64,000 nucleotides of DNA, from NCBI GenBank assembly GCA_030651575.1, contig JAUSFB010000073.1:186001-250000 (forward strand). The letters run 5' to 3'. Positions 1-64,000 of this stretch are shown piece after piece. The position numbers and the translations under genes are program-made. Below the pieces are notes generated by a model, which saw only the letters and a program-made list of their open reading frames with translations, ran no database searches and was not told the origin of the DNA. Numbering within the stretch: the stretch's first letter is position 1; every line of letters begins with the position of its first letter. The stretch comes from Phaeospirillum sp. GTDB taxonomy: Bacteria; Pseudomonadota; Alphaproteobacteria; Rhodospirillales; Magnetospirillaceae.

Positions 1-33
1 GCGGCCTAATTCAGGCTTCACCAGATGATCAGA

Positions 34-61
34 CGGCCCGCGGAAAACCGCGGGCCGTTTT
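34..61 (+). terminator. Rho-independent terminator
   Basis: A perfect 10-bp stem (34-43 with 48-57, loop AAAA) is followed by TTTT on the plus strand. It probably ends a plus-strand gene whose last codons may lie at 1-9, reading into a TAA. The stem could also slow transcripts leaving the minus-strand GST gene. Confidence 0.75.
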
Positions 62-120
62 GTCGTGTCCGATACCGACAAGGACAGGCCGAGGATAGTC
101 TTCCCCGGCCCGTCCCAGAC

Positions 121-726
121 TCAAATCAGCTTTTCGGCCTTCAGCGCCGCCTGGACCGCCGGACGCGCCCCGATGCGGGTGGAGTGGGCCACCAGATTGG
201 GCCATGCGGCAGGGTCGATCCCGACCCGAGGCAGCCACGAGAACACGTTGAACAGATAGAAGTCGGCGATGCCGACGCTGTCACCCAACAGATACGGCCC
301 CTTGCCCAGCGTCTGATTGACGTAGTCCAGACGCCGCGTCAACAGCCCCTTGACCATCGTCTTGCCCTCTTCGGGCATGGCCGGGTTGAACAGGCCGCCG
401 GCGCTCTTGTGCAGTTCGGTCGCGATGAAGACCAACCATTCCACCAGCTTGAAATAGCCCGGCGAGCCGGCCGGCGGGGCCAGCTTCTTATCCGGGGCCA
501 TGGCGGCGATGTTCAAGACGATGGCGACGCCCTCGGTCAGCACGGTGCCGTCATCCAACACCAGGGCGGGAATGTAGCCCTTGGGATTGATGGCCAGAAA
601 GTCGGCGCCGCTTTCGGTTTTCTTGGTGGGCAGATCAACCGCCTCGATCTCGAAAGCGAGTCCGGCTTCACGCAGTGCGATATGGGGCGACAGGGAGCAG
701 GCGCCAGCCTTGTAGTAGAGCTTCAT
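121..726 (-). CDS. gst: Glutathione S-transferase (beta-class-like)
   Basis: A 201-residue cytosolic glutathione transferase, the usual length for the family. The thioredoxin-like N-terminal domain has Cys10 in the GACSLSP context typical of bacterial beta-class GSTs, and the NPKG (47-50) and IP (52-53) glutathione-binding loop with the cis-proline. The all-helical C-terminal domain follows, with a GIADFYLF segment. It conjugates or reduces electrophiles using glutathione. An AAAGGAC ribosome site sits just upstream of the ATG. It is the last gene of a minus-strand set behind a gamma-glutamyltransferase and a small zinc-ribbon gene, so the group probably deals with glutathione turnover. The substrate cannot be told from sequence. 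Confidence 0.9.
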   Translation of the reverse strand: MKLYYKAGACSLSPHIALREAGLAFEIEAVDLPTKKTESGADFLAINPKGYIPALVLDDGTVLTEGVAIVLNIAAMAPDKKLAPPAGSPGYFKLVEWLVFIATELHKSAGGLFNPAMPEEGKTMVKGLLTRRLDYVNQTLGKGPYLLGDSVGIADFYLFNVFSWLPRVGIDPAAWPNLVAHSTRIGARPAVQAALKAEKLI

Positions 727-740
727 GGAGTGTCCTTTAA

Positions 741-959
741 TCAGGAGTCGTGCGGAACTTCGTTAAGAGCGCCGCAACTGCATTGATAGAGCAGGTTCAC
801 CAGCATGGCCTTGATGGGCATCTCGTGCATCATCTCGCGGCCACAACTGCCGCAAAAGGCGTTATCGCCTCCCAACCCGATCATGGCGACGCCGGTATCC
901 ATGATCTCGCGACCATTGATATAGGCTTCCGCCACCACTTTTAGAACGATATCGGCCAT
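741..959 (-). CDS. Small zinc-ribbon-like protein
   Basis: A 72-residue protein not assigned to a named family. Its C-terminal half has CGSC and CSC cysteine groups separated by about 20 residues, which looks like a zinc ribbon. The N-terminal half is short and mixed with no signal peptide. The start at 959 is preferred over the longer frame from 1010 because AAGGGG lies about ten bases before this ATG. It sits 28 bases after the gamma-glutamyltransferase stop and 14 bases before the GST start, so the three are probably co-transcribed. A role in metal or thiol handling would be a guess. Confidence 0.6.
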   Translation of the reverse strand: MADIVLKVVAEAYINGREIMDTGVAMIGLGGDNAFCGSCGREMMHEMPIKAMLVNLLYQCSCGALNEVPHDS

Positions 960-987
960 ATAATTAAAGTCCCCTTGCTTCCAAACA

Positions 988-2580
988 TCAATATCCCGCC
1001 ACGCTCCCATCGGACCGGAGGTCGGCGGCTCCCTCGATCAGTCCGTCGCTTCGGCGGCACAACGCCCCGGCATGGCCCAGCAGGCAATCCCAGGCTCCGA
1101 CCACCTCGATCATGTGCCCCGCTTGGCGCAAGCGGTCGATGACCGCCGGGTCAAGCCGGGATTCCACCTGGATGGCGGCGCTGGTCTTGCCGTCCAGCAT
1201 GCGTCCCATGGCCCAGCGCGGGGCGGAGACCGCCGCCTGGAGACCTTGGCCGAACAGGGCCGCGCGGGTGAACACTTCGGCCTGAAGCAGGGGTTGGGCG
1301 TCGCCGCCCGTGGCGCCATAGACCATGGTCCGGCCATCCCGGAGGCGTGCCAGACCCGGCGACAGGGTATGGAACGGCCGGCGGCGCGGCTCCAGGACAT
1401 TACGATGCCCAGGCTCCAGGCTGAAGGCGCTGCCCCGGCACTGCCAGACGATGCCAGTCTCGGACAGGGTGACGCCCGAGCCAAAGGCATGGAACAGGCT
1501 TTGGGTGAAACTGACGGCGCGGCCCTGACCGTCCACCACGCCCAGCCAGACGCTATCGCCCGCATTGCCGACGCCCGGCCGAGGCGAGGCACGGCGGCGG
1601 TCGATCCCGGCCGCCATGCCGTCGAGAATGCCGTCGGTCAGATAGGTGGTGGCGTGAATCGACATGCGGGCCGGGTCGGTGACATGGGCGTCGCGAACTC
1701 CATGGGCCAGCTTGGCGGCCTCGATCAGGCCGTGGATATGGTCGAAGCCGTCGGCCTCGGTCACACCCAGGCGCTGAAACAGACCCAACAGAATCAGTGA
1801 AGCCAGCCCCTGGGTTGGCGGCGCGGTGTTGAACAAGGTGCCGCCGGGCAGGCCCAGCGACAACGGACGGCGACGCATGCCGCGATGGCGCGCCATGTCC
1901 TCGGCCCGCAGGGGACTTTCGACGGCGGCAAGCCCGGCGGCGACTGAACGAGCCACTTCGCCACGATAAAAATCATCCAATCCGGCGGCAGCCAGCCGTT
2001 CCAGGGTAGCGGCCAGGGCGGGCAGACGCATGACCGACCCGGCGGCGGGGGCCTTGCGCTTGGCCAGAAACAGATCGGCGAAGCCGGGCTGGCCCTTCAG
2101 CGCCGCCAGATTGCGCTGGGTCGCCTCTGACTGATGGCGGCTGACGGCAAAGCCGTCGCGGGCAGCATGGATGGCGTCCTCGAACAGCCGGGTCAGCGGC
2201 AGCCTCCCTCCCCAATGGGCGGAAATATCGAGGGCGAGTTGCCAGCTGGAAACGGCGCCGGCCACCGTATTGGCGGCCATGGGACCACGAACCGGAATGG
2301 CGGCCAGCCCCTGCCGACGATAAAGCGCGGCATCGACCTTGGCCCCCGCCGCCCCCGAGCCGTCGATGGAGACAGGAGGCTTGCCCGGCTCGGCGATCAG
2401 CCAGAAGGCATCCCCGCCCAGGCCGGTCATATGGGGATAGACCACGGCCAGGGTCGCGGCGCAGGCGATAGCGGCCTCGATGGCCGTCCCGCCTTCGCGC
2501 AGTACCGCCAGTCCCGCTTGCGAGGCCAGATGGTGGGGAGAGGTAACCATGCCCCGATGGGCCATGGGTGAATTCAACAT
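988..2580 (-). CDS. ggt: Gamma-glutamyltransferase family protein
   Basis: About 530 residues from the ATG at 2580, the usual length for the family. The GGTAIEAAIA and HMTGLGGDAFW segments near the N-terminus are typical of the large subunit. Family members cleave themselves before a Thr or Ser that becomes the N-terminal nucleophile of the small subunit. Aligning on the following VVD motif puts Ser343 at that position, in the context GDSVWLGVVD. No lipobox or convincing signal peptide is seen, so it may be cytoplasmic. The reading frame continues upstream to 3132, but that part overlaps gpt on the other strand and is unlikely to be translated. The start is uncertain by a few codons because the ribosome site is weak. 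Confidence 0.85.
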   Translation of the reverse strand: MLNSPMAHRGMVTSPHHLASQAGLAVLREGGTAIEAAIACAATLAVVYPHMTGLGGDAFWLIAEPGKPPVSIDGSGAAGAKVDAALYRRQGLAAIPVRGPMAANTVAGAVSSWQLALDISAHWGGRLPLTRLFEDAIHAARDGFAVSRHQSEATQRNLAALKGQPGFADLFLAKRKAPAAGSVMRLPALAATLERLAAAGLDDFYRGEVARSVAAGLAAVESPLRAEDMARHRGMRRRPLSLGLPGGTLFNTAPPTQGLASLILLGLFQRLGVTEADGFDHIHGLIEAAKLAHGVRDAHVTDPARMSIHATTYLTDGILDGMAAGIDRRRASPRPGVGNAGDSVWLGVVDGQGRAVSFTQSLFHAFGSGVTLSETGIVWQCRGSAFSLEPGHRNVLEPRRRPFHTLSPGLARLRDGRTMVYGATGGDAQPLLQAEVFTRAALFGQGLQAAVSAPRWAMGRMLDGKTSAAIQVESRLDPAVIDRLRQAGHMIEVVGAWDCLLGHAGALCRRSDGLIEGAADLRSDGSVAGY

Positions 2581-2679
2581 GAGGCGGACCAATCCGATGT
2601 GACCGGTCCGATTGTTGCGAAAATGCCGACCGCCGTCCACAGTGGTGACGCCATCCCTACCATTCATATCGAGCATTCC

Positions 2680-3141
2680 ATGGATCTGGACCCAAGCTTC
2701 TCCTCCACCCTGGCCCTGAGTTGGGACGACATTCATCGCGACGCCCGCGCCCTGGCGCGGCTGCTTGGCAAGGCGGGGCCGTTTCTCGGCATCATCGCGG
2801 TGGCGCGCGGCGGGCTGGTTCCGGCCGCCGTGCTGGCCCGCGAGCTGAACCTGCGCCATGTGGACACCGTCTGCATCGCCAGTTATGGCGATGGAACCCG
2901 TCAGCAGATGGCGGTGTTGAAGCGGGTCGAGGGCAGCGGCGCCGGCTGGCTGGTGATCGATGATCTGGTGGATACCGGCGCCACCGCGCGGGTGGTCCGG
3001 AGCATGCTGCCGGCGGCCCATTACGCCACCTTGTACGCCAAGCCGGCGGGACGCCCGCTGGTGGACAGCTTCGTGTCCGAGGTGGCCCAGGATGTCTGGC
3101 TGATCTTCCCGTGGGACGCCCCGGAAGTACAAAAATTCTAA
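2680..3141 (+). CDS. gpt: Xanthine phosphoribosyltransferase
   Basis: A 153-residue protein close in length to the 152-residue E. coli Gpt and very similar to it along its length. Matching segments are GIIAVARGGLVPAAVLAREL, HVDTVCIASY, the PRPP-binding VIDDLVDTGATA, and AKPAGRPLVD. It salvages xanthine, guanine and possibly hypoxanthine to the nucleotides. The frame is open from 2599, but the ATG at 2680 gives the family length, while the upstream 27 residues resemble nothing and overlap the divergent gamma-glutamyltransferase promoter area. It is a single gene read divergently from the glutathione operon. Confidence 0.92.
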   Translation: MDLDPSFSSTLALSWDDIHRDARALARLLGKAGPFLGIIAVARGGLVPAAVLARELNLRHVDTVCIASYGDGTRQQMAVLKRVEGSGAGWLVIDDLVDTGATARVVRSMLPAAHYATLYAKPAGRPLVDSFVSEVAQDVWLIFPWDAPEVQKF

Positions 3142-3239
3142 ACATGTAAAAGAGAAGCGTTAAGGCCTTTCTTTTTCGAATGGCTCTATGGTACCGTTGA
3201 GATAGATCAATTCCCTCTGCCCGGAAAGGGCCGCATCCG

Positions 3240-3659
3240 ATGACGATGATCACCGTTCGTCCCTACAGTCAAGCCATCGACCGGCTTCGGGCGGTTGGCC
3301 TGCGTCCGACCCGTCAGCGTCTGGCGCTGGCCCGTCTGCTGTTCGACGGCTGCGACCGCCACATCTCGGCGGAGCAACTCCATACCGAGGCCCTGTCCAC
3401 CAATATCCGGGTGTCGCTGGCGACGGTCTACAACACCTTGCACCAGTTCACCGATGTGGGGCTGCTGCGCGAGATCGTGGTGGATGCCGGCCGATCCTAT
3501 TTCGACACCAACACCACCGACCACCACCATTTCTTCTACGAGAAGAGCGGCAAGCTGTGCGACATCCCGGCCGACCTGATCGCCGTCTCCAAGGTGCCGA
3601 ACGCGCCGGAGGGGCTGAACATCAGCCGGGTCGAGGTCATCGTCCGGGTGGATGGCTGA
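3240..3659 (+). CDS. irr: Fur-family iron response regulator (Irr-like)
   Basis: A 139-residue Fur-superfamily regulator. The winged-helix part carries GLRPTRQRLALARLLF and VSLATVYNTLHQF, followed by the histidine cluster TTDHHHFFYE used for metal or heme sensing in Irr proteins. In alphaproteobacteria Irr represses or activates iron and heme genes according to heme level. The classical Bradyrhizobium heme regulatory motif is not present, as in many Irr proteins outside that group. GGAAAGGG about ten bases upstream supports the start. A second paralogue lies at 31507-31914. Fur, Mur and Irr are hard to separate without a tree, but Irr is favoured. Confidence 0.85.
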   Translation: MTMITVRPYSQAIDRLRAVGLRPTRQRLALARLLFDGCDRHISAEQLHTEALSTNIRVSLATVYNTLHQFTDVGLLREIVVDAGRSYFDTNTTDHHHFFYEKSGKLCDIPADLIAVSKVPNAPEGLNISRVEVIVRVDG

Positions 3660-3695
3660 AGATTCAAGGTTCCCCTCCAGGGAACGAACCGGAAT

Positions 3696-3723
3696 GGGGC
3701 GTCCTCTCGGGGGCGCCCTTTTT
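3696..3723 (+). terminator. Terminator after irr
   Basis: A GC stem (GGGCG at 3697-3701 with CGCCC at 3714-3718) is followed directly by a run of five T, 37 bases after the irr stop. Confidence 0.6.
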
Positions 3724-3738
3724 CGTTGGAAGGAAAAG

Positions 3739-3761
3739 CCCTCTCCCACGAGGGGAGAGGG
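3739..3761. repeat. Palindromic intergenic repeat
   Basis: CCCTCTCCC at 3739-3747 pairs with GGGAGAGGG at 3753-3761 in the 160-bp space between the convergent irr and paaK genes. Hairpins of this pattern are common as dispersed intergenic repeats in high-GC proteobacteria. No second copy was noticed in this window. Confidence 0.4.
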
Positions 3762-3821
3762 AGTCTGAGGGACAGGGTGACGGACAAGAAGCGGTGGGGC
3801 CTCCTCACCCGTCCCGACGCC

Positions 3822-5141
3822 TTAGCCAACCGGCTTGCGCAGGTCCCTGACCCGAATTGCCTTGCCCATGGAGCGCGGCAATTCACCCGGCAGCCGCATG
3901 ATGACTTCACACGACACGCCGATGATGGATTTGATGTGGTGGCGGAGCTGGTGGGCGAGATGGATGCGCGCGCCCTCGTCCTCGCTGGCCGCCGCCTCGG
4001 TTTCCACCGTCAGATGGTCCAAGGCCCCCTGACGCGACAAGGTCAACAGGTAGTGCGGCGCGACGCCGGGGAACCCCACCAGCACCGCCTCGATCTGGCT
4101 GGGATAGACGTTGACGCCCCGGATGATCATCATGTCGTCGTTGCGGCCGGTAATGCGCTGAATGCGCACATGGGTCCGGCCGCAGGCGCAGGGCTCGTCG
4201 ATCAGCCGGGTGATGTCGCGGGTGCGGTAACGCACCATGGGCAAGGCCTGCTTGGTCAGCGTGGTGATGACCAGTTCGCCGGTTTCGCCCCTGGGGCGCG
4301 GCTGGAGCGTCTCGGGATCGACGACCTCGAACAAAAAGTGGTCTTCCCAGACATGCAGGCCGCAGCGATGCTCGCACTCGGCGGCGACGCCCGGCCCCAT
4401 GATCTCGGACAGGCCGTAGGTGTCACAGGCGCGGATTCCCAGCCGATGGTCCAGTTCGGCCCGCATGGTCTCGCTCCACGGCTCGGCCCCGAACACGCCG
4501 ATCTTCAGGCCGGAACCGGCAAGGTCGACGCCCATGGTCTCGGCCATCTCGGCGATATTGAGGGCGTAAGACGGAGTCGCCGCCAGGACGCGGGCGCCGA
4601 AATCGGTGATCAGGCCGACCTGCTTTTCGGTATTGCCCCCCGACATGGGCACCACCGAGCATTTCAGCCGCTCGGCGCCATAGTGAAAGCCCAACCCGCC
4701 GGTGAACAGGCCATAGCCATAGGCGTTGTGAACCACGTCGCCCGGCCTGACCCCGGTTGCGGCCAGCGAGCGCGCCATCAGGTTGGCCCAGACGTCCAGG
4801 TCGCCCTCGGTATAGCCGACCACGGTGGGCTTGCCGGTGGTGCCGGAACTGGCGTGAATGCGGACCACCTTGTCGCGCGGCACCGCGAACAGGCCGAACG
4901 GGTAGTTGTCGCGAAGGTCGGACTTGACGATGAACGGGAACCTTGCAAGGTCTTCCAGACGCCCGAGGTCGTCGGGCCGGACCCCGGCGGCGTCGAAGCG
5001 GGCGCGGTAATGGGGCACGTTGGCATAGGCATGGGCCAGCACCGCCTTCAGACGCTCCAGCTGAAGCGTCCTGAGCGCGGCGGAAGGCATGCGTTCAATC
5101 TCGGGCGCGTACAGATACCCGTCGGCGGTCAGTGCCGTCAT
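3822..5141 (-). CDS. paaK: Phenylacetate-CoA ligase
   Basis: A 439-residue adenylate-forming ligase of the PaaK family. It activates phenylacetate to phenylacetyl-CoA with ATP. The AMP-binding P-loop-like motif HASSGTTGKP is at about 96-105, followed by YGLSEIMGPG and GELVITTLTKQALPMVRYRTRD. The C-terminal AMP-binding domain carries GRNDDMMIIRGVNVYPSQIE. It is the last gene of the minus-strand operon that holds the PadBCD-like Mo enzyme. This supports the anaerobic route (where the ligase is called PadJ) rather than the aerobic paa route, whose epoxidase genes are absent here. The stop faces the irr gene convergently. Confidence 0.9.
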   Translation of the reverse strand: MTALTADGYLYAPEIERMPSAALRTLQLERLKAVLAHAYANVPHYRARFDAAGVRPDDLGRLEDLARFPFIVKSDLRDNYPFGLFAVPRDKVVRIHASSGTTGKPTVVGYTEGDLDVWANLMARSLAATGVRPGDVVHNAYGYGLFTGGLGFHYGAERLKCSVVPMSGGNTEKQVGLITDFGARVLAATPSYALNIAEMAETMGVDLAGSGLKIGVFGAEPWSETMRAELDHRLGIRACDTYGLSEIMGPGVAAECEHRCGLHVWEDHFLFEVVDPETLQPRPRGETGELVITTLTKQALPMVRYRTRDITRLIDEPCACGRTHVRIQRITGRNDDMMIIRGVNVYPSQIEAVLVGFPGVAPHYLLTLSRQGALDHLTVETEAAASEDEGARIHLAHQLRHHIKSIIGVSCEVIMRLPGELPRSMGKAIRVRDLRKPVG

Positions 5142-5233
5142 ATGAACCTCCCTTGACAGCCCGCCATGAAGCCTGGCGAAGCGACCCGGACAGTATTGCC
5201 CAGGCCGGTCGCCATCGCCAAGCCAGCTTGGAG

Positions 5234-7282
5234 CTATCCCCGCTTGCGAACGGCGTCGCTGTGCAGACGCGCCTCGACATAGCGGGTCAGCGCCTTGGTG
5301 CCGCGCACGCAGTTGCGGAAGACACAGACGCCCTGATCCATCAATTGGCCCGCCATGGCGTCGTAAAGAGGCCCGCCATCGACAATGGCGATGATCGGCT
5401 TGTCATTGCGGTTAACGATGGGCGGCATCAGGTTGGGGCTGCTTTTGGGATTGGCGAGATCGATGCCGGGCCGCAGCTTACTTTCCACCAGCCCCATCAC
5501 CGAGGGCGCGGTCGGGTCAAGGCCGACCACGACGGCGTCGATATTGGGGTCTTGGATGAAGGCCTCGGTGATTTGCAGATGGGCTTCGTCATCGGCGCCG
5601 GGGTTGATGTCGATGGAGTTGCGCACCGCGACCAGGGCGTCGAGCTTCTTGGCGACCAGGATGTCCGAGACCTTCCTGACGGTATCGGGGGTCAGGACTC
5701 CCATTTCCAGCGAGAAGGTGTCGGACACGGTGGAATCGGCCATGCCCACCGCTTCAAAACCGGCGCCGCTGATACCGCCCAGGCGATTGCCGGCGATGGT
5801 CTTATGGTGCAGGGCTCCGGCCATGTAGAACAGGTCGTCGAAGGCGTCGAGATCCTCGGCGACGATGGCCCCGGCCTGACGGACCACCGACTCGAACAGC
5901 GCCAGATCACCGGCGATGGAGGCGGTGTGGCCCATGACGCCGGCGGCTCCGGCGGGGGTCTTGCCCGACTTGTAGACCACGACCTGCTTGCCGCTCAGTA
6001 CGGCCTTGCGCACGGCCCGGATGAAGTCGAGCCCGTCGTGATCCTTGAAGCCCTCCACATAGATACCGATGGTCTCGATCCCCGGTTGCTCGGAGAAATA
6101 GGTCAGCATGTCGCCATGGGTCAGGTCGGTCTGGTTGCCCAGCGCCAGCATGTAATTGGGGTCGAGCCACGGATTGCGGCTGAGGCGGGTGATCATGAAC
6201 GCCCCGCTCTGGCTCAACAGGACGGAGTTCCGCTCGGGCTTCTTCTTGGGCTTGGGCAGGCGCTCCAGCGGGATGAACCACGAGTCGTAGCCGCCGGGAT
6301 GCGACACCACGCCCAGGCAGTTGGCCCCCAGGAAGATCGGGCCGCCGCCGGCATTGCCATGGGCGGCGTTGATCTTGGCGGCCAGGATGGCGGCGGGTTC
6401 GACGCTGGCCTCGGTCTCGCCCAAGCTGCCGGGAATCAGCATGACCGATTCAACCGCATCGGTGGCGATGATCTCGTCCACCAGACCATAGACCGCGCCC
6501 GACGGCACCGCGACGATTAACAGGTCAAGCTTGTGGTCCAGCGCCGCTAGGCTCTCGACGCATTTGACGCCGTCGATTTCCACCTCGTTGGGGCGGATGA
6601 TGGTCAGACGTTCCTTGGCGCAGCCGCTGCCCATCAGGTTGCGCAAGATGATGCGGCCGAAATTCATGCCGCTGCCGGACACGCCGATCAGGCCGATGGT
6701 CTTGGGGTGGATCAGCTTGTCGATCTTGGCGATCGGGCGGCCGAGACGCTTGGGAATCGGGGCGCCGAGAGTGCAACTGACGGACTGAACCGTCAGCCGG
6801 TCTCCCAGATGCGCCGGGTTCAGGTCCAGCCGGTTCAGCACGAGGCCCGCCTGGGAGGAAGAGGCCGAAACGGCGTTACCCAACTCGATCAGCCGGCCGA
6901 AACACGCGGCCAGCGCCGCATCCGGCGAGGAACGGTCGGCGCGTTCGGCCTGGGCTGCCAGCTTCTTGTAGGCGAAGGTGCGCTTGAACTGCCCCAGGAA
7001 GTCCTCGGCATCGGTCATTTCGGTGGCGGCGTGGACCGAGGCGCGGTCCCGCTTGAACGCGCCCTCGCTCAGCTCGGCGTCCAGGCCGCCCAAACCGGCG
7101 CTGATCACCATGCCGAATTCGCGGGTGTTGGTCAGGGTAAAGCGCAACTCTGCCCCGCCCGCCCCGGCATCGCCCTGCTCGACGCCCAGGCCGGACAGCA
7201 GCGCCTTCAACTCGGCGCTGTCCAGGGTGAAACGCCCGGCGGAGGCCGCCTGCGTCAGAATCGCCATCAACCCGTTCCCCAT
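5234..7282 (-). CDS. NDP-forming acyl-CoA synthetase, condensed ATP-grasp fused to CoA-ligase domains
   Basis: About 682 residues. From about residue 175 on it is a typical alpha part of ADP-forming acyl-CoA synthetases. It has a CoA-binding Rossmann domain (TIGLIGVSGSGMNFG), the SQSGAF loop, GNQTDLTHGDML, and VMGHTASIAG with the histidine that carries the phosphate in this family. The order is reversed relative to most fused forms. The N-terminal 170 residues look like the ATP-grasp beta part, but only its first helix (AELKALLSGLGV) and its second half (REFGMVISAGLGG through RLDLNPAHL) are present. Roughly 100 residues of the first ATP-grasp subdomain are missing. The start at 7282 has AGGAG eight bases upstream. 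It lies between paaK and padD, so an aryl-CoA role is likely but unproven. Confidence 0.75.
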   Translation of the reverse strand: MGNGLMAILTQAASAGRFTLDSAELKALLSGLGVEQGDAGAGGAELRFTLTNTREFGMVISAGLGGLDAELSEGAFKRDRASVHAATEMTDAEDFLGQFKRTFAYKKLAAQAERADRSSPDAALAACFGRLIELGNAVSASSSQAGLVLNRLDLNPAHLGDRLTVQSVSCTLGAPIPKRLGRPIAKIDKLIHPKTIGLIGVSGSGMNFGRIILRNLMGSGCAKERLTIIRPNEVEIDGVKCVESLAALDHKLDLLIVAVPSGAVYGLVDEIIATDAVESVMLIPGSLGETEASVEPAAILAAKINAAHGNAGGGPIFLGANCLGVVSHPGGYDSWFIPLERLPKPKKKPERNSVLLSQSGAFMITRLSRNPWLDPNYMLALGNQTDLTHGDMLTYFSEQPGIETIGIYVEGFKDHDGLDFIRAVRKAVLSGKQVVVYKSGKTPAGAAGVMGHTASIAGDLALFESVVRQAGAIVAEDLDAFDDLFYMAGALHHKTIAGNRLGGISGAGFEAVGMADSTVSDTFSLEMGVLTPDTVRKVSDILVAKKLDALVAVRNSIDINPGADDEAHLQITEAFIQDPNIDAVVVGLDPTAPSVMGLVESKLRPGIDLANPKSSPNLMPPIVNRNDKPIIAIVDGGPLYDAMAGQLMDQGVCVFRNCVRGTKALTRYVEARLHSDAVRKRG

Positions 7283-7375
7283 TGCTTCAACTCCTGACGC
7301 TGATCCGCGTTCTGCCGACAAAGCGCCCCCCCCCCTCCCGAGATCGGGGCGCCCTGGCGATCGTGACGGTGTGAA

Positions 7376-8299
7376 TTAGTCTTTCTTGGAAGGTTCGCGC
7401 CAACCCGGCTTGAATCCCGGTCCCGACAGTCCCGAGCCGCGGGCGGGGGCATGTTCGATGGCGAAGCCCTGATTATGGGCCGCCTTGGTGACGATGGTGA
7501 TCTTCAGCGCCCAGCCGCCGACCATGGCGGTCAGCCCCGCCGCCGCCAGGGCGGCCATGGCGATGTCCGGCATAACCCCCGCCGCCATCAGCATCATCAC
7601 CGGCATGACGTTGCCGCCCAGGGTGAACGGCGCGGAAAAGCCGATCAGCACCGCGGCGGCCGCGACCGGCGCGCCGCCGGCGGCCATGCGCCGGCGATAG
7701 AACATCCAGACGAACACCCGCGCCGCCACCGCGCCAATCAACACCGCCGCCACCCAATCGGGCGCGCCGCCGGCCAGAGTCAGCGGGGCCAGCACCAGCA
7801 GGGCTCCGGCGCCCTCCACCAGCCCGGTGGACAGAATCAGCGGCAGGATCAGGGGCGAGCGCCAGGTGGGAATCCCCTTGGTCGCCTCCAGGATGCGGGC
7901 CTGACAGTAGAGATAAGCCAGCGCCGGAATCCAGACCAGCTTGGCCAGATCGGGAAAGAACAGCGCGGCACCGCCCAGGGGGAACAGCACGCCGGCCACC
8001 ATGGCTTCACGGGTCATCCAACTGCGCTTGGCGCCGAACAGCACATTGATGGCGCGCAACGGCCGCCCGATTTCCAGGAAGACGCTGAACAGGCCAAGAC
8101 CCACCAGTCCCAGGCCCACCACCAGCAAGATCTGGCTGTAAAGCCCGCTGAACGCCCCCAGCGACACCAGGATCAGCAGGCCGGTGCCGGACCCGCCACC
8201 GATGAAATTGCCGGCGGCGCGCAGATCCCAGGCGGTTTGCAGCCAGGGAGACAGACCGAGATGGCGCATGGCCGGGGCGTCTTCGTGATCGTCGCTCAT
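7376..8299 (-). CDS. padD: NrfD/PsrC-type membrane anchor, phenylacetyl-CoA:acceptor oxidoreductase subunit
   Basis: A 307-residue integral membrane protein with about eight hydrophobic helices and no cofactor-binding cysteines. It is of the NrfD/DmsC type that anchors a Mo enzyme and passes electrons to or from quinone. It starts with an ATGA overlap on the padC stop, which fixes the start at 8299 rather than at 8317. The C-terminus is charged and likely cytoplasmic. Context with PadB, PadC and phenylacetate-CoA ligase suggests it links phenylacetyl-CoA oxidation to the quinone pool. A polysulfide or sulfite oxidising complex would have a similar anchor, so the substrate is inferred from the neighbours. 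Confidence 0.75.
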   Translation of the reverse strand: MSDDHEDAPAMRHLGLSPWLQTAWDLRAAGNFIGGGSGTGLLILVSLGAFSGLYSQILLVVGLGLVGLGLFSVFLEIGRPLRAINVLFGAKRSWMTREAMVAGVLFPLGGAALFFPDLAKLVWIPALAYLYCQARILEATKGIPTWRSPLILPLILSTGLVEGAGALLVLAPLTLAGGAPDWVAAVLIGAVAARVFVWMFYRRRMAAGGAPVAAAAVLIGFSAPFTLGGNVMPVMMLMAAGVMPDIAMAALAAAGLTAMVGGWALKITIVTKAAHNQGFAIEHAPARGSGLSGPGFKPGWREPSKKD

Positions 8300-8949
8300 T
8301 TGTCTTCGGTCTCCCACAGATAGTGAATGTTGGGACCGGTTCCGAGTTCCTCGTGCATGCGAAACGACTTGTTGTTCTTCAACAACGTACTGACATTGCT
8401 GTCAGGATTGTCCAGGTCGCCGAAGGTCAGCGCCTTGGACAGGCAGGAATTTACGCAAGCCGGCGTGGCCTCGGGATCGATTCCGGGGGTCAGCCCCTTG
8501 GCCAGCCCGGCATCGATACGGTCGACGCAGAAGGTGCACTTCTGCGCCACACCAAGCAAGCGTTCATCGAACCGCTTGGTCTCGTTGTCGGTGGCCTGAC
8601 CCTTGAAGGCGAAGGTCGGCTTGGTGACTTTGTAGCGCGCCTGATAGGGGCAGGCGATGATGCAATAGCCGCAGCCGATGCAGATGTCATAATCGATCAT
8701 CACCATGCCATCCGCCCGCTTGGTGGTGGCGGTGGTGGGGCAGACATCGCGGCACGGCGGCTCGTCGCAGTGCATGCAGCCCACCGGCACGAAGACGCGC
8801 CGGACATCGGGAAAGGTTCCGATTTCCATGTCCAGCACCTTGCGGTACTGCACGCCGGGCGGCGTATTGTTGGCATGGCGACAGGCGGTGGTGCAGGTCT
8901 GGCAACCGACGCAGCGTCCCAGATCAGCGGTCATGGCCCATTTCGTCAT
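8296..8949 (-). CDS. padC: Four-cluster ferredoxin subunit, phenylacetyl-CoA:acceptor oxidoreductase
   Basis: A 217-residue DmsB/PsrB-type electron transfer subunit. Sixteen cysteines form four cluster motifs: C13-x2-C-x2-C-x3-C, CMHCDEPPCRDVC, CIGCGYCIIAC, and CTFC with a later CVNSC. It carries electrons between the molybdopterin subunit and the membrane anchor. It has ATGA overlaps with padB upstream (start 8949) and padD downstream, so the three subunits are translationally coupled in stoichiometric order. No Tat signal is visible in this subunit or in PadB, so the complex probably faces the cytoplasm, as expected for an enzyme with a CoA-thioester substrate. Confidence 0.85.
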   Translation of the reverse strand: MTKWAMTADLGRCVGCQTCTTACRHANNTPPGVQYRKVLDMEIGTFPDVRRVFVPVGCMHCDEPPCRDVCPTTATTKRADGMVMIDYDICIGCGYCIIACPYQARYKVTKPTFAFKGQATDNETKRFDERLLGVAQKCTFCVDRIDAGLAKGLTPGIDPEATPACVNSCLSKALTFGDLDNPDSNVSTLLKNNKSFRMHEELGTGPNIHYLWETEDK

Positions 8950-11693
8950 GACCGTTTCCCCTCGACCTTGCGAATGGCGACACGCGTCAGATCGGCGGCC
9001 GAGCCGGTGGCGTCGGTCAACGACATGGACATGGCGGTCAGCCGGTTCATGCTGGGCACGTCGAAATCCTTGGCGACCGGGGTCGCCCAGTGATCGAACT
9101 GCGACAGCATCAAGATAGTGTCGGGACGGATGCCCTGGCTCAGAACCACCCTCCCCTGCACGCTGTTGCCGATGGGCGAGCTGACCTCGATCCGGTCGCC
9201 GTCCTTGACGCCCAGCTTGGCGGCGGCGGCGGGATTCATCACGACACCGTCATGGCCCTTGACGTTGCCCGACACTTCGCGCATCAGCGGAATGTGCATG
9301 TTGCTGCCCCAGGCGTATTGCATGGATCGCGCGGTCACCACCCAGAACGGGAAGTCGGCCACCTTGCCGCCGCACTCGACCACATGGTCTTCCCAATATT
9401 TGGGGAAGTTGTGCCACCCGGGCAGCGGCCGGTATTCCTCCAACTGATGATCCCACCAGTTGATGCCGGCCTCTTTCAGGCGACGGCCAAGCTGGCGGCC
9501 GATGCGGGTTAGACGTTCCTGATAGGGCAGCTCGTAACGCAGGCCCTTTTCCGCCAAGGTCGGCGTCAGGAACCAGTTGAGCTGGGAGAACGGGCGGGTA
9601 CGGAAGCCCTTTTCGCGCCACCAGTCGAGGCCGTGAGTCTCGGCGCCGTCGGTCAGTTCCGCCGAGGCGGATTTGCACGACGCGTCCCAGATCTGTTCGG
9701 CGGTGTGCTTTTGATCCACCGGCAGGGTGAAATCCCAGCTCGGCCCCTTCAACGGCACGCCGTGCGCCCCACGATTGACCGCCGCGTTGTACTTCTCCAG
9801 CACGCCGGTGCGCGCCGCCAGATCGGTGGCGATATCGGTGAAGTCGCGGGTCTCGCCACGCGGCGCGACGCTGGGCTGGCGCAAGGCGAAGCCCTGGCAG
9901 TCCCAGTACTGTTCCTGGAACTTGGTGCCGCCGATGCGGATCATCTGCAAGCCTTCCAGGTCGGTGCGGTCGGGCAGCAGAATATCGGCGTAGTGGTTGG
10001 TTTCGTCCTTGGTGATGGCGAAGCAGACCATGAACGGCATGCGCTCGAACGCCCTGCCCACCCGGTCGGTGTCCCAGAACGAGATTACCGGATTGGTCCG
10101 GTAGACCATGATGAATTCGGGGAAGGTGGCGCGCGGCATCTGATCCTGGGGTTCGTCCAGGAACATGTAGGAGAACTGGGTCGGCCCCAACGCCGGGCTC
10201 CACGACGAATTACCCACCAGCGGCACCAGCATCTTGTAGGCGTTGCGGATATGGGGCTTGCTCTGCCACTCGGCCTTGTCGGTGGGGTTGAACGGATAGT
10301 TCATGAAGCCGTCGGGGCCGGGCTGAACGCTGGCCTGACGGTCCGAGGCCGGACGATTGATGCGGATGGTGGTGCCGATGGTGCCGCCGGGCACCTCCAG
10401 CGCGCCGACCACCACCGCCAGCATGGTCCTGGCCCAGCAGCATTCCGCGCCGCCCCAGCCATTGTTGACGGTCTTGCCCAAGGTGACGGCCACCGGTCGG
10501 TACGGCAGGGTCTTGCCGTCGATCTCGATGGTCTGGCCGACGCAGGCGTTGTCCAGGTACTCGTTGGCGATCCTGCGGATGCGATCCACCGGGACGTCGC
10601 AGACCTCGCCGGCCCATTCCGGGGTGTAGCCCTTGATATGCTCGGCGAACAGGGTAAAGGCGGTGGCGCCGGCGGCCTCCTGGTAGTCCCAGCGGTCTTC
10701 GTCGGGGCCAAGCTCCATGCAGGCGCCGACGGTGAAGCGGCCTTCCAGCGCGGGAACCGCGCCGGGAGCGTCGTGGGCGACCGCCTTGTTCGCCGTCACG
10801 TCCCACATCAGCGGCTTGCCCGTCGCCACGTCGCGCAGGTAGTAGCCCTGGGGGCCGACCAGATAGGGGCTGGCGGTCAGGTCGCGCAGGAAGGGAATGT
10901 CGAGGCGCTCGCGCGGGACCTCGTGAATCATGACGTTGAGCAGCGAGAACAGGAAGGCGGCATCGGTCTTCGGCTTGATGGGCAGCCACTCGGACGCGCA
11001 GGCGCCGGTCACAGACAGATGCGGCTCGACCTGAACCTTCTTCATACCGCGGCCACGGGCTTCGGCATGACGGTAGACGCCGCAGACGCCGGCCGAGGCC
11101 TCGGTGTTGTTGCCGCAGGAAATGATGTAATTGGCGCGCGGCGTGTCGGGAGTGATGACATAGCCGCGATGCCAGAATTCACCGTAAAGGTGCTCGGAGT
11201 GATAACACTTCACGCCCTGACCCGAGCCAAAGCCGAAATCGATCGGCCCCCAGGCGGACAGCCAAGCCGGCAGCGAGCCCATATACTGGGTCGGCGTGCC
11301 GGCGCCGCCGAACGAGGCGGCGACCTTGGGATAGCCGGCCTCGTCCACCAGCCCCTCGGCGCGGATGACGTTCAGCTTGCCGGCGATGGTCGACATGGCC
11401 TCTTCCCAGCTGATGGGAACAAAGCCGGGGTCTTCGTGGCGACCCTTCTTGGGGTTGGTCCGCTTCATGGGGGTCAGGATGCGGTGGGGCGAATAGGCCT
11501 TTTGAATCAGGCCGAACGCCTTGACGCAGACCTTGCCCTCGGCGGGGTGAATATCCGCCGCGGCGAAGTTGGGCTCGATCTCGGTGGCGACGCCGTCGAC
11601 CACCTTGACCGTCATCAGATCGGGTCCGGCCACGCACTGATAGCAATAGGTCGGAACCTTCTTGGCCTCAGTCTTGACCGGGGCCGGGCTCAT
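8946..11693 (-). CDS. padB: Molybdopterin oxidoreductase, phenylacetyl-CoA:acceptor oxidoreductase catalytic subunit
   Basis: A 915-residue member of the DMSO reductase family. It begins with an iron-sulfur motif, Cys17-x2-Cys20 and later Cys56 (GKVCVKAFG), then the pterin-binding domains and a C-terminal dinucleotide-binding domain (MREVSGNVKGHDGVVMNP). VKCYHSEHLYGEF at about 163-175 is the likely place of the Mo ligand, possibly the cysteine. There is no Tat signal, so the enzyme is cytoplasmic. In Thauera and Aromatoleum the PadBCD complex oxidises phenylacetyl-CoA at the alpha carbon to phenylglyoxylate. The adjacent ligase and thioesterase fit that reaction. Alternatives within the family (polysulfide or sulfite enzymes) fit the neighbours less well. 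Confidence 0.75.
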   Translation of the reverse strand: MSPAPVKTEAKKVPTYCYQCVAGPDLMTVKVVDGVATEIEPNFAAADIHPAEGKVCVKAFGLIQKAYSPHRILTPMKRTNPKKGRHEDPGFVPISWEEAMSTIAGKLNVIRAEGLVDEAGYPKVAASFGGAGTPTQYMGSLPAWLSAWGPIDFGFGSGQGVKCYHSEHLYGEFWHRGYVITPDTPRANYIISCGNNTEASAGVCGVYRHAEARGRGMKKVQVEPHLSVTGACASEWLPIKPKTDAAFLFSLLNVMIHEVPRERLDIPFLRDLTASPYLVGPQGYYLRDVATGKPLMWDVTANKAVAHDAPGAVPALEGRFTVGACMELGPDEDRWDYQEAAGATAFTLFAEHIKGYTPEWAGEVCDVPVDRIRRIANEYLDNACVGQTIEIDGKTLPYRPVAVTLGKTVNNGWGGAECCWARTMLAVVVGALEVPGGTIGTTIRINRPASDRQASVQPGPDGFMNYPFNPTDKAEWQSKPHIRNAYKMLVPLVGNSSWSPALGPTQFSYMFLDEPQDQMPRATFPEFIMVYRTNPVISFWDTDRVGRAFERMPFMVCFAITKDETNHYADILLPDRTDLEGLQMIRIGGTKFQEQYWDCQGFALRQPSVAPRGETRDFTDIATDLAARTGVLEKYNAAVNRGAHGVPLKGPSWDFTLPVDQKHTAEQIWDASCKSASAELTDGAETHGLDWWREKGFRTRPFSQLNWFLTPTLAEKGLRYELPYQERLTRIGRQLGRRLKEAGINWWDHQLEEYRPLPGWHNFPKYWEDHVVECGGKVADFPFWVVTARSMQYAWGSNMHIPLMREVSGNVKGHDGVVMNPAAAAKLGVKDGDRIEVSSPIGNSVQGRVVLSQGIRPDTILMLSQFDHWATPVAKDFDVPSMNRLTAMSMSLTDATGSAADLTRVAIRKVEGKRS

Positions 11694-12100
11694 TGCGCTG
11701 CCTTCGCCTTCTCGGCCTTCGCCAGCAGGCGGGCCTTGGTCTGCTCGACCCCGACGACGAAGCGGTTATGGGTGCCCTTGCCGATGGCGTCCAGGGAGTC
11801 GCGGGCGGTGAACGAGAACGACACGGCCTTACCCTTCACCTCGGTGACGGTGACGGTGATCTCGACCCACTGGCCCAACAGGGTCGGGGCCATGTGGTCG
11901 ATCTCGACACGGGTGCCGACCGAGTCCTCGCCATCATCCGAATGCTCCAGCAGCAGGTCGCGGCAGGTCACTTCCAGGTCGTAGATCAGGGCGGGAGTGT
12001 TGTAGACGCGGGCATCGTCGCCCATGAAGCCGATGGTGCGGCCCAGATCGACATCCCAGCGGCGGGTTGCGGTCAGGCCTGCGGCGAGCGTGCTCTTCAT
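11690..12100 (-). CDS. FlK-type hotdog acyl-CoA thioesterase
   Basis: A 136-residue single hotdog-fold protein. NTPALIYDLEVTC, SVGTRVEIDHMAPTLLGQWVEI and GKGTHNRFVV match the pattern of fluoroacetyl-CoA thioesterase (FlK) relatives, with candidate catalytic Thr, Glu and His in the expected segments. It is the first gene of the operon and overlaps padB by ATGA. A CoA thioester of phenylglyoxylate is the expected intermediate when phenylacetyl-CoA is oxidised, so this enzyme could release phenylglyoxylate or clear dead-end thioesters. GGGAGG lies close upstream of the ATG. The C-terminal tail is Lys/Ala rich. Confidence 0.75.
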   Translation of the reverse strand: MKSTLAAGLTATRRWDVDLGRTIGFMGDDARVYNTPALIYDLEVTCRDLLLEHSDDGEDSVGTRVEIDHMAPTLLGQWVEITVTVTEVKGKAVSFSFTARDSLDAIGKGTHNRFVVGVEQTKARLLAKAEKAKAAQ

Positions 12101-12158
12101 TGGAAATCCTCCCGGTATGACGTGAAACGGGGCCTTTGGCCCACTCTCGTTAAGTTTT

Positions 12159-12187
12159 TTATATTACATATGCGATGGTTTCGTCAA
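12159..12187 (-). promoter_or_regulatory. Promoter of the pad-like operon
   Basis: On the minus strand TTGACG (12182-12187) and ATATAA (12159-12164) are separated by 17 bases, about 58 bases upstream of the thioesterase ATG. The AT-rich block 12150-12195 stands out from its GC-rich surroundings and is bracketed by AAGTT and AACTT, a possible regulator site. Confidence 0.55.
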
Positions 12188-12417
12188 CTTTTTTGTATCG
12201 CTTGAGGAGGGGGCGGCCGAGGAAAACCCTAGGAATGGAGCGGCAATAGCCACAAAATTAGTGTCACAATCACTCAAGACAAAGACGAAGAGTACCCATG
12301 ACAATAGTCATGGATATGATCGGGCGAGTCTGGCGCAAGGGCCGGATTCCGCGTCTTTAATTATGGTAATTCAGTACCTGTTTACCGGAATTACCCGGCG
12401 AGGCACCGGGTATCCGG
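12188..12417. other. Non-coding gap with a 7-bp palindrome
   Basis: No credible gene lies between the operon promoter and the chemoreceptor terminator. The one structured element is CCATGAC-AATA-GTCATGG at 12296-12313, a perfect 7-bp inverted repeat that could be an operator or a short hairpin. Base composition here is lower in GC than the genes around it. Confidence 0.4.
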
Positions 12418-12440
12418 GGCGGGGCTTCCCTTTCCCCGCC
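12418..12440 (-). terminator. Hairpin after the CZB chemoreceptor
   Basis: GGCGGGG (12418-12424) pairs with CCCCGCC (12434-12440) with a nine-base loop, just past the chemoreceptor stop. There is no T run, so termination strength is uncertain. Confidence 0.4.
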
Positions 12441-12448
12441 AGTCCCCG

Positions 12449-13771
12449 CTACGAGAACGCCGCCGCCAGTTCGTCCAGCCGGCGCTGAACCTCCTGCGAG
12501 GGCTCCTCGATGGCGCTGACCGCCGCGACCGCACCTTCGAAGTCGCCCGCCTGATAGAGCCTGGCGGCTTCGATGCCCAGGTGGTGGACTTTTTCGTGCG
12601 ACTGTTCCATGGCGCTGAACGCCGGGTGGCTGGTGATGGCCTGATCCTGCACCGCGTAATACCATTTGCCCAGGCGGCAGGAGTGGTGATCCGCCAACTC
12701 ATTGGGGTTGAGGTTGGTGCGGCCGGCCAGCATCTCGGCCAACCGCCGCCGCCAGATCATGTGGTCGGATTTGGCCAGATGGATCACCGCGTTGCGCATT
12801 TCGACCTTGGCCACGTCGGCCAGCAGATCGACCAGACTGGAGCTGGCATGGCTGGAAGTGTCGATCATGGCGTTGATGGCGTCGGTGTCCGAGGCCGAGC
12901 GGACAGCGGCCTCCTCCAGATTGGTGGCGATGACCTGGGCCGCCTGACGCTGCTGGCCGAGATGGTCCGAGATTTCCTGCATCAAGGTGGTGACGTCGCG
13001 GATTTCCTGACTGACCGAACGCATCTTGCCCACCGACTCCATCACCACGACCTCGCCGGCCCGCACCGTGTCGGCCCCCTTGGTCATGCCGTCGCGGATG
13101 GCGTCGGTCTCGCCCCGCAGGACATCGATCCGCTTGCGGATGTCATGGGTGGCGCTGGCGGTCTGATTGGCCAGATTCTTGACCTCGGTCGCCACCACCG
13201 CAAAGCCCTTGCCGGCGGTTCCGGCACGGGCGGCCTCGATGGTGGCGTTCATGGCCAGGATGTTGGTCTGGCGGGCGATCTGCTCGATCTGCTTGACGCT
13301 GGCGCCGATGCTGTTGGACGCCTCGGCCAGATGACCGACCCGCTGGGCGGTCTCGGTCACGGTGGCCACGATCATCCGCATGGTCTCGACCACGCTTTCG
13401 GTGCTGTGCGCCCCTTCGTCGGCGATGCTTTGCACCGCATGGGCGTTGCTCGCGGCCAGTTCCGAGGTTCGGGCAATGGCTTGGACCGTCGCCACCAGTT
13501 CCTCGGTGGAGGCCGAGATGGTGGTCATACGCTGACTCATCTCGCGGATGCTGCGCAGGGTGTGCAGGGCCTGGGTGACCGTGCTGTTGAGATGGATCGA
13601 CATCCCCACCGACTGCACCAGAATCCCGCGCGACCGCTCCTCCAGCCGGACGGCCAAGCCCCTCAGCTTGTCGGCCAGCCGGCCGCCGCCATCGGGAAGA
13701 GAACAGTAGCCGCCATCCATCAGGCGATCCACCATCGCCTCGAATGCCTCTGCATCGATCTCGTCCGCCAT
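12449..13771 (-). CDS. Soluble methyl-accepting chemotaxis protein with CZB zinc-binding domain
   Basis: A 440-residue chemoreceptor with no transmembrane segment. Residues from about 90 to 300 form the long helical signalling domain, with the hairpin tip around [31 protein letters not shown]. The C-terminal 100 residues form a CZB domain. Its zinc ligands are the His in [12 protein letters not shown], the Cys and His in [12 protein letters not shown], and the His in SHPAF. CZB domains sense zinc or oxidants such as hypochlorite through a zinc-cysteine switch. It is expected to signal to a CheA/CheW array in the cytoplasm. It stands alone between the pad-like operon and the cytochrome genes. 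Confidence 0.92.
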
Positions 13772-13853
13772 GGGGCGCGCCCTTCCACCAAAGTGATGAA
13801 CGTCAAGATAAAGGGGTTGGCACCCACGGCAACAAATTTCTTGTGTCTAATAT

Positions 13854-13883
13854 GATCCCGACGAGCCTGCGCCCATCGGGATC
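13854..13883 (-). terminator. Hairpin after the tetraheme cytochrome gene
   Basis: GATCCCGA (13854-13861) pairs with TCGGGATC (13876-13883), an 8-bp perfect stem starting seven bases beyond the stop. It lacks a strong T run. Confidence 0.45.
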
Positions 13884-13890
13884 ATGAAGG

Positions 13891-14439
13891 CTACTCCTCT
13901 CTCGGCGGCAGCTTGTGGGCGACCCCCTTGTGGCAGGCGATGCAGGTCCGGCCGTCCTTGGCGGCGTCCTGATGCTTTTGCCGGGCGGCGGTGCTTTGCT
14001 TTGGCCCTCCCATGGATTCATAGGCGTGGCAGGTCATACATTCCCGCGAGCCGCTGGCCGCCATGTATTTCCACACCCGTTCGGCCAATTCGCCGCGCTT
14101 GGCCTCGTATTTTTCCGGGGTGTCGATGGTGCCCCGAATCTCCGAGACGATGTCGTTGACGGCGAACAGCTTGCGCACCAGCTTTGGCCCCCATTCGCGG
14201 GGGACATGACAGTCGCGGCACTGGGCATGAGCGCCCGAACGGTTGGTGTAGTGGGCCGATTTCTGCAATTCCCGATAATTGGTCTCCATGGAATGGCACG
14301 AGATGCAGAACTCGGTGCGATTGGTCCACTCCATCCCGCCGATCACACCGAGCATCAGCACCATGCCGGCGAACACGGCCGCCGCAATGAGCCCGATCTT
14401 GCGCCAGGAACAGCCGCCAGAGCTGGGGTCTCTGGTCAT
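13891..14439 (-). CDS. NapC/NirT-type tetraheme c-type cytochrome
   Basis: A 182-residue membrane-anchored quinol dehydrogenase-like cytochrome. One N-terminal helix (about residues 15-35) anchors it. Four heme motifs follow: CISCH (45-49), CRDCH, CMTCH and CIACH. NapC/NirT proteins pass electrons between the quinone pool and periplasmic partners. The start at 14439 is fixed by an ATGA overlap with the diheme cytochrome gene, so the longer frame from 14556 is rejected. The tight coupling implies that the diheme protein is its redox partner. Direction of flow is unknown: quinone reduction during sulfur oxidation and quinol oxidation are both possible. Confidence 0.88.
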   Translation of the reverse strand: MTRDPSSGGCSWRKIGLIAAAVFAGMVLMLGVIGGMEWTNRTEFCISCHSMETNYRELQKSAHYTNRSGAHAQCRDCHVPREWGPKLVRKLFAVNDIVSEIRGTIDTPEKYEAKRGELAERVWKYMAASGSRECMTCHAYESMGGPKQSTAARQKHQDAAKDGRTCIACHKGVAHKLPPREE

Positions 14440-15143
14440 TTGGGCAGCGACTGGGTATAGGCCACGGTATCGGAGGCGATGGAGGGATCGAGTGAACGGA
14501 GCGCCGGCATGGCCTCGGCCGGCAGGCCGTTGAAGGCCTTGTGCAGCATGTCCCACGGATTGTCGGCGGCCTGGCCCAGCGGCACGCCGGTGCTGACCTT
14601 CTTGCCGTCAAGACCATGGCAGCCGGCGCAAAGGGTGTTGAAGTAAATCTCGCCCTTGGCGGCATTACCCTTGGGCTTGCCCGTGGCCGGATCGATGAAC
14701 TTTGACGTATCCATCTGCCCCTTGGACACGAACAGCGCCAGATCCTGCACGTCCTTGTCGTTCAACTGCTCCGGCGCGTAGCCATGGGTCTTGTCGCGGA
14801 AGATCGCGGCGACGGCGGCGGGATCCTTACCGATGGCGCCGTTGATGCCCTTGACCCCGATATTATGGTCGGTCTTGGCGCTGGCGCCGTCCTTGCCGCG
14901 ATAATCCCAGCCATGGCACTCCTTGCAGCGCCAGGACTGCTTGGGATACTTGCCATCCGCCGGATAGGCGGCATGGGCCTTTTCCGGCCGGTCCAGCTTC
15001 TTTTCCTTGTACCAGTTGTCATACAGACGGCCGCCACGCGCCATGGCGGACTCGACCTCGGCGGCGGAGGCGGAGCCCCCAACGTCTCCCCCACCCATGG
15101 TCATCACGATGACGGCGACAGCGATTAGACAACGAAGAATCAT
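14436..15143 (-). CDS. Periplasmic diheme cytochrome c
   Basis: A 235-residue exported protein with a hydrophobic signal peptide ending near ASAAEV. It contains two class I cytochrome domains, with heme motifs CKECH (first half) and CAGCH (second half). It resembles diheme cytochromes found with thiosulfate or sulfide oxidation genes, but no specific enzyme such as TsdA can be claimed. Coupling by ATGA to a NapC-type tetraheme protein suggests a two-protein electron wire between a periplasmic donor and the membrane. It is preceded by a terminator, so the pair has its own promoter within 15150-15299. Confidence 0.82.
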   Translation of the reverse strand: MILRCLIAVAVIVMTMGGGDVGGSASAAEVESAMARGGRLYDNWYKEKKLDRPEKAHAAYPADGKYPKQSWRCKECHGWDYRGKDGASAKTDHNIGVKGINGAIGKDPAAVAAIFRDKTHGYAPEQLNDKDVQDLALFVSKGQMDTSKFIDPATGKPKGNAAKGEIYFNTLCAGCHGLDGKKVSTGVPLGQAADNPWDMLHKAFNGLPAEAMPALRSLDPSIASDTVAYTQSLPK

Positions 15144-15299
15144 CTGGACGTCCCTCCCTCCGGCACGGTCGTTCCTGGGCGTTTTGACTCCGCCTCAGTC
15201 GACACAATTTCTTATATAAACAAAATAGAAATTACATTTCAAGCATGTCTAGCGCAATATTTTACTTTGACACTTAAATATAGCTACTCCACAGCACTG

Positions 15300-15329
15300 C
15301 CCGTCGCACCTTTATTAAAGTGCGACGGG
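15300..15329 (-). terminator. Terminator between fccB and the diheme cytochrome
   Basis: CCCGTCGCAC (15300-15309) and GTGCGACGGG (15320-15329) form a perfect 10-bp stem with an AT-rich loop. It lies 30 bases past the fccB stop. The remainder of the 216-bp gap (15144-15299) is AT-rich and probably holds the cytochrome promoter. No clear -35/-10 pair was chosen. Confidence 0.65.
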
Positions 15330-15359
15330 AGTCCCTGTACTTGACTGCAGTCTATGCGA

Positions 15360-16631
15360 TCAGCCCCAGCTGTCCTGGCAGATGCTGGCATACCAACCAC
15401 CAGCGAAATCGGCCTCCTTCTTGCGGAACTGGTAGGCCGCCCCGGACGGGCTGACTCCGCCGGCGCCCTTGATATTGGCGATCTTGCCGTCCTGGACCGA
15501 GTAGACGCCGGAGACCGAAATGCCGTAATCGGGAGCCAGCAGGCTGTAGCAGGTGTTGATGGCCGACATGGCGGCGGGCTTGTCGCCCATCATCATGGCG
15601 GCGATGGCGCCGGCCACCACCTTGGCCTGACTACTGGCGGAATAGCCCGACTTGGGCATTTCGCCGGCCATGCAGGCGTCGCCGATGACGAAGATGTCCT
15701 TGTGCAGGGTCGATTCGAACGTGTTGGGATTGACCGGGCAAAATCCGCTCTTGTCGGCGAGACCGGTGGCCAGCGCGATGGCGCCGGCGGTCTGAGGCGG
15801 AATCACATTGGCGACCGCCGGCTTGAACTTCTCGAAATCGGTTTCCAGAGTCCCGGCCTTGGCGTCGACCTTGGTGACCTTGCCGTTCTTGGCGGCGGGC
15901 ACCCACTCGATGTAGTTGTCGTACATCTTCTCCCAGCCTTCCTTGAACAGCTTGTCCTTGGCGAAGGCGTCCTTGGAATCGAGAATGATCACCTTGGACT
16001 TGGGCTTGTTGTTCTTCAGGTAATGCGCGATCAGGCTGGCACGCTCATACGGGCCGGGCGGGCAGCGGAACGGATTGGCGGGGGCGCTGATCATCACGAC
16101 GCCGCCATTGGGCATGGCCTCCAGCTGCTTGCGCAGCAGCACGGTCTGCGGGCCGGCCTTCCAGGCATGGGGCATGATGGCGGAAGCGGCCTCGTCGTAG
16201 CCCTCCAGCGCGCCCCACTTGAAGTCGACGCCGGGCGAGACCACCAGCTTGTCATAGCCGAACACGGTGCCGCCCTTGACCTTGACCGTCTTGGTGACCG
16301 GGTCGATGGCCACCGCCAGATCGTTGACCACGGTGATGCCGTATTTGTTGGCCAGGACGTCGTAGTTGCGTTCGAGAAGCGCCATCTGGTTCATACCGCC
16401 GATGACGGTATTGGAGAACGGGCAGGTGAAGTGGGTCTTGCCCGCCTCGATCAGCACCACATTGGCGTCGGGCATGTAACGCCTGACATATTTAGCGGCG
16501 GTGGCGCCGCCAAAGCCGCCGCCGATCACCACCACCTTGGGAGCATTGGCGCAACCGGACAGTCCGAAAGCGGACAGGGCGCCGGCAGCGCCGACGAGGC
16601 CGGAAAAGGTCCTGCGCGAGAGTTTCATCAT
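15360..16631 (-). CDS. fccB: Flavocytochrome c sulfide dehydrogenase, flavoprotein subunit
   Basis: A 423-residue periplasmic FAD enzyme that oxidises sulfide to sulfur or polysulfide. The N-terminus SRRTFSGLVGAAG is a Tat signal. The FAD motif GGGFGG is at 37-42. Cys70 in HFTCPFSN matches the residue that carries FAD covalently. Cys190 (FRCPPGP) and Cys298 (GFCPVNP) match the redox-active disulfide pair. The longer frame reading upstream to 16934 overlaps fccA and is a shadow. The ATG at 16631 (or 16628) has GAGGG upstream. The gene follows fccA by 10 bases, as in other fccAB pairs. Confidence 0.93.
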   Translation of the reverse strand: MMKLSRRTFSGLVGAAGALSAFGLSGCANAPKVVVIGGGFGGATAAKYVRRYMPDANVVLIEAGKTHFTCPFSNTVIGGMNQMALLERNYDVLANKYGITVVNDLAVAIDPVTKTVKVKGGTVFGYDKLVVSPGVDFKWGALEGYDEAASAIMPHAWKAGPQTVLLRKQLEAMPNGGVVMISAPANPFRCPPGPYERASLIAHYLKNNKPKSKVIILDSKDAFAKDKLFKEGWEKMYDNYIEWVPAAKNGKVTKVDAKAGTLETDFEKFKPAVANVIPPQTAGAIALATGLADKSGFCPVNPNTFESTLHKDIFVIGDACMAGEMPKSGYSASSQAKVVAGAIAAMMMGDKPAAMSAINTCYSLLAPDYGISVSGVYSVQDGKIANIKGAGGVSPSGAAYQFRKKEADFAGGWYASICQDSWG

Positions 16632-16641
16632 GGCCAGGCCC

Positions 16642-16947
16642 TCACTTCTTGTAATAGTCGACGATGGCGTCAAGCTGGGCCTCGGAATAGCCCTTGGCGA
16701 TGCGGTCCATGACGGTGGCCTCACGCGCTCCGCTGCGATAGTCGCGCAACAGCTTCTTAAGCTCGGCATTGGACTTGGCGTCGGGCGCGCCGGTGTTGAA
16801 ACCGGGCATGGCGCCCAGGCTCTGGCCGTCGGTGCCGTGGCAGCCGGAACAGGCATCGGCCATGACATTGATCGGTGCGGCCTTGGCCGGAACCGCCAGG
16901 AATGCAAGTCCCAAACAGACCGGGACCGCAACAAGATATCGTTTCAT
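16642..16947 (-). CDS. fccA: Monoheme cytochrome c, flavocytochrome c sulfide dehydrogenase subunit
   Basis: A 101-residue exported cytochrome with a signal peptide ending near AKA and one heme motif, CSGCH, followed by a methionine-containing loop and a C-terminal DAIVDYYKK helix. It is half the size of the diheme FccA of Allochromatium and matches the monoheme form seen in many alphaproteobacteria. It takes electrons from the FccB flavin and passes them to soluble cytochrome c. GGGGAGGAG upstream gives a strong ribosome site. It lies between soxZ and fccB in one operon. Confidence 0.88.
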   Translation of the reverse strand: MKRYLVAVPVCLGLAFLAVPAKAAPINVMADACSGCHGTDGQSLGAMPGFNTGAPDAKSNAELKKLLRDYRSGAREATVMDRIAKGYSEAQLDAIVDYYKK

Positions 16948-16987
16948 GCTGTTCTCCTCCCCAGGAACTTATTTATCTTTATCGTCG

Positions 16988-17314
16988 TTACTCGACAATT
17001 ATCTGAGATGTTGCGGTATAGACTTCACCGTTGTCATCGTACCACATCAACTCGATCTTACCGCTTTCGGTCGCCACCGTGAAAAACGAGATATAGGGAT
17101 TCGCCGCGACCGCCGACTGCATGTCCATGCGAAAGACTTCGACGCCATTATACTTGCACTGAAACTTATTGATGATCCGGCGGGGGATCAGCTTGTCGCC
17201 GCTGTCTTTCCGCTGACCGGATTCCATGTCGTGGACGATCGAGGTCTTGATCTCGATCACCTCGCCCTTTTTGGCCTTTTCCGGCACTTTGATCTTGGCG
17301 TTCGCGGCGGCCAT
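16988..17314 (-). CDS. soxZ: Sulfur-carrier complex subunit SoxZ
   Basis: A 108-residue SoxZ, the usual length. HDMESGQRKD and IPRRIINKFQCKYNGVEVF are characteristic. It pairs with SoxY, which carries the sulfur substrate on its C-terminal cysteine. It has no signal of its own and is carried to the periplasm with Tat-exported SoxY. The gene lies 23 bases after soxY and 40 before fccA, so one transcript is likely. Confidence 0.95.
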   Translation of the reverse strand: MAAANAKIKVPEKAKKGEVIEIKTSIVHDMESGQRKDSGDKLIPRRIINKFQCKYNGVEVFRMDMQSAVAANPYISFFTVATESGKIELMWYDDNGEVYTATSQIIVE

Positions 17315-17337
17315 GCTGTGTCCTCCTTAAGCTTCCG

Positions 17338-17802
17338 TCAGCAGCCGCCGACGGTGACCTTCACTTCTTCCTTGGCGTGCCAGACCGAACCGTTGTTCAT
17401 CACCGCGACGGCATGAACATACTGGGTCTTGCCCAGCCGGATCCGGGTGCTGACATCGGCCTTGCCGCTGCGGGGCGTGAAGTGAAACGACGCCACGCCG
17501 GGAGCCGGATTGCCCTCGGCCACCACATGGATGACCTTGACATGATCTGCCTCGGTCATGGGGCTGTCCACCGTCACCCGCAGGGGCACGGTGGCGCCGT
17601 TATCGGCGATCTGCGGCAGCTTGAGCTGGATCTTTCCCTCGGCCGGCGCGGCGGCGCCGATCAGACTCTTGATCATGGCCTCGGCCTCGGCCGGCGTCGC
17701 CGAGGCGGCGGCGGGCAGCAGGCCGGCGCAGGCGACGCCGCCCAGGACCGTCAAGGCCCGCCGGCGGCTCAGTTGCAAGATCTTGAAGTGGTTTCCCGCC
17801 AT
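17338..17802 (-). CDS. soxY: Sulfur-carrier complex subunit SoxY with a terminal cysteine
   Basis: A 154-residue SoxY with a Tat signal (LSRRRALTVLGG, arginines at 13-15). Its immunoglobulin-like body ends in KVTVGGC, so the sulfur-binding cysteine is the last residue, Cys154. Canonical SoxY proteins end GGCGG, so the two terminal glycines are absent. The stop TGA follows the TGC codon directly. SoxYZ holds sulfur intermediates as a persulfide or thiosulfonate for other enzymes. No soxAX, soxB or soxCD gene is in the window. Here the most likely partner is flavocytochrome c or the transporter encoded just upstream. Confidence 0.92.
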   Translation of the reverse strand: MAGNHFKILQLSRRRALTVLGGVACAGLLPAAASATPAEAEAMIKSLIGAAAPAEGKIQLKLPQIADNGATVPLRVTVDSPMTEADHVKVIHVVAEGNPAPGVASFHFTPRSGKADVSTRIRLGKTQYVHAVAVMNNGSVWHAKEEVKVTVGGC

Positions 17803-17829
17803 GATCTGGTTCCCGTTGTCGTGGTTATG

Positions 17830-18930
17830 TCAGGCGCGTCCGAATACCGCCTTGAGGGCGCCGGACAGCGACCCTTCCTCAAGGAATTTCATGCCGAGCA
17901 CGCCGCCGAACAAGATGGCCCCCAGCGCGATCGGCGCGGACAGGGCCAAGGTGGACATGCCGGTGATGCCCTGACCGATCGTGCAGCCCAGCGCCAGCAC
18001 GCCGCCGACCCCCATCAGGGCGGCCCCGACCAGGTGGCGGATCAGATCGTCGGCGTCGGTAAAGGCTTCCACCTGAAAGTCGCCACCGGCCTTGGCCGCC
18101 AGGAACGAGCCAAAGATCACGCCGCCCACCGCCGCGATGCCAAAATCGATGGTGGCGCCGGTAAAGCTCATCAGATACTGCAAGCTGCCGCCGATGGGGG
18201 CCACGAACGAGAAGGACGTTACCGGAGCCGGATCGAACTCGTCATTGCCCAAGATCCCGCTGACCGCCCAGCCGGCAACAACCAGCAGACCAATCACCGC
18301 GCCCCCGGTCACGTCGCGGCCCGAGCCCCGGAATTCGGCATCCTTGAAGCACCATGCCGCCAGCCCGCCGCCGACCAGCGCCGTCAGCGCCAGGCGCGCC
18401 GTTCCCGCGGACAGACCGGTCAGTCTGGCAAGAATGTCGGGCATACCCTGACTGGCCAGCCCGAACGACGCCAGATTGAGATTGCTGGCCTCCAACTGAA
18501 TCCGCCCCAGGGCGATCACGCCGCGCAGCGTCATATATGAACAAAAGCCCAGCACCAGAAAGACGATCACCGACTTCAGATTGCCGCCGCCGATCCGGAC
18601 CAGGGTCTTGTTGCCGCAGCCGCCCCCCAGGGTCATGCCGAAGCCGAACATCAGGCCGCCCAGCACCGCGCCGGCCCAGCCCAGATTGGGGGTGAGATAA
18701 ATGGATTTTCCGATAGCGACCAGACCGGCCATCTCCAGCGCCTGGGTTCCGATCACCGCCACCGCCACCGCCAGCATCCAGGCGCGAAACCGTCGCCAAT
18801 CGCCCATGAAGACGATGTCGGAAATGGCGCCCATGGTGCAGAAGTTGGTCTTCTGAGCGGTCCAGCCGAACACCGAGCCAACCACGAAGGCCCCGGTTCC
18901 GACGATTGTGGTTATTGCCAGTTCGGCCAC
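17830..18930 (-). CDS. YeeE/YedE-type sulfur compound transporter
   Basis: A 366-residue membrane protein with about ten helices of the YeeE/YedE (TsuA, SoxT, PmpA/B) family. Three conserved cysteine motifs, TNFCTMGAISD near residue 31, GGGCGNKTLVR, and ALGCTIGQGITG, form the path by which TsuA moves thiosulfate. It probably imports thiosulfate or a related sulfur species, or moves sulfur linked to SoxYZ. The start is GTG at 18930, with AAGGAGG seven bases upstream. It is the first gene of the sox/fcc operon. Confidence 0.88.
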   Translation of the reverse strand: MAELAITTIVGTGAFVVGSVFGWTAQKTNFCTMGAISDIVFMGDWRRFRAWMLAVAVAVIGTQALEMAGLVAIGKSIYLTPNLGWAGAVLGGLMFGFGMTLGGGCGNKTLVRIGGGNLKSVIVFLVLGFCSYMTLRGVIALGRIQLEASNLNLASFGLASQGMPDILARLTGLSAGTARLALTALVGGGLAAWCFKDAEFRGSGRDVTGGAVIGLLVVAGWAVSGILGNDEFDPAPVTSFSFVAPIGGSLQYLMSFTGATIDFGIAAVGGVIFGSFLAAKAGGDFQVEAFTDADDLIRHLVGAALMGVGGVLALGCTIGQGITGMSTLALSAPIALGAILFGGVLGMKFLEEGSLSGALKAVFGRA

Positions 18931-19276
18931 GCGCGCCCTCCTTCGCAGGTCTCGTCTTGAATTACCGGCCTCGCACGACGCCGGAAAGGCGGACGTGGTC
19001 CAGGATCATCATAAACTGCGCATGAGAGCCGCAACCGCCACCCGGGACAACTCCTTTCGGATCGCCCAGGCGCGCACGGACTACCCTCTCCTTGCGGAGA
19101 AGCTCCCCATTCGCGTCCCTCCCACCCATGGCCGATTCTTGATCGATCAGCTCAGGGTCGCCATTTTGCTTACATGCATGGCGTTGAGAGTAGTATATTT
19201 CGGACTCGATACATTTATCAAGCCTCATATACGTACTGTCTGATTGATCCCGAGGGACGCTTTTGCCGCATTCAAT
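18931..19276. other. Non-coding leader region of the sulfur operon
   Basis: About 346 bases without a convincing gene. The small open frames on either strand here lack ribosome sites. It holds the ribosome site for the YeeE-type gene and a promoter-like pair at 19192-19221. The 5' untranslated region would be about 255 bases long, enough for RNA-level control, but no known riboswitch was recognised. Confidence 0.4.
19192..19221 (-). promoter_or_regulatory. Candidate promoter of the sox/fcc operon
   Basis: On the minus strand TTGATA (19216-19221) and TATACT (19192-19197) are spaced by 18 bases in an AT-rich block. It is the best sigma-70 match upstream of the YeeE-type gene. Confidence 0.4.
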
Positions 19277-19480
19277 CTACATGAATGCGCAGCCCGGCTT
19301 CAGCCCCACCCGCTTCAGCATATTGGCCAACGGGCAAAAGCCGGTGAACGACGCCTGCAACATATTTGCCCCGACAAAGGCGGTGAACCACAGCCAGTTG
19401 GGACTGTGCAACTGAGCCAGAGTCAGGCTAAGCAGGATCATGGTGCCGGCAAAGGCCATTACGGCCCGGTCGATCGTCAT
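19277..19480 (-). CDS. Small DUF2892-type inner membrane protein
   Basis: A 67-residue protein with two hydrophobic segments and the motif [19 protein letters not shown]. This is the pattern of DUF2892 proteins, which also form the membrane tail of some rhodanese proteins such as YgaP. The two cysteines flank the second half and may bind or transfer sulfane sulfur. The ATG at 19480 has AAGGAG ten bases upstream and is preferred to the start at 19504. Its promoter overlaps a palindrome shared with the divergent RND pump. Association with sulfide-responsive genes is known for the family; a function here is inferred. Confidence 0.8.
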
Positions 19481-19508
19481 CGGTGAACTCCTTGTCTGGA
19501 TCAAATCC

Positions 19509-19544
19509 TTGCATCAAATTAGATTACTCTAATATAATGGTCAA
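19509..19544. promoter_or_regulatory. Overlapping divergent promoters with a shared operator palindrome
   Basis: ATTAGA-TTAC-TCTAAT at 19518-19533 is a perfect inverted repeat. For the plus strand TTGCAT (19509-19514) and TATAAT (19533-19538) are 18 apart. For the minus strand TTGACC (19539-19544) and TAATTT (19516-19521) are 17 apart. A regulator bound at the palindrome would cover both promoters. The layout resembles ArsR-family operators, but no regulator gene is in the window. Confidence 0.65.
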
Positions 19545-19572
19545 GTTCAAACCTCGCTCAAGGCATTCCCTC

Positions 19573-20529
19573 ATGAGACTCGCCGCAGCCCTCCTTGCCA
19601 CGCTGACCGCCACCACGGCCCTGGCCGGCGAGATCGAGATGCGTCCTAGCCGCATCGACGACCTGAAGGCCGTGGCCGCCACGGTGGAAAGCGTGCACGA
19701 GACTACCGCGCGGGCTCGGCTGGGCGGCACAGTCAACAGCCTCGCCACCGACGAGGGCCGCCGGGTCGAGGCCGGCCAGCGCCTCGCCACCATCGCCGAC
19801 ACCAAGCTGGCGCCCCAGATCGGCGGCGCCGAGGCCCGCGTCAAGTCGCTGGAGGCCGAGCGCGACCTGGCCAGGACCGAGTTGGGCCGCGCCTCCGACC
19901 TGTTCGAGAAGGGCGCCGGCACCAAAATGCGGCTGGACGCCGCCCGGACCCGGCTGGAAGTGGCGGAGCGCGCCATCGCCTCGGCCCGCGCCGAGCGCAA
20001 CGTCCTGTCCGAACGCAGCGGCGAGGGCGCCGTGCTGGCCCCCGCCAATGGAAGGGTGCTGAAGGTCCATGTCACCGAGGGCAGCGTGGTGCTGCCCGGC
20101 GACGTCATCGCCACCATCGCGGTGGAGAACTACGCCCTGCGCCTCGCCCTGCCCGAGCGCCACGCCCGCTTCATCAAGGTCGGCGACACCGTCATGGTCG
20201 GCCCCCGCGCCCTGGTCGCCACCGACCCGCCGCCGCGACCCGGCGTGGTCCGCAAGGTCTATCCCCGCATCGAGAACGGCCGCGTCACCGCCGATGTGGA
20301 GGTGGACGGCCTTGGCGACTTCTTCGTGGGCGAACGGATTCCGGCCCATGTCAGCACCGGCACGCGCGAGGCCTATGTGATCCCGCGCGAAGCGGTGACC
20401 CGCCGGTTCGGCCTCGATACCGTGCGCCTCAAGACCGGGGCCGAGGTGGTGGTGCAGACCGGCCAGATCACCGCCGAGGGAATCGAGGTCCTGTCCGGCC
20501 TGCGCGACGGCGACGTGGTGACGTGGTGA
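19573..20529 (+). CDS. RND efflux membrane fusion protein
   Basis: A 318-residue periplasmic adaptor. A signal peptide (MRLAAALLATLTATTALAG) is followed by a biotinyl/lipoyl-like half motif, an alpha-helical hairpin (about 80-150, rich in Ala, Arg and Glu), the second lipoyl half (VLAPANGRVLKVHVTEGSVV) and a beta-barrel. The start at 19573 is chosen because the upstream ATG at 19537 lies within the TATAAT of its own promoter. It ends in a GTGA overlap with the pump gene. No outer membrane TolC-like gene is adjacent. The substrate is unknown. Confidence 0.85.
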   Translation: MRLAAALLATLTATTALAGEIEMRPSRIDDLKAVAATVESVHETTARARLGGTVNSLATDEGRRVEAGQRLATIADTKLAPQIGGAEARVKSLEAERDLARTELGRASDLFEKGAGTKMRLDAARTRLEVAERAIASARAERNVLSERSGEGAVLAPANGRVLKVHVTEGSVVLPGDVIATIAVENYALRLALPERHARFIKVGDTVMVGPRALVATDPPPRPGVVRKVYPRIENGRVTADVEVDGLGDFFVGERIPAHVSTGTREAYVIPREAVTRRFGLDTVRLKTGAEVVVQTGQITAEGIEVLSGLRDGDVVTW

Positions 20530-23500
20530 GCGTCGCAAAGCTCGGCCTGTCCGGCCATATCGCCAAGGCGTTCATCCGCTCGCCGCTGACGCCGTTGCTG
20601 CTGTTGGCCTCGCTGGCGCTGGGGGTGATCGCCCTGATGGCCCTGCCGCGCGAGGAGGAGCCGCAGATCAGCGTGCCCATGGTCGATATCCTGGTGGCCG
20701 CCAATGGGCTGAAGGCCGCCGACGCCGCCGAACTGGTGACCAAGCCGCTGGAAGTCATCATCAAGGGCATCGACGCGGTCGAGCACATCTACTCCCAGAC
20801 CTATGACGACCGGCTGGTGGTCACCGCCCGCTTCAAGGTCGGCACCCACGAAGACATCGCCACCCTGCGCGTCCACGAGCAGGTGCGCGCCCATATGGCC
20901 GAAATCCCGGTGGGCATCCCCGAGCCGTTGATCGTCGGACGCGGCATCAACGACGTCGCCATCGTGGTGCTGACCCTGTCGCCCAAGCCGGCAGCGGCCG
21001 AACGCTGGAGCGACGCCGCCCTGTCCGATCTGGCCGAACAGCTGCGCCACGAACTGGTCAAGGTCGAGGATGTGGGACTGACCTATCTGTCGGGCGGCAA
21101 GCGTGACCAGATCCGGGTCGAGCCCGATCCGGAAAAGCTGGCCCTCTACGCCATCACCCTCAACCAGCTGACGGACAAGATCGCCAACGCCAACCGCTCG
21201 TTCATGGCCGGAACGGTGCGCGAAGCCGGCCGCGCCCTGCCGGTAGTCGGCGGCCAGACCCTGATCGGCATCCCCGATATCGGCAACCTGCTGTTGACCG
21301 CCCGCGACGGCCGTCCGGTCTATGTCAAGGACGTCGCCCGCGTGGTGGTGGGGGCCGAGTCGGCCGAACACCGCGCCTGGACCCTGACCCGGACCGCCGA
21401 CGGCTCCCTTGGCCGCGCCCCCACCGTCAGCCTCGCCATCGCCAAGCGGGCCGGCGCCAATGCGGTGCTGGTGGCCAGCGAAACCCTGGAGCGGCTGGAC
21501 TCCATCCGGGGCCGCCTGATCCCGGCCGATATCGACATCGCGGTCACCCGCAATTACGGCGAGACCGCCTCCGACAAGGCCGACGAGCTGTTGTTCCATC
21601 TGGCGCTGGCCACCTTGTCCATCGTCGCCCTGATCACCTGGGCGCTGGGCTGGCGCGAAGGCATCGTGGTGGCGCTGGTGGTGCCGACCACCATCTTGCT
21701 GACCCTGTTCGCCTCCAAGGTGATGGGCTACACTATCAACCGAGTCAGCCTGTTCGCCCTGATCTTTTCCATCGGCATCCTGGTGGACGACGCCATCGTG
21801 GTGGTCGAGAACATCGTCCGCCACTGGCGCATGACCAAGGACGGCGACACCGCCGATATCGCGGTGGCGGCGGTGGCCGAGGTGGGCAATCCCACCATCG
21901 TCGCCACCCTGACCATCGTCGCCGCCCTGCTGCCCATGATGTTCGTATCGGGACTGATGGGGCCTTATATGAGCCCGATTCCGGCCAATGCCTCCTCGGC
22001 CATGGTGTTCTCGTTCTTCGTGGCGGTGGCGATCACCCCCTGGCTGCTGGTCAAGGTCGCCGGCGACAGCGCGCGGGCCGGCGGCCATGCCGAATCGTCA
22101 AAGCTCGGCGCGCTGTATCTGCGCATCGCCACACCGTTGCTGGAGGGCCGCGCCAAGTCGAAAAAGCTGCTGCTGGGCGTCACATTGGCCACCTTGGCCG
22201 CCATGGCGTTCTTTCCGCTGAAGCTGGTGACGGTCAAGCTGCTGCCGTTCGACAACAAGTCCGAGCTTCAGGTGGTGATCGACCTGCCCGAGGGATCGGC
22301 GCTGGAGGAAACCGAACGGGTGCTGATGGACGCCGCCTCCCGCCTTGGGGATCTGCCGGAGCTGGCCTCGCTCCAGGCCTATGCCGGAGTGGCGGCTCCG
22401 TTCAATTTCAACGGGCTGGTGCGCCACGCCTATCTGCGCCAGTCGCCCGAGCTGGGCGACCTTCAGGTCAATCTGCTGTCGCGCCACGACCGCAAGCGCG
22501 CCAGCCACGCCATCGCCCTCGACGTGCGCAACCGCCTCAAGGGCTTGGCCACTCCCGACGGCGCCGCCGTCAAGGTGGTGGAGGTTCCGCCCGGCCCGCC
22601 GGTGCTGGCGACCCTGCTGGCCGAGATCTACGGCCCCGACGACGCCACCCGCCGCGCCACCGCCGCCAAGGTGCGCCAGGCCTTCCAGGCTGAGGACTTC
22701 ATCGTCGATGTGGACGATTCCCTGGCCGCGCCGCAGACCCGCCTGCGGGTCTCCATCGATCAGGAAAAGCTGGAGTTCCACGGCGTCGAACAGCAGGCGG
22801 TCTACGACACCATCACCGCCCTGATGGGCGGCGTGAAGGTGGGCTATTCCCATCGCGGCAGCGGGGCTGCCCCCATTCCCATCGTCATCGGCCTGCCCAA
22901 GTCGGACAAGCATCCCGGCGAGTTGCTGGCCAACACTCCTGTGCCGTCGCGAAACGGGGTGGTTGAGCTGGGCGACGTGGTGCAACTGAGCTACGAGCCC
23001 GCCTCCCCTCCCCTGTTCCGCCGTGACGGCCGTTTCGCCGAAATGGTGACGGCCGAGATGGCCGGACGGTTCGAGGCCCCCATCTACGGCATGTTCGCGG
23101 TCAATGACCGCCTAGCGGACCTAAACATCGCCTATCACGGCCAGCCCAAGGACGAATCGCGGCCGACCCTGCTGTGGGACGGCGAATGGGAAATTACCTA
23201 TGTCACCTTCCGCGACATGGGCGCGGCGTTCGGCGTCGCCATCCTGGCGATCTACCTGCTGGTGGTGGCGCAGTTCGGCTCGTTCCGCCTGCCGCTGGTG
23301 ATCCTGGTGCCGGTGCCGCTGACCCTGATCGGCATCGTGATCGGTCACCTGCTGTTCAGCGCCCCCTTCACCGCCACTTCCATGATCGGCTTCATCGCCC
23401 TGGCCGGCATCATCGTGCGCAACTCGATCCTGCTGGTGGACTTCATCCGCCACCGTCAGGCCGAGGGAGCCTCGTTGCGCCGAGCCCTGCTGGACTCCGG

Positions 23501-23693
23501 CGCGACGCGGGTCAAGCCCATCGTGCTGACCGCGGCGGCGGCCATGATCGGAGCGGTGTTCATCCTGGCCGACCCGATCTTTCAGGGGCTGGCGCTCAGT
23601 CTGGTGTTCGGCCTGATGTCGTCCACCCTGCTGACCCTTCTGGTGATTCCGGCGCTCTATATCTGGCTGCGGGACGACGGAAAGGCCGCCTAG
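20526..23693 (+). CDS. RND-family efflux pump
   Basis: About 1055 residues, full length for an HAE/CzcA-type resistance-nodulation-division transporter. TM1 with the LPREEEPQISVPMVDI segment begins the first half, and SIGILVDDAIVVVENIVRHW in TM4 contains the two adjacent Asp residues of the proton relay. The second half has FIALAGIIVRNSILLVDFIRHRQ and a 12-helix layout. The GTG start at 20526 overlaps the adaptor stop. Together with the adaptor it probably exports a toxic compound to the periplasm or outside. Location beside sulfur genes and a shared operator with a DUF2892 protein hints at a sulfur-related inducer, which is inference. Confidence 0.9.
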   Translation: MSVAKLGLSGHIAKAFIRSPLTPLLLLASLALGVIALMALPREEEPQISVPMVDILVAANGLKAADAAELVTKPLEVIIKGIDAVEHIYSQTYDDRLVVTARFKVGTHEDIATLRVHEQVRAHMAEIPVGIPEPLIVGRGINDVAIVVLTLSPKPAAAERWSDAALSDLAEQLRHELVKVEDVGLTYLSGGKRDQIRVEPDPEKLALYAITLNQLTDKIANANRSFMAGTVREAGRALPVVGGQTLIGIPDIGNLLLTARDGRPVYVKDVARVVVGAESAEHRAWTLTRTADGSLGRAPTVSLAIAKRAGANAVLVASETLERLDSIRGRLIPADIDIAVTRNYGETASDKADELLFHLALATLSIVALITWALGWREGIVVALVVPTTILLTLFASKVMGYTINRVSLFALIFSIGILVDDAIVVVENIVRHWRMTKDGDTADIAVAAVAEVGNPTIVATLTIVAALLPMMFVSGLMGPYMSPIPANASSAMVFSFFVAVAITPWLLVKVAGDSARAGGHAESSKLGALYLRIATPLLEGRAKSKKLLLGVTLATLAAMAFFPLKLVTVKLLPFDNKSELQVVIDLPEGSALEETERVLMDAASRLGDLPELASLQAYAGVAAPFNFNGLVRHAYLRQSPELGDLQVNLLSRHDRKRASHAIALDVRNRLKGLATPDGAAVKVVEVPPGPPVLATLLAEIYGPDDATRRATAAKVRQAFQAEDFIVDVDDSLAAPQTRLRVSIDQEKLEFHGVEQQAVYDTITALMGGVKVGYSHRGSGAAPIPIVIGLPKSDKHPGELLANTPVPSRNGVVELGDVVQLSYEPASPPLFRRDGRFAEMVTAEMAGRFEAPIYGMFAVNDRLADLNIAYHGQPKDESRPTLLWDGEWEITYVTFRDMGAAFGVAILAIYLLVVAQFGSFRLPLVILVPVPLTLIGIVIGHLLFSAPFTATSMIGFIALAGIIVRNSILLVDFIRHRQAEGASLRRALLDSGATRVKPIVLTAAAAMIGAVFILADPIFQGLALSLVFGLMSSTLLTLLVIPALYIWLRDDGKAA

Positions 23694-23917
23694 TAATGCG
23701 GCGGCGGCCTGTCGTCCTGGGGAGAGCCCTCGCCGTCGGTCCGGGCCTCTTCCATGCGCTCGCGCAGGCGGCGAAGCTGGGCGGTCAGTACGTCGATGGC
23801 CCGCGACTGGTCGACCAGCACGTCGGACATGTCCTCGGCCATACGCTCGAAATGCGCCAGACGAATCTCCAGCGCGATCAGGCGGTCTTCCTGCACGTCA
23901 TCACCGGGGCTGCTCAT
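23690..23917 (-). CDS. slyX: SlyX-like protein
   Basis: A 75-residue acidic coiled-coil protein. LIALEIRLAHFERMAEDMSDVLVDQSRAIDVLTAQLRRLRERM is the SlyX pattern, and the tail ends in PPPHY as in many SlyX proteins. Function is unknown in the family. The ATG at 23917 is preferred, with another at 23929. Its stop overlaps the RND pump stop convergently by four bases. Confidence 0.85.
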   Translation of the reverse strand: MSSPGDDVQEDRLIALEIRLAHFERMAEDMSDVLVDQSRAIDVLTAQLRRLRERMEEARTDGEGSPQDDRPPPHY

Positions 23918-24058
23918 GACTTGATCCATCCAAAGGGGATGGCGAGTGTTACACCCTTCCCCCGGCCGGGCGCAACCGCCCCCGGCGGACACTGGTCCGG
24001 ACTTGATCCCATCGGCGATTGATCCTAGGGTCCGCCGGTCCTGCCGAGAGCCTTGCCC

Positions 24059-25180
24059 ATGTCCGCACCCTCCGACATTACCGAAATCCTATGGTCCTGG
24101 GGGCCGGGCGAGTCCCGGCTGGCCCTGCTGGCCGGCGAGCGGGTCATGGAGTTGCGCATCGAGCGCCCGGAGGCGCTGACCGGGGCGGTATTCCTGGGGC
24201 GAGTAACGGCGGTGGATCGGGCGCTCGACGCCGCCTTCCTCGACATCGGAACCGGCGAGCGACCGGGCTTCCTGGCCGGGGCGGCGGCGCTGGGACTGAC
24301 GGAAGGCGGCGCCCTGGCGGTCCAGATCCGCGCCGAGGCCCGTGGCGGCAAAGGGCCGAAGCTGTCGGCCGATCTCCTCGGCTGCCCTCCCCATGTCCTG
24401 GCCGGCATCGCGACGGCCAAGGCGCCATCGCCGCTGTGGCGGCCGCATGTGCTGGAGCGGCTGCTGGCGGCCAACCCCGGCGTCACCCATGTGGCGGTCG
24501 ACGATGCCGCCGCCCTGGCCGAAGCCCGTCGATGGTTTCCCACGGCAGAGCGCCGCGCCCTGCCCGAGGTGGAAGACGCGCTGGACGAGGCGCTGACGCC
24601 GGTGGTGGCCCTGGCCTCGGGCGGGCGGCTGGTGATCGAGCCAACGGCGGCGCTGACCGCCATCGACGTGGACTCCGGCGGCAGCCGCCCGGCCGACGCC
24701 AATCGCGAGGCGGTGGCCGCCATTGCCCGCCAGACCCGCCTGCGCGGCATCGGCGGCCAGATCGCGGTGGACTTCGTTTCCGGCCCCAAGGGAACTCCCT
24801 ACAAGCTGGCGGCGGCGCTGAAACGGGCGGTGGCGTCCGACCCGGTCCCGACCCATGTCTTTGGGGTGACGCCGCTGGGCATGGTCGAACTGACCCGCGA
24901 ACGGCGCGGCGCGGCGCTGGCCGAGACGCTGTGCCGACGCCACACCGAACTGACCGCCGAATCGCTGGTGCTGACGGGCTTGCGGCGCGTCCTGGCCGAA
25001 GCGGACGCCCGACCGGGAGTCGCCCTGGCGCTGGTCGTGGCGCCGGAAGTGGCGATGGCCCTGTCCCGCCTGGGCGAGGCCATGACGGAAACCGAACGGC
25101 GATTGGGGCGGGCGCTGCCGATACGGTCCGAGCCCGGACGCAGCCGCGACGATATCTTGATTGAGGGACATTCATCATGA
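24059..25180 (+). CDS. Short ribonuclease E/G family protein
   Basis: A 373-residue protein with the RNase E/G catalytic core. It has an S1-like N-terminal domain (LTGAVFLGRVTAVDRALDAAFLDIG), then TAIDVDSGG and GIGGQIAVDFVSGPKG, which hold the two Mg-binding aspartates, and GVTPLGMVELTRERRG. It is shorter than RNase G because the CPxC zinc-link and following small domain are replaced by a short helical tail with only one Cys (TLCRRH). It probably processes RNA in the cytoplasm, possibly as a monomer. The ATG at 24059 is used rather than TTG at 24053. Its TGA overlaps a start codon (ATGA) that originally belonged to yacG before a repeat separated them. Confidence 0.85.
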   Translation: MSAPSDITEILWSWGPGESRLALLAGERVMELRIERPEALTGAVFLGRVTAVDRALDAAFLDIGTGERPGFLAGAAALGLTEGGALAVQIRAEARGGKGPKLSADLLGCPPHVLAGIATAKAPSPLWRPHVLERLLAANPGVTHVAVDDAAALAEARRWFPTAERRALPEVEDALDEALTPVVALASGGRLVIEPTAALTAIDVDSGGSRPADANREAVAAIARQTRLRGIGGQIAVDFVSGPKGTPYKLAAALKRAVASDPVPTHVFGVTPLGMVELTRERRGAALAETLCRRHTELTAESLVLTGLRRVLAEADARPGVALALVVAPEVAMALSRLGEAMTETERRLGRALPIRSEPGRSRDDILIEGHSS

Positions 25181-25281
25181 GCGACCAAAGGGAGCGCGGG
25201 AGCGTTGAGCGACCCGGAGCGAAGCGGAGGAGCCAAGGGGCCGGACGGCCCCGCCCGGCATTTGAGGGACATTCATCATGA
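25161..25281. repeat. Dispersed GC-rich repeat inserted between RNase E/G and yacG
   Basis: The 20-base sequence TTGAGGGACATTCATCATGA occurs at 25161-25180 and again at 25262-25281. Between them lie 81 bases ending in a hairpin GGGGCC-GGAC-GGCCCC and CGCCCGGC. The hairpin plus TTGAGGGAC block is shared with the repeat upstream of modB (46622-46749). The block gives yacG its GAGGGA ribosome site. Confidence 0.7.
25177..25281 (+). other. 34-codon bridging ORF inside the repeat
   Basis: The ATG at 25177 overlaps the RNase E/G stop (ATGA) and its frame runs through the repeat to a TGA at 25279 that overlaps the yacG ATG (ATGA). The product would be an Arg-rich peptide ending EGHSS, the same tail as RNase E/G. 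It is more likely a device that keeps ribosomes moving into yacG than a functional protein. Confidence 0.35.
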
Positions 25282-25439
25282 CCACGACAATCCCGTGTCC
25301 GATCTGCGGCAAACCGGCGGAAGACCCCAAATACAAGCCGTTCTGCTGCGGCCGTTGCGCCGATGTCGATCTGCATCGCTGGCTGGGCGGCGTCTATCGG
25401 ATCGAGACCAATGAACCGGGCGAAGAGACCGAGCAATAG
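25278..25439 (+). CDS. yacG: YacG-type zinc protein, DNA gyrase inhibitor
   Basis: A 53-residue protein starting MTTTIPCPICGK, with the four zinc-binding cysteines of YacG in CPIC and CCGRC and the following DVDLHRWLGGVYRI segment. In E. coli YacG binds GyrB and inhibits gyrase. In alphaproteobacteria it commonly follows an RNase E/G gene, as here. The ribosome site GAGGGAC comes from the repeat just upstream. The tail EEPGEETEQ-like acidic end is also usual. Confidence 0.92.
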   Translation: MTTTIPCPICGKPAEDPKYKPFCCGRCADVDLHRWLGGVYRIETNEPGEETEQ

Positions 25440-25519
25440 AGAACCCCAGCAGGCTTGCCCCGGAGGCTGGCTTCCGCCACTATGCCGACATCGTCACGGT
25501 CCAAAGGTTCATTCAGCAG

Positions 25520-26290
25520 ATGATCGCCAAGACTCTCGCCGCCGCCGTCCTCGCGTCCGGAATCGCGCTTACCGCTATTCCCGCCGCCGCCCAGGAAAAC
25601 ATGCCGCTGTCGCCCAAGCAGGTCGATGCTGTCAAGAAGGTCGTCCGCGACTACCTCATGGAGCACCCCGAAGTGCTGGGAGAGGCCCTGGAATCACTGC
25701 GCGAAAAAATGCGGGTCCAGGCCGAGGCCGACGCCCACCGCATGCTGGAAGCCCGCAAGGACGAAATCCTCAAGAACGTCGATGACCCCGTCGGCGGCAA
25801 TCTGAAGGGCGACGTCACCGTGGTCGAATTCTTCGACTATAACTGCGGCTTCTGCAAGCAGGCCTATGACGCGCTCTGGGAAGCGGTCAAGGCCGACGGC
25901 AAGACCCGGATCGTGATGAAGGAACTGCCGATCCTCGGGCCGGAATCGGTGATCGCGTCGCGCGTCGCCCTGGTCGCCAAGGCCCAGAGCCAGGCCAAAT
26001 ACGACGAAGTCCACCGCGCCTTCATGAAGTTCCGCGGCCGCCTCGACGAAAAGACCATCTTCCGTCTGGCCGGCGAGGCCGGACTCAATGTCGAGCAGTT
26101 GAAGAAGGACATCACCGGCCCCGATATCGACCGCCAGCTGAAGAAGACCTCAGAGCTGGCCCGCTCGCTGGAAATCGGCGGCACCCCGACCTTCATCATC
26201 GGCGACCGGATCATCTCCAGCGCCCTCGACCAGGGCACCTTGAAGCAGCTGATCGACGTGGCCCGCAAGGGAACTCCCAACAAGGGCTGA
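25520..26290 (+). CDS. DsbA-family thiol:disulfide oxidoreductase
   Basis: A 256-residue exported protein. The signal peptide ends near AAAQE. A helical N-terminal region (about 30-90) with an LSPKQVDAVKKVVRDYLMEHPEVL pattern precedes a thioredoxin-fold domain with the Cys109-Gly-Phe-Cys112 active site (YNCGFCKQAY) and the cis-proline loop GGTPTFI. This two-part architecture is that of Com1/BdbD or ScsC-like DsbA proteins. The N-terminal helices may drive oligomerisation and thus isomerase activity. It acts in the periplasm on disulfides, for example those of c-type cytochromes. The upstream ribosome site is weak. Confidence 0.88.
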   Translation: MIAKTLAAAVLASGIALTAIPAAAQENMPLSPKQVDAVKKVVRDYLMEHPEVLGEALESLREKMRVQAEADAHRMLEARKDEILKNVDDPVGGNLKGDVTVVEFFDYNCGFCKQAYDALWEAVKADGKTRIVMKELPILGPESVIASRVALVAKAQSQAKYDEVHRAFMKFRGRLDEKTIFRLAGEAGLNVEQLKKDITGPDIDRQLKKTSELARSLEIGGTPTFIIGDRIISSALDQGTLKQLIDVARKGTPNKG

Positions 26291-26311
26291 TCCTCGCCGC
26301 ACCGGATATTG

Positions 26312-26346
26312 AAAAGCCCCCCGGCGACCCGCCGGGGGGCTTTTTT
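26312..26346. terminator. Bidirectional terminator
   Basis: GCCCCCCGGCG (26316-26326) and CGCCGGGGGGC (26330-26340) form an 11-bp stem flanked by AAAA and TTTTTT. It ends both the DsbA-like gene and the convergent aminotransferase gene. Confidence 0.92.
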
Positions 26347-26362
26347 CATGGGAATCCGCTTC

Positions 26363-27517
26363 CTACCGCTTCCACGCCTTCAGGCGTCGGGCCGCCTCGG
26401 CCATATCGGCCGCCGAACCGGCGTAGGAAAACCGCAGGGTCCGCGCCCCCTCATAGGGATCGAAATCCACCCCCGGCGTCGCCGCCACCCCGGTCTCGGC
26501 CAGCATGCGGCGGCAAAAGGCGCGGCTGTCATCGGTCAGCCCGGAGATGTCGGCATAGAGGTAAAAGGCCCCATCCGACGGCGCCAGCCGGCCGAACCCC
26601 GCCGCCGGCAACTCGGCCAGCAGAATATCGCGATTCTCCCGATAGCCGGCGACCCGCGCATCCAGTTCGTCGGTGCAGTCGAACACCGCCTCCGCCGCCC
26701 GCTGCGACAGGGTCGGCGGCGAAATGAACAGATTTTGTTGCAGGCACTCCACCGCCCGGATCAGGTCGTCGGGCGCCACCATCCAGCCCAGCCGCCAGCC
26801 GGTCATGGCGTAGTATTTCGAAAAGCTGTTGATGATCACGGCATGGGAGGCGGCCGCCATGCCGGCGGCGGTGGCCGCCGGACGGCCGAAGGTGATCCCG
26901 TGGTAAATTTCGTCGGAGATCAGGCGGATGCCGCGAAGCTCGCACCAAGTAGCCAACTCGGCCACCTCGATGGATGACAACATGCTGCCGGTGGGATTGG
27001 ACGGGCTGGCCACCACCACCCCATCCAGGCGGCCTTCGACCCTGGACAGGCTGTCGGCCGAAAGCTGCCAGCGGGTGGCCGGACCAACCGGGACATTGAC
27101 GCATTCAATGCCCAGCGCCTTCAGGATGTTGCGATAGGCAGGATAGCCGGGCGCCGCCACCGCCACCCGGTCGCCAGGAGCGAAGGCGGCCAGGAAGGAC
27201 AGCAGGAATCCGGCAGACGAGCCGGTGGTGACGCAGATATTCTCCACCGGAACCGAAACGCCATAGGTCTTGGCGTAGTGATGGCCAATACGCTCGCGCA
27301 AAGAGTCGGTACCCAGCGCCAGGGTATAGCCCAGGGGCTCGTCCGCCAGGGCCTTGGCCGCAGCCCGACGCACCTTCTCCGGCGCCTGCCCCGAAGGCTG
27401 GCCGACCTCCAGATGAATGACGTCGCCGCCTTCGGCCTGACGCCGGGCGGCGTCACGCATGACATCCATCACGATGAAAGGGGCGATGGCGCCCCGCTCG
27501 GCGACCTTGAAGGCCAT
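26363..27517 (-). CDS. Class I/II PLP-dependent aminotransferase
   Basis: A 384-residue fold-type I aminotransferase of the aspartate aminotransferase superfamily. SPSNPTGSML, the Asp-Tyr pair in LISDEIYHGI, the PLP-binding Lys in NSFSKYYAMTGWRLGW, and the substrate Arg in TLRFSYAGS are all present. The substrate is not determined; similar proteins are often listed as aspartate, alanine or valine aminotransferases. The start at 27517 overlaps the last base of the upstream stop (TGATG), so it is coupled to the degenerate gamma-glutamyltransferase gene. The longer frame from 27577 lies inside that gene. Confidence 0.88.
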   Translation of the reverse strand: MAFKVAERGAIAPFIVMDVMRDAARRQAEGGDVIHLEVGQPSGQAPEKVRRAAAKALADEPLGYTLALGTDSLRERIGHHYAKTYGVSVPVENICVTTGSSAGFLLSFLAAFAPGDRVAVAAPGYPAYRNILKALGIECVNVPVGPATRWQLSADSLSRVEGRLDGVVVASPSNPTGSMLSSIEVAELATWCELRGIRLISDEIYHGITFGRPAATAAGMAAASHAVIINSFSKYYAMTGWRLGWMVAPDDLIRAVECLQQNLFISPPTLSQRAAEAVFDCTDELDARVAGYRENRDILLAELPAAGFGRLAPSDGAFYLYADISGLTDDSRAFCRRMLAETGVAATPGVDFDPYEGARTLRFSYAGSAADMAEAARRLKAWKR

Positions 27518-29151
27518 CAGGGCTTGCCCACCTTGGTCGCCAGCCCGAAGCCGCGCGGATCGGTAGAGGTATCGCACCTGTCAGGATTCCTGTAGCCGGC
27601 AAGGCAATGCAAGGCCTCGACCCGGCTTGGCATGGCGACCGGACTGGCCTGATGTCCACGCTGCTGCAATCCCGCCGGATCAAGGGCGTAGGCACCACTT
27701 TCCACGAACACCGCATCCGGAGCGCCGGGATGCACCAGACGTGGCGTCGCCAGTGCCTCGTCGAGCGACTTCCCATCGAGGGTGGCGGCCAGGAAGCTGG
27801 CGACCAGCGCGCCGGGCGCGGTGCCTCCGCCAGATGCGGCGCCCGCGAAGTGAACCTCGTTCGTATTGTGATTGACGGTCATCATGGTGGTGATGGCCGG
27901 CGGGCCGTTGGGACCGGGAACGCCGGCCAGGACGATGCCGGCGCCGGGGATCATCCGGCCGCCGCCGAACAGGCCATAGGTGGTGACGCCGCAGGCGACG
28001 GTCGAACCCTGGGCATCCATGGCGACGAAGCCGGTGGCCAGCGGATAATCGGTGGGCGGGGCCGACACGCCGGTCACTGGAACGTGGCGTTCCGGGTTAT
28101 AGCCGGCCAGCAGGTCGGTCAGGCGCTTTTCCGCCACCAGCCCGGCGGGGTCGTCATTGGTCCAGCCGCTGGGGCGCATCCAGCGGGCGCGGTCGGCGTA
28201 GACCCGGGCCGAAACCTCCGCCAGCAGGTGCGGACGCTCGGCGGCCGGAGCATTGCCCCAACGCTCCCACAGGGTCCCGACCATCTGGGCGGCGACGGTG
28301 CTGCCAACCGAGGGCGGCGGGGCGAAATGGGCGGTCTCGTCGCCAACCTTCAACGTCAGGGTATCGCGCCATGTGGGGCGAATGTCGCGAAGATCCTCCA
28401 GGGTCAGGGTTCCCCCTGCCGCCTGGACTCCCTTGACCAGTTCGCGAGCCACGAGTCCGGAATAAAAATCACCGGTATTGCGCCGCAAATTGGCGATCAC
28501 CGCCGCCAACTGGGGCTGGATCATGGTGTCGCCCTCGCGCAGTACGCTGCCGTCGGGGCGAAAGAACACCGCGCGCGCCGGGTGATCGCGGCCCAGCACC
28601 GGCACGGCGCGGGCCAGATCGCTGGCCAAGGCGCGCGAGACGGTAGTCCCGGTCCGGGCCAACCGCTCGGGCTCGGCCAACAGGCTTTCATAGCGCAGCT
28701 TGCCGTATTTGGCGTGCAGGGCGAAGAAGCCGCGCGGATTGGCCGGCACCGCCGAAGGCGCCGCCCCGCCCATGGTCGAAGCGATGGCGGGAAACTCCAT
28801 GACTTCCGTCTTTTTTCTGCCACTATCGTGTACTATGCACGAACCGCCACCGCCCAGGCTGGCGGCGGACGGGTAGGTAACGGCCAGGGTGAAGTACATG
28901 GCGGCGGCAGCGTCGGCGGCGGTCCCGCCGGCGGACAGGACATCGCGACCGACCAGCGCGGCGCGCGGTTCATCAGCGGCGACCATGCCGGCGAAACCCT
29001 GGACATGGCCAATGGTGCCGACCGGGCGCTTTTCCAGCGAATCGCAGGCGCCGACGGCCAGAATCGCCACCGCCGCCGCGAGCCACCGGCCGCGACCCTG
29101 GTGTCCGGCTAACATACTGACCGACGGGGACTGATCCTTGCTCACGCGCAT
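27517..29151 (-). CDS. Gamma-glutamyltransferase-like lipoprotein lacking the usual nucleophile
   Basis: About 544 residues. The N-terminus has a lipobox (LAVGAC, Cys36), so it is likely membrane-attached in the periplasm. The GGTAADAAAAMYFTLAVTYPSAASLGGGGSCIVHD region matches the large subunit of gamma-glutamyltransferases. At the autoprocessing site the family has TTH(F/Y)SVVD. Here the segment reads ATGFVAMD at 372-379, so Ala replaces the nucleophilic Thr and Gly replaces the His. It may be an inactive relative with a binding role, or use Thr373 shifted by one. The start at 29151 has AGAAGGA close upstream. It overlaps the divergent protease start by 14 bases. Confidence 0.75.
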   Translation of the reverse strand: MRVSKDQSPSVSMLAGHQGRGRWLAAAVAILAVGACDSLEKRPVGTIGHVQGFAGMVAADEPRAALVGRDVLSAGGTAADAAAAMYFTLAVTYPSAASLGGGGSCIVHDSGRKKTEVMEFPAIASTMGGAAPSAVPANPRGFFALHAKYGKLRYESLLAEPERLARTGTTVSRALASDLARAVPVLGRDHPARAVFFRPDGSVLREGDTMIQPQLAAVIANLRRNTGDFYSGLVARELVKGVQAAGGTLTLEDLRDIRPTWRDTLTLKVGDETAHFAPPPSVGSTVAAQMVGTLWERWGNAPAAERPHLLAEVSARVYADRARWMRPSGWTNDDPAGLVAEKRLTDLLAGYNPERHVPVTGVSAPPTDYPLATGFVAMDAQGSTVACGVTTYGLFGGGRMIPGAGIVLAGVPGPNGPPAITTMMTVNHNTNEVHFAGAASGGGTAPGALVASFLAATLDGKSLDEALATPRLVHPGAPDAVFVESGAYALDPAGLQQRGHQASPVAMPSRVEALHCLAGYRNPDRCDTSTDPRGFGLATKVGKP

Positions 29152-30508
29152 ATTCCTTCTGGTGACGTTCTTGTTCGCCCTGTTCACCCCCCAGGCTCCG
29201 GCCCAGGCCCAGCAGAGGCGGCAGTTCATCCGCGACGCGGAGGTGGAAAATACCATCCGTATCTTCGGCACGCCAATCTTTCAGGCGGCCGGCCTCGATC
29301 CGGCCGCGATTCGCATCGTCTTGATCAATGATCCGTCCCTGAACGCCTTTGTCGCCGGTGGCCAGAACATCTTTTTCCACACTGGCCTGATCATCCGCTC
29401 GGAACAGCCGGGCCAGCTGATCGGGGTCATGGCCCACGAAACCGGCCATATCGCCGGCGGCCACCTGATCCGCAATGCCGACGCCATGAGCAGCGCCTCG
29501 ACCGAAGCCATCCTGGCCATGCTGCTGGGTGCGGCGGCCGGAGCGGTCAGCGGCCGCGGCGAAGCAGCCGGCGCCATTATGATGGGCGGCCAGGAGGCGG
29601 CCATGCGCAATCTGCTGGCCTTCTCGCGCAGCCAGGAACAGCAGGCCGATCAGATGGCCATGCGCTTTCTGGACGACACCCAGGAATCGGCCAAGGGGAT
29701 GCTGGAGTTCTTCGAGATTCTCGGCGATCAGGAGATCCTGGTCTCGGCGCGCCAGGACCCCTATGTGCGGACCCATCCGCTGACCCGCGACCGCGTCGCT
29801 TTCGTGCGCGAGCATGTGGGGCGCTCACGCTTCAGCAGCCAGCCCTGGTCGGCGGAATGGGTCGAAATGCACCGCAGGATCAAGGCCAAGCTGTTCGCCT
29901 TCATCGAGCCGCCAGTCAAGACCATGCAACGCTACAAGGAAACCGACGTCAGCCTCGAAGCGCGCTATGCCCGCGCCATCGCCCTGTACCGCAAACCCGA
30001 TGTGGAAGGCGCCCTGACCCTGATCAACGGCCTGATCAAGGATCGCCCCAAGGACCCCTATTTCTGGGAATTGAAGGGCCAGATGCTGTTCGAGAACGCA
30101 CGCGGCGCCGAGGCGATCGAGCCCTATAAACAGGCGGTGGCCTTGCTGCCCAACAGCGCCCTGCTGCGCCTGGGGCTGGGCCAGGCCGAGATCGAGACCG
30201 AGGACCCCGTCATGCTGTCCGATGCGGCAACCAACCTGTCCATCGCCGTCCGCCTCGAACCGGAAGACCGCTTTGCATGGCAACAGCTGGCCATCGCCTT
30301 CGGCCGCAACGACAACGAAGGCATGGCCTCCTACGCCATGGCCGAATACCTCCTGCTGGCCGGAAAACTCCCCGAGGCCAACTTCCACGCCAACAAGGCC
30401 GAGCAATTGCTGGGAAAGCAAGGCGCGATCTGGCTGCGCCTCCAAGACATCAAGGAACAGGCCTCGCAGGTCAAAGCCGCCAAGGAAAGAGAGCGCAAAT
30501 GGTGGTGA
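29138..30508 (+). CDS. Periplasmic M48 metalloprotease with TPR repeats (BepA-like)
   Basis: A 456-residue exported protease. A signal peptide ends near AQAQ. The M48 domain has the zinc motif HETGH at 100-104 and the third ligand Glu in RSQEQQADQMA. The C-terminal half is a set of tetratricopeptide repeats (RYARAIALYRKPDVEGAL, PKDPYFWELKGQML, and so on). This is the domain order of BepA/YfgC, which degrades or chaperones misassembled outer membrane proteins such as LptD. The start is TTG at 29138. It is divergent from, and overlaps slightly with, the gamma-glutamyltransferase-like gene. Confidence 0.9.
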   Translation: MLTRIFLLVTFLFALFTPQAPAQAQQRRQFIRDAEVENTIRIFGTPIFQAAGLDPAAIRIVLINDPSLNAFVAGGQNIFFHTGLIIRSEQPGQLIGVMAHETGHIAGGHLIRNADAMSSASTEAILAMLLGAAAGAVSGRGEAAGAIMMGGQEAAMRNLLAFSRSQEQQADQMAMRFLDDTQESAKGMLEFFEILGDQEILVSARQDPYVRTHPLTRDRVAFVREHVGRSRFSSQPWSAEWVEMHRRIKAKLFAFIEPPVKTMQRYKETDVSLEARYARAIALYRKPDVEGALTLINGLIKDRPKDPYFWELKGQMLFENARGAEAIEPYKQAVALLPNSALLRLGLGQAEIETEDPVMLSDAATNLSIAVRLEPEDRFAWQQLAIAFGRNDNEGMASYAMAEYLLLAGKLPEANFHANKAEQLLGKQGAIWLRLQDIKEQASQVKAAKERERKWW

Positions 30509-30544
30509 ATGGCCACGCCATCCATAATTCTTGTCCAGAGGGGC

Positions 30545-30574
30545 TTGACCACTGCCCCGTTATTCATCTATAAG
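30545..30574 (+). promoter_or_regulatory. tRNA-Phe promoter
   Basis: TTGACC (30545-30550) and TATAAG (30569-30574) are spaced by 18 bases, ending 27 bases before the tRNA. Confidence 0.65.
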
Positions 30575-30601
30575 CGCCTCCTCTCGACCAAGAATGCCTG
30601 T

Positions 30602-30677
30602 GCCCAGGTAGCTCAGTTGGTAGAGCATGCGACTGAAAATCGCAGTGTCGCTGGTTCGATTCCGGCCCTGGGCACCA
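30602..30677 (+). tRNA. tRNA-Phe (GAA)
   Basis: A 76-base cloverleaf with acceptor stem GCCCAGG/CCTGGGC, anticodon loop CTGAAAA (anticodon GAA), TTCGATT T-loop and encoded CCA. Confidence 0.97.
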
Positions 30678-30682
30678 CTCTA

Positions 30683-30714
30683 AACCCCTGGAACCTAACG
30701 GTTCTGGGGGTTTT
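30683..30714 (+). terminator. tRNA-Phe terminator
   Basis: AACCCC...GGAACC pairs with GGTTC...GGGGTT around a TAAC loop, then TTTT, six bases past the CCA end. Confidence 0.75.
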
Positions 30715-30821
30715 CCATTTTCGGGGTCGGGATTCGTCAGTTTGGCTTATGATTGAAATCTAGCGTTAAGGGGCGTAGACATAACGTGGCACAAGAACGT
30801 GCTCCTCGAAGGAGATAGAAT

Positions 30822-31028
30822 ATGTCCATCGACCAGACCGCATCCCGCGGCATTCCTCCCGCACCTCCGGCTCCAATCCAGCAGGCCCCCAAGGTCAGCG
30901 CCCGTGAGCGTGACAGCGATAACAGCGCGGCCGAGAGCAAGGCAGCCAAGCCGGCTGAATCGTCCAGCCCGGCCCTGCCCTTGCCCACTGATCCGAACAA
31001 AGGCCGCCACGTCAATATTTCCGCATGA
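30822..31028 (+). CDS. Small hydrophilic Pro/Ala/Ser-rich protein
   Basis: A 68-residue low-complexity protein (PPAPPAPIQQAP, ESKAAKPAESSSPALPLP) ending in NKGRHVNISA. It has no signal peptide, membrane segment or cysteine and is likely disordered. A strong ribosome site (GAAGGAGA, six bases before the ATG) supports translation. It precedes the FlaG-like gene by 47 bases in the same direction and shares its Pro-rich style, so both may belong to one flagellar or secretion-related unit. The family is not recognised. Confidence 0.6.
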   Translation: MSIDQTASRGIPPAPPAPIQQAPKVSARERDSDNSAAESKAAKPAESSSPALPLPTDPNKGRHVNISA

Positions 31029-31075
31029 GGCGGGGCGTCTTTGTTCAGAATCCGCCAATGGCGGGGAGGTGAACC

Positions 31076-31396
31076 ATGACTTCAGTTTCCTCATTGGCAG
31101 CGGGGCCTCCTGCTCTTGTCAATGTTGGTCCAAAGACAAAAGCGGGGCCTCAGCCTCAGCAAGAACAGAAACCAGCCGATACGTTGAAAGCCGACGACGG
31201 CGGACCCGCGTTTTCGAGTCCGTTGACGACGGTCGACCCCAGTTCCGGGATTGCAATCCAGGTCTTTCGGGATTCAGCGACGGGACAGCAGACCAACCAA
31301 TATCCGTCCAAGCAGGTTGTCGAGCAGTACGCCCGGGGGAGCAAGGTTGGCTCCAACGTGGCCCCCGCCAACAACTCCAATGATCAGAACGGATAA
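31076..31396 (+). CDS. FlaG-like small protein
   Basis: A 106-residue protein with a disordered Pro/Gln-rich N-terminal half and a short structured part, IAIQVFRDSATGQQTNQYPSKQVVEQY. That part resembles the FlaG pattern (a beta strand, D-x-x-TG turn, QxP and helix). FlaG proteins affect flagellar filament length, often beside fliD. GGGGAGGTG upstream is a strong ribosome site. No other flagellar gene is near, so this is a loose match. Confidence 0.55.
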   Translation: MTSVSSLAAGPPALVNVGPKTKAGPQPQQEQKPADTLKADDGGPAFSSPLTTVDPSSGIAIQVFRDSATGQQTNQYPSKQVVEQYARGSKVGSNVAPANNSNDQNG

Positions 31397-31415
31397 GTTT
31401 TCTGCTCTTCGGTGG

Positions 31416-31441
31416 ATGGCGGGCGTCTTGGCGCCCGCCAT
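31416..31441 (+). terminator. Terminator after the FlaG-like gene
   Basis: ATGGCGGGCG (31416-31425) pairs perfectly with CGCCCGCCAT (31432-31441), starting 20 bases past the stop. Confidence 0.6.
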
Positions 31442-31506
31442 TTCCATCCACGGCAAGAACCCGCCGAGAAACGAGGTCCGTTGAAGAATCCCGACGGCCT
31501 GGCCTG

Positions 31507-31914
31507 CTAATCCCGCCGGACGCGAATAACGACGTCGACGCCGAGGATGGACATTCCCGGCGGCGGGGCCGGCAAGCCGACCACCGTCGGCTGCTCACCA
31601 GGAATATCTTCGATCCGGCCGGAAACCTCGTCGAAAAAGTGATGGTGCTCGACGGTATTGGTGCAAAACCAAGTCCGATCGCCCACCCCGACCCGACGCA
31701 GCAAGCCGGCATCGGCAAAGTGATTGAGCGTATTGTAGACGGTGGCCAACGACATCTTGAGGTCGGCATCGGCCAATTCGCGATGAAAGGATTCCGGCGT
31801 CAGGTGGCGGCGCCCACCCTGGCGAATGGCCCGGATCACGCCCAGGCGCTGTCCCGTGGGCCGAATTCCAGCCTCGCGCAGACGCTCCCCATCTCCCGGC
31901 TCAGAGGCAACCAT
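31507..31914 (-). CDS. Second Fur-family regulator (Irr-like)
   Basis: A 135-residue Fur-superfamily protein related to the regulator at 3240-3659. It has GIRPTGQRLGVIRAI and KMSLATVYNTLNHFADAGLL in the DNA-binding domain, and the His cluster NTVEHHHFFDE. The N-terminus is shorter and the C-terminal half is less like typical Irr, ending VDVVIRVRRD as the first copy ends VEVIVRVDG. No CxxC zinc pair is present. It is probably an Irr paralogue with a separate set of targets. It stands alone between a terminator and a chemoreceptor. Confidence 0.82.
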   Translation of the reverse strand: MVASEPGDGERLREAGIRPTGQRLGVIRAIRQGGRRHLTPESFHRELADADLKMSLATVYNTLNHFADAGLLRRVGVGDRTWFCTNTVEHHHFFDEVSGRIEDIPGEQPTVVGLPAPPPGMSILGVDVVIRVRRD

Positions 31915-32032
31915 GGCAGTCAGGCCTTATAACTGGAATTAGTCTGGCCGGAACCTTCCCAAATACCCACGCCAATATCAAGACCCGAGACCACCGATGA
32001 CCGTTGGTCATACCCCCATCGGGCCGAGCGGA

Positions 32033-34087
32033 TCAGGCCGAGCGGATATCGCTCAGGAACGTGTCGATGGTGGTATGCAGCCGTCCGGCCTCCTCTCCCA
32101 TCCGGCGCGACGCCCCCAGCACCTCATCGGCAGCGGTTCCGGTACGGGTGGCGGCGCTTTGAACTCCGCCGACATTGGCGGAAACCTCGGCGGTTCCCGA
32201 TGCCGCCAGTTCGACGCTGCGAGCGATTTCATGGGTTGCCGCGGACTGCTCCTCCACCGCCGAGGCAATGCCGGTGGCGATCTGGCCAACCTCGCGGATG
32301 ATGTTGACGATCCCGGCGATGGCGCCGACCACCTTTTCGGTCTGCTGCTGAACCGCGACGATGCTGCTGGTGATCTCGTCGGTGGCCCGCGCGGTCTGGT
32401 TGGCCAGATTTTTGACCTCGCCCGCCACCACGGCGAAGCCCTTGCCGGCCTCACCCGCCCGCGCCGCCTCGATAGTGGCGTTAAGCGCCAGCAGATTGGT
32501 CTGCGACGCGATATCGTTGATCAGGGTCACCACTTCGCCGATGCGGCCCACCATGTTGGACAGGCCGGTGACGGTGGTCTGGGCTTCGCCGGCCTCTTCC
32601 ACCGCCTGATGGGAGATGCCGGACGAACGGTTCACCTGACGGCCGATCTCTTGGATGGAACTGGTCAGTTCCTCGGCGGCGGCAGCCACGGTCTGGACGT
32701 TGCCCGACGCCTGATCCGTGGCGGCGGCGACCACGGTCGCCCGCTGCCTTGTGTCATCGGCGGCGGCGCTCATGGCGGCGGCGGTACCCTGCAACTGCCC
32801 GGCCGCCGAAGCGACCGCCTGCACCATGGCCGAGGCCGAGCCCTGGAACCGCGCCACCAGGGACTCGACCGTGGCGGTGCGGCGCTCGCGCTGCCTGACC
32901 TCCTCGGCCTGACGGGCGGCCAGATCGCGCCCGTTGATCATGGCATCCTTGAACACCTGGACCGAGCGGGCCATGGTTCCGATTTCATCGGCCCGGTCGA
33001 CGCCGGGGACCGCCACCTGCAAGTCATCGGTGGCAAGCCGACCCATGGTGTCGGCGAGGCCGTTGACCGATGCGGTCAATTGATGGACCACCACCCAGGC
33101 CAGGGCCAAAGCCAGGGCCAGGGCCACCACCACGGCGGCGATGGTCATCATGAGGACCGCCTTGGCATTGGCGCTGACCTCGGCCGCCAACGCCTGGACA
33201 TCGACGGCGATGCGGTCTTCCACCGTCTTCAGCAGATTGATGCGGGCGGTGGTGGCATTGAACCATGCCGGGCCGGTGACGTCGCCGATGCCACCGGTGG
33301 CGATGCTGTCCAAGCCGACCTTGCGCATGCGCTCCACCGTCCGGGTGGCGTCGCTGTCCAAGGTGGTGCGGAAGAACGCGGCCTGCTCCGACGCGGCATG
33401 CGCCAGAAACTCGGTCAACGACGCCTGCTGCTCGGCGACCAGCGCGATGAATCGGATATAGGTCTCGGGCTCGAACTTGCCTGCGGCAAAGGCTCCGGCG
33501 CCGTTGGCGCGCTCTTGCCCGGCCTTTTCCTTCCCCTCCATCAGTTTCAGATGGGCGGTGATCATACTGCCGACCCTGGCGTCACTGGACAGGACCGCGA
33601 TCCCATCGACCACGTCCAGCAGCACCCGGACCGTCTCGGTGAAACCGGCGATAGCGGCCTTGCCGTCATTCCTGAGGGCGTCAATGGCGGGACGCGAGGC
33701 GACCAGCGCCTCGACCTTGGCCCGCGCCGCCTCCACCCGAGGCGGAAAGCTTGCCCCCAGGGCGGCGAGGTCCAGCGTCTTGACCGAGTGCTCCAGCCGG
33801 TCGCGGGCGGCGTCGGTCAACTTGCGCTGGCTCCGCATCTCGTCTCCGAACCGCTCACCCTTGCTGCCGACGAACACGGCGGATGCGCCACGCTCCTTCT
33901 GCAACTCGTGCACCAGGGCGCTGACCTCGGCGGTCAACGGAGCCACCCTGGCCAGGGTCGAGGTTTCCGTCACGATCGACGCCTTACCCAAGACGATATA
34001 CCCGGCCAGCCCCAGAATCAGCATGAGGGGAAATGCGAAGGAAACGACGATCTTGGCGGAAATGCGGAGATTGGTCAGCCAGCCCAT
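32033..34087 (-). CDS. Chemoreceptor with NIT (nitrate/nitrite-sensing-type) domain
   Basis: About 684 residues. A first membrane helix (about 10-35) and a second near 310-335 bracket a periplasmic NIT domain, recognised by [26 protein letters not shown] and the long helical pattern after it. HAMP ([40 protein letters not shown]) and a signalling domain with [30 protein letters not shown] follow. NIT domains bind nitrate or nitrite in studied proteins, which fits a denitrifying lifestyle, but the ligand here is inferred. The ATG at 34087 is preferred over 34144 because it precedes the first membrane helix directly. Confidence 0.9.
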
Positions 34088-34235
34088 GAAACGAACCCCA
34101 TCATCAGGATTAGACAGCCATACGAAATGACTATGCCCACTCAACCTGAAAGGTTTGTCTCCGCAAACAATATTTCAATGCAGGTCGCCAGAATTGTTCT
34201 TCTCCGACCACCGAAACAGGCTAAACGGCAACAGG

Positions 34236-34257
34236 CGCCACCCTATTGGGTGTGGCG
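34236..34257 (-). terminator. Hairpin after mlaA
   Basis: CGCCACCC and GGGTGTGGCG form a stem with a small bulge and a TATT loop, 31 bases past the mlaA stop. No T run is seen. Confidence 0.4.
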
Positions 34258-34287
34258 TCTGACGCAAGCCGTTATCATTGGAAGATA

Positions 34288-35172
34288 TTACCTGGCGGGC
34301 TCGACGAACTCGACAGCGCTGGGCTTGACCTCGGGATCGGCCTTTTTACCTTCGTCGCCGACCGGGCCGGCCGCGGCGGGAGCCGATGAAGACTCCGGCT
34401 GGCCGGTGGTGGTGGAAACCGGATGAACATCCCGCGCCGGCCGCTGCCCCCGCAACGAGGAGGCGATGGACGCCTCGCGAGTCTGGCGATAGAGGCTGCG
34501 AATGGCGGCGTATTCGTCGAGCGAGGTCCGCCGCAGCTCCTTAATCGGGTCGAGATACTGGGTCCGGGTGTCCAGCGTTTCGGCCCCCATCTGGGCCATG
34601 CCGAACGCGCCCAGCCCCTGGGCCGCCATCACCATTCCGGTGGGATGAGCCCAATTATCAGCCACCTTGCCGACGCCATCGCGCAGATTGGACGGGCCGA
34701 AGAACGGCAACATCAGGTAGGGGCCTTCCTCGAACCCCCAGACTCCCAACGTCACGCCGATATCGGTCTGATGCGCTTTGGCGCCGCCGCTCTCGGCCAC
34801 GGCGTCACGAAAGCCCAGCATCCCGAAAGTAGAATTGATCATGAAACGGCCCAGCGCGTCGGCGGCGGCGGCGGGGTTGCCCTGAAGCAGGTCGTTGCCA
34901 GCGACATAGGGCTCTTCCAGATTGATCAGGAAGCTGTGAAGAGCCTGGCGGAACCAGTTGGGGAAATATTCGCGATACCCCTCGGCGACCGGCGCCATGA
35001 TGGCGTCGTCGAGATACATGTTGACGTCGAAAATGGTGCGATTGGCCGGCTCCAGCGGATCGTTGACGGCCAGGGCCTCCGCCCGTTCCTCCGGATCATC
35101 GGGAAGAGTGGCGCAGCCTGCCAGGATCATCATCGCCATGACGGCGGCCAAGGATACCAAACGACGCACCAT
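34288..35172 (-). CDS. mlaA: MlaA/VacJ family outer membrane lipoprotein
   Basis: A 294-residue lipoprotein with lipobox ILAGC and the VacJ pattern NDPLEPANRTIFDVNMYLD, then FLINLEEPYVAGNDLLQGN, FMINSTFGMLGFRDAV and TLGVWGFEEGPYLMLPFFGPSNLRDG. In the Mla system it removes phospholipids from the outer leaflet of the outer membrane. The last 70 residues are a disordered Pro/Ser/Ala-rich tail not needed by the family. The mlaBCDEF genes are not nearby. It is read divergently from the HTH protein gene. Confidence 0.93.
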   Translation of the reverse strand: MVRRLVSLAAVMAMMILAGCATLPDDPEERAEALAVNDPLEPANRTIFDVNMYLDDAIMAPVAEGYREYFPNWFRQALHSFLINLEEPYVAGNDLLQGNPAAAADALGRFMINSTFGMLGFRDAVAESGGAKAHQTDIGVTLGVWGFEEGPYLMLPFFGPSNLRDGVGKVADNWAHPTGMVMAAQGLGAFGMAQMGAETLDTRTQYLDPIKELRRTSLDEYAAIRSLYRQTREASIASSLRGQRPARDVHPVSTTTGQPESSSAPAAAGPVGDEGKKADPEVKPSAVEFVEPAR

Positions 35173-35350
35173 TTAACGCCCCCTCCTGCCGGACAATATC
35201 GGCCGGATGTGTCGTTCGCACGGACCGGCATGAAGAGTCAAGAGCCGTCCACGTATTGACCCGGCGACACGGATCGGTTGGACCTGACCGCCGGCTTGCG
35301 CTAGATTCCCGGCTTGACCACGACGGTCGCGGCTCGGGGAGGAGCTAAGG

Positions 35351-36913
35351 GTGCGAGAGGCGGCGAAAAACCAGGACGACGCCCGGCGCGAGGCCCCGCA
35401 GCCGCAGTCCCCCGCTGCCTGGACCGCCATCGCCGAGACGGCCGACGAAAACCGCGCCAAGCCGTCCGGCCCGCTGCGCCTTCGCCAGATGGCCGAGCGC
35501 CTGCGGTCCCTCGGCCGCCGGATCGCCGCCGGATCCTGGGCCGACCGACTTGGCCTCTGGCGGGCCGTGCTGGATCAGGCGGCGAAGACGCTTCACTTCC
35601 CCGAGGTCACCGCCCAGGCCCCCATGCAGGCCCTGCCCCAAGCGACGCCGCCCCCGCCGGCGGAACCCCTGGACCCGGCCCATGTCCGCGCCAAGGTCGA
35701 AAGCATCATGGCGCGCCTGCCCCCCCGGGGAGACCCCACGATCCCGGCCAACCTTCAATCATTGGGACGATTGCTGACCGATTGTCCGCCCACCGACGAC
35801 TTCAACGCGACGGACATGCTGCACGACTGCTTTCCACGCGGCACCCGCAATTCCGACAGCCGCGTCCTGATGGCCATCGCCCGTAACCTGACCCGCGCCT
35901 TCGGCCGCTCCGGCCGCCTGCCGCTCACCAGCGGCAAGGCCTGGACCATGATCGATCCCGAACTGTTTTCCGAGGAACTGGCGGCCCAACTGGCGGCGAT
36001 TTGCAGTTTCGTCCTGAACTGGCAGGCGACGGAGAAAGATTTCCTGATCCTGGAATTCGCCGAGGTCGAACTGATCGAATACCTGTTCGAAAACCTGCAC
36101 CCCCGCCGTCATGCCGGCCTGATGATCAAGGTGATGGACTTCAAGGTTCTGTCCCTGCGCCGCATGGGCCTGCTGCGGCGGATTCCCGCCCGTATCCGCC
36201 GCCGCATTCATAACGCCCACGGCGCCAATCCGGCCGGGCTGCGGGACTATGTGGACGACACTATCGCCCTGCTGGACTATTTCGCCCGCCCGGAAAGCTT
36301 TTCGGCGGTTGCCGCGGCAGCCCGAACCGCCCGCGCCGAGTTGGAGAAGATCGCCACCCATCTGGCCGGCGCCGCGCCGCCGGAAGCCCTGTCGGCGACG
36401 GCTCCGCTTCACCCGGTGATGCGCGGCCTGGGAACGCCGCAACCTTCGCAACCGCTTCCCTCCCGCTCCGTCGCCACCGCCGAGCCAGCGCCGCCGCGTC
36501 AGATGACGCCGCCGGAAGCGCCGACGCGCCGACGCTTCACCAAAAAACAGAAGACCGAAGCCGTGATGCGGTTGCTTCAAGGCGAGGAACGCGACTGGGT
36601 CGCCATTTCAATGGGCGTCGGCCCCGCCCTGCTGACCCGGTGGCAGGACGCCTTCCTCAACGGCGGCAGCGCCGCCCTGGCTCCGACCGCCAAAGCCCGC
36701 GACAGCCGCGAACCGTCGGTCGACGACCTGAAGGATAAGCTTCACGCCCTGATCCGGACGGTGGAGCAACTGAGCAACCAGATGTCCCAGACCCCGGCCA
36801 CACTCGCCCTGCCCGCCCCGCCGCCGGAAGCGAAAAAGCCAGCCAAGGCCGCCTTGGCCCTGCCGCCGCCCGCGCCGCCCGCGAAATCCCGACGCGGCAA
36901 ACGGTCGCCATAG
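35351..36913 (+). CDS. Uncharacterised protein with C-terminal transposase-like helix-turn-helix
   Basis: A 520-residue protein starting with GTG behind GGAGGAG. The middle part (about 120-340) is helical and unrecognised, with FNATDMLHDCF, SFVLNWQATEKDFLILEFAEVELIEYLFENLHPRRHAGL. A Pro-rich linker leads to RRFTKKQKTEAVMRLLQGEERDWVAISMGVGPALLTRWQDAFLNGG at about 393-440. That segment is the HTH pattern found at the start of IS3/IS630-type transposases. A short coiled coil and a Pro/Lys-rich basic tail follow. There is no transposase catalytic domain and no flanking inverted repeat, so this looks like a host DNA-binding protein that took over an insertion-sequence HTH. Confidence 0.7.
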   Translation: MREAAKNQDDARREAPQPQSPAAWTAIAETADENRAKPSGPLRLRQMAERLRSLGRRIAAGSWADRLGLWRAVLDQAAKTLHFPEVTAQAPMQALPQATPPPPAEPLDPAHVRAKVESIMARLPPRGDPTIPANLQSLGRLLTDCPPTDDFNATDMLHDCFPRGTRNSDSRVLMAIARNLTRAFGRSGRLPLTSGKAWTMIDPELFSEELAAQLAAICSFVLNWQATEKDFLILEFAEVELIEYLFENLHPRRHAGLMIKVMDFKVLSLRRMGLLRRIPARIRRRIHNAHGANPAGLRDYVDDTIALLDYFARPESFSAVAAAARTARAELEKIATHLAGAAPPEALSATAPLHPVMRGLGTPQPSQPLPSRSVATAEPAPPRQMTPPEAPTRRRFTKKQKTEAVMRLLQGEERDWVAISMGVGPALLTRWQDAFLNGGSAALAPTAKARDSREPSVDDLKDKLHALIRTVEQLSNQMSQTPATLALPAPPPEAKKPAKAALALPPPAPPAKSRRGKRSP

Positions 36914-36914
36914 C

Positions 36915-38879
36915 CTACGCCTCGCCGGTCCGCGACCACGCCCGCAGCCATTCCGCCACGCTCCAGGCCTGGGCGGTGCAGCCGCGCGGCAGGTGCGGTG
37001 CGGCGCCATCGAACACCTCGGCGACGGTACCGACGCAAAATTCGCTCAGATGAGCCTCGAACCCGGTCAGGAAGGCGCGCGCCCCCACCCGGTCGCCGGG
37101 ATGCAACTTTAGCCAGGCATCGACGAAGGGGCCGATCAGCCAGGCCCAGACCGTGCCGCGATGATAGGCGAAGTCGCGGGAATGCAGCCCGCCGGAATAG
37201 CTGGTCTGGTAATCCCCCGCCGCCGGGTCGAGAGACCGCAGGCCATGGGGCGTCAGCAGGCGCTGGCGCACCACCTCGACCACCGCGTCCCACCGGTCCG
37301 GGTCCAGCACCGCATTGGGCAGCGATACCGCCAGAATCTGATTGCAGCGGCAGGTCGGGTCATCGGCCCCATCCTCGCCGTCCACCACGTCGAACAAATG
37401 CCCGGCGGCCGGATTCCAGAAGCGGGCGTTGAACGAGGCCCGCGCCCGATCGGCATCGGCCTGGGCCTGGGCGCCGCCAGCGGCGTCGCCCTCCTCGGTC
37501 AGCCAGCGGGCCATCAGTGACAGGGCGTTGTGCCACAGGGCGTTGATCTCCACCGCCTTGCCCCGGCGCGGCGTCGCCGAGTCCATCCAGGTCAGCATAT
37601 AGCCCTCGATCCCCTGCTTCATCAGGCCGTCGGCCGGGTCCATGCCGATGCCGAACCGGGTTCCGCTCCGATGCTTGTCCATGATCCGCCGCAGGGTCGG
37701 CAAGATCACCCGCAGGGTATCGCGGTCGCCCGTGGCGGCCACATAGCGGTCGAGGGCGTGAAAGAACCACAGGCTGGCATCGGCGGCGTGATAGACGCCA
37801 TCGGTACCACCGTCGGGAATATTGTTGGGGATCAGGCCGTCGCGCTCGTAGGAAGCGAAGGTGCGCAAGATCCACTTGGCGTCGTCGGGCCGTCCGGTAA
37901 CCAGGGTCAACCCCTCCAGGCTGATCATGGTGTCGCGGCCCCAGTCGTTGAACCAGGGATAGCCGGCAATGACGCTGCGCACATCGTCGCCCACCGCATT
38001 GGCCCGCGCCACCAGATCGTGACGGCCGCGCGGGTCGAACAGGAAGGCGTCGGCGGCGGCGACCAGCAGCGCCGCCACGCCGTCACGGCAAGCGGGATGA
38101 GCATGGGCGATCAGACGGCGGCGGCGCTCGGCCTCGGCCGCCAGTGCCTGATCGGCGGTCAGGGCCAGAGCGGTCGGCCAGGGCTCGGCCGAGGCCACCA
38201 GACTGGCGCCGTCGGCTCCCAACGCCACCGTCAACACGCCGGGGCTCCAGACCGGACCCTTGGGAACGTAATCGCGCTCGGCCTCGATGGGATAGAACGC
38301 CTCCTCGGTACGGCCGCCGTCCAAGGACAGGTTCCAGGACGCGCCGCGCACCGCCAGCCGCAGCGGCGGATACGGCCCCTGGGTCACCTCGACCCGGTCG
38401 CCATCCGCATGGACCACCGACGGCATGTGCAGCGGTTGATCGGCCTGACCGTCATTGCCGCGAAAATGCATCCACGGCCGGATCTCCAGCGAGACCGGAC
38501 CGTCGCCGGCCAACTGGCGATACGCGATGACCGTGGTGTTCTGGCGGTAGGGCATCGCCACCCGGCGCTCCAGCACCAGACCGTCGCGCTCGAACCGCCA
38601 GACCGGCAGCCCGGTTTCCAGGCGGAATTCGACGGTGCAATCGGCGAACAGGGCAAGACGCGAACCATCGGCCAGACGCACCGTCTCGTCGATGCGGTCG
38701 AGCAGGATGGTGCGGCCGAACCGGGGCAGCGCCGCCACCAGCAAGCCGTCGTGACGGCGGCTGACGCCGCCGGCCAGGGTGCCGGACGCATAGCCGGCCA
38801 GCCCGTTGGCGATCATCCATTCACGACCGCTGGCGTCGGACGGAGCCTGCACGGGGATGCGGATCTGAGCCTGGTCCAT
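36915..38879 (-). CDS. Glycogen debranching enzyme (amylo-alpha-1,6-glucosidase family)
   Basis: About 654 residues. The N-terminal beta-sandwich domain (GREWMIANGLAGYASGTLAGGVSRRHDGLLVAA) and the GH133-type (alpha/alpha)6 catalytic barrel are both present. Catalytic-domain motifs include PWFNDWGRDTMISLEGL, DASLWFFHALDRY, GYMLTWMDSATPRRGKAVEINALWHNAL and the late YHRGTVWAWLIGPF. It hydrolyses alpha-1,6 branch points in glycogen. The ATG at 38879 has GGAG upstream; the longer frame to 39059 is not needed. It converges on the HTH gene with one base between stops. Confidence 0.92.
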   Translation of the reverse strand: MDQAQIRIPVQAPSDASGREWMIANGLAGYASGTLAGGVSRRHDGLLVAALPRFGRTILLDRIDETVRLADGSRLALFADCTVEFRLETGLPVWRFERDGLVLERRVAMPYRQNTTVIAYRQLAGDGPVSLEIRPWMHFRGNDGQADQPLHMPSVVHADGDRVEVTQGPYPPLRLAVRGASWNLSLDGGRTEEAFYPIEAERDYVPKGPVWSPGVLTVALGADGASLVASAEPWPTALALTADQALAAEAERRRRLIAHAHPACRDGVAALLVAAADAFLFDPRGRHDLVARANAVGDDVRSVIAGYPWFNDWGRDTMISLEGLTLVTGRPDDAKWILRTFASYERDGLIPNNIPDGGTDGVYHAADASLWFFHALDRYVAATGDRDTLRVILPTLRRIMDKHRSGTRFGIGMDPADGLMKQGIEGYMLTWMDSATPRRGKAVEINALWHNALSLMARWLTEEGDAAGGAQAQADADRARASFNARFWNPAAGHLFDVVDGEDGADDPTCRCNQILAVSLPNAVLDPDRWDAVVEVVRQRLLTPHGLRSLDPAAGDYQTSYSGGLHSRDFAYHRGTVWAWLIGPFVDAWLKLHPGDRVGARAFLTGFEAHLSEFCVGTVAEVFDGAAPHLPRGCTAQAWSVAEWLRAWSRTGEA

Positions 38880-38936
38880 GGATGGCACTCCAATAGGAAG
38901 ACGGTCCAGCGTGCCGCAGGCCCCGGCGGGTGTCCA

Positions 38937-38958
38937 GGGGCAAAACGGAGTTTGCCCC
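38937..38958. other. Hairpin in the gap upstream of the debranching enzyme
   Basis: GGGGCAAA (38937-38944) pairs with TTTGCCCC (38951-38958). It lies about 60 bases upstream of the debranching enzyme start, in a 259-base gap that otherwise shows no gene. Confidence 0.4.
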
Positions 38959-39138
38959 TTCGGGACGCGCCCGAAACATGACGGCCGGCCATCTTGATTC
39001 TTCTCGAATTCAGAATTCACCGGCCTGAATATGGCCGGACGACCATCACCCCTCGTCACGCACCGCCATTACTTGTTATTGTGCATCGCTGAATCTTTGT
39101 GGTTCACCTGATGTCGATACACAATGGAGGTATGAGGC

Positions 39139-39888
39139 ATGGCGCGGATCGCGGTGGTGGAGGACGAGGCGCCTCTGCGGACGGATCTGGTCGAATACCT
39201 GTCGGCTTGCGGGCACGACGTGGTGGGATGCTCGGACGGCAAGGAACTGGACCGCAGCCTGGACGATCGGGTCATCGACATCATCATCCTCGACGTCAAC
39301 CTGCCGGGCGAGGGTGGCTTTTCCATCGCCGGCCGGCTGAGATCCCATTCCGAGGTCGGCATCATCATGCTGACCGCGCGCGGTCTTAACGTCGACCGCG
39401 TGGTCGGGCTTGAGGTCGGCGCGGATGTCTACATGGTCAAGCCGGTCGAGCTGCGCGAGCTTGAGGCCCAGGTCCGCACCCTGGCCCGCCGCATGCGCTC
39501 GGCCCCGCCCACCACCAACCCGCCGGCTGCGGGCCGGTCCGAACTTGACGGAGAATTCTTGACGCCGCATCCCTCGACGCCGCCCACCGAATGGATCTAC
39601 GACCAATTGACCTGGACCCTGATCTCGCCCGAAGGCAAGTCCATCAAGCTCACCGGCAACGAGCGGGTGTTCGTGTCGCTGCTGGTCACCCGACCGGGCG
39701 AGCCGGTTTCCCGCGACGAAATCTTCCGCGCCCTGGGTAAACGAGGCTGGGACCCCGCCGACCGCTCGGTGGATTCCATGGTGCGCCGGCTGCGGGCCAA
39801 GGGCGAAGAAGCGTTCGGCTGCGTCCTGCCCATCGAATCCGTTCACAGCATCGGATACGCCTTCGCCGCCGCCGTCGGGCTGCGCTGA
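39139..39888 (+). CDS. OmpR-family response regulator
   Basis: A 249-residue two-domain regulator. The receiver domain has the acidic pair (VVEDEAP), phospho-accepting Asp in IIILDVNLPG (about residue 53), Thr in MLTARG and Lys in YMVKPVE. A 40-residue Pro-rich linker precedes a winged-helix domain (IKLTGNERVFVSLLVTRPGEPVSRDEIFRAL, RSVDSMVRRLRAK). GGAGG upstream supports the start. It lies six bases before the REC-kinase gene, so that kinase or the one at 42256 may phosphorylate it. Targets are unknown; the whole signalling set downstream is a candidate. Confidence 0.92.
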   Translation: MARIAVVEDEAPLRTDLVEYLSACGHDVVGCSDGKELDRSLDDRVIDIIILDVNLPGEGGFSIAGRLRSHSEVGIIMLTARGLNVDRVVGLEVGADVYMVKPVELRELEAQVRTLARRMRSAPPTTNPPAAGRSELDGEFLTPHPSTPPTEWIYDQLTWTLISPEGKSIKLTGNERVFVSLLVTRPGEPVSRDEIFRALGKRGWDPADRSVDSMVRRLRAKGEEAFGCVLPIESVHSIGYAFAAAVGLR

Positions 39889-39893
39889 GCGCC

Positions 39894-41216
39894 ATGACAG
39901 AATCGCGCAAGCTGGTCTTTCGTGACCGTGGCCCTCCGGCCGCCGCAAGGCCCGCCGCCGAGCCCTGGACCGTCCTGGTCGTCGATGACGACGAGCAGGT
40001 CCACGAGATGACCCGGCTTTTGCTCCGCGACCTGGAGTTCGACGGCCGCCCGTTCAAGTGCGTCAGCGCCAATTCAGCCGCCGAGGCCGCGGCTATCCTC
40101 GCCCTGGCCCCCGAAATTCCGGTGGTCCTGCTGGACGTGGTGATGGAAACCCCCGATGCCGGCCTCCGGCTGGTCCGCCACATCCGCGAGGAATTGAACA
40201 ACCCCCGCATCCGCATCATCTTGCGCACCGGCCAGCCCGGCGACGCGCCGGAGCGCGAGGTGGTTCTGGCCCATGACATCAACGACTACAAAAGCAAGGC
40301 GGACCTAACCGCCCAAAAGATGTTCACCGCCCTGATCGGCGCCCTGCGCGCCTGGCGCGACATCACCACCATCGCCGACCTGAATCAGGCGCTGTCGGAC
40401 CTCAACGCCAGCCTGGAGCAAAAGGTGACCGAGCGCACCCGCAAGCTGGAGGACAGCACCGAGGCGCTGACCCGGTCCAAGCTGCGCGCCGAGACCGCCC
40501 TATCCCGCGAGACCGAAGCCAAGCGCCAGTTGCGGCAATTCCTGTCCATGGTCAGCCACGAATTCCGCACTCCGTTGGCGATCATCGATTCCTCGGCCCA
40601 GATGCTGCGCCTGCATGCCGAAAAAGGCGATCCTTCCAGCCTGCCGCGCATCGACACCATCCGGGGCGGCGTCCAGCGGCTGCTCGGCCTGATCGACACC
40701 TGTCTGGCCGACGAACAGTTGGACAGCGGCCGAATCGTCCTGCACGAAAAGGCGTTCGACCTGACCACGATGATCGACGTCGCGATCGCCCACCACCGGG
40801 TCGCGGCCCCCTCGCACTCCTATGCAACCAAGCTGGAATCGCCGCTGATGGTCTGGGGCGACCCCGGCATGGTGGGGCTGGTGATCAACAACCTGCTGGG
40901 CAACGCCATCAAATACTCGCCCGAAAACACCGAGATCCGCATCATCGCCCGCCACGAAAACGGTGATATCGAGCTGAATGTGATCGATCAGGGCATCGGC
41001 ATCCCGGCCGAGGACCTTACGGCCATATTCGAACGCTTTCACCGCGCCTCCAACGCCAGCGGCATTCCCGGCTCTGGCATCGGGCTGCATATGGTCCACC
41101 AGATCGTCGAGATGCATGGCGGCTGCGTCGGCGTGCAAAGCTATGTCGGCAAGGGATCGTGCTTCACCGTCAGGCTGCGGCCGGTCCCGAACCAAGCCGC
41201 GGAGAAGACACCTTGA
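39894..41216 (+). CDS. Receiver-histidine kinase hybrid
   Basis: A 440-residue cytoplasmic protein. The N-terminal receiver domain (VLVVDDDEQVHEMTRLLLRDL, Asp in VVLLDVVMETPDAG, ILRTGQPGDAPEREVV) is of the kind usually paired with DUF3369 or output domains. A coiled coil (QKVTERTRKLEDSTEALTRSKLRAE) leads to a HisKA domain with FLSMVSHEFRTPLA and an HATPase domain with NLLGNAIKYSPENTE and GSGIGLHMVHQIVEMHGG. With input through its own receiver domain, it probably relays phosphate from another kinase. The receiver is strikingly like that of the REC-PAS-GGDEF protein at 43408, so one kinase may feed both. Confidence 0.9.
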   Translation: MTESRKLVFRDRGPPAAARPAAEPWTVLVVDDDEQVHEMTRLLLRDLEFDGRPFKCVSANSAAEAAAILALAPEIPVVLLDVVMETPDAGLRLVRHIREELNNPRIRIILRTGQPGDAPEREVVLAHDINDYKSKADLTAQKMFTALIGALRAWRDITTIADLNQALSDLNASLEQKVTERTRKLEDSTEALTRSKLRAETALSRETEAKRQLRQFLSMVSHEFRTPLAIIDSSAQMLRLHAEKGDPSSLPRIDTIRGGVQRLLGLIDTCLADEQLDSGRIVLHEKAFDLTTMIDVAIAHHRVAAPSHSYATKLESPLMVWGDPGMVGLVINNLLGNAIKYSPENTEIRIIARHENGDIELNVIDQGIGIPAEDLTAIFERFHRASNASGIPGSGIGLHMVHQIVEMHGGCVGVQSYVGKGSCFTVRLRPVPNQAAEKTP

Positions 41217-41296
41217 GCGCCCCCCTGGCCGGGTGCTACCGTCACCGGCGCCCCTTCTTGTCCACAACCCGACGCGCCCCGAGATAGGTGCCCAGA

Positions 41297-41842
41297 ATGC
41301 TTGCAAAATATTACAGGTCCTTCAAGAACGACCTCGACCAGCGGGGCATCATATTCTCATTCTCGGGCTACATGTCCGAAGGCATCTTGTATTCCCTCGG
41401 CGCTGCGTTGCGCCAGAAAATGGCCCTGGAAGACACCAATGTGGGCACCGTCAAAAAGGTGTTCTCGGTATTCGTCGAGCAGGCCCAGAACATCATCCGC
41501 TACTCGGCCGACAAGGTGGGCGACAGGACGTCCAGCGAACTGTCGTCGGGTATGGTCACCATCGGAACCGAAGGCGGCCGCTTTTTCATCGTCTGCGCCA
41601 ATGTGGTGCTCGCCGTGGACGAGCCAAAACTGCGCGAAAGGCTGGAATGCCTACAGAAAATGGACAAGGACGAAATCAAGGCCTACTACAAGGAGCAGCT
41701 GCGCGAAGCCCCAGAGGAGCAGAGTCGCGGCGCCACCATCGGCCTGATCGAGATTGCCCGCCGGGCCAGCGAACCCATCGAATTCGATTTCGATCGCATC
41801 AGCGACGAGACGTTTTTCTTCTGCATGAAAGTATCCATCTGA
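41297..41842 (+). CDS. siaB: SiaB-like protein kinase (DUF6272)
   Basis: A 181-residue GHKL-type kinase-like protein of the SiaB family. FSFSGYMSEGILYSLGAALRQKM begins it, and VFVEQAQNIIRYSADK holds the Asn of the ATP-binding N-box. In Pseudomonas, SiaB phosphorylates SiaC and so keeps it from activating the diguanylate cyclase SiaD. The next gene here is a SiaC homologue. The ATG at 41297 has AGGTG upstream; GTG at 41288 is an alternative. It is the third gene of a six-gene signalling run. Confidence 0.85.
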   Translation: MLAKYYRSFKNDLDQRGIIFSFSGYMSEGILYSLGAALRQKMALEDTNVGTVKKVFSVFVEQAQNIIRYSADKVGDRTSSELSSGMVTIGTEGGRFFIVCANVVLAVDEPKLRERLECLQKMDKDEIKAYYKEQLREAPEEQSRGATIGLIEIARRASEPIEFDFDRISDETFFFCMKVSI

Positions 41843-41849
41843 GGTGGTT

Positions 41850-42242
41850 ATGGAGAATCTCAAGATAGCCGCCACCGAGCGTTCGCCCGAGGTGGATTTC
41901 GATTTCGAGCACGGCGCTCTCAGCCTACGGGGAGAGTCCTATCCGGAGGACGCGTCCACCGTGTTCGGCCCAATCTTCAGCGCCCTGGAGTCCTTCCTGG
42001 CGACGGTCGGCGACCGTGAAATCCGCATCGATTTCGACCTGACCTATTTCAACAGCTCCAGTGCCAAGGCGTTGATGAATATGTTCCAGCGCCTCGACCA
42101 CGCGGCGGCGGCGGGCGCCCGGATCAAGATCACCTGGTTCTTCGCGCCCGACGACGACACCATGAAGGAGTTCGGCGAGGACTTCAGCGAAGACCTGGAA
42201 CACGTCGCCTTTAATCTGATCGCCATCGAAACAGCGGCCTGA
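41850..42242 (+). CDS. siaC: SiaC-family regulatory phosphoprotein (DUF1987)
   Basis: A 130-residue single-domain protein of the DUF1987/SiaC family. RSPEVDFDFEHGALSLRGESYPEDA, IRIDFDLTYFNSSSAKALMNMF and KITWFFAPDDDTMKEFGEDF are typical. The phosphorylation site in SiaC is a Thr in a Y-x-N-T-S-S segment. Here the segment is YFNSSSAK (66-73), so Ser69 is the likely acceptor. Unphosphorylated SiaC binds and activates the diguanylate cyclase partner. GAGG five bases before ATG 41850 sets the start. It overlaps no gene but follows siaB by seven bases. Confidence 0.87.
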   Translation: MENLKIAATERSPEVDFDFEHGALSLRGESYPEDASTVFGPIFSALESFLATVGDREIRIDFDLTYFNSSSAKALMNMFQRLDHAAAAGARIKITWFFAPDDDTMKEFGEDFSEDLEHVAFNLIAIETAA

Positions 42243-42255
42243 GGTCGCAGAGACG

Positions 42256-43287
42256 ATGGCCGACTTCAACCTCTTCGATGCGGAGGAAAAGACCCTCGAA
42301 CAGGCCGAGGAGTTGCGTCACGGCATGGCCGACGCGCCGGCGGCGATCAGGGACGGCCTTGCCACCCTGATCGATTCCTACGGCCGCAGCGTGCGCGAAC
42401 AGCGCCGTCTGGTCCGGGTCAGCGACCGGTTGCAGGCCCAGCTGGCCACCGTCAATCACGAACTGGGCAAGCGCAAGGCCGAGGCGGAACAGGCGCTGGA
42501 CGATCTGAAATCCGCTCAGGAATCCCTGGTCCAGGCGGAAAAGCTGGCCTCGCTCGGCGCCCTGGTCGGCGGCGTCGCCCACGAGATCAACACCCCGGTT
42601 GGGATCGCCCTGTCCTGCGCCTCCCACCTCGCCGACGCCACCCAAGACATCAAAAAGCTGTTCGAGGCCGACGATATCGGCGTCGACGACTTCAAACGCT
42701 ACATGGCCACCGCCATGGACACCACCAGCCTGATCCTGTCCAACTGCGAACGCGCCGCCCAGTTGATCCGCAGCTTCAAGCAGGTGGCGGTCGACCGCAC
42801 CAGCTCGGAACGTCGCGACTTCGACCTGTGCGCCTATATCCGGGAAACCCTGGCCAGCCTGGGACCGCATCTGCGACAGGCCGGCCACACCGTGTCCATC
42901 GACTGCCCCGGCGGCATCACCATGACCAGCTATCCCGGCGCCCTGTCGCAGGTTCTCAGCAACTTTGTGATGAATTCCCTGGTCCACGGCTTTGAACCCG
43001 GCCAGATCGGCGAGATTCGCATCGAGGTCGATCAGGTCGAGCCCGATCAGGTCCGACTCACCTACGCCGACACCGGCAGAGGCATCCCGGACCAGAATCG
43101 CGGCCGCATCTTCGACCCGTTCTTCACCACCAGACGCGGCATCGGTGGCTCTGGCCTGGGGCTGCATATCGTCTACAACCTCGTCACCGGTCCGCTGGGA
43201 GGCAACGTCTCCGTCGAATCCCCCGCCAAGGGCGGCACCGCCTTCGTCGTCACCGTTCCCCAGGTAACGGCCTCCCCCACCGTCTGA
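42256..43287 (+). CDS. Cytoplasmic histidine kinase
   Basis: A 343-residue kinase with no membrane segment and no recognised sensory domain. A helical N-terminal region (about 1-95) is followed by HisKA with LASLGALVGGVAHEINTPVGIAL and HATPase with NFVMNSLVHGF, DTGRGIPDQNRGRIFDPFFTTRRGIGGSGLGLHIVYNLV. The H-box type is like those of kinases acting with REC-GGDEF or NtrC-type partners. It sits between siaC and the diguanylate cyclase and is the likely donor for the cyclase receiver domain. It may take the place of the SiaA sensor missing from this locus. Confidence 0.9.
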   Translation: MADFNLFDAEEKTLEQAEELRHGMADAPAAIRDGLATLIDSYGRSVREQRRLVRVSDRLQAQLATVNHELGKRKAEAEQALDDLKSAQESLVQAEKLASLGALVGGVAHEINTPVGIALSCASHLADATQDIKKLFEADDIGVDDFKRYMATAMDTTSLILSNCERAAQLIRSFKQVAVDRTSSERRDFDLCAYIRETLASLGPHLRQAGHTVSIDCPGGITMTSYPGALSQVLSNFVMNSLVHGFEPGQIGEIRIEVDQVEPDQVRLTYADTGRGIPDQNRGRIFDPFFTTRRGIGGSGLGLHIVYNLVTGPLGGNVSVESPAKGGTAFVVTVPQVTASPTV

Positions 43288-43407
43288 CTCGCAACGTTTC
43301 GTCACCAGATGCGGCAATTGGCCGGTGGCGTCGCAGGGGCTGCCATGCGACGCTGGCATGTGGGAATGGGAGGGAAGTGTCGAGCCCAGGAAAGGGGCTG
43401 CTTGAAC

Positions 43408-44826
43408 ATGCAGGAAACCTCCACACGACCGGACAAGGGGCGCCCCTTGCTGCGCCGCGCCAAATCGGCCGCCATCCCCTCCGCCGCCGAGCAGCCCTGG
43501 CCGATTCTGGTGGTGGATGACGAGCCCGACGTTCACGCCATGACCCGGGTGCTGCTGCGTGACCTGTCCTTTCAGGGACGCCCGTTCGAGGTGATCAGCG
43601 CCTATTCCGCCGCCGAGGCCCGCCGGATCCTGACCGAGCGGCCCGACATCCCGGTGGCGCTGCTGGACGTAGTGATGGAAACCGCCGATGCCGGCCTGAC
43701 CCTGGTCGAACATATTCGCCGCGATCTGAGAAACAACCGCCTTGCCATCGTGCTGCGGACCGGACAGCCGGGTGAAGCGCCCGAGCGCGAGGTCATGCAG
43801 GCCTACGACATCAACGACTATCGCGGCAAGACCGAACTGACCGCCCAAAAACTGTTCACCGCCCTGGTCGGCGGCCTTCGCTCCTGGACCAACCTCTCCA
43901 CCATCGAAACGCTGAACGCCACCTTGGAGCAGCGGGTGGAAGCGCGGACCTGCGAGTTGGACCGCGCCCGCCGCTTTGCCGAAAACCTAGTGGACATGCT
44001 GCCCCATCCGGTCTGGTACAAGGACGCCGCGGGCGGTCTGCAAATGTACAACCGCTCGTTCAGGGAACTGTTTCACCTGCCGGATCACGGCTCGGCCATG
44101 CCCGCCCCGCTGGAGGAGCTCGACCGCCATACCGACGCGACCGTACGGAACGACGGCCTTGGCAGTCTGGCGTTGGAGGCCACCTTGGACATGGGTGGCG
44201 AGCAGCGGACGGTGATGATCAGCAAGGGACTGCTGACCGAGGAATCCGCCGGCCCGCCGGGCACCATCGGCCTGATCACCGACATCACCGAACGCAAGCG
44301 GATGGAGCACCAGCTTCGCCAATTGGCCACCACCGACGACCTGACCGGCACCTTGAATCGCCGCGCTTTCTTTACCGCCGCCGAGCAGGAGACCGAACGC
44401 TCGGTGCGCTATGGCAATAGCGTCTCCGTTCTGATGTTCGACATCGACTACTTCAAGCAGGTCAACGACCGCCACGGCCACGCCGTCGGCGATCAGGCGC
44501 TGCGGGCGGTCGCGGCCGCCCTGCGCGACAACCTGCGCGAGGTTGATATTCTGGGGCGTCTCGGCGGCGAGGAGTTCGCCGTCCTGCTGCCCGAAACCTC
44601 GCTGGACGACGCCATCGATGTGGCCGAACGCCTGCGTCAGGCCATCGCCGCCATCCAACTCCAGCCGGGCCAACTCCAGCCGGGCCAACCTCCGCTGACC
44701 CTGACCGCCAGCCTGGGAGTGGCCGAGCGCAACGCCGACGAGGTCACCGTCGACATGGTGCTGGCGCGCGCCGACCTGGCGCTCTACCGCGCCAAGGCCC
44801 ATGGCCGCAATCAGGTGATGGCCTAG
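43408..44826 (+). CDS. REC-PAS-GGDEF diguanylate cyclase
   Basis: A 472-residue output protein. The receiver domain (ILVVDDEPDVHAMTRVLLRDL, Asp in VALLDVVMETADAG) is followed by a coiled coil, a PAS domain (AENLVDMLPHPVWYKD to TIGLITDITERKRM), and a GGDEF domain. The active site GGEEF is intact, and an RxxD inhibitory site (REVD) lies five residues before it. It should make c-di-GMP under control of phosphorylation, PAS ligand and perhaps SiaC. A 15-base tandem duplication gives LQPGQLQPGQ near the C-terminus. The ATG at 43408 is chosen because upstream codons do not align with the family. Confidence 0.9.
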   Translation: MQETSTRPDKGRPLLRRAKSAAIPSAAEQPWPILVVDDEPDVHAMTRVLLRDLSFQGRPFEVISAYSAAEARRILTERPDIPVALLDVVMETADAGLTLVEHIRRDLRNNRLAIVLRTGQPGEAPEREVMQAYDINDYRGKTELTAQKLFTALVGGLRSWTNLSTIETLNATLEQRVEARTCELDRARRFAENLVDMLPHPVWYKDAAGGLQMYNRSFRELFHLPDHGSAMPAPLEELDRHTDATVRNDGLGSLALEATLDMGGEQRTVMISKGLLTEESAGPPGTIGLITDITERKRMEHQLRQLATTDDLTGTLNRRAFFTAAEQETERSVRYGNSVSVLMFDIDYFKQVNDRHGHAVGDQALRAVAAALRDNLREVDILGRLGGEEFAVLLPETSLDDAIDVAERLRQAIAAIQLQPGQLQPGQPPLTLTASLGVAERNADEVTVDMVLARADLALYRAKAHGRNQVMA

Positions 44827-44831
44827 GTTTT

Positions 44832-45929
44832 CTAAGGATCCTCATGCCCGGCGACATCGCCACGGGCGATGGTCAGCGCCTTGATCAGGGCGTGTACCCG
44901 CATACCCGGCACCAGCCCCAACTGGGCCTGGGCCAGGGCGGTGATCTGCACCCAGAGCGGCGCGCCGCCGCATGACAGCACCACATCCACCAGAAAGGAA
45001 TCGGCCGGCGTCACCGAAGACACCACCGCCGGCAGGACGTTGCGGATACTGACCCGCTCCGGCGGGTCGATGGCGATGGCGATGTCACGGGCATGGATGC
45101 GAACCCGCACCTTCGCCCCCACCGGAAAGTCGTTGCGGCTGACCAACAGGGTTCCGCCGGCGAAGGACAGTCGGCTGACGCCATAGGCGGCGTCATGGCT
45201 GGCGACGATGGCCGAGACCACCGCGCCGGCCTCGTAACGGCCGGTCAGCGGCCGTAACGCCGGGTCGGCCATGAGCCGCTCCAGCGGCCCCGCCACCGCC
45301 ACCCGCCCCGCATCCATCAGCGCCAGGGTATCGGCCAGCCGCAACACCTCGTCCATGGCGTGGCTGACATAAAGGATGGGAATGGCGAAACGGCGCGACA
45401 GGGTGGCGATGAAGGGAAGCAGTTCCGCCTTGCGCGCCGAATCCAGCGCCGCCAGCGGTTCGTCCATCAACAAGATCCGGGGGCTGGCCAGCAAAGCGCG
45501 GCCGATGGCGACCCGCTGCTTCTCGCCGCCCGACAGGTTGGCGGGGCGGCGGTCCAGCAAGGAGCCGATTCCCAACACCTCGACCACCTGATCGAAATCG
45601 ACGCCACGCTCGGCCGCCGGCAGGCGATTGCGGCCGAACACCAGATTGCCGCGCACCGACAGATGGGGAAACAGCCGGTGCTCCTGAAAGACATAGCCAA
45701 GCCGCCGCCGCTCGGGCGCCAGATCGATGCCGGCGGCCGAATCGAACAAGACCTTGCCGTCCACCTCGATCCGCCCGGAATCGGGACGGGCCAGACCGGC
45801 CACCATATTGATGACCGAGGTCTTGCCCGAGCCCGATCGCCCGTACAGCGCGGTGACGCCGGCCCCGGCGGCAAGATCCACATCCAGCTGAAAAGCGCCC
45901 TGACGGCGGCGAACGGACAGTTTCAGCAT
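44832..45929 (-). CDS. modC: Molybdate ABC transporter ATP-binding protein
   Basis: A 365-residue ABC ATPase. Walker A GRSGSGKTS is at 30-38, Q-loop YVFQEHRLFPHLSVRGNL, signature LSGGEKQRVAIGRALL, Walker B ILLMDEPLAALD. The C-terminal 110 residues form a Mop/TOBE molybdate-binding domain (VSIRNVLPAVVSSVTPADSFLVDVVLSC). It powers molybdate import with ModB. It would supply the PadB-like Mo enzyme, among others. The longer upstream frame is a shadow of modB. It follows modB by five bases. Confidence 0.93.
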   Translation of the reverse strand: MLKLSVRRRQGAFQLDVDLAAGAGVTALYGRSGSGKTSVINMVAGLARPDSGRIEVDGKVLFDSAAGIDLAPERRRLGYVFQEHRLFPHLSVRGNLVFGRNRLPAAERGVDFDQVVEVLGIGSLLDRRPANLSGGEKQRVAIGRALLASPRILLMDEPLAALDSARKAELLPFIATLSRRFAIPILYVSHAMDEVLRLADTLALMDAGRVAVAGPLERLMADPALRPLTGRYEAGAVVSAIVASHDAAYGVSRLSFAGGTLLVSRNDFPVGAKVRVRIHARDIAIAIDPPERVSIRNVLPAVVSSVTPADSFLVDVVLSCGGAPLWVQITALAQAQLGLVPGMRVHALIKALTIARGDVAGHEDP

Positions 45930-45934
45930 CGCCT

Positions 45935-46618
45935 TCAGGCCTTCAACCGAGCCTGAAGCCGGCGCGACAGCAATTCCGAGGCCAGCAAGGCGGCGAAGGC
46001 CACCACCACCGAAATGACGCACAGCCGCAACGCCGCCGCATCGCCGCCCGGCGTCTGGGTCAAGGCGTAAAGCGCGATGGGCAGGGTCCGGGTTTCGCCC
46101 GGTATGTTGGACACGAAAGTGATGGTGGCGCCGAATTCGGACAACGAACGGGCAAAGGACAGGATCACCCCGGTCAGCACGCCGGGCAGCATCAACGGCA
46201 GGGTGACCGAAAAGAAGGTTCGCACCGGACCGCAGCCCAGGGTGCGCGCCGCCTGCTCCAGACCACGATCGACCCCTTCCAGCGACAGCCGGATGGCGCG
46301 GACCATCAGCGGGAAGGCGATCACCGCCGAGGCGATGGCCGCCCCCTTCCAGGTAAAAGCGATGGTGACGCCGAACCAGTCGAACAGCCAGCTTCCCACC
46401 ACGCCGCGCCGCCCCAGCACCACCAGCAGCACATAGCCCACCACCACCGGCGGCAACACCAGCGGCAGATGGATCAGCCCGTCCACCACCGCCTTGCCGG
46501 GAAAATCGCACCGCGCCAGCAGCCAGGCGCAGGCCAGCCCCAGCGGCAGCGATCCCGCCACCGCCCAGCCGGACACCAGCAGAGACAGGCCCAGTGCTTC
46601 GATCTCAAGGGGAGTCAT
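45935..46618 (-). CDS. modB: Molybdate ABC transporter permease
   Basis: A 227-residue permease with about five or six helices and the EAA loop EQAARTLGCGPVRTFFSVTLPLMLPGV. SLSEFGATITFVSNIPGETRTLPIALY is characteristic of ModB. No modA gene precedes it; the upstream neighbour is a PAS-GGDEF gene, with a dispersed repeat in between. The ribosome site GAGGGA lies inside that repeat. ModA must be elsewhere or replaced by another binding protein. Confidence 0.93.
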   Translation of the reverse strand: MTPLEIEALGLSLLVSGWAVAGSLPLGLACAWLLARCDFPGKAVVDGLIHLPLVLPPVVVGYVLLVVLGRRGVVGSWLFDWFGVTIAFTWKGAAIASAVIAFPLMVRAIRLSLEGVDRGLEQAARTLGCGPVRTFFSVTLPLMLPGVLTGVILSFARSLSEFGATITFVSNIPGETRTLPIALYALTQTPGGDAAALRLCVISVVVAFAALLASELLSRRLQARLKA

Positions 46619-46621
46619 CTA

Positions 46622-46749
46622 TGGTCCCTCAAGCGCCGGGCGGGGCCATCCGGCCCCTGGGCTATCGCGGCATGGGCCGCGCCGGGCCTTGCCCGCAACT
46701 CCGAGCCGGCGGCTCGTCGGGGGTCTTGGTCCCTCAAGCGCCGGGCGGG
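46622..46749 (-). repeat. Dispersed GC-rich repeat upstream of modB
   Basis: The 23-base block TGGTCCCTCAAGCGCCGGGC + GGG occurs at 46622-46644 and again at 46727-46749, 105 bases apart. The segment after the first copy holds the GGGGCC-ATCC-GGCCCC hairpin also found at 25161-25281. On the minus strand both blocks end TTGAGGGACC, and the one near modB acts as its ribosome site. Confidence 0.75.
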
Positions 46750-46810
46750 CGTGGCGGTATCATGGCGATGCATGGCCGAATCCTGGACGAAAACCATGCT
46801 CCAAGAGCTA

Positions 46811-48085
46811 TCACGCGTCCAACGGATAGACCAGACGTTCCGGCAGTTGATGGAAGCCGAAATTGTTCTTTCCCGAGCCCTTGACGCCGTACATGGCGCG
46901 GTCGGCCAAGCGAACCAACTCCGCCGCGTCATCGGCGTCGTCGGGGAAGATGGCGATACCGATGCTGGCCTTGACGTTGGCCTGATGGCCGTCGAGGTCG
47001 AAGTTTTCCGCCAGTCGGGTAACCATCTTGGAGGCGACCACGCCAACCTCGTCGCGGCCGTCGATATCGTGCAAGATGACGGTGAACTCGTCACCCGACA
47101 ACCGCGCCACCGTATCGGACGACCGCACCGCCAACAGCAGCCGCGCCGCCGCCTCCTGCAACAAAAGATCGCCGATGGAGTGTCCAAAGGTGTCGTTGAC
47201 CGCCTTGAACCCGTCCAGGTCGATGAACAGCAGGGCAAAACGGGTGCGGTCCCGCCGCGCCGCCTTGATCGCCTGACTGAGGCGGTCGAGAAACAGCGAG
47301 CGGTTAGGCAGGCCGGTCAGGGCGTCGAAATTGGCCTGGCGCCAGACCTGCTCCTCGTCCTCCTTGCGCGACGTGATATCGGCGAAGATCCCCAGCATGT
47401 GGGAGACATGGCCGGAGGCGTCGCGCACCGAGGCGATGGACAGCCACTCGATGAACACCTCGCCTGATTTGCGCCGGTTCCAGACTTCGCCCTGCCATTG
47501 GCCGGTCTCGTTGATGCTGCGCCACATCTCGCGGTAGAACTCGGGCTCGTGACGGCCGGATTTCAAAAAACCCGGCCGCCGGCCGATGGCCTCGTCCGGG
47601 CCAAAGCCGGTGATGCGGGTAAAGGCGGTGTTGACCGCCTCGATGGTGGCGTCGGCCCCGGTGATCATGATGCCTTCATTGGCGGTTTCCACCACCTTGG
47701 CCGCCAGTTGCAGCCGCTCCTCGGCGGTCTTGCGCTCGGTGATGTCATAGACCCAGGCAAGGTTGACCGGCTCGCCGGCATAGGCCGATTCCCGGATGGT
47801 CAAAAGCGTCCAGAACGGGATGCCGTCCGAGCGGCGGAACTGAACCTCGGCGTGATCGACGCTGCCGTTGCGCACCAGATGCTTGATCACCGCGGAACGT
47901 TGCTGCTCGTCGACGTAATAGCCGCGCGCGGTCGAGCCCAGCACCTTGGAGTGGGGCACTCCGACCAACTCGCAAAACGTATGATTGGCGAATACGATGA
48001 CGCCGTCGCGGCGTCGCGAAATCGACACTCCGATCGGACTGTCTTCGAGAACGCTGGCGAGGCCGCTGAGGTCAAGCACGCTCAT
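46811..48085 (-). CDS. PAS-PAS-GGDEF diguanylate cyclase
   Basis: A 424-residue soluble protein with two PAS domains (about 10-115 and 130-250, each ending in a DITERK or DITSRKEDEE linker) and one GGDEF domain. The active site reads SGDEF, a variant that can be active, and an RxxD site (RSSD) lies five residues before it. Substrate-side residues DLDGFKAVNDTFGH are intact. It probably makes c-di-GMP in response to redox or a small ligand. No EAL domain is present. The C-terminus PERLVYPLDA extends past the domain. Confidence 0.9.
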   Translation of the reverse strand: MSVLDLSGLASVLEDSPIGVSISRRRDGVIVFANHTFCELVGVPHSKVLGSTARGYYVDEQQRSAVIKHLVRNGSVDHAEVQFRRSDGIPFWTLLTIRESAYAGEPVNLAWVYDITERKTAEERLQLAAKVVETANEGIMITGADATIEAVNTAFTRITGFGPDEAIGRRPGFLKSGRHEPEFYREMWRSINETGQWQGEVWNRRKSGEVFIEWLSIASVRDASGHVSHMLGIFADITSRKEDEEQVWRQANFDALTGLPNRSLFLDRLSQAIKAARRDRTRFALLFIDLDGFKAVNDTFGHSIGDLLLQEAAARLLLAVRSSDTVARLSGDEFTVILHDIDGRDEVGVVASKMVTRLAENFDLDGHQANVKASIGIAIFPDDADDAAELVRLADRAMYGVKGSGKNNFGFHQLPERLVYPLDA

Positions 48086-48295
48086 GCGGCGAAGCTCGAA
48101 TTTTCAAGTGTCATGGTCGCCCCCTGCTGGCTCCCTGTCGCCGGACGGCCTCTTCCCTCGCCCAGCGACACGCTCACATAACCTATACCAGAAGTGGCAT
48201 AGCCTCCGCAATCATACCCCCGGACAGTTCCTTGTTGACCACAACATTTCAAGGCGCATAGTCGGCGGATCGATCACGAGAGAACAGCGGACTGA

Positions 48296-48682
48296 ATGCA
48301 TACCTACGCTCTGGTCGCCCTGGGCAGCGCCATCGGCGGGACTTTGCGCTATTGGCTGTCGGGTCTGATCGCCAATAGCTTTGGCGCGACCTTTCCCTGG
48401 GGCACCCTGCTGGTCAACGTCACCGGCTCGTTCGCCATCGGCCTGTTCGCCACCCTGACCGCCACCGACGGCCGGGTCTTCGTGGCGGGGGAGTGGCGGA
48501 CGTTCTTCATGGTGGGGATCTGCGGCGGCTACACCACTTTTTCGTCATTCAGCCTGCAAACCCTGACCCTGGCCCAGGACGGAGAATGGCTGTCGGCCGG
48601 ACTGAACATCGTCCTTTCGGTCGTCGCCTGTCTGGTGGCGGTATGGTTGGGCCATGCCTGCGCCATGATGCTGAACAGATAG
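48296..48682 (+). CDS. crcB: Fluoride channel CrcB/Fluc
   Basis: A 128-residue four-helix membrane protein with GGTLRYWLS, PWGTLLVNVTGSFAIGL and GICGGYTTFSSFSLQTL, the signature of Fluc fluoride exporters. It works as an antiparallel dimer and protects the cytoplasm from fluoride. The 210-base region before it (48086-48295) was searched for the fluoride riboswitch core but no match is convincing. A DUF190 gene follows, a frequent pairing. Confidence 0.95.
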   Translation: MHTYALVALGSAIGGTLRYWLSGLIANSFGATFPWGTLLVNVTGSFAIGLFATLTATDGRVFVAGEWRTFFMVGICGGYTTFSSFSLQTLTLAQDGEWLSAGLNIVLSVVACLVAVWLGHACAMMLNR

Positions 48683-48719
48683 ATCCGACGAACCGCGAGC
48701 GACTGAGGAGCTGAAGAAT

Positions 48720-49061
48720 ATGCGGATACCCAAGGACGCCGTCCTGCTGCGCATCTTCCTGGGCGAAAACGACAAGCACGCCGGCCAACCGCTTTACGAG
48801 GCCATCGTCATGGCGGCGCGCCGGCATCATCTGGCCGGAGCCACCGTCCTGCGCGGTCCCCTGGGCTTCGGTCACTCGTCCAGGGTCCACACCGCCAAGA
48901 TTCTCCGTCTGTCGGAGGACCTGCCGCTGGTCATCGAGATCATCGACGGGCCAGAGCGGATCGAGGCTTTCCTGGCCGAGATCGATCCGATGATCGGCGA
49001 CGGCGGACTGGTCACCCTGGAGAAGGTTCAGGTTCTGCGCTACGGGCCACAAAAAAACTAG
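48720..49061 (+). CDS. DUF190 family protein
   Basis: A 113-residue protein matching DUF190: LLRIFLGENDKHAGQPLYEAIVMAARRHHLAGATVLRGPLGFG, then PLVIEIIDGPERIEAFL. The fold is PII-like. It is commonly found next to crcB, here 37 bases downstream, and may regulate or accompany fluoride export. No enzyme function is known. A likely GAGGAG ribosome site precedes the ATG. Confidence 0.88.
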   Translation: MRIPKDAVLLRIFLGENDKHAGQPLYEAIVMAARRHHLAGATVLRGPLGFGHSSRVHTAKILRLSEDLPLVIEIIDGPERIEAFLAEIDPMIGDGGLVTLEKVQVLRYGPQKN

Positions 49062-49241
49062 GCGGCGCGAATCCCTAGGCTCAAATGCTTATTGGCCGGG
49101 GCGCCATCCTCCATTTCTGAATGATTCCATCCTACGACTGGACCAAATGCCTGTTCAGGTATAGGCTGTTAACGGAATGTTAAAGGATAAGGGACGATCG
49201 CCCTCGGCTACGTCCCTTTCATCGTCAGTGGGGGACTGCGC

Positions 49242-51230
49242 ATGAAGAAGATCCTGATTGGCCTGGCCGTCCTGGTTGTCGTGCTGGTCGGCGCGTTGAT
49301 CGCGCTGCCGTCGCTGGTCCCCGCCGACAGGATCAAGGACGAAGTGGTGGCCGGCGTCAAATCCGCCACCGGCCGCGATCTGTCGATCCAGGGAAAGGTC
49401 GCGGTCGCGGTGTTCCCCTCGCTGTCGGTGCAGGTCGGCAATGTCGCCCTGGCCAATCCCGCCGGCTTCACCACGAAGGATCTGGTCCGGCTCGGCGCGG
49501 TGGATGTGCGGCTCAAGCTGCTGCCCCTGCTGGGCGGCAAGGTCGAGGTCGACAGTTTCGTGCTGGTCGACCCGGTGATCACCCTGGAGACCGACCGCCA
49601 GGGCAAGGGCAACTGGGTGTTCGATACCGCTCCCGCCGCGGCTCCGTCCGCCGCCAAGACGCCCGAGGCCAAGCCGGCCCCGACCGCCGCCGCCCCGACC
49701 GCCCCCGCCGATATTCGCCTGGGCGACGTGCGGATCACCGGCGGCAAGCTGATCCAGATCGACGGCAAAACCGGCGCCAGGCAGGAAATCGGCGACATCA
49801 ACCTGATGGTGGCGCTCAAAAGCCTGGATTCGCCGTTCACCGCCAAGGGCAGTCTGGTGTGGAACGCCAAGAAGATCGAGATATCCGCCGATGTCGCCAG
49901 CCTGAAGGCGGTGATGGCGGGCGAGACCTCCAACACCAGCCTCGCCGTGACGTCCGAGCCGGTGAAGCTGAGTTTCAAGGGCACCACCAAGGGCGGCTCC
50001 GCCGCCGGAATCGCCGGCGACCTCGACCTGGGCGTGCCATCGGTGCGCAACCTCGCCGCCTGGGCCGGCGCGCCCATCGCCATGGCCGGAACCGGCCTGG
50101 GGCCGCTGTCGATCAAAGGCAAGCTGGCCGCCGCCGGCACCCAGATCGCCTTTACCCAGGCCTCCATCGACATCGACGCCATCAAGAGCAAGGGCGACGT
50201 CACCGTCAATACCGGCGGCGCCAGGCCGGCCATCAAGGGCCGCCTGGACGTCGCCATGCTCGACCTCAACCCCTACCTGCCGCCCGCAGGCTCCCCTGCC
50301 GCCAAGGGAGGCGCTCCGGCCGGGGAAGCGGGCAAGGCCGCCGCGCCCGCCGCCAAAAGCGGCTGGAGCGACGACCCCATCGACGCCTCCGGCCTCAAGG
50401 CCGCCGATGTGGATTTCGCCCTGACCTGCGGCGGCATCGTCGTCAACAAGATCAAGGTCGGCAAAAGCGCCCTGAAGATCGCGCTGCACGACGGCAAGCT
50501 GGTGGCCGACCTTACCGAACTGGCGCTGTATCAGGGCGCCGGCAAGGGACGGGTGGCGCTGGACGGCTCGCAGCCCGGAGTCGGCCTCAACGCCGCCTTC
50601 CAGCTCAAGGGGCTCCAGGCCGAGCCGTTCCTGACCGACGCCGCCGATACGGACCGCCTGTCGGGCACCGGCAATTTCGACGTGACCGTCACCGGTCGCG
50701 GCAAGACCCAGCGCCAGATCGTCTCGGCCCTGGACGGCAAGGGGGCGGTTTCCTTCCTCAACGGCGCCGTCAAGGGCATCAATCTGGCCGCCATGATGCG
50801 CAACGTCGCCACCGCCTTTACCGGCGGCCCCGCCTCGACCGAAAAGACCGACTTCGCCGAGTTGGGCGGCACCTTCACCATCGCCAAGGGCATCCTGACC
50901 AACAACGATCTGGCCCTGAAATCACCGCTACTGCGCGTCGAGGGCAAGGGAACCGTCGACCTGCCCCAGCGCAGCGTCAATTACCGCATCGATCCCAAGG
51001 TGGTCGCCTCGTTGCAAGGCCAGGGCGGCGGCGACGCCAGCGGGCTGGTAGTGCCGGTGCTGGTCTCGGGACCGTGGGAGAATCTCAGCTATCGCCCCGA
51101 CCTCGAAGCCCTAGTCAAACAAAACGTTCAAAACGTCGGCAAGGCGGTCGAGGGACTGCTGGGCGGCGGGAAATCCGGCGCGACGCCGTCCGGCGGCGGC
51201 CTCAATCCCTTGAAGCTGCTGGGCCGATAG
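49242..51230 (+). CDS. AsmA family protein
   Basis: A 662-residue inner-membrane-anchored periplasmic protein. An N-terminal helix (3-25) is followed by the AsmA start LVPADRIKDEVVAGVKSATGRDLSIQGKVAVAVFPSLSVQVGNVALANPAGF and the C-terminal AsmA_2 region (GTGNFDVTVTGRGKTQRQIVSALDGKGAVSFLNGAVKGINLAAMMRN). Such proteins form long beta-groove bridges for phospholipid transport to the outer membrane. Pro/Ala-rich inserts at about 130-150 and 350-375 are likely loops. It is followed after 48 bases by an OmpA-like lipoprotein. Confidence 0.9.
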   Translation: MKKILIGLAVLVVVLVGALIALPSLVPADRIKDEVVAGVKSATGRDLSIQGKVAVAVFPSLSVQVGNVALANPAGFTTKDLVRLGAVDVRLKLLPLLGGKVEVDSFVLVDPVITLETDRQGKGNWVFDTAPAAAPSAAKTPEAKPAPTAAAPTAPADIRLGDVRITGGKLIQIDGKTGARQEIGDINLMVALKSLDSPFTAKGSLVWNAKKIEISADVASLKAVMAGETSNTSLAVTSEPVKLSFKGTTKGGSAAGIAGDLDLGVPSVRNLAAWAGAPIAMAGTGLGPLSIKGKLAAAGTQIAFTQASIDIDAIKSKGDVTVNTGGARPAIKGRLDVAMLDLNPYLPPAGSPAAKGGAPAGEAGKAAAPAAKSGWSDDPIDASGLKAADVDFALTCGGIVVNKIKVGKSALKIALHDGKLVADLTELALYQGAGKGRVALDGSQPGVGLNAAFQLKGLQAEPFLTDAADTDRLSGTGNFDVTVTGRGKTQRQIVSALDGKGAVSFLNGAVKGINLAAMMRNVATAFTGGPASTEKTDFAELGGTFTIAKGILTNNDLALKSPLLRVEGKGTVDLPQRSVNYRIDPKVVASLQGQGGGDASGLVVPVLVSGPWENLSYRPDLEALVKQNVQNVGKAVEGLLGGGKSGATPSGGGLNPLKLLGR

Positions 51231-51278
51231 AACTTTCAACCCTTTCCACGAATCAACACCCCAAGGAGACATAATTCC

Positions 51279-52124
51279 ATGAACCTGCCTCGCTTTGCCG
51301 CCGCCATGGGCATGACCGTGCTTCTGGCCGCCTGCGCCACCCCGTGGGAAGTGTCCAAAGTCAACGAGATCATGGCGGCTCCCGCCCCGACCGTCGGCAG
51401 CGCCTTCACCAAGGCCCTGTTCACCGAGTACAAGGCCGAGACCATCGAAGAGGCCAAGAATGAGTACGAGTGGGACCATGCGGCGATCTTCGCGCGCAAG
51501 GGCCTGCGCGCCGCCGCCGGCGAGGTTGTCGGCCCCGAGGAAATGAGCGAGTGGTGCCTGCCCGAAGGCCGCGTCAAGGAAGTGTCCGACGCCCGCGCCC
51601 GCCTGCTCGGCTATTTCGGCAACGGCGCCCGCGAGCGTGTCCCCACCGCCTCCGCCAAGGCCCAGGCCAAATTCGACTGCTGGCTCGAAGAAGAGGCCGA
51701 AGGTGACGCCAATTCCACTTGCCGCGCCGCCTTCTTGAAGGTCGAGCCGGAATTGCAGGTCAAGGCGGCCGTCGCCGCCCCCGCCCCGAAGATCGTCAAG
51801 ACCTTCATCGTCTACTTCGACTTCAACAAGTCCACCATCACCAAGGACTCGCAGAAGATCTTGAAGGAAGTCGCCGTCGAGCAGGGCAAGATCAAGCCGA
51901 CCAGCATCTATGTGGCCGGCCACACCGACACCGTTGGCAAGAGCGCCTATAACGACAAGCTGTCGGCTAGCCGCGCCAACGCCGTCGCCGCCGCCCTGGG
52001 CAAGCTGGGCGTCAGCGCCAAGGTCGATCAGAAGTCGTTCGGCATGACCAAGCTGGCCGTTCCGACCAAGGCGAACGTCAAGGAAGGCAAGAACCGTCGC
52101 GTCGAAATCTACTTCGAGAAGTAG
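51279..52124 (+). CDS. OmpA-family lipoprotein
   Basis: A 281-residue lipoprotein with lipobox LLAAC (Cys20). The N-terminal 150 residues are unrecognised and Cys-containing (EWCLPEGRV, FDCWLEE, STCRAAF). The C-terminal OmpA domain has IVYFDFNKSTITKDSQKILKEV and YVAGHTDTVGKSAYNDKLSASRANAV, the peptidoglycan-binding pattern with Asp and Arg. It tethers the outer membrane to the cell wall. The strong CAAGGAGAC ribosome site suggests high expression. The gene ends within the convergent methyltransferase gene by 16 bases. Confidence 0.88.
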   Translation: MNLPRFAAAMGMTVLLAACATPWEVSKVNEIMAAPAPTVGSAFTKALFTEYKAETIEEAKNEYEWDHAAIFARKGLRAAAGEVVGPEEMSEWCLPEGRVKEVSDARARLLGYFGNGARERVPTASAKAQAKFDCWLEEEAEGDANSTCRAAFLKVEPELQVKAAVAAPAPKIVKTFIVYFDFNKSTITKDSQKILKEVAVEQGKIKPTSIYVAGHTDTVGKSAYNDKLSASRANAVAAALGKLGVSAKVDQKSFGMTKLAVPTKANVKEGKNRRVEIYFEK

Positions 52125-52852
52125 TCTCCGGCCGGTGACCGGCTCAGGCCCGCGTTCGAAAGGACGCGGGCCTGTTTCTTGACGCCGCACATCACCGCGA
52201 AGCTGACATTCTTATAGCGGCACTCCACCTCGGTCAGCCCGGCCCGACGCAACCAGTCCAGTTGCGGATCCAGCGGGGTGCGGCGGTCCAGGGTCTGGCG
52301 CTGGATGGCGGCGGCGATCTCGGAGTCCTCCAGGCCGCTGGCCTTGACCGTCTCGAACCAGTGCCGCCAGTAGCGATCCTCCATCTCGGGCGTGTCGCCC
52401 GCCACCTGATCGGCATTGACCAGCAGACCGCCCGGCTTCAGGGCGCGAGAGCAGGCGGCGTACAGCGCCCGCTTGCCGTCATCCTCCAGATGATGAATGG
52501 ACAACGCCGACATCACCACGTCGAACGCGGCCTCGTCGCACAAGGCGAGGTGATCCATCACCCGGAACGCCGCCGTGACGCCAGAGCCCGCGAACCGGTC
52601 CCGCGCCTGGGCCAACATACCCTCCGACAGATCGGACAGGGTGAAGTCGGCCCCGGGCAGCGCCTTGGCCACCAGCGCGCTCAACAGGCCGGTGCCAGCG
52701 CCCAGGTCCAGGATGCGGGCGTCGGGTGGGGCCAGCTCCGCCACCAGTTCCACCGCGCTGGCGTAAAAGTCGTCGAAACAGGGGATCAGCCGTCGCCGCT
52801 GACCGTCATAGGAGCGAGCGGCGGCATCGAAGGCGGTCTGGATAGAAGTCAT
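52109..52852 (-). CDS. SAM-dependent class I methyltransferase
   Basis: A 247-residue Rossmann-fold methyltransferase. Motif I is ILDLGAGTGLLSALVAKAL, motif II FTLSDLSEGMLAQARDRF, and FDVVMSALSIHHLED and LKPGGLLVNADQV follow. The substrate is unknown; the family includes ubiquinone-like and small-molecule methylases. The start at 52852 is chosen because AGGAAG lies upstream and codons before it do not align. Its last 16 codons hold the OmpA terminator stem, giving the odd C-terminus QARVLSNAGLSRSPAGDYFSK. Confidence 0.85.
   Translation of the reverse strand: MTSIQTAFDAAARSYDGQRRRLIPCFDDFYASAVELVAELAPPDARILDLGAGTGLLSALVAKALPGADFTLSDLSEGMLAQARDRFAGSGVTAAFRVMDHLALCDEAAFDVVMSALSIHHLEDDGKRALYAACSRALKPGGLLVNADQVAGDTPEMEDRYWRHWFETVKASGLEDSEIAAAIQRQTLDRRTPLDPQLDWLRRAGLTEVECRYKNVSFAVMCGVKKQARVLSNAGLSRSPAGDYFSK
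52145..52177 (+). terminator. Terminator of the OmpA-family gene
   Basis: CAGGCCCGCGT (52145-52155) and ACGCGGGCCTG (52164-52174) form an 11-bp stem followed by TTT, within the coding end of the convergent methyltransferase. Confidence 0.8.
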
Positions 52853-52947
52853 TGCATTACCACTTCCTAAAATACGGATCGTTCCCCACACTGGACATCT
52901 TCGACTATCATCTCCCATTCCACCTTCCGATCAAGACCGAGGCGCCC

Positions 52948-53949
52948 GTGACCCAGGAACATCCCTTCGCCCACTATGTCCGCATCCTCGGCAAGGGGCC
53001 GCGCCTGTCGCGTCCCCTGACCTTCGAGGAGGCACGCGACGGTTTTCGCATGGTGATGCGGGGCGAGGTCGAGCCGGTCCAGCTGGGCGCCTTCCTCTGC
53101 CTGCTGCGGGTCAAGACCGAGACGCCGGAGGAAGCCGCCGGTCTGGCCGCCGCCATCCGCGAGACGGTGACCCCGCCGGCCGGCTGCCCCCCCGTGGACC
53201 TCGACTGGTCGTCTTATGCCGGCAAGACCCGCCAACTGCCGTATTACCTGCTGGCGGCGCTGCTGCTGGCCGGCCACGGCGTCCGGGTGTTCATGCACGG
53301 CTCGGAACACCATACCGCCGGACGGGTCTGGACCTCGGAAGCCCTGGCGGCGCTGGGGGTACCGGTCTCGACCACCGCCGCCGACGCGGCGACCCGGCTG
53401 GAACGGGCCAATTTCGCCTATATGACGCTGGAACACCTGTCGCCGCCGCTGCACGGCATCATGGAGCTGCGGCACCTGCTGGGGCTGCGCTCGCCCATCC
53501 ACACGATCGCCCGGATGATCAACCCGTTCCGGGCGGCCTGCTCCATCAACAGCGTGTCGCACCCCAACTACGCCCCGGTGCATCAGGCGGCGTCGCGCCT
53601 GCTGGGCGAGACCCGCATGGCGGTGTTCAAGGGTGAGGGCGGCGAGGTCGAACGCCGGCCGGAAAAGGCCTGCGAAGTGCTGTCGCTGGTGGACGGACAG
53701 CCGCTGGCCGAGGACTGGCCGGCGCTGGTCTCCGGCACGCGCGCGCATGAGGACAGCCTGGATCTCGGCCGCCTCAAGGCGCTGTGGACCGGCGCGGAGT
53801 CCGACGAGACCGCGACCGCCGTCATCAGCGGCACCACCGCCATCGCGCTCCGGGCCATGGGCCGCGCCGCCTCCATCGACGAGGCCGAGGGCATGGCCCT
53901 GGCCATGTGGCGGGACCGGGTGCGCACAACGGTTCCGGGGGCGGCGTGA
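52948..53949 (+). CDS. TrpD2/YbiB-like glycosyl transferase family protein
   Basis: A 333-residue relative of anthranilate phosphoribosyltransferase. A helical N-terminal domain (LTFEEARDGFRMVMRGEVEPVQLGAFLCLLRVKTETPEEAAGL) and an alpha/beta domain (GHGVRVFMHGSEHHTAGRVWTSEALAALGVPV, LRSPIHTIARMINPF) are present. The classical GTGGD PRPP loop of TrpD is absent, as in TrpD2/YbiB proteins, which bind nucleic acid instead. The GTG start at 52948 has GAGG seven bases upstream. It ends in a GTGA overlap with the CobB/CbiA-like gene. What the coupled pair does together is not clear. Confidence 0.82.
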   Translation: MTQEHPFAHYVRILGKGPRLSRPLTFEEARDGFRMVMRGEVEPVQLGAFLCLLRVKTETPEEAAGLAAAIRETVTPPAGCPPVDLDWSSYAGKTRQLPYYLLAALLLAGHGVRVFMHGSEHHTAGRVWTSEALAALGVPVSTTAADAATRLERANFAYMTLEHLSPPLHGIMELRHLLGLRSPIHTIARMINPFRAACSINSVSHPNYAPVHQAASRLLGETRMAVFKGEGGEVERRPEKACEVLSLVDGQPLAEDWPALVSGTRAHEDSLDLGRLKALWTGAESDETATAVISGTTAIALRAMGRAASIDEAEGMALAMWRDRVRTTVPGAA

Positions 53950-55361
53950 GCACTCGCCCGGCCCCCCGCCTGCTGATCTCGGCCGCTCATAAATCCTCGG
54001 GCAAGACCACGGTGACGGTGGGCCTCGCCGCCGCCCTCACCGCCCGAGGCCTCAAGGTCCAGCCGTTCAAGAAAGGCCCCGACTATATCGATCCGCTGTG
54101 GCTATCGGCCGCCACCGGCCGTGATTGCCGCAATCTCGACTTCCACACCCAGCCGCCCCTGCAGATCCGCGAGACCTTCGAGCGCCATTCGCGCGGCGCC
54201 GATCTCAGCCTGATCGAAGGCAATAAGGGCCTGTATGACGGCGTCGATCTGGAGGGCTCCAACTCCTCGGCCATGCTGGCCAACTGGCTGGAGGCCCCGG
54301 TGGTGCTGGTGGTCGATTGCGCCGGCATGACGCGGGGCGTCGCGCCGTTGCTGCTGGGCTATCAGGCCTTCGACCCCACCTTGCGCATCGCTGGCGTCAT
54401 CCTCAACAAGGTCAGCGGCCCCCGTCACGAGAAGAAGCTGCGGGAGGTGGTGGCCCACTACACCCGTATTCCGGTGCTGGGCGCAGTCCATCGCGGACCC
54501 GACATGGAGATCATGGAACGGCATCTGGGGCTGGTGCCCGCCAACGAGGCCGAGGCCGCCGCCCAGGCCATCGCCCGCCTTGCCGGGGCGGTGGCGTCCC
54601 AGGTCGATCTGGACGCCCTGCTGGCCCTGGCGAACCAGGCCCCGGAAGCGGAAGTCTTCGACGCCGCCGCGCCGGCTCTGCCGCGCCCGTCCCTGCGCAT
54701 CGGCGTCGCGCAGGACGCCGCCTTTGGCTTTTACTATCCCGACGACCTGGACGCGCTGCGCCGGGCCGGGGCCGAGCCGGTACCGTTCGACACCCTGGCC
54801 GATCCGCGCCTGCCGCCCGACCTCGACGGGCTGTTCATCGGCGGCGGCTTTCCCGAGGCCCATATGGCGGCGCTGGAGGCCAACGCCTCGCTGCGGGCCG
54901 AGATCAGGGCCAGAGGTGAAGCCGGCCTGCCGATCTATGCCGAATGCGGCGGCCTGATGTATCTGTCACGCGCCATCGTCTGGAAGGGCGAACGCCACGC
55001 CATGGTCGGACTGGTTCCCGGCGACGCGGTGATGCACAAGACGCCGCAGGGGCGCGGCTATGTGCGCCTGCGCGAGACCGCCGATTTCCCCTGGCCCCGG
55101 CTGGAAGACGGCCCCGGCGTCATGCCGGCCCACGAATTCCACCACTCCCGCCTGGAGAATATCGAGGGCTCGCCCCGCTTCGCCTATCAGGTGGTGCGCG
55201 GCGCCGGCATCGCCGAGAAACAAGACGGCATCATCGTCGGCAACACCCTGGCCTGCTACGCCCATATGCGCAGCGTCGGCGCCAACCCCTGGGCACCCCG
55301 CTTCGTCGCCTTCGTGCGGAGCAAGAAGACCATCGACCGGAATTTCCCGCGCCGGGACTAA
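53946..55361 (+). CDS. CobB/CbiA-type cobyrinic acid a,c-diamide synthase
   Basis: A 471-residue ATP-dependent amidase. The P-loop HKSSGKTTVTVGLAAAL is at 15-32, DYIDPLWLS and LIEGNKGLYDGVD follow, and the C-terminal class I glutamine amidotransferase domain has GGGFPEAHM, the nucleophile Cys in YAECGGLMYLS, and HEFHHSRLENI. It amidates corrin or siroheme side chains. No other cobalamin gene is nearby, and in sulfur oxidisers the related DsrN amidates the siroheme of reverse sulfite reductase, so DsrN is a fair alternative. The start GTG overlaps the upstream stop. Confidence 0.85.
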   Translation: MSTRPAPRLLISAAHKSSGKTTVTVGLAAALTARGLKVQPFKKGPDYIDPLWLSAATGRDCRNLDFHTQPPLQIRETFERHSRGADLSLIEGNKGLYDGVDLEGSNSSAMLANWLEAPVVLVVDCAGMTRGVAPLLLGYQAFDPTLRIAGVILNKVSGPRHEKKLREVVAHYTRIPVLGAVHRGPDMEIMERHLGLVPANEAEAAAQAIARLAGAVASQVDLDALLALANQAPEAEVFDAAAPALPRPSLRIGVAQDAAFGFYYPDDLDALRRAGAEPVPFDTLADPRLPPDLDGLFIGGGFPEAHMAALEANASLRAEIRARGEAGLPIYAECGGLMYLSRAIVWKGERHAMVGLVPGDAVMHKTPQGRGYVRLRETADFPWPRLEDGPGVMPAHEFHHSRLENIEGSPRFAYQVVRGAGIAEKQDGIIVGNTLACYAHMRSVGANPWAPRFVAFVRSKKTIDRNFPRRD

Positions 55362-55464
55362 ACCGAAAACGCCATCAAAACCGGGGCGCCCGGTCGTTGA
55401 AAAATCCGCGCTGCGTCATGCAACTAGAACGCTTCGGCCTGAAACCGGAGCGCTCCAACAGCCC

Positions 55465-56811
<1,347 letters not shown>

Positions 56812-56813
56812 CG

Positions 56814-57266
56814 CTATTCGATGATCATCAAGGGTTCGCCGAATTCCACCGGCTGGCTGTCGGTCACCAGGATACGGGTGACCTTGCCGCCGCGCGGAGC
56901 CCGGATCGGATTAAAGGTCTTCATGGCCTCGATCAGCATGATCGTCTGCCCCTCGGCGACCACGTCGCCGGGATTGATGAACTTGGTGGCGCCGGGTTCG
57001 GGCGACAGGTAGGCGATGCCCACCATCGGCGAGGTCACCGCGCCGGGATGATCGGCGTCGCTGGCCGCCGCCTGACCGGGCTGCGCCACCGGATGGGCGA
57101 CATGAGCCGAAGCCGAGCCGTGATGGACGGTCACCGGAGCCGCCGTGCGGGCAACCCGGATCTTGACGTCGCCGACGCCATATTCGATCTCGGTGAGATT
57201 GGTCTCGTCGAGCAAGGCGGCAAGGGTGCGCACCAGCTCGCTGTCGATGGGAGTCTTGTTGCCCAT
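56814..57266 (-). CDS. accB: Biotin carboxyl carrier protein
   Basis: A 150-residue AccB. The N-terminal domain ([30 protein letters not shown]) and an Ala/Pro/His-rich linker precede the biotinyl domain with [15 protein letters not shown] and the lysine of EAMKTFN, to which biotin is attached. The start overlaps the aroQ stop by one base (TAATG), so aroQ, accB and accC are one operon. Confidence 0.96.
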
Positions 57267-57724
57267 TATGTCTGTGAACTTCCCTTGATCAGGCGCGCCA
57301 GCGCATCAAGCGCGAGGATATAGCCGTGACTGCCAAAGCCACAGATCATCCCCTTGGCCGCCTTGGCCACGTAAGAGTGATGGCGGAACGGATCCCGCTG
57401 ATGAATATTGGACAGATGCACCTCGACCGTCGGGACTTCCGCCGCCAGCAAGGCGTCGAGAATGGCGACCGAGGTGTGGGTATAGGCGCCGGCATTGATG
57501 ACGATGCCGGAGGCCCGCCCCCGGGCCTCCTGAATCCAGGTTACAAGGTCGCCCTCGTGGTTGGTCTGGCGAAACTCCAAGGCAAAGCCCTGCCCGTCGG
57601 CATGAGCCCGGCACAACGCTTCGATGTCGGAAATGCTTTCGCGCCCGTACACTTCGGGTTGTCGCGTTCCCAACATATTGAGGTTGGGGCCGTTGAGTAT
57701 GCTGATGATAGGGGTTGCGGTCAC
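57266..57724 (-). CDS. aroQ: Type II 3-dehydroquinate dehydratase
   Basis: A 152-residue type II dehydroquinase for the shikimate pathway. [19 protein letters not shown] with the catalytic Tyr, the flexible loop Arg, [16 protein letters not shown], and [17 protein letters not shown] with the catalytic His are present. The GTG at 57724 is preferred, with a GGGG ribosome site. Two upstream starts (57757 and 57805) add residues that do not align. The aroQ-accB-accC order is common in proteobacteria. Confidence 0.93.
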
Positions 57725-57861
57725 GTCACGTCCCCCCGTCTCCCGCTCGTTCGCCATGGCTGGGTTTATAACACGGGCGGGCGAAGGCGCAATGCTCAGA
57801 AGCATCTTCCGTCAACAAGCCTCATGACAAAGCGTCGGGCGGGAGAGTTTAACCGCCGTCG

Positions 57862-57885
57862 GCGTCCCGGCAAAAATCGGGACGC
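57862..57885. other. Hairpin upstream of thiS-thiG
   Basis: GCGTCCCG (57862-57869) pairs with CGGGACGC (57878-57885) in the 231-base gap between aroQ and thiS-thiG. No TPP riboswitch core was recognised in this gap. Confidence 0.4.
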
Positions 57886-57955
57886 GCCCCCATTGCCTCA
57901 CGCCCGCTCCGCCCCCATACTCTAGCCCTTCGATTTTATTCGATGGGGCCTGTCG

Positions 57956-58933
57956 ATGAAGCTGGTGATCAATGGTGAGGAGCGGAGCTTTTCCGCCTCC
58001 ATGAGCGTCGAGGCCCTGCTGGGCGAGCTGGGTGTGGACCCGCGCAAGGTCGCGGTCGAGCGCAACCTGGAAATCGTGCCGAAATCGGCCTATGGCCAGA
58101 TGGCGGTCAACGACGGCGACAAGCTGGAGATCGTGTCCTTCATCGGCGGCGGCTCGGGCTCGGGCTCTGACAGCTTCACGGTGGCGGGCAAGACCTTCCA
58201 CTCGCGCCTGCTGGTGGGCACCGGCAAGTATAAGGACTTCGAGGAAACCGCCAGGGCCATCGCCGAATCAGGCGCCGAGATCGTCACCGTGGCGGTGCGC
58301 CGGGTCAATCTGTCCGACCCGTCCCAGCCCATGCTGGTGGACTATGTCAGCCCCAAGAAATACACTTTCCTGCCCAACACCGCCGGCTGCTACACCGCCG
58401 ACGATTCGGTCCGCACCCTGCGGCTGGCGCGCGAGGCCGGCGGCTGGAATCTGGTCAAGCTGGAAGTCCTGGGCGACCAGACCACGCTTTACCCCAACAT
58501 GCCCGAAACCCTGAAGGCCGCCGAAGCCCTGATCAGGGACGGCTTCGAGGTGATGGTCTACTGCTCCGACGATCCCATTCAGGCCAAGATCCTGGAAGAT
58601 ATGGGCTGCGTCGCCATCATGCCGCTGGGCTCGCTGATCGGCTCGGGCCTCGGCATCCTCAACCCTGTCACCATCCGCCTGATCAAGGAGACGGTGAAGG
58701 TTCCGGTACTGGTCGACGCCGGCGTCGGCACCGCCTCGGACGCGGCGGTGGCCATGGAACTGGGTTGCGACGGGGTGTTGATGAATACCGCCATCGCCCA
58801 TGCCAGGGATCCCATCCGCATGGCGCGGGCCATGAAACTGGCGGTGGAGGCCGGCCGCCTGTCCTATCTGGCCGGCCGCATGCCCAAGAAGTCCTATGCG
58901 GACCCCAGTTCGCCGATCAGCGGGCTGATCTAG
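57956..58933 (+). CDS. thiSG: Sulfur carrier ThiS fused to thiazole synthase ThiG
   Basis: A 325-residue fusion. Residues 1-65 are ThiS ([26 protein letters not shown], ending EIVSFIGGG). After a GSGSGSDS linker, residues 75-325 are ThiG, with [19 protein letters not shown], the Schiff-base lysine in [22 protein letters not shown], and [28 protein letters not shown]. ThiG builds the thiazole phosphate of thiamine from DXP, glycine imine and the ThiS thiocarboxylate. The fusion buries the ThiS C-terminal glycine. No other thi gene is close and no TPP riboswitch was found. Confidence 0.95.
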
Positions 58934-58985
58934 CCCCCGCTACCTGCGGTATCACGTGACGCGGCGGCCGCGCTATGGATGGGGG

Positions 58986-59019
58986 TTCGACGCCGTGGAA
59001 TGGTTCCGGCGGCGTCGAA
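58986..59019 (+). terminator. Terminator-like hairpin after thiS-thiG
   Basis: TTCGACGCCG (58986-58995) pairs perfectly with CGGCGTCGAA (59010-59019), and flanking GGGG/CCCC can extend the stem. No T run follows. Confidence 0.55.
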
Positions 59020-59140
59020 TACCCCATTGATCTTAAATCATATTTCCCGGGGCCTGAATTTATTTTCCAAGCGCCCGGAATTTTCACTTTTCATCGCGGA
59101 AAATCAGCGTATATACCGGCTTCAGGACAGACGTACAGCG

Positions 59141-59488
59141 CACGTGCCTCTGATCGTTCGCGATCAGGCAACGACGTCAAAGGCGTCTTCCGGGTGCAAG
59201 CGGGGTGAAAACCCCCGGTGCTTGGAGGAAATCTTATGAACTCGATTGCTCGGCACGCTTTGGCGTCGTCCGGATTTATTTCTCCCTCCTATCAGGAACC
59301 CGCGCTACAGCTGGGCTGGGCCATGCTGTGGTCCGATGTTCGAAGTACGTCCAAACGGGCCTGACGGCATCCCTCGATTTGCCGTCACTGCCGGACCCTG
59401 TCCCCTCTGCCCGAGGGGAACACGGGGTCCGACTCTGCCTATTCGGCCTAGCCGTGGACCCATCGAAGGGTCCGTTTGGAGACTTGCC
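59141..59488 (+). promoter_or_regulatory. Structured mRNA leader of the ornithine/lysine decarboxylase gene (speF-type candidate)
   Basis: In order: a CTGATCG-TTCG-CGATCAG hairpin (59150-59167), a GGGGT-GAAA-ACCCC hairpin inside an AAGC/GCTT outer pair just before a strong ribosome site, a 42-codon leader ORF (59236-59364), hairpin A (GGACCC 59393-59398 with GGGTCC 59425-59430), and hairpin B (GGACCC 59456-59461 with GGGTCC 59468-59473) eight bases before the gene's ribosome site. The repeats allow alternative pairings. Alphaproteobacterial decarboxylase genes of this kind are known to carry the speF RNA motif. Confidence 0.55.
59236..59364 (+). CDS. 42-residue leader peptide ORF
   Basis: MNSIARHALASSGFISP... 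begins at 59236 behind a near-perfect GGAGG site seven bases upstream and ends at TGA 59362-59364. It lies wholly in the leader of the decarboxylase gene, 29 bases before hairpin A. The peptide has no recognised family, contains SPSYQEPALQ and LGWAMLW segments, and could stall or release ribosomes to switch the downstream hairpins. Translation is inferred from the ribosome site. Confidence 0.55.
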   Translation: MNSIARHALASSGFISPSYQEPALQLGWAMLWSDVRSTSKRA

Positions 59489-60619
59489 ATGACCGCCAAG
59501 ATCGCCCGCTTCCTGGAAGAAGTTCAGCCCGCCACCCCCTGTCTGGTCGTCGATCTGGACGTGGTCCGACAGAACTATCTGGACATCCGGCATTGGCTGC
59601 CGGTGGCCGAAGTGTTCTACGCGGTCAAGGCCAATCCGGCCGCCGAGATCGTCTCCCTGCTGACCGGGCTGGGCTCAAACTTCGACGTCGCCAGCCCCGG
59701 CGAGATCGATCTGTGCCTGGAGGCCGGCGCCTCGGCGGATCGCATCTCGTTCGGCAATACCATCAAGAAGCAGCGCGACATCGCCTATGCCTATGAAAAA
59801 GGCGTGACCCTCTACGCCTTCGACTCCGAGGCCGAGTTGGAAAAGCTGGCGCAGTCCGCCCCCGGCTCGCGGGTGTTCTGCCGCATCCTGATGACCTGCG
59901 ACGGCGCCGAATGGCCGTTGTCGCGCAAGTTCGGCTGCGAGGTCGACATGGCCCGCGATCTGCTGATCCGCGCCCGCGACCTTGGCCTCGACCCCTATGG
60001 CGTCTCGTTCCATGTGGGCAGCCAACAGACCGACGTGTCGCAGTGGGACATCGCGGTGGGCAAGACCGCCATGCTGTTCACCGAACTGGCCGCCGCCGGC
60101 ATCGAGTTGCGCATGGTCAATCTGGGCGGCGGCCTGCCGACCAAGTACCGCACCGACGTTCCCACCATGGAGTGCTACGCCGACGCCATCATGCACGCCA
60201 TGACCCGACATTTCGGCAATGACATCCCGGCCATGATCATCGAGCCGGGCCGGGGCATGGTCGGCAATTCCGGCATCCTCGAAGCCGAGGTCGTGCTGAT
60301 CAGCCGCAAGAGCTACGACGAGGACATCCGCTGGGTCTATCTGGACGTGGGCAAGTTCGGCGGTCTGGCCGAGACCATGGACGAAGCCATCAAATACCGC
60401 ATCGAGACCCCCTACGGGGATGACGAAACCGGCCCGGTGGCCCTGGCCGGCCCTACCTGCGACTCCGCCGATATCCTCTACGAAAAGTGCGGCTATCGCA
60501 TGCCGCTGTCGCTCAAGGTCGGCGACAAGGTCCGCATCCTGTCCACCGGAGCCTATACCAGCAGCTACTCGGCGGTGAACTTCAACGGCTTCGCCCCGCT
60601 GAAGACCTATTTCGTCTGA
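59489..60619 (+). CDS. Ornithine/lysine decarboxylase (PLP, fold type III)
   Basis: A 376-residue alanine-racemase-fold decarboxylase, like alphaproteobacterial Odc/Ldc. The PLP lysine is Lys47 in FYAVKANPAAE. HVGSQQTD, VNLGGGLPTKY, EPGRGMVGNSG and the catalytic Cys in GPTCDSADILYE are present. It makes putrescine, cadaverine or both. The 376-residue length separates it from meso-diaminopimelate decarboxylase. The ATG at 59489 has GGAG seven bases upstream. The leader suggests control by polyamines or ornithine. Confidence 0.92.
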   Translation: MTAKIARFLEEVQPATPCLVVDLDVVRQNYLDIRHWLPVAEVFYAVKANPAAEIVSLLTGLGSNFDVASPGEIDLCLEAGASADRISFGNTIKKQRDIAYAYEKGVTLYAFDSEAELEKLAQSAPGSRVFCRILMTCDGAEWPLSRKFGCEVDMARDLLIRARDLGLDPYGVSFHVGSQQTDVSQWDIAVGKTAMLFTELAAAGIELRMVNLGGGLPTKYRTDVPTMECYADAIMHAMTRHFGNDIPAMIIEPGRGMVGNSGILEAEVVLISRKSYDEDIRWVYLDVGKFGGLAETMDEAIKYRIETPYGDDETGPVALAGPTCDSADILYEKCGYRMPLSLKVGDKVRILSTGAYTSSYSAVNFNGFAPLKTYFV

Positions 60620-60730
60620 GACCGGGCAGGCAAGAGTCCCATATTGCACGTTCTCCCCCCGGTGTTTCCAGGCTACCATGACCACCTTTCGAGATAGACT
60701 GGTCCATATGACCGGCCAGGGAGGGGCATC

Positions 60731-62632
60731 ATGTTTTCGAGCGTACGCATCGGAGGGAGACTGGCCGCCCTGACATCCGTGATGGCCCTGTTCCTGGTCG
60801 CGATCGCCTGGGTCGGTCTGGTCGGTCAGTCCTCCATCCTTGCCGGTCTCAAAACGGTCTACGAGGACCGCACCATGGCCCTGGTCCAGTTGAACGGCAT
60901 CGGCGATTCGCTCCACCGCATGCGGGCGTACGCCATCTACGCCGCCTCCGGGGCCGCCTCCGACCGCATGGAACCGCTGCTGACCGATGTCGCCAGACTG
61001 GACAAAAAGACCAACTCGGTGCTGAAGGACTACCTCTCGACCTACCTTACTCCGGAAGAAAAGCTTATCGCCGACCGGTTCGCCAAGGCCCTGCCCGCTT
61101 ATCAGGAAAGCCGCAACCGCACCTTGGCGCTGGCCAAGGCCGCCGACCATGCCGCGTCCATGGCCAATATGGCCGCCGATGCCGGCCCCAAATTCATGGC
61201 GGCGGTGACCGAACTGGATGCGCTGGTGGCCTTGCAGGACCGCGTCGCCAAGGAAGAATTCGACAAAGGCCTCAAGACTGCCGCCGACAGCCGGACCATG
61301 GCCCTGATCGTGACCGGGCTGGCCCTGCTGATCGGAATCGGCCTTGCCGTCGTCATCGTGAAATCCATCACCACGCCGTTGGGCGGCATCCTGGCGGCCA
61401 TGGCCCGCCTTGCCCAGGGCGATCGCGGCGTCGAGATCGCCGGCGCCGAACGGGGCGATGAAGTCGGCGACATCAGCCGCGCGGTGGCAGTGTTCAAACA
61501 GGCCGCCATCGACAAGCACCGCATGGAGGAAGAACAAAAAGCCGCCGACGAAGCCCAGCGTCAGGCCGAAGTCGAACAGCGTACCCGTGAGACCGCCATC
61601 GTCGCCGAAGTCGCCGAAGTCGCCAGGGCGGCCAGCACCGGCGACCTTGACCGCCGAATCGACCTGGAAGGCAAGTCCGGCTTCCTGCGCGACCTGTGCG
61701 AGGGCGTCAATACCCTGGTCCATCTGACCGGCGTGGCGCTGCGGGACGTCGCCTCGGTCCTGGGCGCCGTGGCGCAGGGCGACCTGACCAAGCGCATCAC
61801 CAACCCCTATGGCGGCCTGTTCGATCGCCTGAAGGGCGACGTCAACCAGACCGCCGACAAGCTGTCCGAGATCGTCGCCAACATCAACGGGGCCGCCAGC
61901 CAGATCGGCTCGGCCGCTTCCGAGGTCGCGGCCGGATCACAGGACCTGTCCCAACGCTCGGAAGAACAAGCCAGCGCCCTGGAAGAAACCGCGGCCTCCA
62001 TGGAGGAGCTGGCCTCCACCGTGCGCCAGAACGCCGGCAACGCCCAACAGGCCAACCAACTGGCGGCGGGCGCCCGCGATGTCGCCGCCTCGGGCGGCCA
62101 AGTGGTGGCCGACGCCGTGTCCGCCATGTCGAGAATCGAGGGAAGCTCGCAAAAAATCGGCGATATCGTGGGTATGATCGATGAAATCGCCTTCCAGACC
62201 AACCTGCTGGCGCTGAACGCCGCCGTCGAAGCGGCACGGGCCGGCGATGCCGGCAAGGGCTTTGCCGTGGTGGCGCAAGAAGTCCGTAATCTGGCCCAAC
62301 GCTCGGCCCAGGCGTCCAAGGAAATCAAGGTCCTGATCGCCCAAAGCACCGGCGAGGTCAAATCCGGGGCCGAACTGGTCAAAGGCGCCGGAAAGACTCT
62401 GGATGAAATCCTGAGTTCCGTGACCCGCGTGGCCAACATCATTTCCGAGATCGCCTCGGCATCGTCGGAACAAGCCGCAGGGATTGATCAGATCAATCAA
62501 GCCGTTACCCAGATGGACGAAATGACCCAGCAAAACGCCGCCCTGGTCGAAGAAAGCACCGCCGCCTCCCATTCACTGGAAGACCAGTCGCGCGAACTCA
62601 ACCGCCTGATGGGCTTCTTCCGCCTCGGCTGA
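60731..62632 (+). CDS. Methyl-accepting chemotaxis protein with 4HB sensor
   Basis: A 633-residue transmembrane chemoreceptor. TM1 is about 12-35. A four-helix-bundle periplasmic sensor runs from about 36 to 190. TM2 (about 192-212, [19 protein letters not shown]) leads to HAMP ([38 protein letters not shown]). A second HAMP-like stretch ([22 protein letters not shown]) precedes the signalling domain with [41 protein letters not shown]. The tip residues fit the 36-heptad class. No C-terminal CheR-binding pentapeptide is present. GGGAGGGG gives a strong start. Confidence 0.93.
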
Positions 62633-62650
62633 CCAACCTCCAAACGAGAA

Positions 62651-62674
62651 AAGGGGGCCGAAAAGCCCCCCTTT
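62651..62674 (+). terminator. Terminator after the chemoreceptor gene
   Basis: GGGGGC (62653-62658) pairs with GCCCCC (62665-62670), extended by AAA/TTT, 20 bases beyond the stop. It may also end the tRNA-Thr transcript on the other strand. Confidence 0.75.
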
Positions 62675-62682
62675 GAAAAGAG

Positions 62683-62758
62683 TGGTGCCGGTTACAGGAT
62701 TCGAACCCGTGACCCCCTGATTACAAATCAGGTGCTCTACCAGCTGAGCTAAACCGGC
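62683..62758 (-). tRNA. tRNA-Thr (TGT)
   Basis: On the minus strand a 76-base cloverleaf with acceptor GCCGGTT/AACCGGC, anticodon loop TTTGTAA (anticodon TGT), GGTTCGAATC T-arm and encoded CCA. Confidence 0.97.
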
Positions 62759-62814
62759 GACCCGAGGGAAATTAGAGGTGAATTCCGTCAGCCGCAAGGG
62801 GGGCTTTGCGCGGT

Positions 62815-63612
62815 TCAGCTCCCCCGTGCCAATTCGTACAGCGCCACCGCCGCCGCATTCGAGACGTTGAGACTTTCCATGTCGCCGGTCATGGGCAGAC
62901 GGACCAGGTGGTCGCAATGCTCGCGGGTGAGGCGGCGCAAGCCCTCGCCCTCGGCCCCCAGCGCGATGATGATGCGCCCCGACAGCTTGGCCTCGGCCAA
63001 GGTCTTGGGGGCGTCGGCAGCCAAGCCCGCTGCCCAGAAGCCGGCGGATTTCAACTCGTCGAGGGCGCGGACCACATTGGTGACCCGGACCAACGGCATG
63101 CGCTCCAGGGCGCCGGAGGCGGCCTTGGCCAGGGAACCGCTCTCCTCTGGGGCATGACGGTCGGGAACCACCACCGCCAGGGCGCCGAACGCCGCCGCCG
63201 AACGCAAGATGGCGCCGACATTGTGGGGATCGGTGACCTGATCCAGCACCACCACCACGCAGGCCTCCCGCATGGCGCCAAGCCGCCCGACATCCTCGAT
63301 TCCCAGGGCGGCCAGCGGCTCGACCAGGGCCGCCAGCCCCTGATGCACCGAACCGGGCAGCAGCAGCCGGTCGATCTCGACCCGCTCCACCGTTTCGGCC
63401 GGCAACGGCAACCGCATCTCGGCCAGCCCCTTGGCCGCTTCGCTGGTGGCGACCAGACGCCGGAACCGCCGGTCGGGATTGTTCAACGCGGCAGTGACCG
63501 CATGGGTTCCGTAGAGCCAGAACGAGGCTCCACCGCCGCCGCCGCCGCCGGAACGGGGCTGTCCGCCGCGGCGGGGAGTACGGGCTTCGTCTCGGCTATC
63601 ACGCTTCATCAT
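62815..63612 (-). CDS. rlmB: TrmH-family 23S rRNA 2'-O-ribose methyltransferase
   Basis: A 265-residue SpoU/TrmH methyltransferase. After a Gly-rich basic N-terminal tail (about 1-29), the substrate-binding domain starts at FWLYGTHAVTAAL. The SPOUT knot has VLDQVTDPHNVGAILRSAAAFGA, IIALGAEGEGL and LVRLPMTGDMESLNVSNAAAVALYE, the three TrmH motifs. E. coli RlmB methylates G2251 of 23S rRNA, the likely role here. AAGGAG six bases upstream supports the start at 63612. It is divergent from tRNA-Tyr, usual in alphaproteobacteria. Confidence 0.93.
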   Translation of the reverse strand: MMKRDSRDEARTPRRGGQPRSGGGGGGGASFWLYGTHAVTAALNNPDRRFRRLVATSEAAKGLAEMRLPLPAETVERVEIDRLLLPGSVHQGLAALVEPLAALGIEDVGRLGAMREACVVVVLDQVTDPHNVGAILRSAAAFGALAVVVPDRHAPEESGSLAKAASGALERMPLVRVTNVVRALDELKSAGFWAAGLAADAPKTLAEAKLSGRIIIALGAEGEGLRRLTREHCDHLVRLPMTGDMESLNVSNAAAVALYELARGS

Positions 63613-63655
63613 GGGAACTCCTTTGACGCCTGACGTTTATCCTTCTCTTTTCGGA

Positions 63656-63683
63656 TTGACAAGCACCAGCAAATTCCCATAGT
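63656..63683 (+). promoter_or_regulatory. tRNA-Tyr promoter
   Basis: A consensus TTGACA (63656-63661) is followed after 16 bases by CATAGT (63678-63683), about 43 bases upstream of tRNA-Tyr. Confidence 0.65.
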
Positions 63684-63725
63684 ACAGCCCTCCCGTCCCC
63701 CCGGCCAAAAGCCGGACGACGGTGT

Positions 63726-63811
63726 GGAGGGGTGGCCGAGCGGTTAATGGCAGCAGACTGTAAATCTGCCGACGAAAGTCTACGTAGGTTCAAATCCTGC
63801 CCCCTCCACCA
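63726..63811 (+). tRNA. tRNA-Tyr (GTA)
   Basis: An 86-base class II tRNA with acceptor GGAGGGG/CCCCTCC, anticodon loop CTGTAAA (anticodon GTA), a long variable arm and encoded CCA. Confidence 0.97.
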
Positions 63812-63830
63812 ACTATCTCCCCTTTTGGGG

Positions 63831-63857
63831 CTCCGGCGACGGAGAGCAGTTTTTTTT
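63831..63857 (+). terminator. Terminator-like hairpin between tRNA-Tyr and tRNA-Gly
   Basis: CTCCG (63831-63835) pairs with CGGAG (63840-63844), and eight T follow at 63850-63857. It may end or attenuate the tRNA-Tyr transcript. Confidence 0.5.
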
Positions 63858-63898
63858 CAGGTTGAGCGCCAGGCGGTGCAGCCGTGCGGGACGAACTG

Positions 63899-63972
63899 GC
63901 GGGTGTAGCTCAATGGTAGAGCAACAGCCTTCCAAGCTGATGACGGGGGTTCGATTCCCCTCACCCGCTCCA
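63899..63972 (+). tRNA. tRNA-Gly (TCC)
   Basis: A 74-base cloverleaf with acceptor GCGGGTG/CACCCGC, anticodon loop CTTCCAA (anticodon TCC), GGTTCGATTCC T-arm and encoded CCA. In alphaproteobacteria this tRNA often precedes tuf, which would lie beyond the window. Confidence 0.97.
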
Positions 63973-64000
63973 CTCGCCCCGAGATCGCCCTCGACTTGAA

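Follow-up and report, generated by a model that had tools for sequence, protein, structure and literature searches.

In Pseudomonas aeruginosa, docking of SiaC activates SiaD, a GGDEF enzyme (PMC8457831). The discussion of that paper also names the HptB-HsbR-HsbA-HsbD and BgrSTUWV partner switches, and the paper asks why bacteria employ a separate binding protein (PMC8457831). SiaD is the sole target of the SiaC (DUF1987) family described in the literature searched, and no title or abstract opening of the open-licence literature reported SiaC acting on a histidine kinase, a class III cyclase or an HD-GYP protein. In the locus of Phaeospirillum sp. described here, the partner switch appears, as judged from the protein sequences, to be plugged into a histidine kinase (HK2) rather than into one biofilm-signal enzyme.

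Gene content of the locus and its SiaB and SiaC proteins

The analysed window (the whole stretch of DNA, 64,000 nucleotides) contains six plus-strand ORFs between 39139 and 44826. An earlier note on this DNA had listed six genes of these domain types, two of them SiaB-like and SiaC-like, which was borne out by the ORFs and by Pfam and NCBIfam:

39139..39888, plus strand: P1, OmpR-type response regulator with receiver and winged helix (Pfam Response_reg 1.5e-19, Trans_reg_C 1.3e-12)
39894..41216, plus strand: P2 = HK1, receiver with HisKA and HATPase_c (Pfam); adjoins P1 in 17/20 family SiaC loci
41297..41842, plus strand: P3, SiaB family kinase (NCBIfam NF038262 212 bits, cut-off 85; PDB 6kko chain A 4.8e-19)
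41850..42242, plus strand: P4, SiaC family phosphoprotein (Pfam PF09345 1.7e-41; PDB 6k4f 4e-20, 6kko/7e6g SiaC 7.2e-20)
42054..42056, plus strand: proposed acceptor codon, Ser69 of SiaC (from ATG 41850), aligned to P. aeruginosa Thr68
42256..43287, plus strand: P5 = HK2, histidine kinase with N-terminal predicted SiaC-binding stalk (HATPase_c 3.3e-24; invariant H109 block; stalk profile match)
43408..44826, plus strand: P6, receiver-PAS-GGDEF diguanylate cyclase (GGDEF 1.6e-44; likely start ATG 43408, longest ORF from 43309)

With the likely ATG starts 41297, 41850 and 43408, the intergenic gaps are 5, 80, 7, 13 and 120 bases in this order. Met34 of the long P6 ORF is the likely start; for 11 congener homologues the alignment with this ORF begins at its residues 21 to 43. 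Pfam assigns Response_reg and Trans_reg_C to P1, Response_reg, HisKA and HATPase_c to P2, DUF6272 to P3, SiaC to P4, HATPase_c to P5 and Response_reg and GGDEF to P6. As the earlier note had said, no PP2C is found by Pfam among the six genes. The order regulator-HK1-SiaB-SiaC-HK2, whose conservation the note had proposed to check in relatives, is complete in 17 of the 20 family genomes with the SiaC region read, and therefore the arrangement is not due to chance. The family loci L065, L066 and L067 are without regulator and HK1 at the SiaC region.

P3 lies above the cut-off of the SiaB family and below that of the P. aeruginosa SiaB equivalog NF038264 (113.8 of 225 bits). P4 reaches 141 bits for PF09345 (cut-off 24.5) and stays below the SiaC equivalog NF038265 (95.7 of 150 bits). 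The acceptor of the window's SiaC is Ser and not the Thr of SiaABCD. This residue had been singled out before; it is present, but no special feature, since Ser occupies the position in 81 of 81 SiaC ORFs from 80 loci and therefore it is the Thr of P. aeruginosa that departs from the rule. The idea that SiaC interface residues co-vary with the output class was dropped, as the set is not significant (2657 of 10000 random position sets were as good); among the positions tracking output class, E110 comes first and D79 second. Two fragment loci were treated as a separate class in the SiaC tree.

A putative SiaC-binding stalk on HK2

The SiaC-binding motif ISDRYQ of the Pseudomonas SiaD has a counterpart, VSDRLQ, at residues 55-60 of HK2:

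42256..42510, plus strand: predicted SiaC-receiver stalk of HK2, residues 1-85 (A3 profile 4.3e-31; helix 29-137 in the model)
42415..42435, plus strand: motif RVSDRLQ, HK2 residues 54-60, equivalent to SiaD RISDRYQ 80-86

The motif is identical to the SiaD stalk at R80, S82, D83, R84 and Q86 (SiaD numbering); the SiaD contacts R74, M88, R90 and D91 are changed to E48, Q62, A64 and T65, and SiaD has two SiaC motifs and HK2 one. HK2 was the sole match of the stalk profile among 544 window ORFs and of the A3 stalk profile in the whole genome at E <= 1e-5 (best 13 of 35 candidates scored). A phmmer search of the PDB with only the stalk region as query returned no SiaD and weak matches to other kinases and coiled coils (E 0.014 or worse); with a full stalk-GGDEF protein instead, SiaD was recovered.

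HK2 has the features of an orthodox histidine kinase, with HATPase_c at 85.9 bits, a phosphoacceptor His and the ATPase boxes. The block H109-E110-x-N112-T113-P114 is invariant in 30 sequences, as are N236, N240, D272, G274, G276, G298, G300 and G302; Pfam HisKA is detected in three of the 30, the window's copy not among them. A single predicted helix (29-137) joins the motif to the phosphoacceptor His109 in the structure model, which is weak at the junction of the motif helix with His109 (mean pLDDT 54 for residues 91-100 and 57 for 101-110; pTM 0.52). HK2 bears the putative stalk and therefore looks like a target of SiaC, not like a SiaC phosphatase, which speaks against the earlier proposal that the two kinases stand in for SiaA.

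The motif indicates docking and says nothing of its effect. The Foldseek neighbours of HK2 include 3d36, in which the histidine kinase KinB was solved together with the inhibitor protein Sda, so that the same wiring may have the reversed sign, with unphosphorylated SiaC keeping HK2 inactive or in a phosphatase state. We regard this as rather unlikely; SiaC docking activates SiaD in P. aeruginosa (PMC8457831). Activation of HK2 by docked SiaC would be the likelier polarity, which is a guess.

Of 80 loci, 77 have the stalk on the gene after SiaC; this survey, like that of the window ORFs, is partly circular because the stalk profile was seeded with 11 sequences picked from genes adjoining SiaC. 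The output classes bearing it are kinases, GGDEF proteins, class III cyclases and GAF-HD-GYP proteins. The three loci with no stalk after SiaC, L124, L141 and L144, gave no stalk-profile match in any ORF of at least 80 aa, nor does the motif occur in their longer ORFs immediately downstream on the plus strand. Among 398 Pseudomonadota genomes sampled regardless of SiaC, the stalk was found in at least 53, 52 of these with SiaC (Fisher p about 3e-50, relatedness ignored). Fifteen of the 67 SiaC genomes gave no stalk match and one stalk genome was without SiaC, in a search that can miss some stalks because at most the best 13 candidates were scored per genome.

SiaA, the sister receivers and the cyclase P6

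The system had been described in the earlier note as one without SiaA. A membrane PP2C on another contig (C20) matches the SiaA profile NF038263 at 215.6 bits, below the equivalog cut-off of 700 bits, the next best among the matches listed having 65.4 bits; the comparison covered seven PP2Cs, four of them through only the best 25 family matches (floor about 62 bits). In all 40 genomes compared, SiaC and a SiaA match of at least 150 bits are either both present or both absent. A true lack of SiaA is thereby ruled out, and its homologue is co-conserved elsewhere in the genome, a finding that the note itself had named as speaking against its model. A PP2C is also linked in 17 of 45 kinase-type SiaC loci (the linked-PP2C profile was built from SiaC-linked PP2C matches and the C20 gene); L177 and L178 carry the more distant PP2C. 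Set against this co-occurrence and linkage, a replacement of SiaA by HK1 and HK2, which would reset SiaC, is hardly credible, even though the six genes include no PP2C. An SBP_bac_5 / permease set lies 3' of the SiaA gene in this genome. The SiaA neighbours were considered as a clue to the signal and rejected; the set occurs at one of 15 further SiaA loci (L162; none in L163-L176) and was therefore given no weight.

The receivers of HK1 and P6 are closely alike, as had been noticed before:

39960..40418, plus strand: receiver domain of HK1, proposed HK2 target (94/155 positions identical to the P6 receiver)
43504..43821, plus strand: receiver domain of cyclase P6 (Pfam Response_reg 30.2 bits, at the cut-off; clade with HK1 receivers, support 0.981)

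The receivers of P1 and P2 share only 29 of 157 positions. The block LLDVVME is common to the HK1 and P6 receivers, and P6 combines a receiver with acceptor Asp and a GGDEF domain with a GGEEF site; its Response_reg scores 30.0 to 30.2 bits against a cut-off of 30.2, and PAS_7 stays under its own cut-off. Receivers of the P2/P6 type occur in 45 of 45 kinase-type loci and in two of the 35 others, both also with a stalk-kinase. The extra stalk-kinase of L139 has its own receiver and an Hpt domain, and no P2/P6-type receiver nearby. In L150, the SiaC-linked receiver groups among receivers of other operons. Among the matches listed for 23 relatives, eight of 11 HK2-like catalytic paralogues (E <= 1e-30) lie within 5 kb of a P2/P6-type receiver and three have none nearby; all nine non-operon receivers of this type among the matches listed adjoin such a paralogue, with a receiver-GGDEF protein as the partner in L155 and L156.

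SiaBC might target something else, with the kinases and the cyclase as a separate two-component system next to it. In G006, regulator-HK1 and SiaBC-HK2-cyclase lie on separate contigs. However, the congener G004 shows no match to SiaA, SiaB, SiaC and HK2 (E <= 1e-30) or to the cyclase (E <= 1e-60), and it retains the regulator and an HK1 with truncated receiver, not recognised by Pfam (one lineage). This joint absence, the single stalk match in the genome (best 13 of 35) and the restriction of P2/P6-type receivers, among 80 SiaC loci, to those with a stalk-kinase make a mere neighbourhood very improbable.

A hybrid switch had been proposed in which Ser phosphorylation and His-Asp transfer gate one cyclase in parallel. 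The joining of Ser phosphorylation, His-Asp transfer and c-di-GMP in one system stood; the parallel gating did not. Direct action of SiaC on P6 would agree with the shared operon and with the activation of a GGDEF enzyme by SiaC in P. aeruginosa (PMC8457831). P6 gave no match to the stalk profile, however, and its similarity to SiaD (NF038266, 178.8 of 290 bits) is confined to the GGDEF part; in the 14 loci with a GGDEF gene immediately after SiaC, the GGDEF protein itself bears the stalk, which here sits on HK2. The congener G002 keeps SiaA, SiaB, SiaC and HK2 without a P6-type cyclase at E <= 1e-60 (G000 candidate lists were scored in part: 75 of 140, 66 of 74 (cyclase homologue search) and 13 of 35 (stalk search)). 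The inputs therefore look serial, P6 is probably not the partner of SiaC, and direct action on it is improbable.

Proposed route and comparison with known systems

With a probability of about 0.72, we propose that HK2 is the point at which the SiaABC partner switch enters a two-component network. From the identities of the domains, the motif and its position in the gene after SiaC, the co-occurrence of SiaA, SiaB, SiaC and HK2 and the kinship of the receivers, all read from sequence, we infer binding of SiaC to HK2 and phosphotransfer by HK2, with its polarity. SiaB would add phosphate to Ser69 of SiaC and SiaA would remove it. Unphosphorylated SiaC would dock at RVSDRLQ on a parallel helical HK2 stalk, like SiaC on SiaD in P. 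aeruginosa, and so determine which state the adjacent helix with His109 takes. HK2 would then phosphorylate both sister receivers, tuning HK1 and its OmpR-type regulator and driving c-di-GMP synthesis by P6.

The SiaC-binding stalk is likely to be an input module of general use that can be exchanged between proteins, and through which a Ser partner switch has become coupled, in the course of evolution, to four or more types of output enzyme (histidine kinases, diguanylate cyclases, class III nucleotide cyclases and GAF-HD-GYP proteins). For the lineages of Magnetospirillum and Azospirillum, a Ser-to-His-to-Asp route driven by the stalk is predicted, by which one partner switch would control transcription and, in genomes with the cyclase, c-di-GMP at the same time. 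Three bacterial signalling styles would be joined in one operon. An SDRxQ/E stalk in the gene that follows SiaC may serve as a readable target code for the SiaC family, and histidine kinases, class III cyclases and HD-GYP proteins are predicted to be open to control by partner switching. That one adaptor serves many output enzymes is a possible answer to the question raised in PMC8457831.

SiaABCD of P. aeruginosa (PDB 7e6g, 6kko, 6k4f) is alike in its SiaB and SiaC families, the membrane PP2C SiaA and the SDRxQ motif on a helical stalk. It differs in that here the stalk is on a histidine kinase and not on a GGDEF protein, SiaA is unlinked, the acceptor is Ser and an extra His-Asp step is predicted. 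PleD/WspR-type cyclases likewise have a receiver before GGDEF, with activation by Asp phosphorylation expected, whereas the P6 receiver type also occurs before DUF3369 and in HK1, and the upstream kinase is under predicted partner-switch control. Sda-KinB is likewise a case of kinase control through a small docked protein; to our knowledge, Sda is neither a SiaC/STAS protein nor switched by Ser phosphorylation. HptB-HsbR-HsbA-HsbD and BgrSTUWV, as presented in the discussion of PMC8457831, share a STAS-type partner switch tied to a diguanylate cyclase; their STAS protein acts on the cyclase, whereas in the present locus a kinase placed above the cyclase in the pathway is the predicted target.

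The six-gene operon and its SiaA homologue

The earlier note had described six plus-strand genes, SiaB and SiaC among them, and this description was borne out: six genes on one strand were found at 39139-44826 of the window and could be assigned to domain families.

39139-44826, plus strand, six-gene operon, in order:
P1, plus strand, OmpR-type regulator
P2 (HK1), plus strand, receiver + HisKA + HATPase_c
P3, plus strand, SiaB-family kinase
P4, plus strand, SiaC
P5 (HK2), plus strand, HATPase_c
P6, plus strand, receiver-PAS-GGDEF

The Pfam score of the P6 receiver lies just at the cut-off and that of its PAS domain under it. With the likely starts, the intergenic gaps are 5, 80, 7, 13 and 120 bases. 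The whole genome contains one SiaC gene, and the closest named relatives of its product belong to Magnetospirillum/Paramagnetospirillum-type Rhodospirillales. A glycogen debranching enzyme gene (36915-39059, minus strand) is divergent from the operon, and a PAS-PAS-GGDEF protein is encoded nearby on the opposite strand (46811-48085, minus strand).

SiaA had been considered absent, which does not hold. Seven SpoIIE-type PP2C genes were identified in the genome, and one of them, encoding a membrane PP2C on contig C20 (G000:C20:44785-46500, equal to L064:3286-5004), reaches 215.6 bits against the NCBIfam SiaA model, below the equivalog cut-off of 700 bits; the second-best PP2C among the matches listed reaches 65.4 bits. 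By eye, it retains the active-site blocks of the Pseudomonas aeruginosa enzyme, namely D-C-x-G, TDG and the final D (D474, C475, G477, D600, G601 and D653, in a section of PMC7647112), and its homologues adjoin the SiaBC-HK2 operon in L085 and L089. A SiaA match of at least 150 bits, a line set after the numbers were seen, tracks the presence or absence of SiaC in 40 of 40 genomes. Within the window's family, SiaC and SiaA (at least 462 bits) occur together in 22 of 24 genomes; G004 and G022 (88% complete) have neither, and SiaB is absent from the same two. Outside the family, a SiaA-like PP2C of at least 155 bits was found in 7 SiaC-bearing genomes, and the SiaA score is at most 33 bits in 9 genomes without SiaC. 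Judged by homology, a SiaA homologue is present on contig C20, unlinked to the operon.

In the congener G009, a second SiaA-like HAMP-PP2C follows the operon's cyclase (L041:11893-13443), and second PP2Cs of similar score occur in other congeners. Weak SiaB-like matches beside a distant SiaA-like PP2C in L177 (G008:C170; 27.9 bits) and L178 (G009:C1:478000-490000; 24.4 bits) perhaps represent a second, divergent partner switch.

The stalk of HK2 as predicted SiaC docking site

In the SiaC-SiaD crystal structure, the SiaD stalk is the docking site of SiaC; SiaC Thr68 contacts S82 and Q86, and its phosphorylation prevents binding (parts of PMC8457831). The SiaD chain carries two motifs, ARISDGFQ and ARISDRYQ. 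Residues 53-60 of HK2 (VRVSDRLQ) are identical to SiaD at R80, S82, D83, R84 and Q86, and SiaD R74, M88, R90 and D91 are not conserved. Among 544 window ORFs of at least 60 aa, a first stalk profile seeded with 11 genes adjoining SiaC matches only P5, with no match to P2 or P6. Of the genome's 35 first-look candidates, 13 were scored with a broader profile (28 rows), and P5 alone matched. In the AlphaFold2 model of HK2 (30 sequences, mean pLDDT 80.6, pTM 0.52), a single helix (29-137) bears both the motif and His109; pLDDT is 87 around the motif and 54-57 at residues 91-110. Its Foldseek neighbours, among the matches listed, are mostly histidine kinases.

The 80 loci named in a scan of the genome collection for SiaC are the best of 218 and biased to the window's lineage; in 77 of them a stalk gene lies immediately 3' of SiaC. 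The stalk is joined to a histidine kinase in 45 of these 80 loci, a GGDEF domain in 14, a class III cyclase in 11 and GAF-HD-GYP in 5, examples of each class being checked with Pfam. The remainder are two frame fragments, with a kinase resuming in the other frame in one and a GGDEF domain in the other, and three loci without a stalk. At these last three, L124, L141 and L144, SiaB-SiaC is present and no stalk gene was found at the locus. Residues were counted in 77 classified stalk proteins, including two extras not adjoining SiaC and leaving out a weak stalk (L125:5708-6601) whose motif escaped detection. D83 is conserved in all 77 and R84 in 76; at position 82, 74 proteins have Ser and 3 have Cys. 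Position 86 holds Gln in 43/47 kinases and 14/14 GGDEF proteins, and Glu in all class III cyclases (11/11) and GAF-HD-GYP proteins (5/5). Mapped onto the 75 tips of the SiaC tree, the output classes change 10 times; with shuffled labels the mean is 28. Among 398 Pseudomonadota genomes, SiaC was found in 67 (two matches marginal) and the stalk in 53: both in 52, SiaC alone in 15, the stalk alone in 1 and neither in 330. From motif, position and co-occurrence, HK2 is probably the partner of SiaC.

Several loci show other arrangements. In L150:5053-8994, one SiaBC pair has a stalk protein on either side, one a kinase and the other of the GAF-HD-GYP type, and a single SiaC may serve two outputs here. 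L149:1753-9976 contains a tandem pair of SiaC genes, three PP2C genes and a stalk-GGDEF protein, and no SiaB was found in this stretch. L139:9324-11525 and L054:1468-3750 are second stalk proteins near SiaC; the former is a kinase that also has a receiver and an Hpt domain, and the latter has kinase similarity.

Receivers as predicted targets of HK2

Between the receivers of HK1 and of P6, 94 of 155 aligned positions are identical, in agreement with the close likeness noted before. Among the best 80 of 218 loci, a receiver of this type occurs in 45/45 kinase-type loci and in 2/35 others, namely L092, in which the kinase runs over two frames, and L150, where a stalk-kinase is also present. The extra stalk-kinase of L139 counts against the pairing, as it has its own receiver and Hpt domain and no HK1/P6-type receiver nearby. 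With the exception of L150, all SiaC-linked receivers group in a single clade (support 0.981), which includes the unlinked HK1 of G006 and is separate from the receivers of other operons; P6 receivers are a clade (support 0.996) nested among HK1 receivers. A further 11 kinases with a catalytic half similar to that of HK2 (E <= 1e-30) were found across 23 relatives, and 8 of them lie within 5 kb of an HK1/P6-type receiver; seven of these eight loci were read, and two have a receiver-DUF3369-GGDEF protein as the partner. Outside SiaC operons, 9/9 such receivers among the matches listed adjoin an HK2-like kinase. In the window's genome (E <= 1e-30), the one HK2-type kinase and both HK1/P6-type receivers lie in the operon (75 of 140 receiver candidates scored).

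In the congener G004 (100% complete, 2% contamination), no match was found to SiaA, SiaB or SiaC, to HK2 (E <= 1e-30) or to P6 (E <= 1e-60). The regulator and HK1 are retained (L152), but the alignment of HK1 with P2 starts only at residue 104-105, and Pfam finds no receiver in it. The missing part does not fit, because only 77 bases separate the regulator end from the alignment start. Congener G002 has SiaA, SiaB, SiaC and HK2 without P6. From these two patterns, the HK1 receiver seems to be of importance only as long as a SiaC-HK2 branch is present, G004 being one lineage, and the P6 cyclase appears to be a second output that was added. The proposal that SiaC acts on the cyclase is disfavoured by G002 and by the missing stalk match of P6. 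On linkage and the G004 case, the receivers of HK1 and P6 are the probable phosphorylation targets of HK2.

Proposed route and relation to SiaABCD

A signal would act on SiaA, opposed by SiaB, and set the phosphorylation state of SiaC Ser69; by homology, the steps as far as SiaC would follow Pseudomonas biochemistry. The Ser69 state would then act through the HK2 stalk on His109, the sign of this effect being a guess modelled on SiaD. From His109, phosphate would pass to the Asp of the HK1 receiver, with P1 beyond and transcription as the output, and to the Asp of P6, with c-di-GMP as the output.

PMC8457831 had already suggested neighbouring proteins as targets of the SiaC family. In the literature, searched mostly by title and abstract start, no report of a kinase, class III cyclase or HD-GYP protein as SiaC target was found. 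The operon would work like SiaABCD, yet it stands outside that four-gene system, since another protein takes the place of SiaD and the SiaA gene is not linked to the operon.
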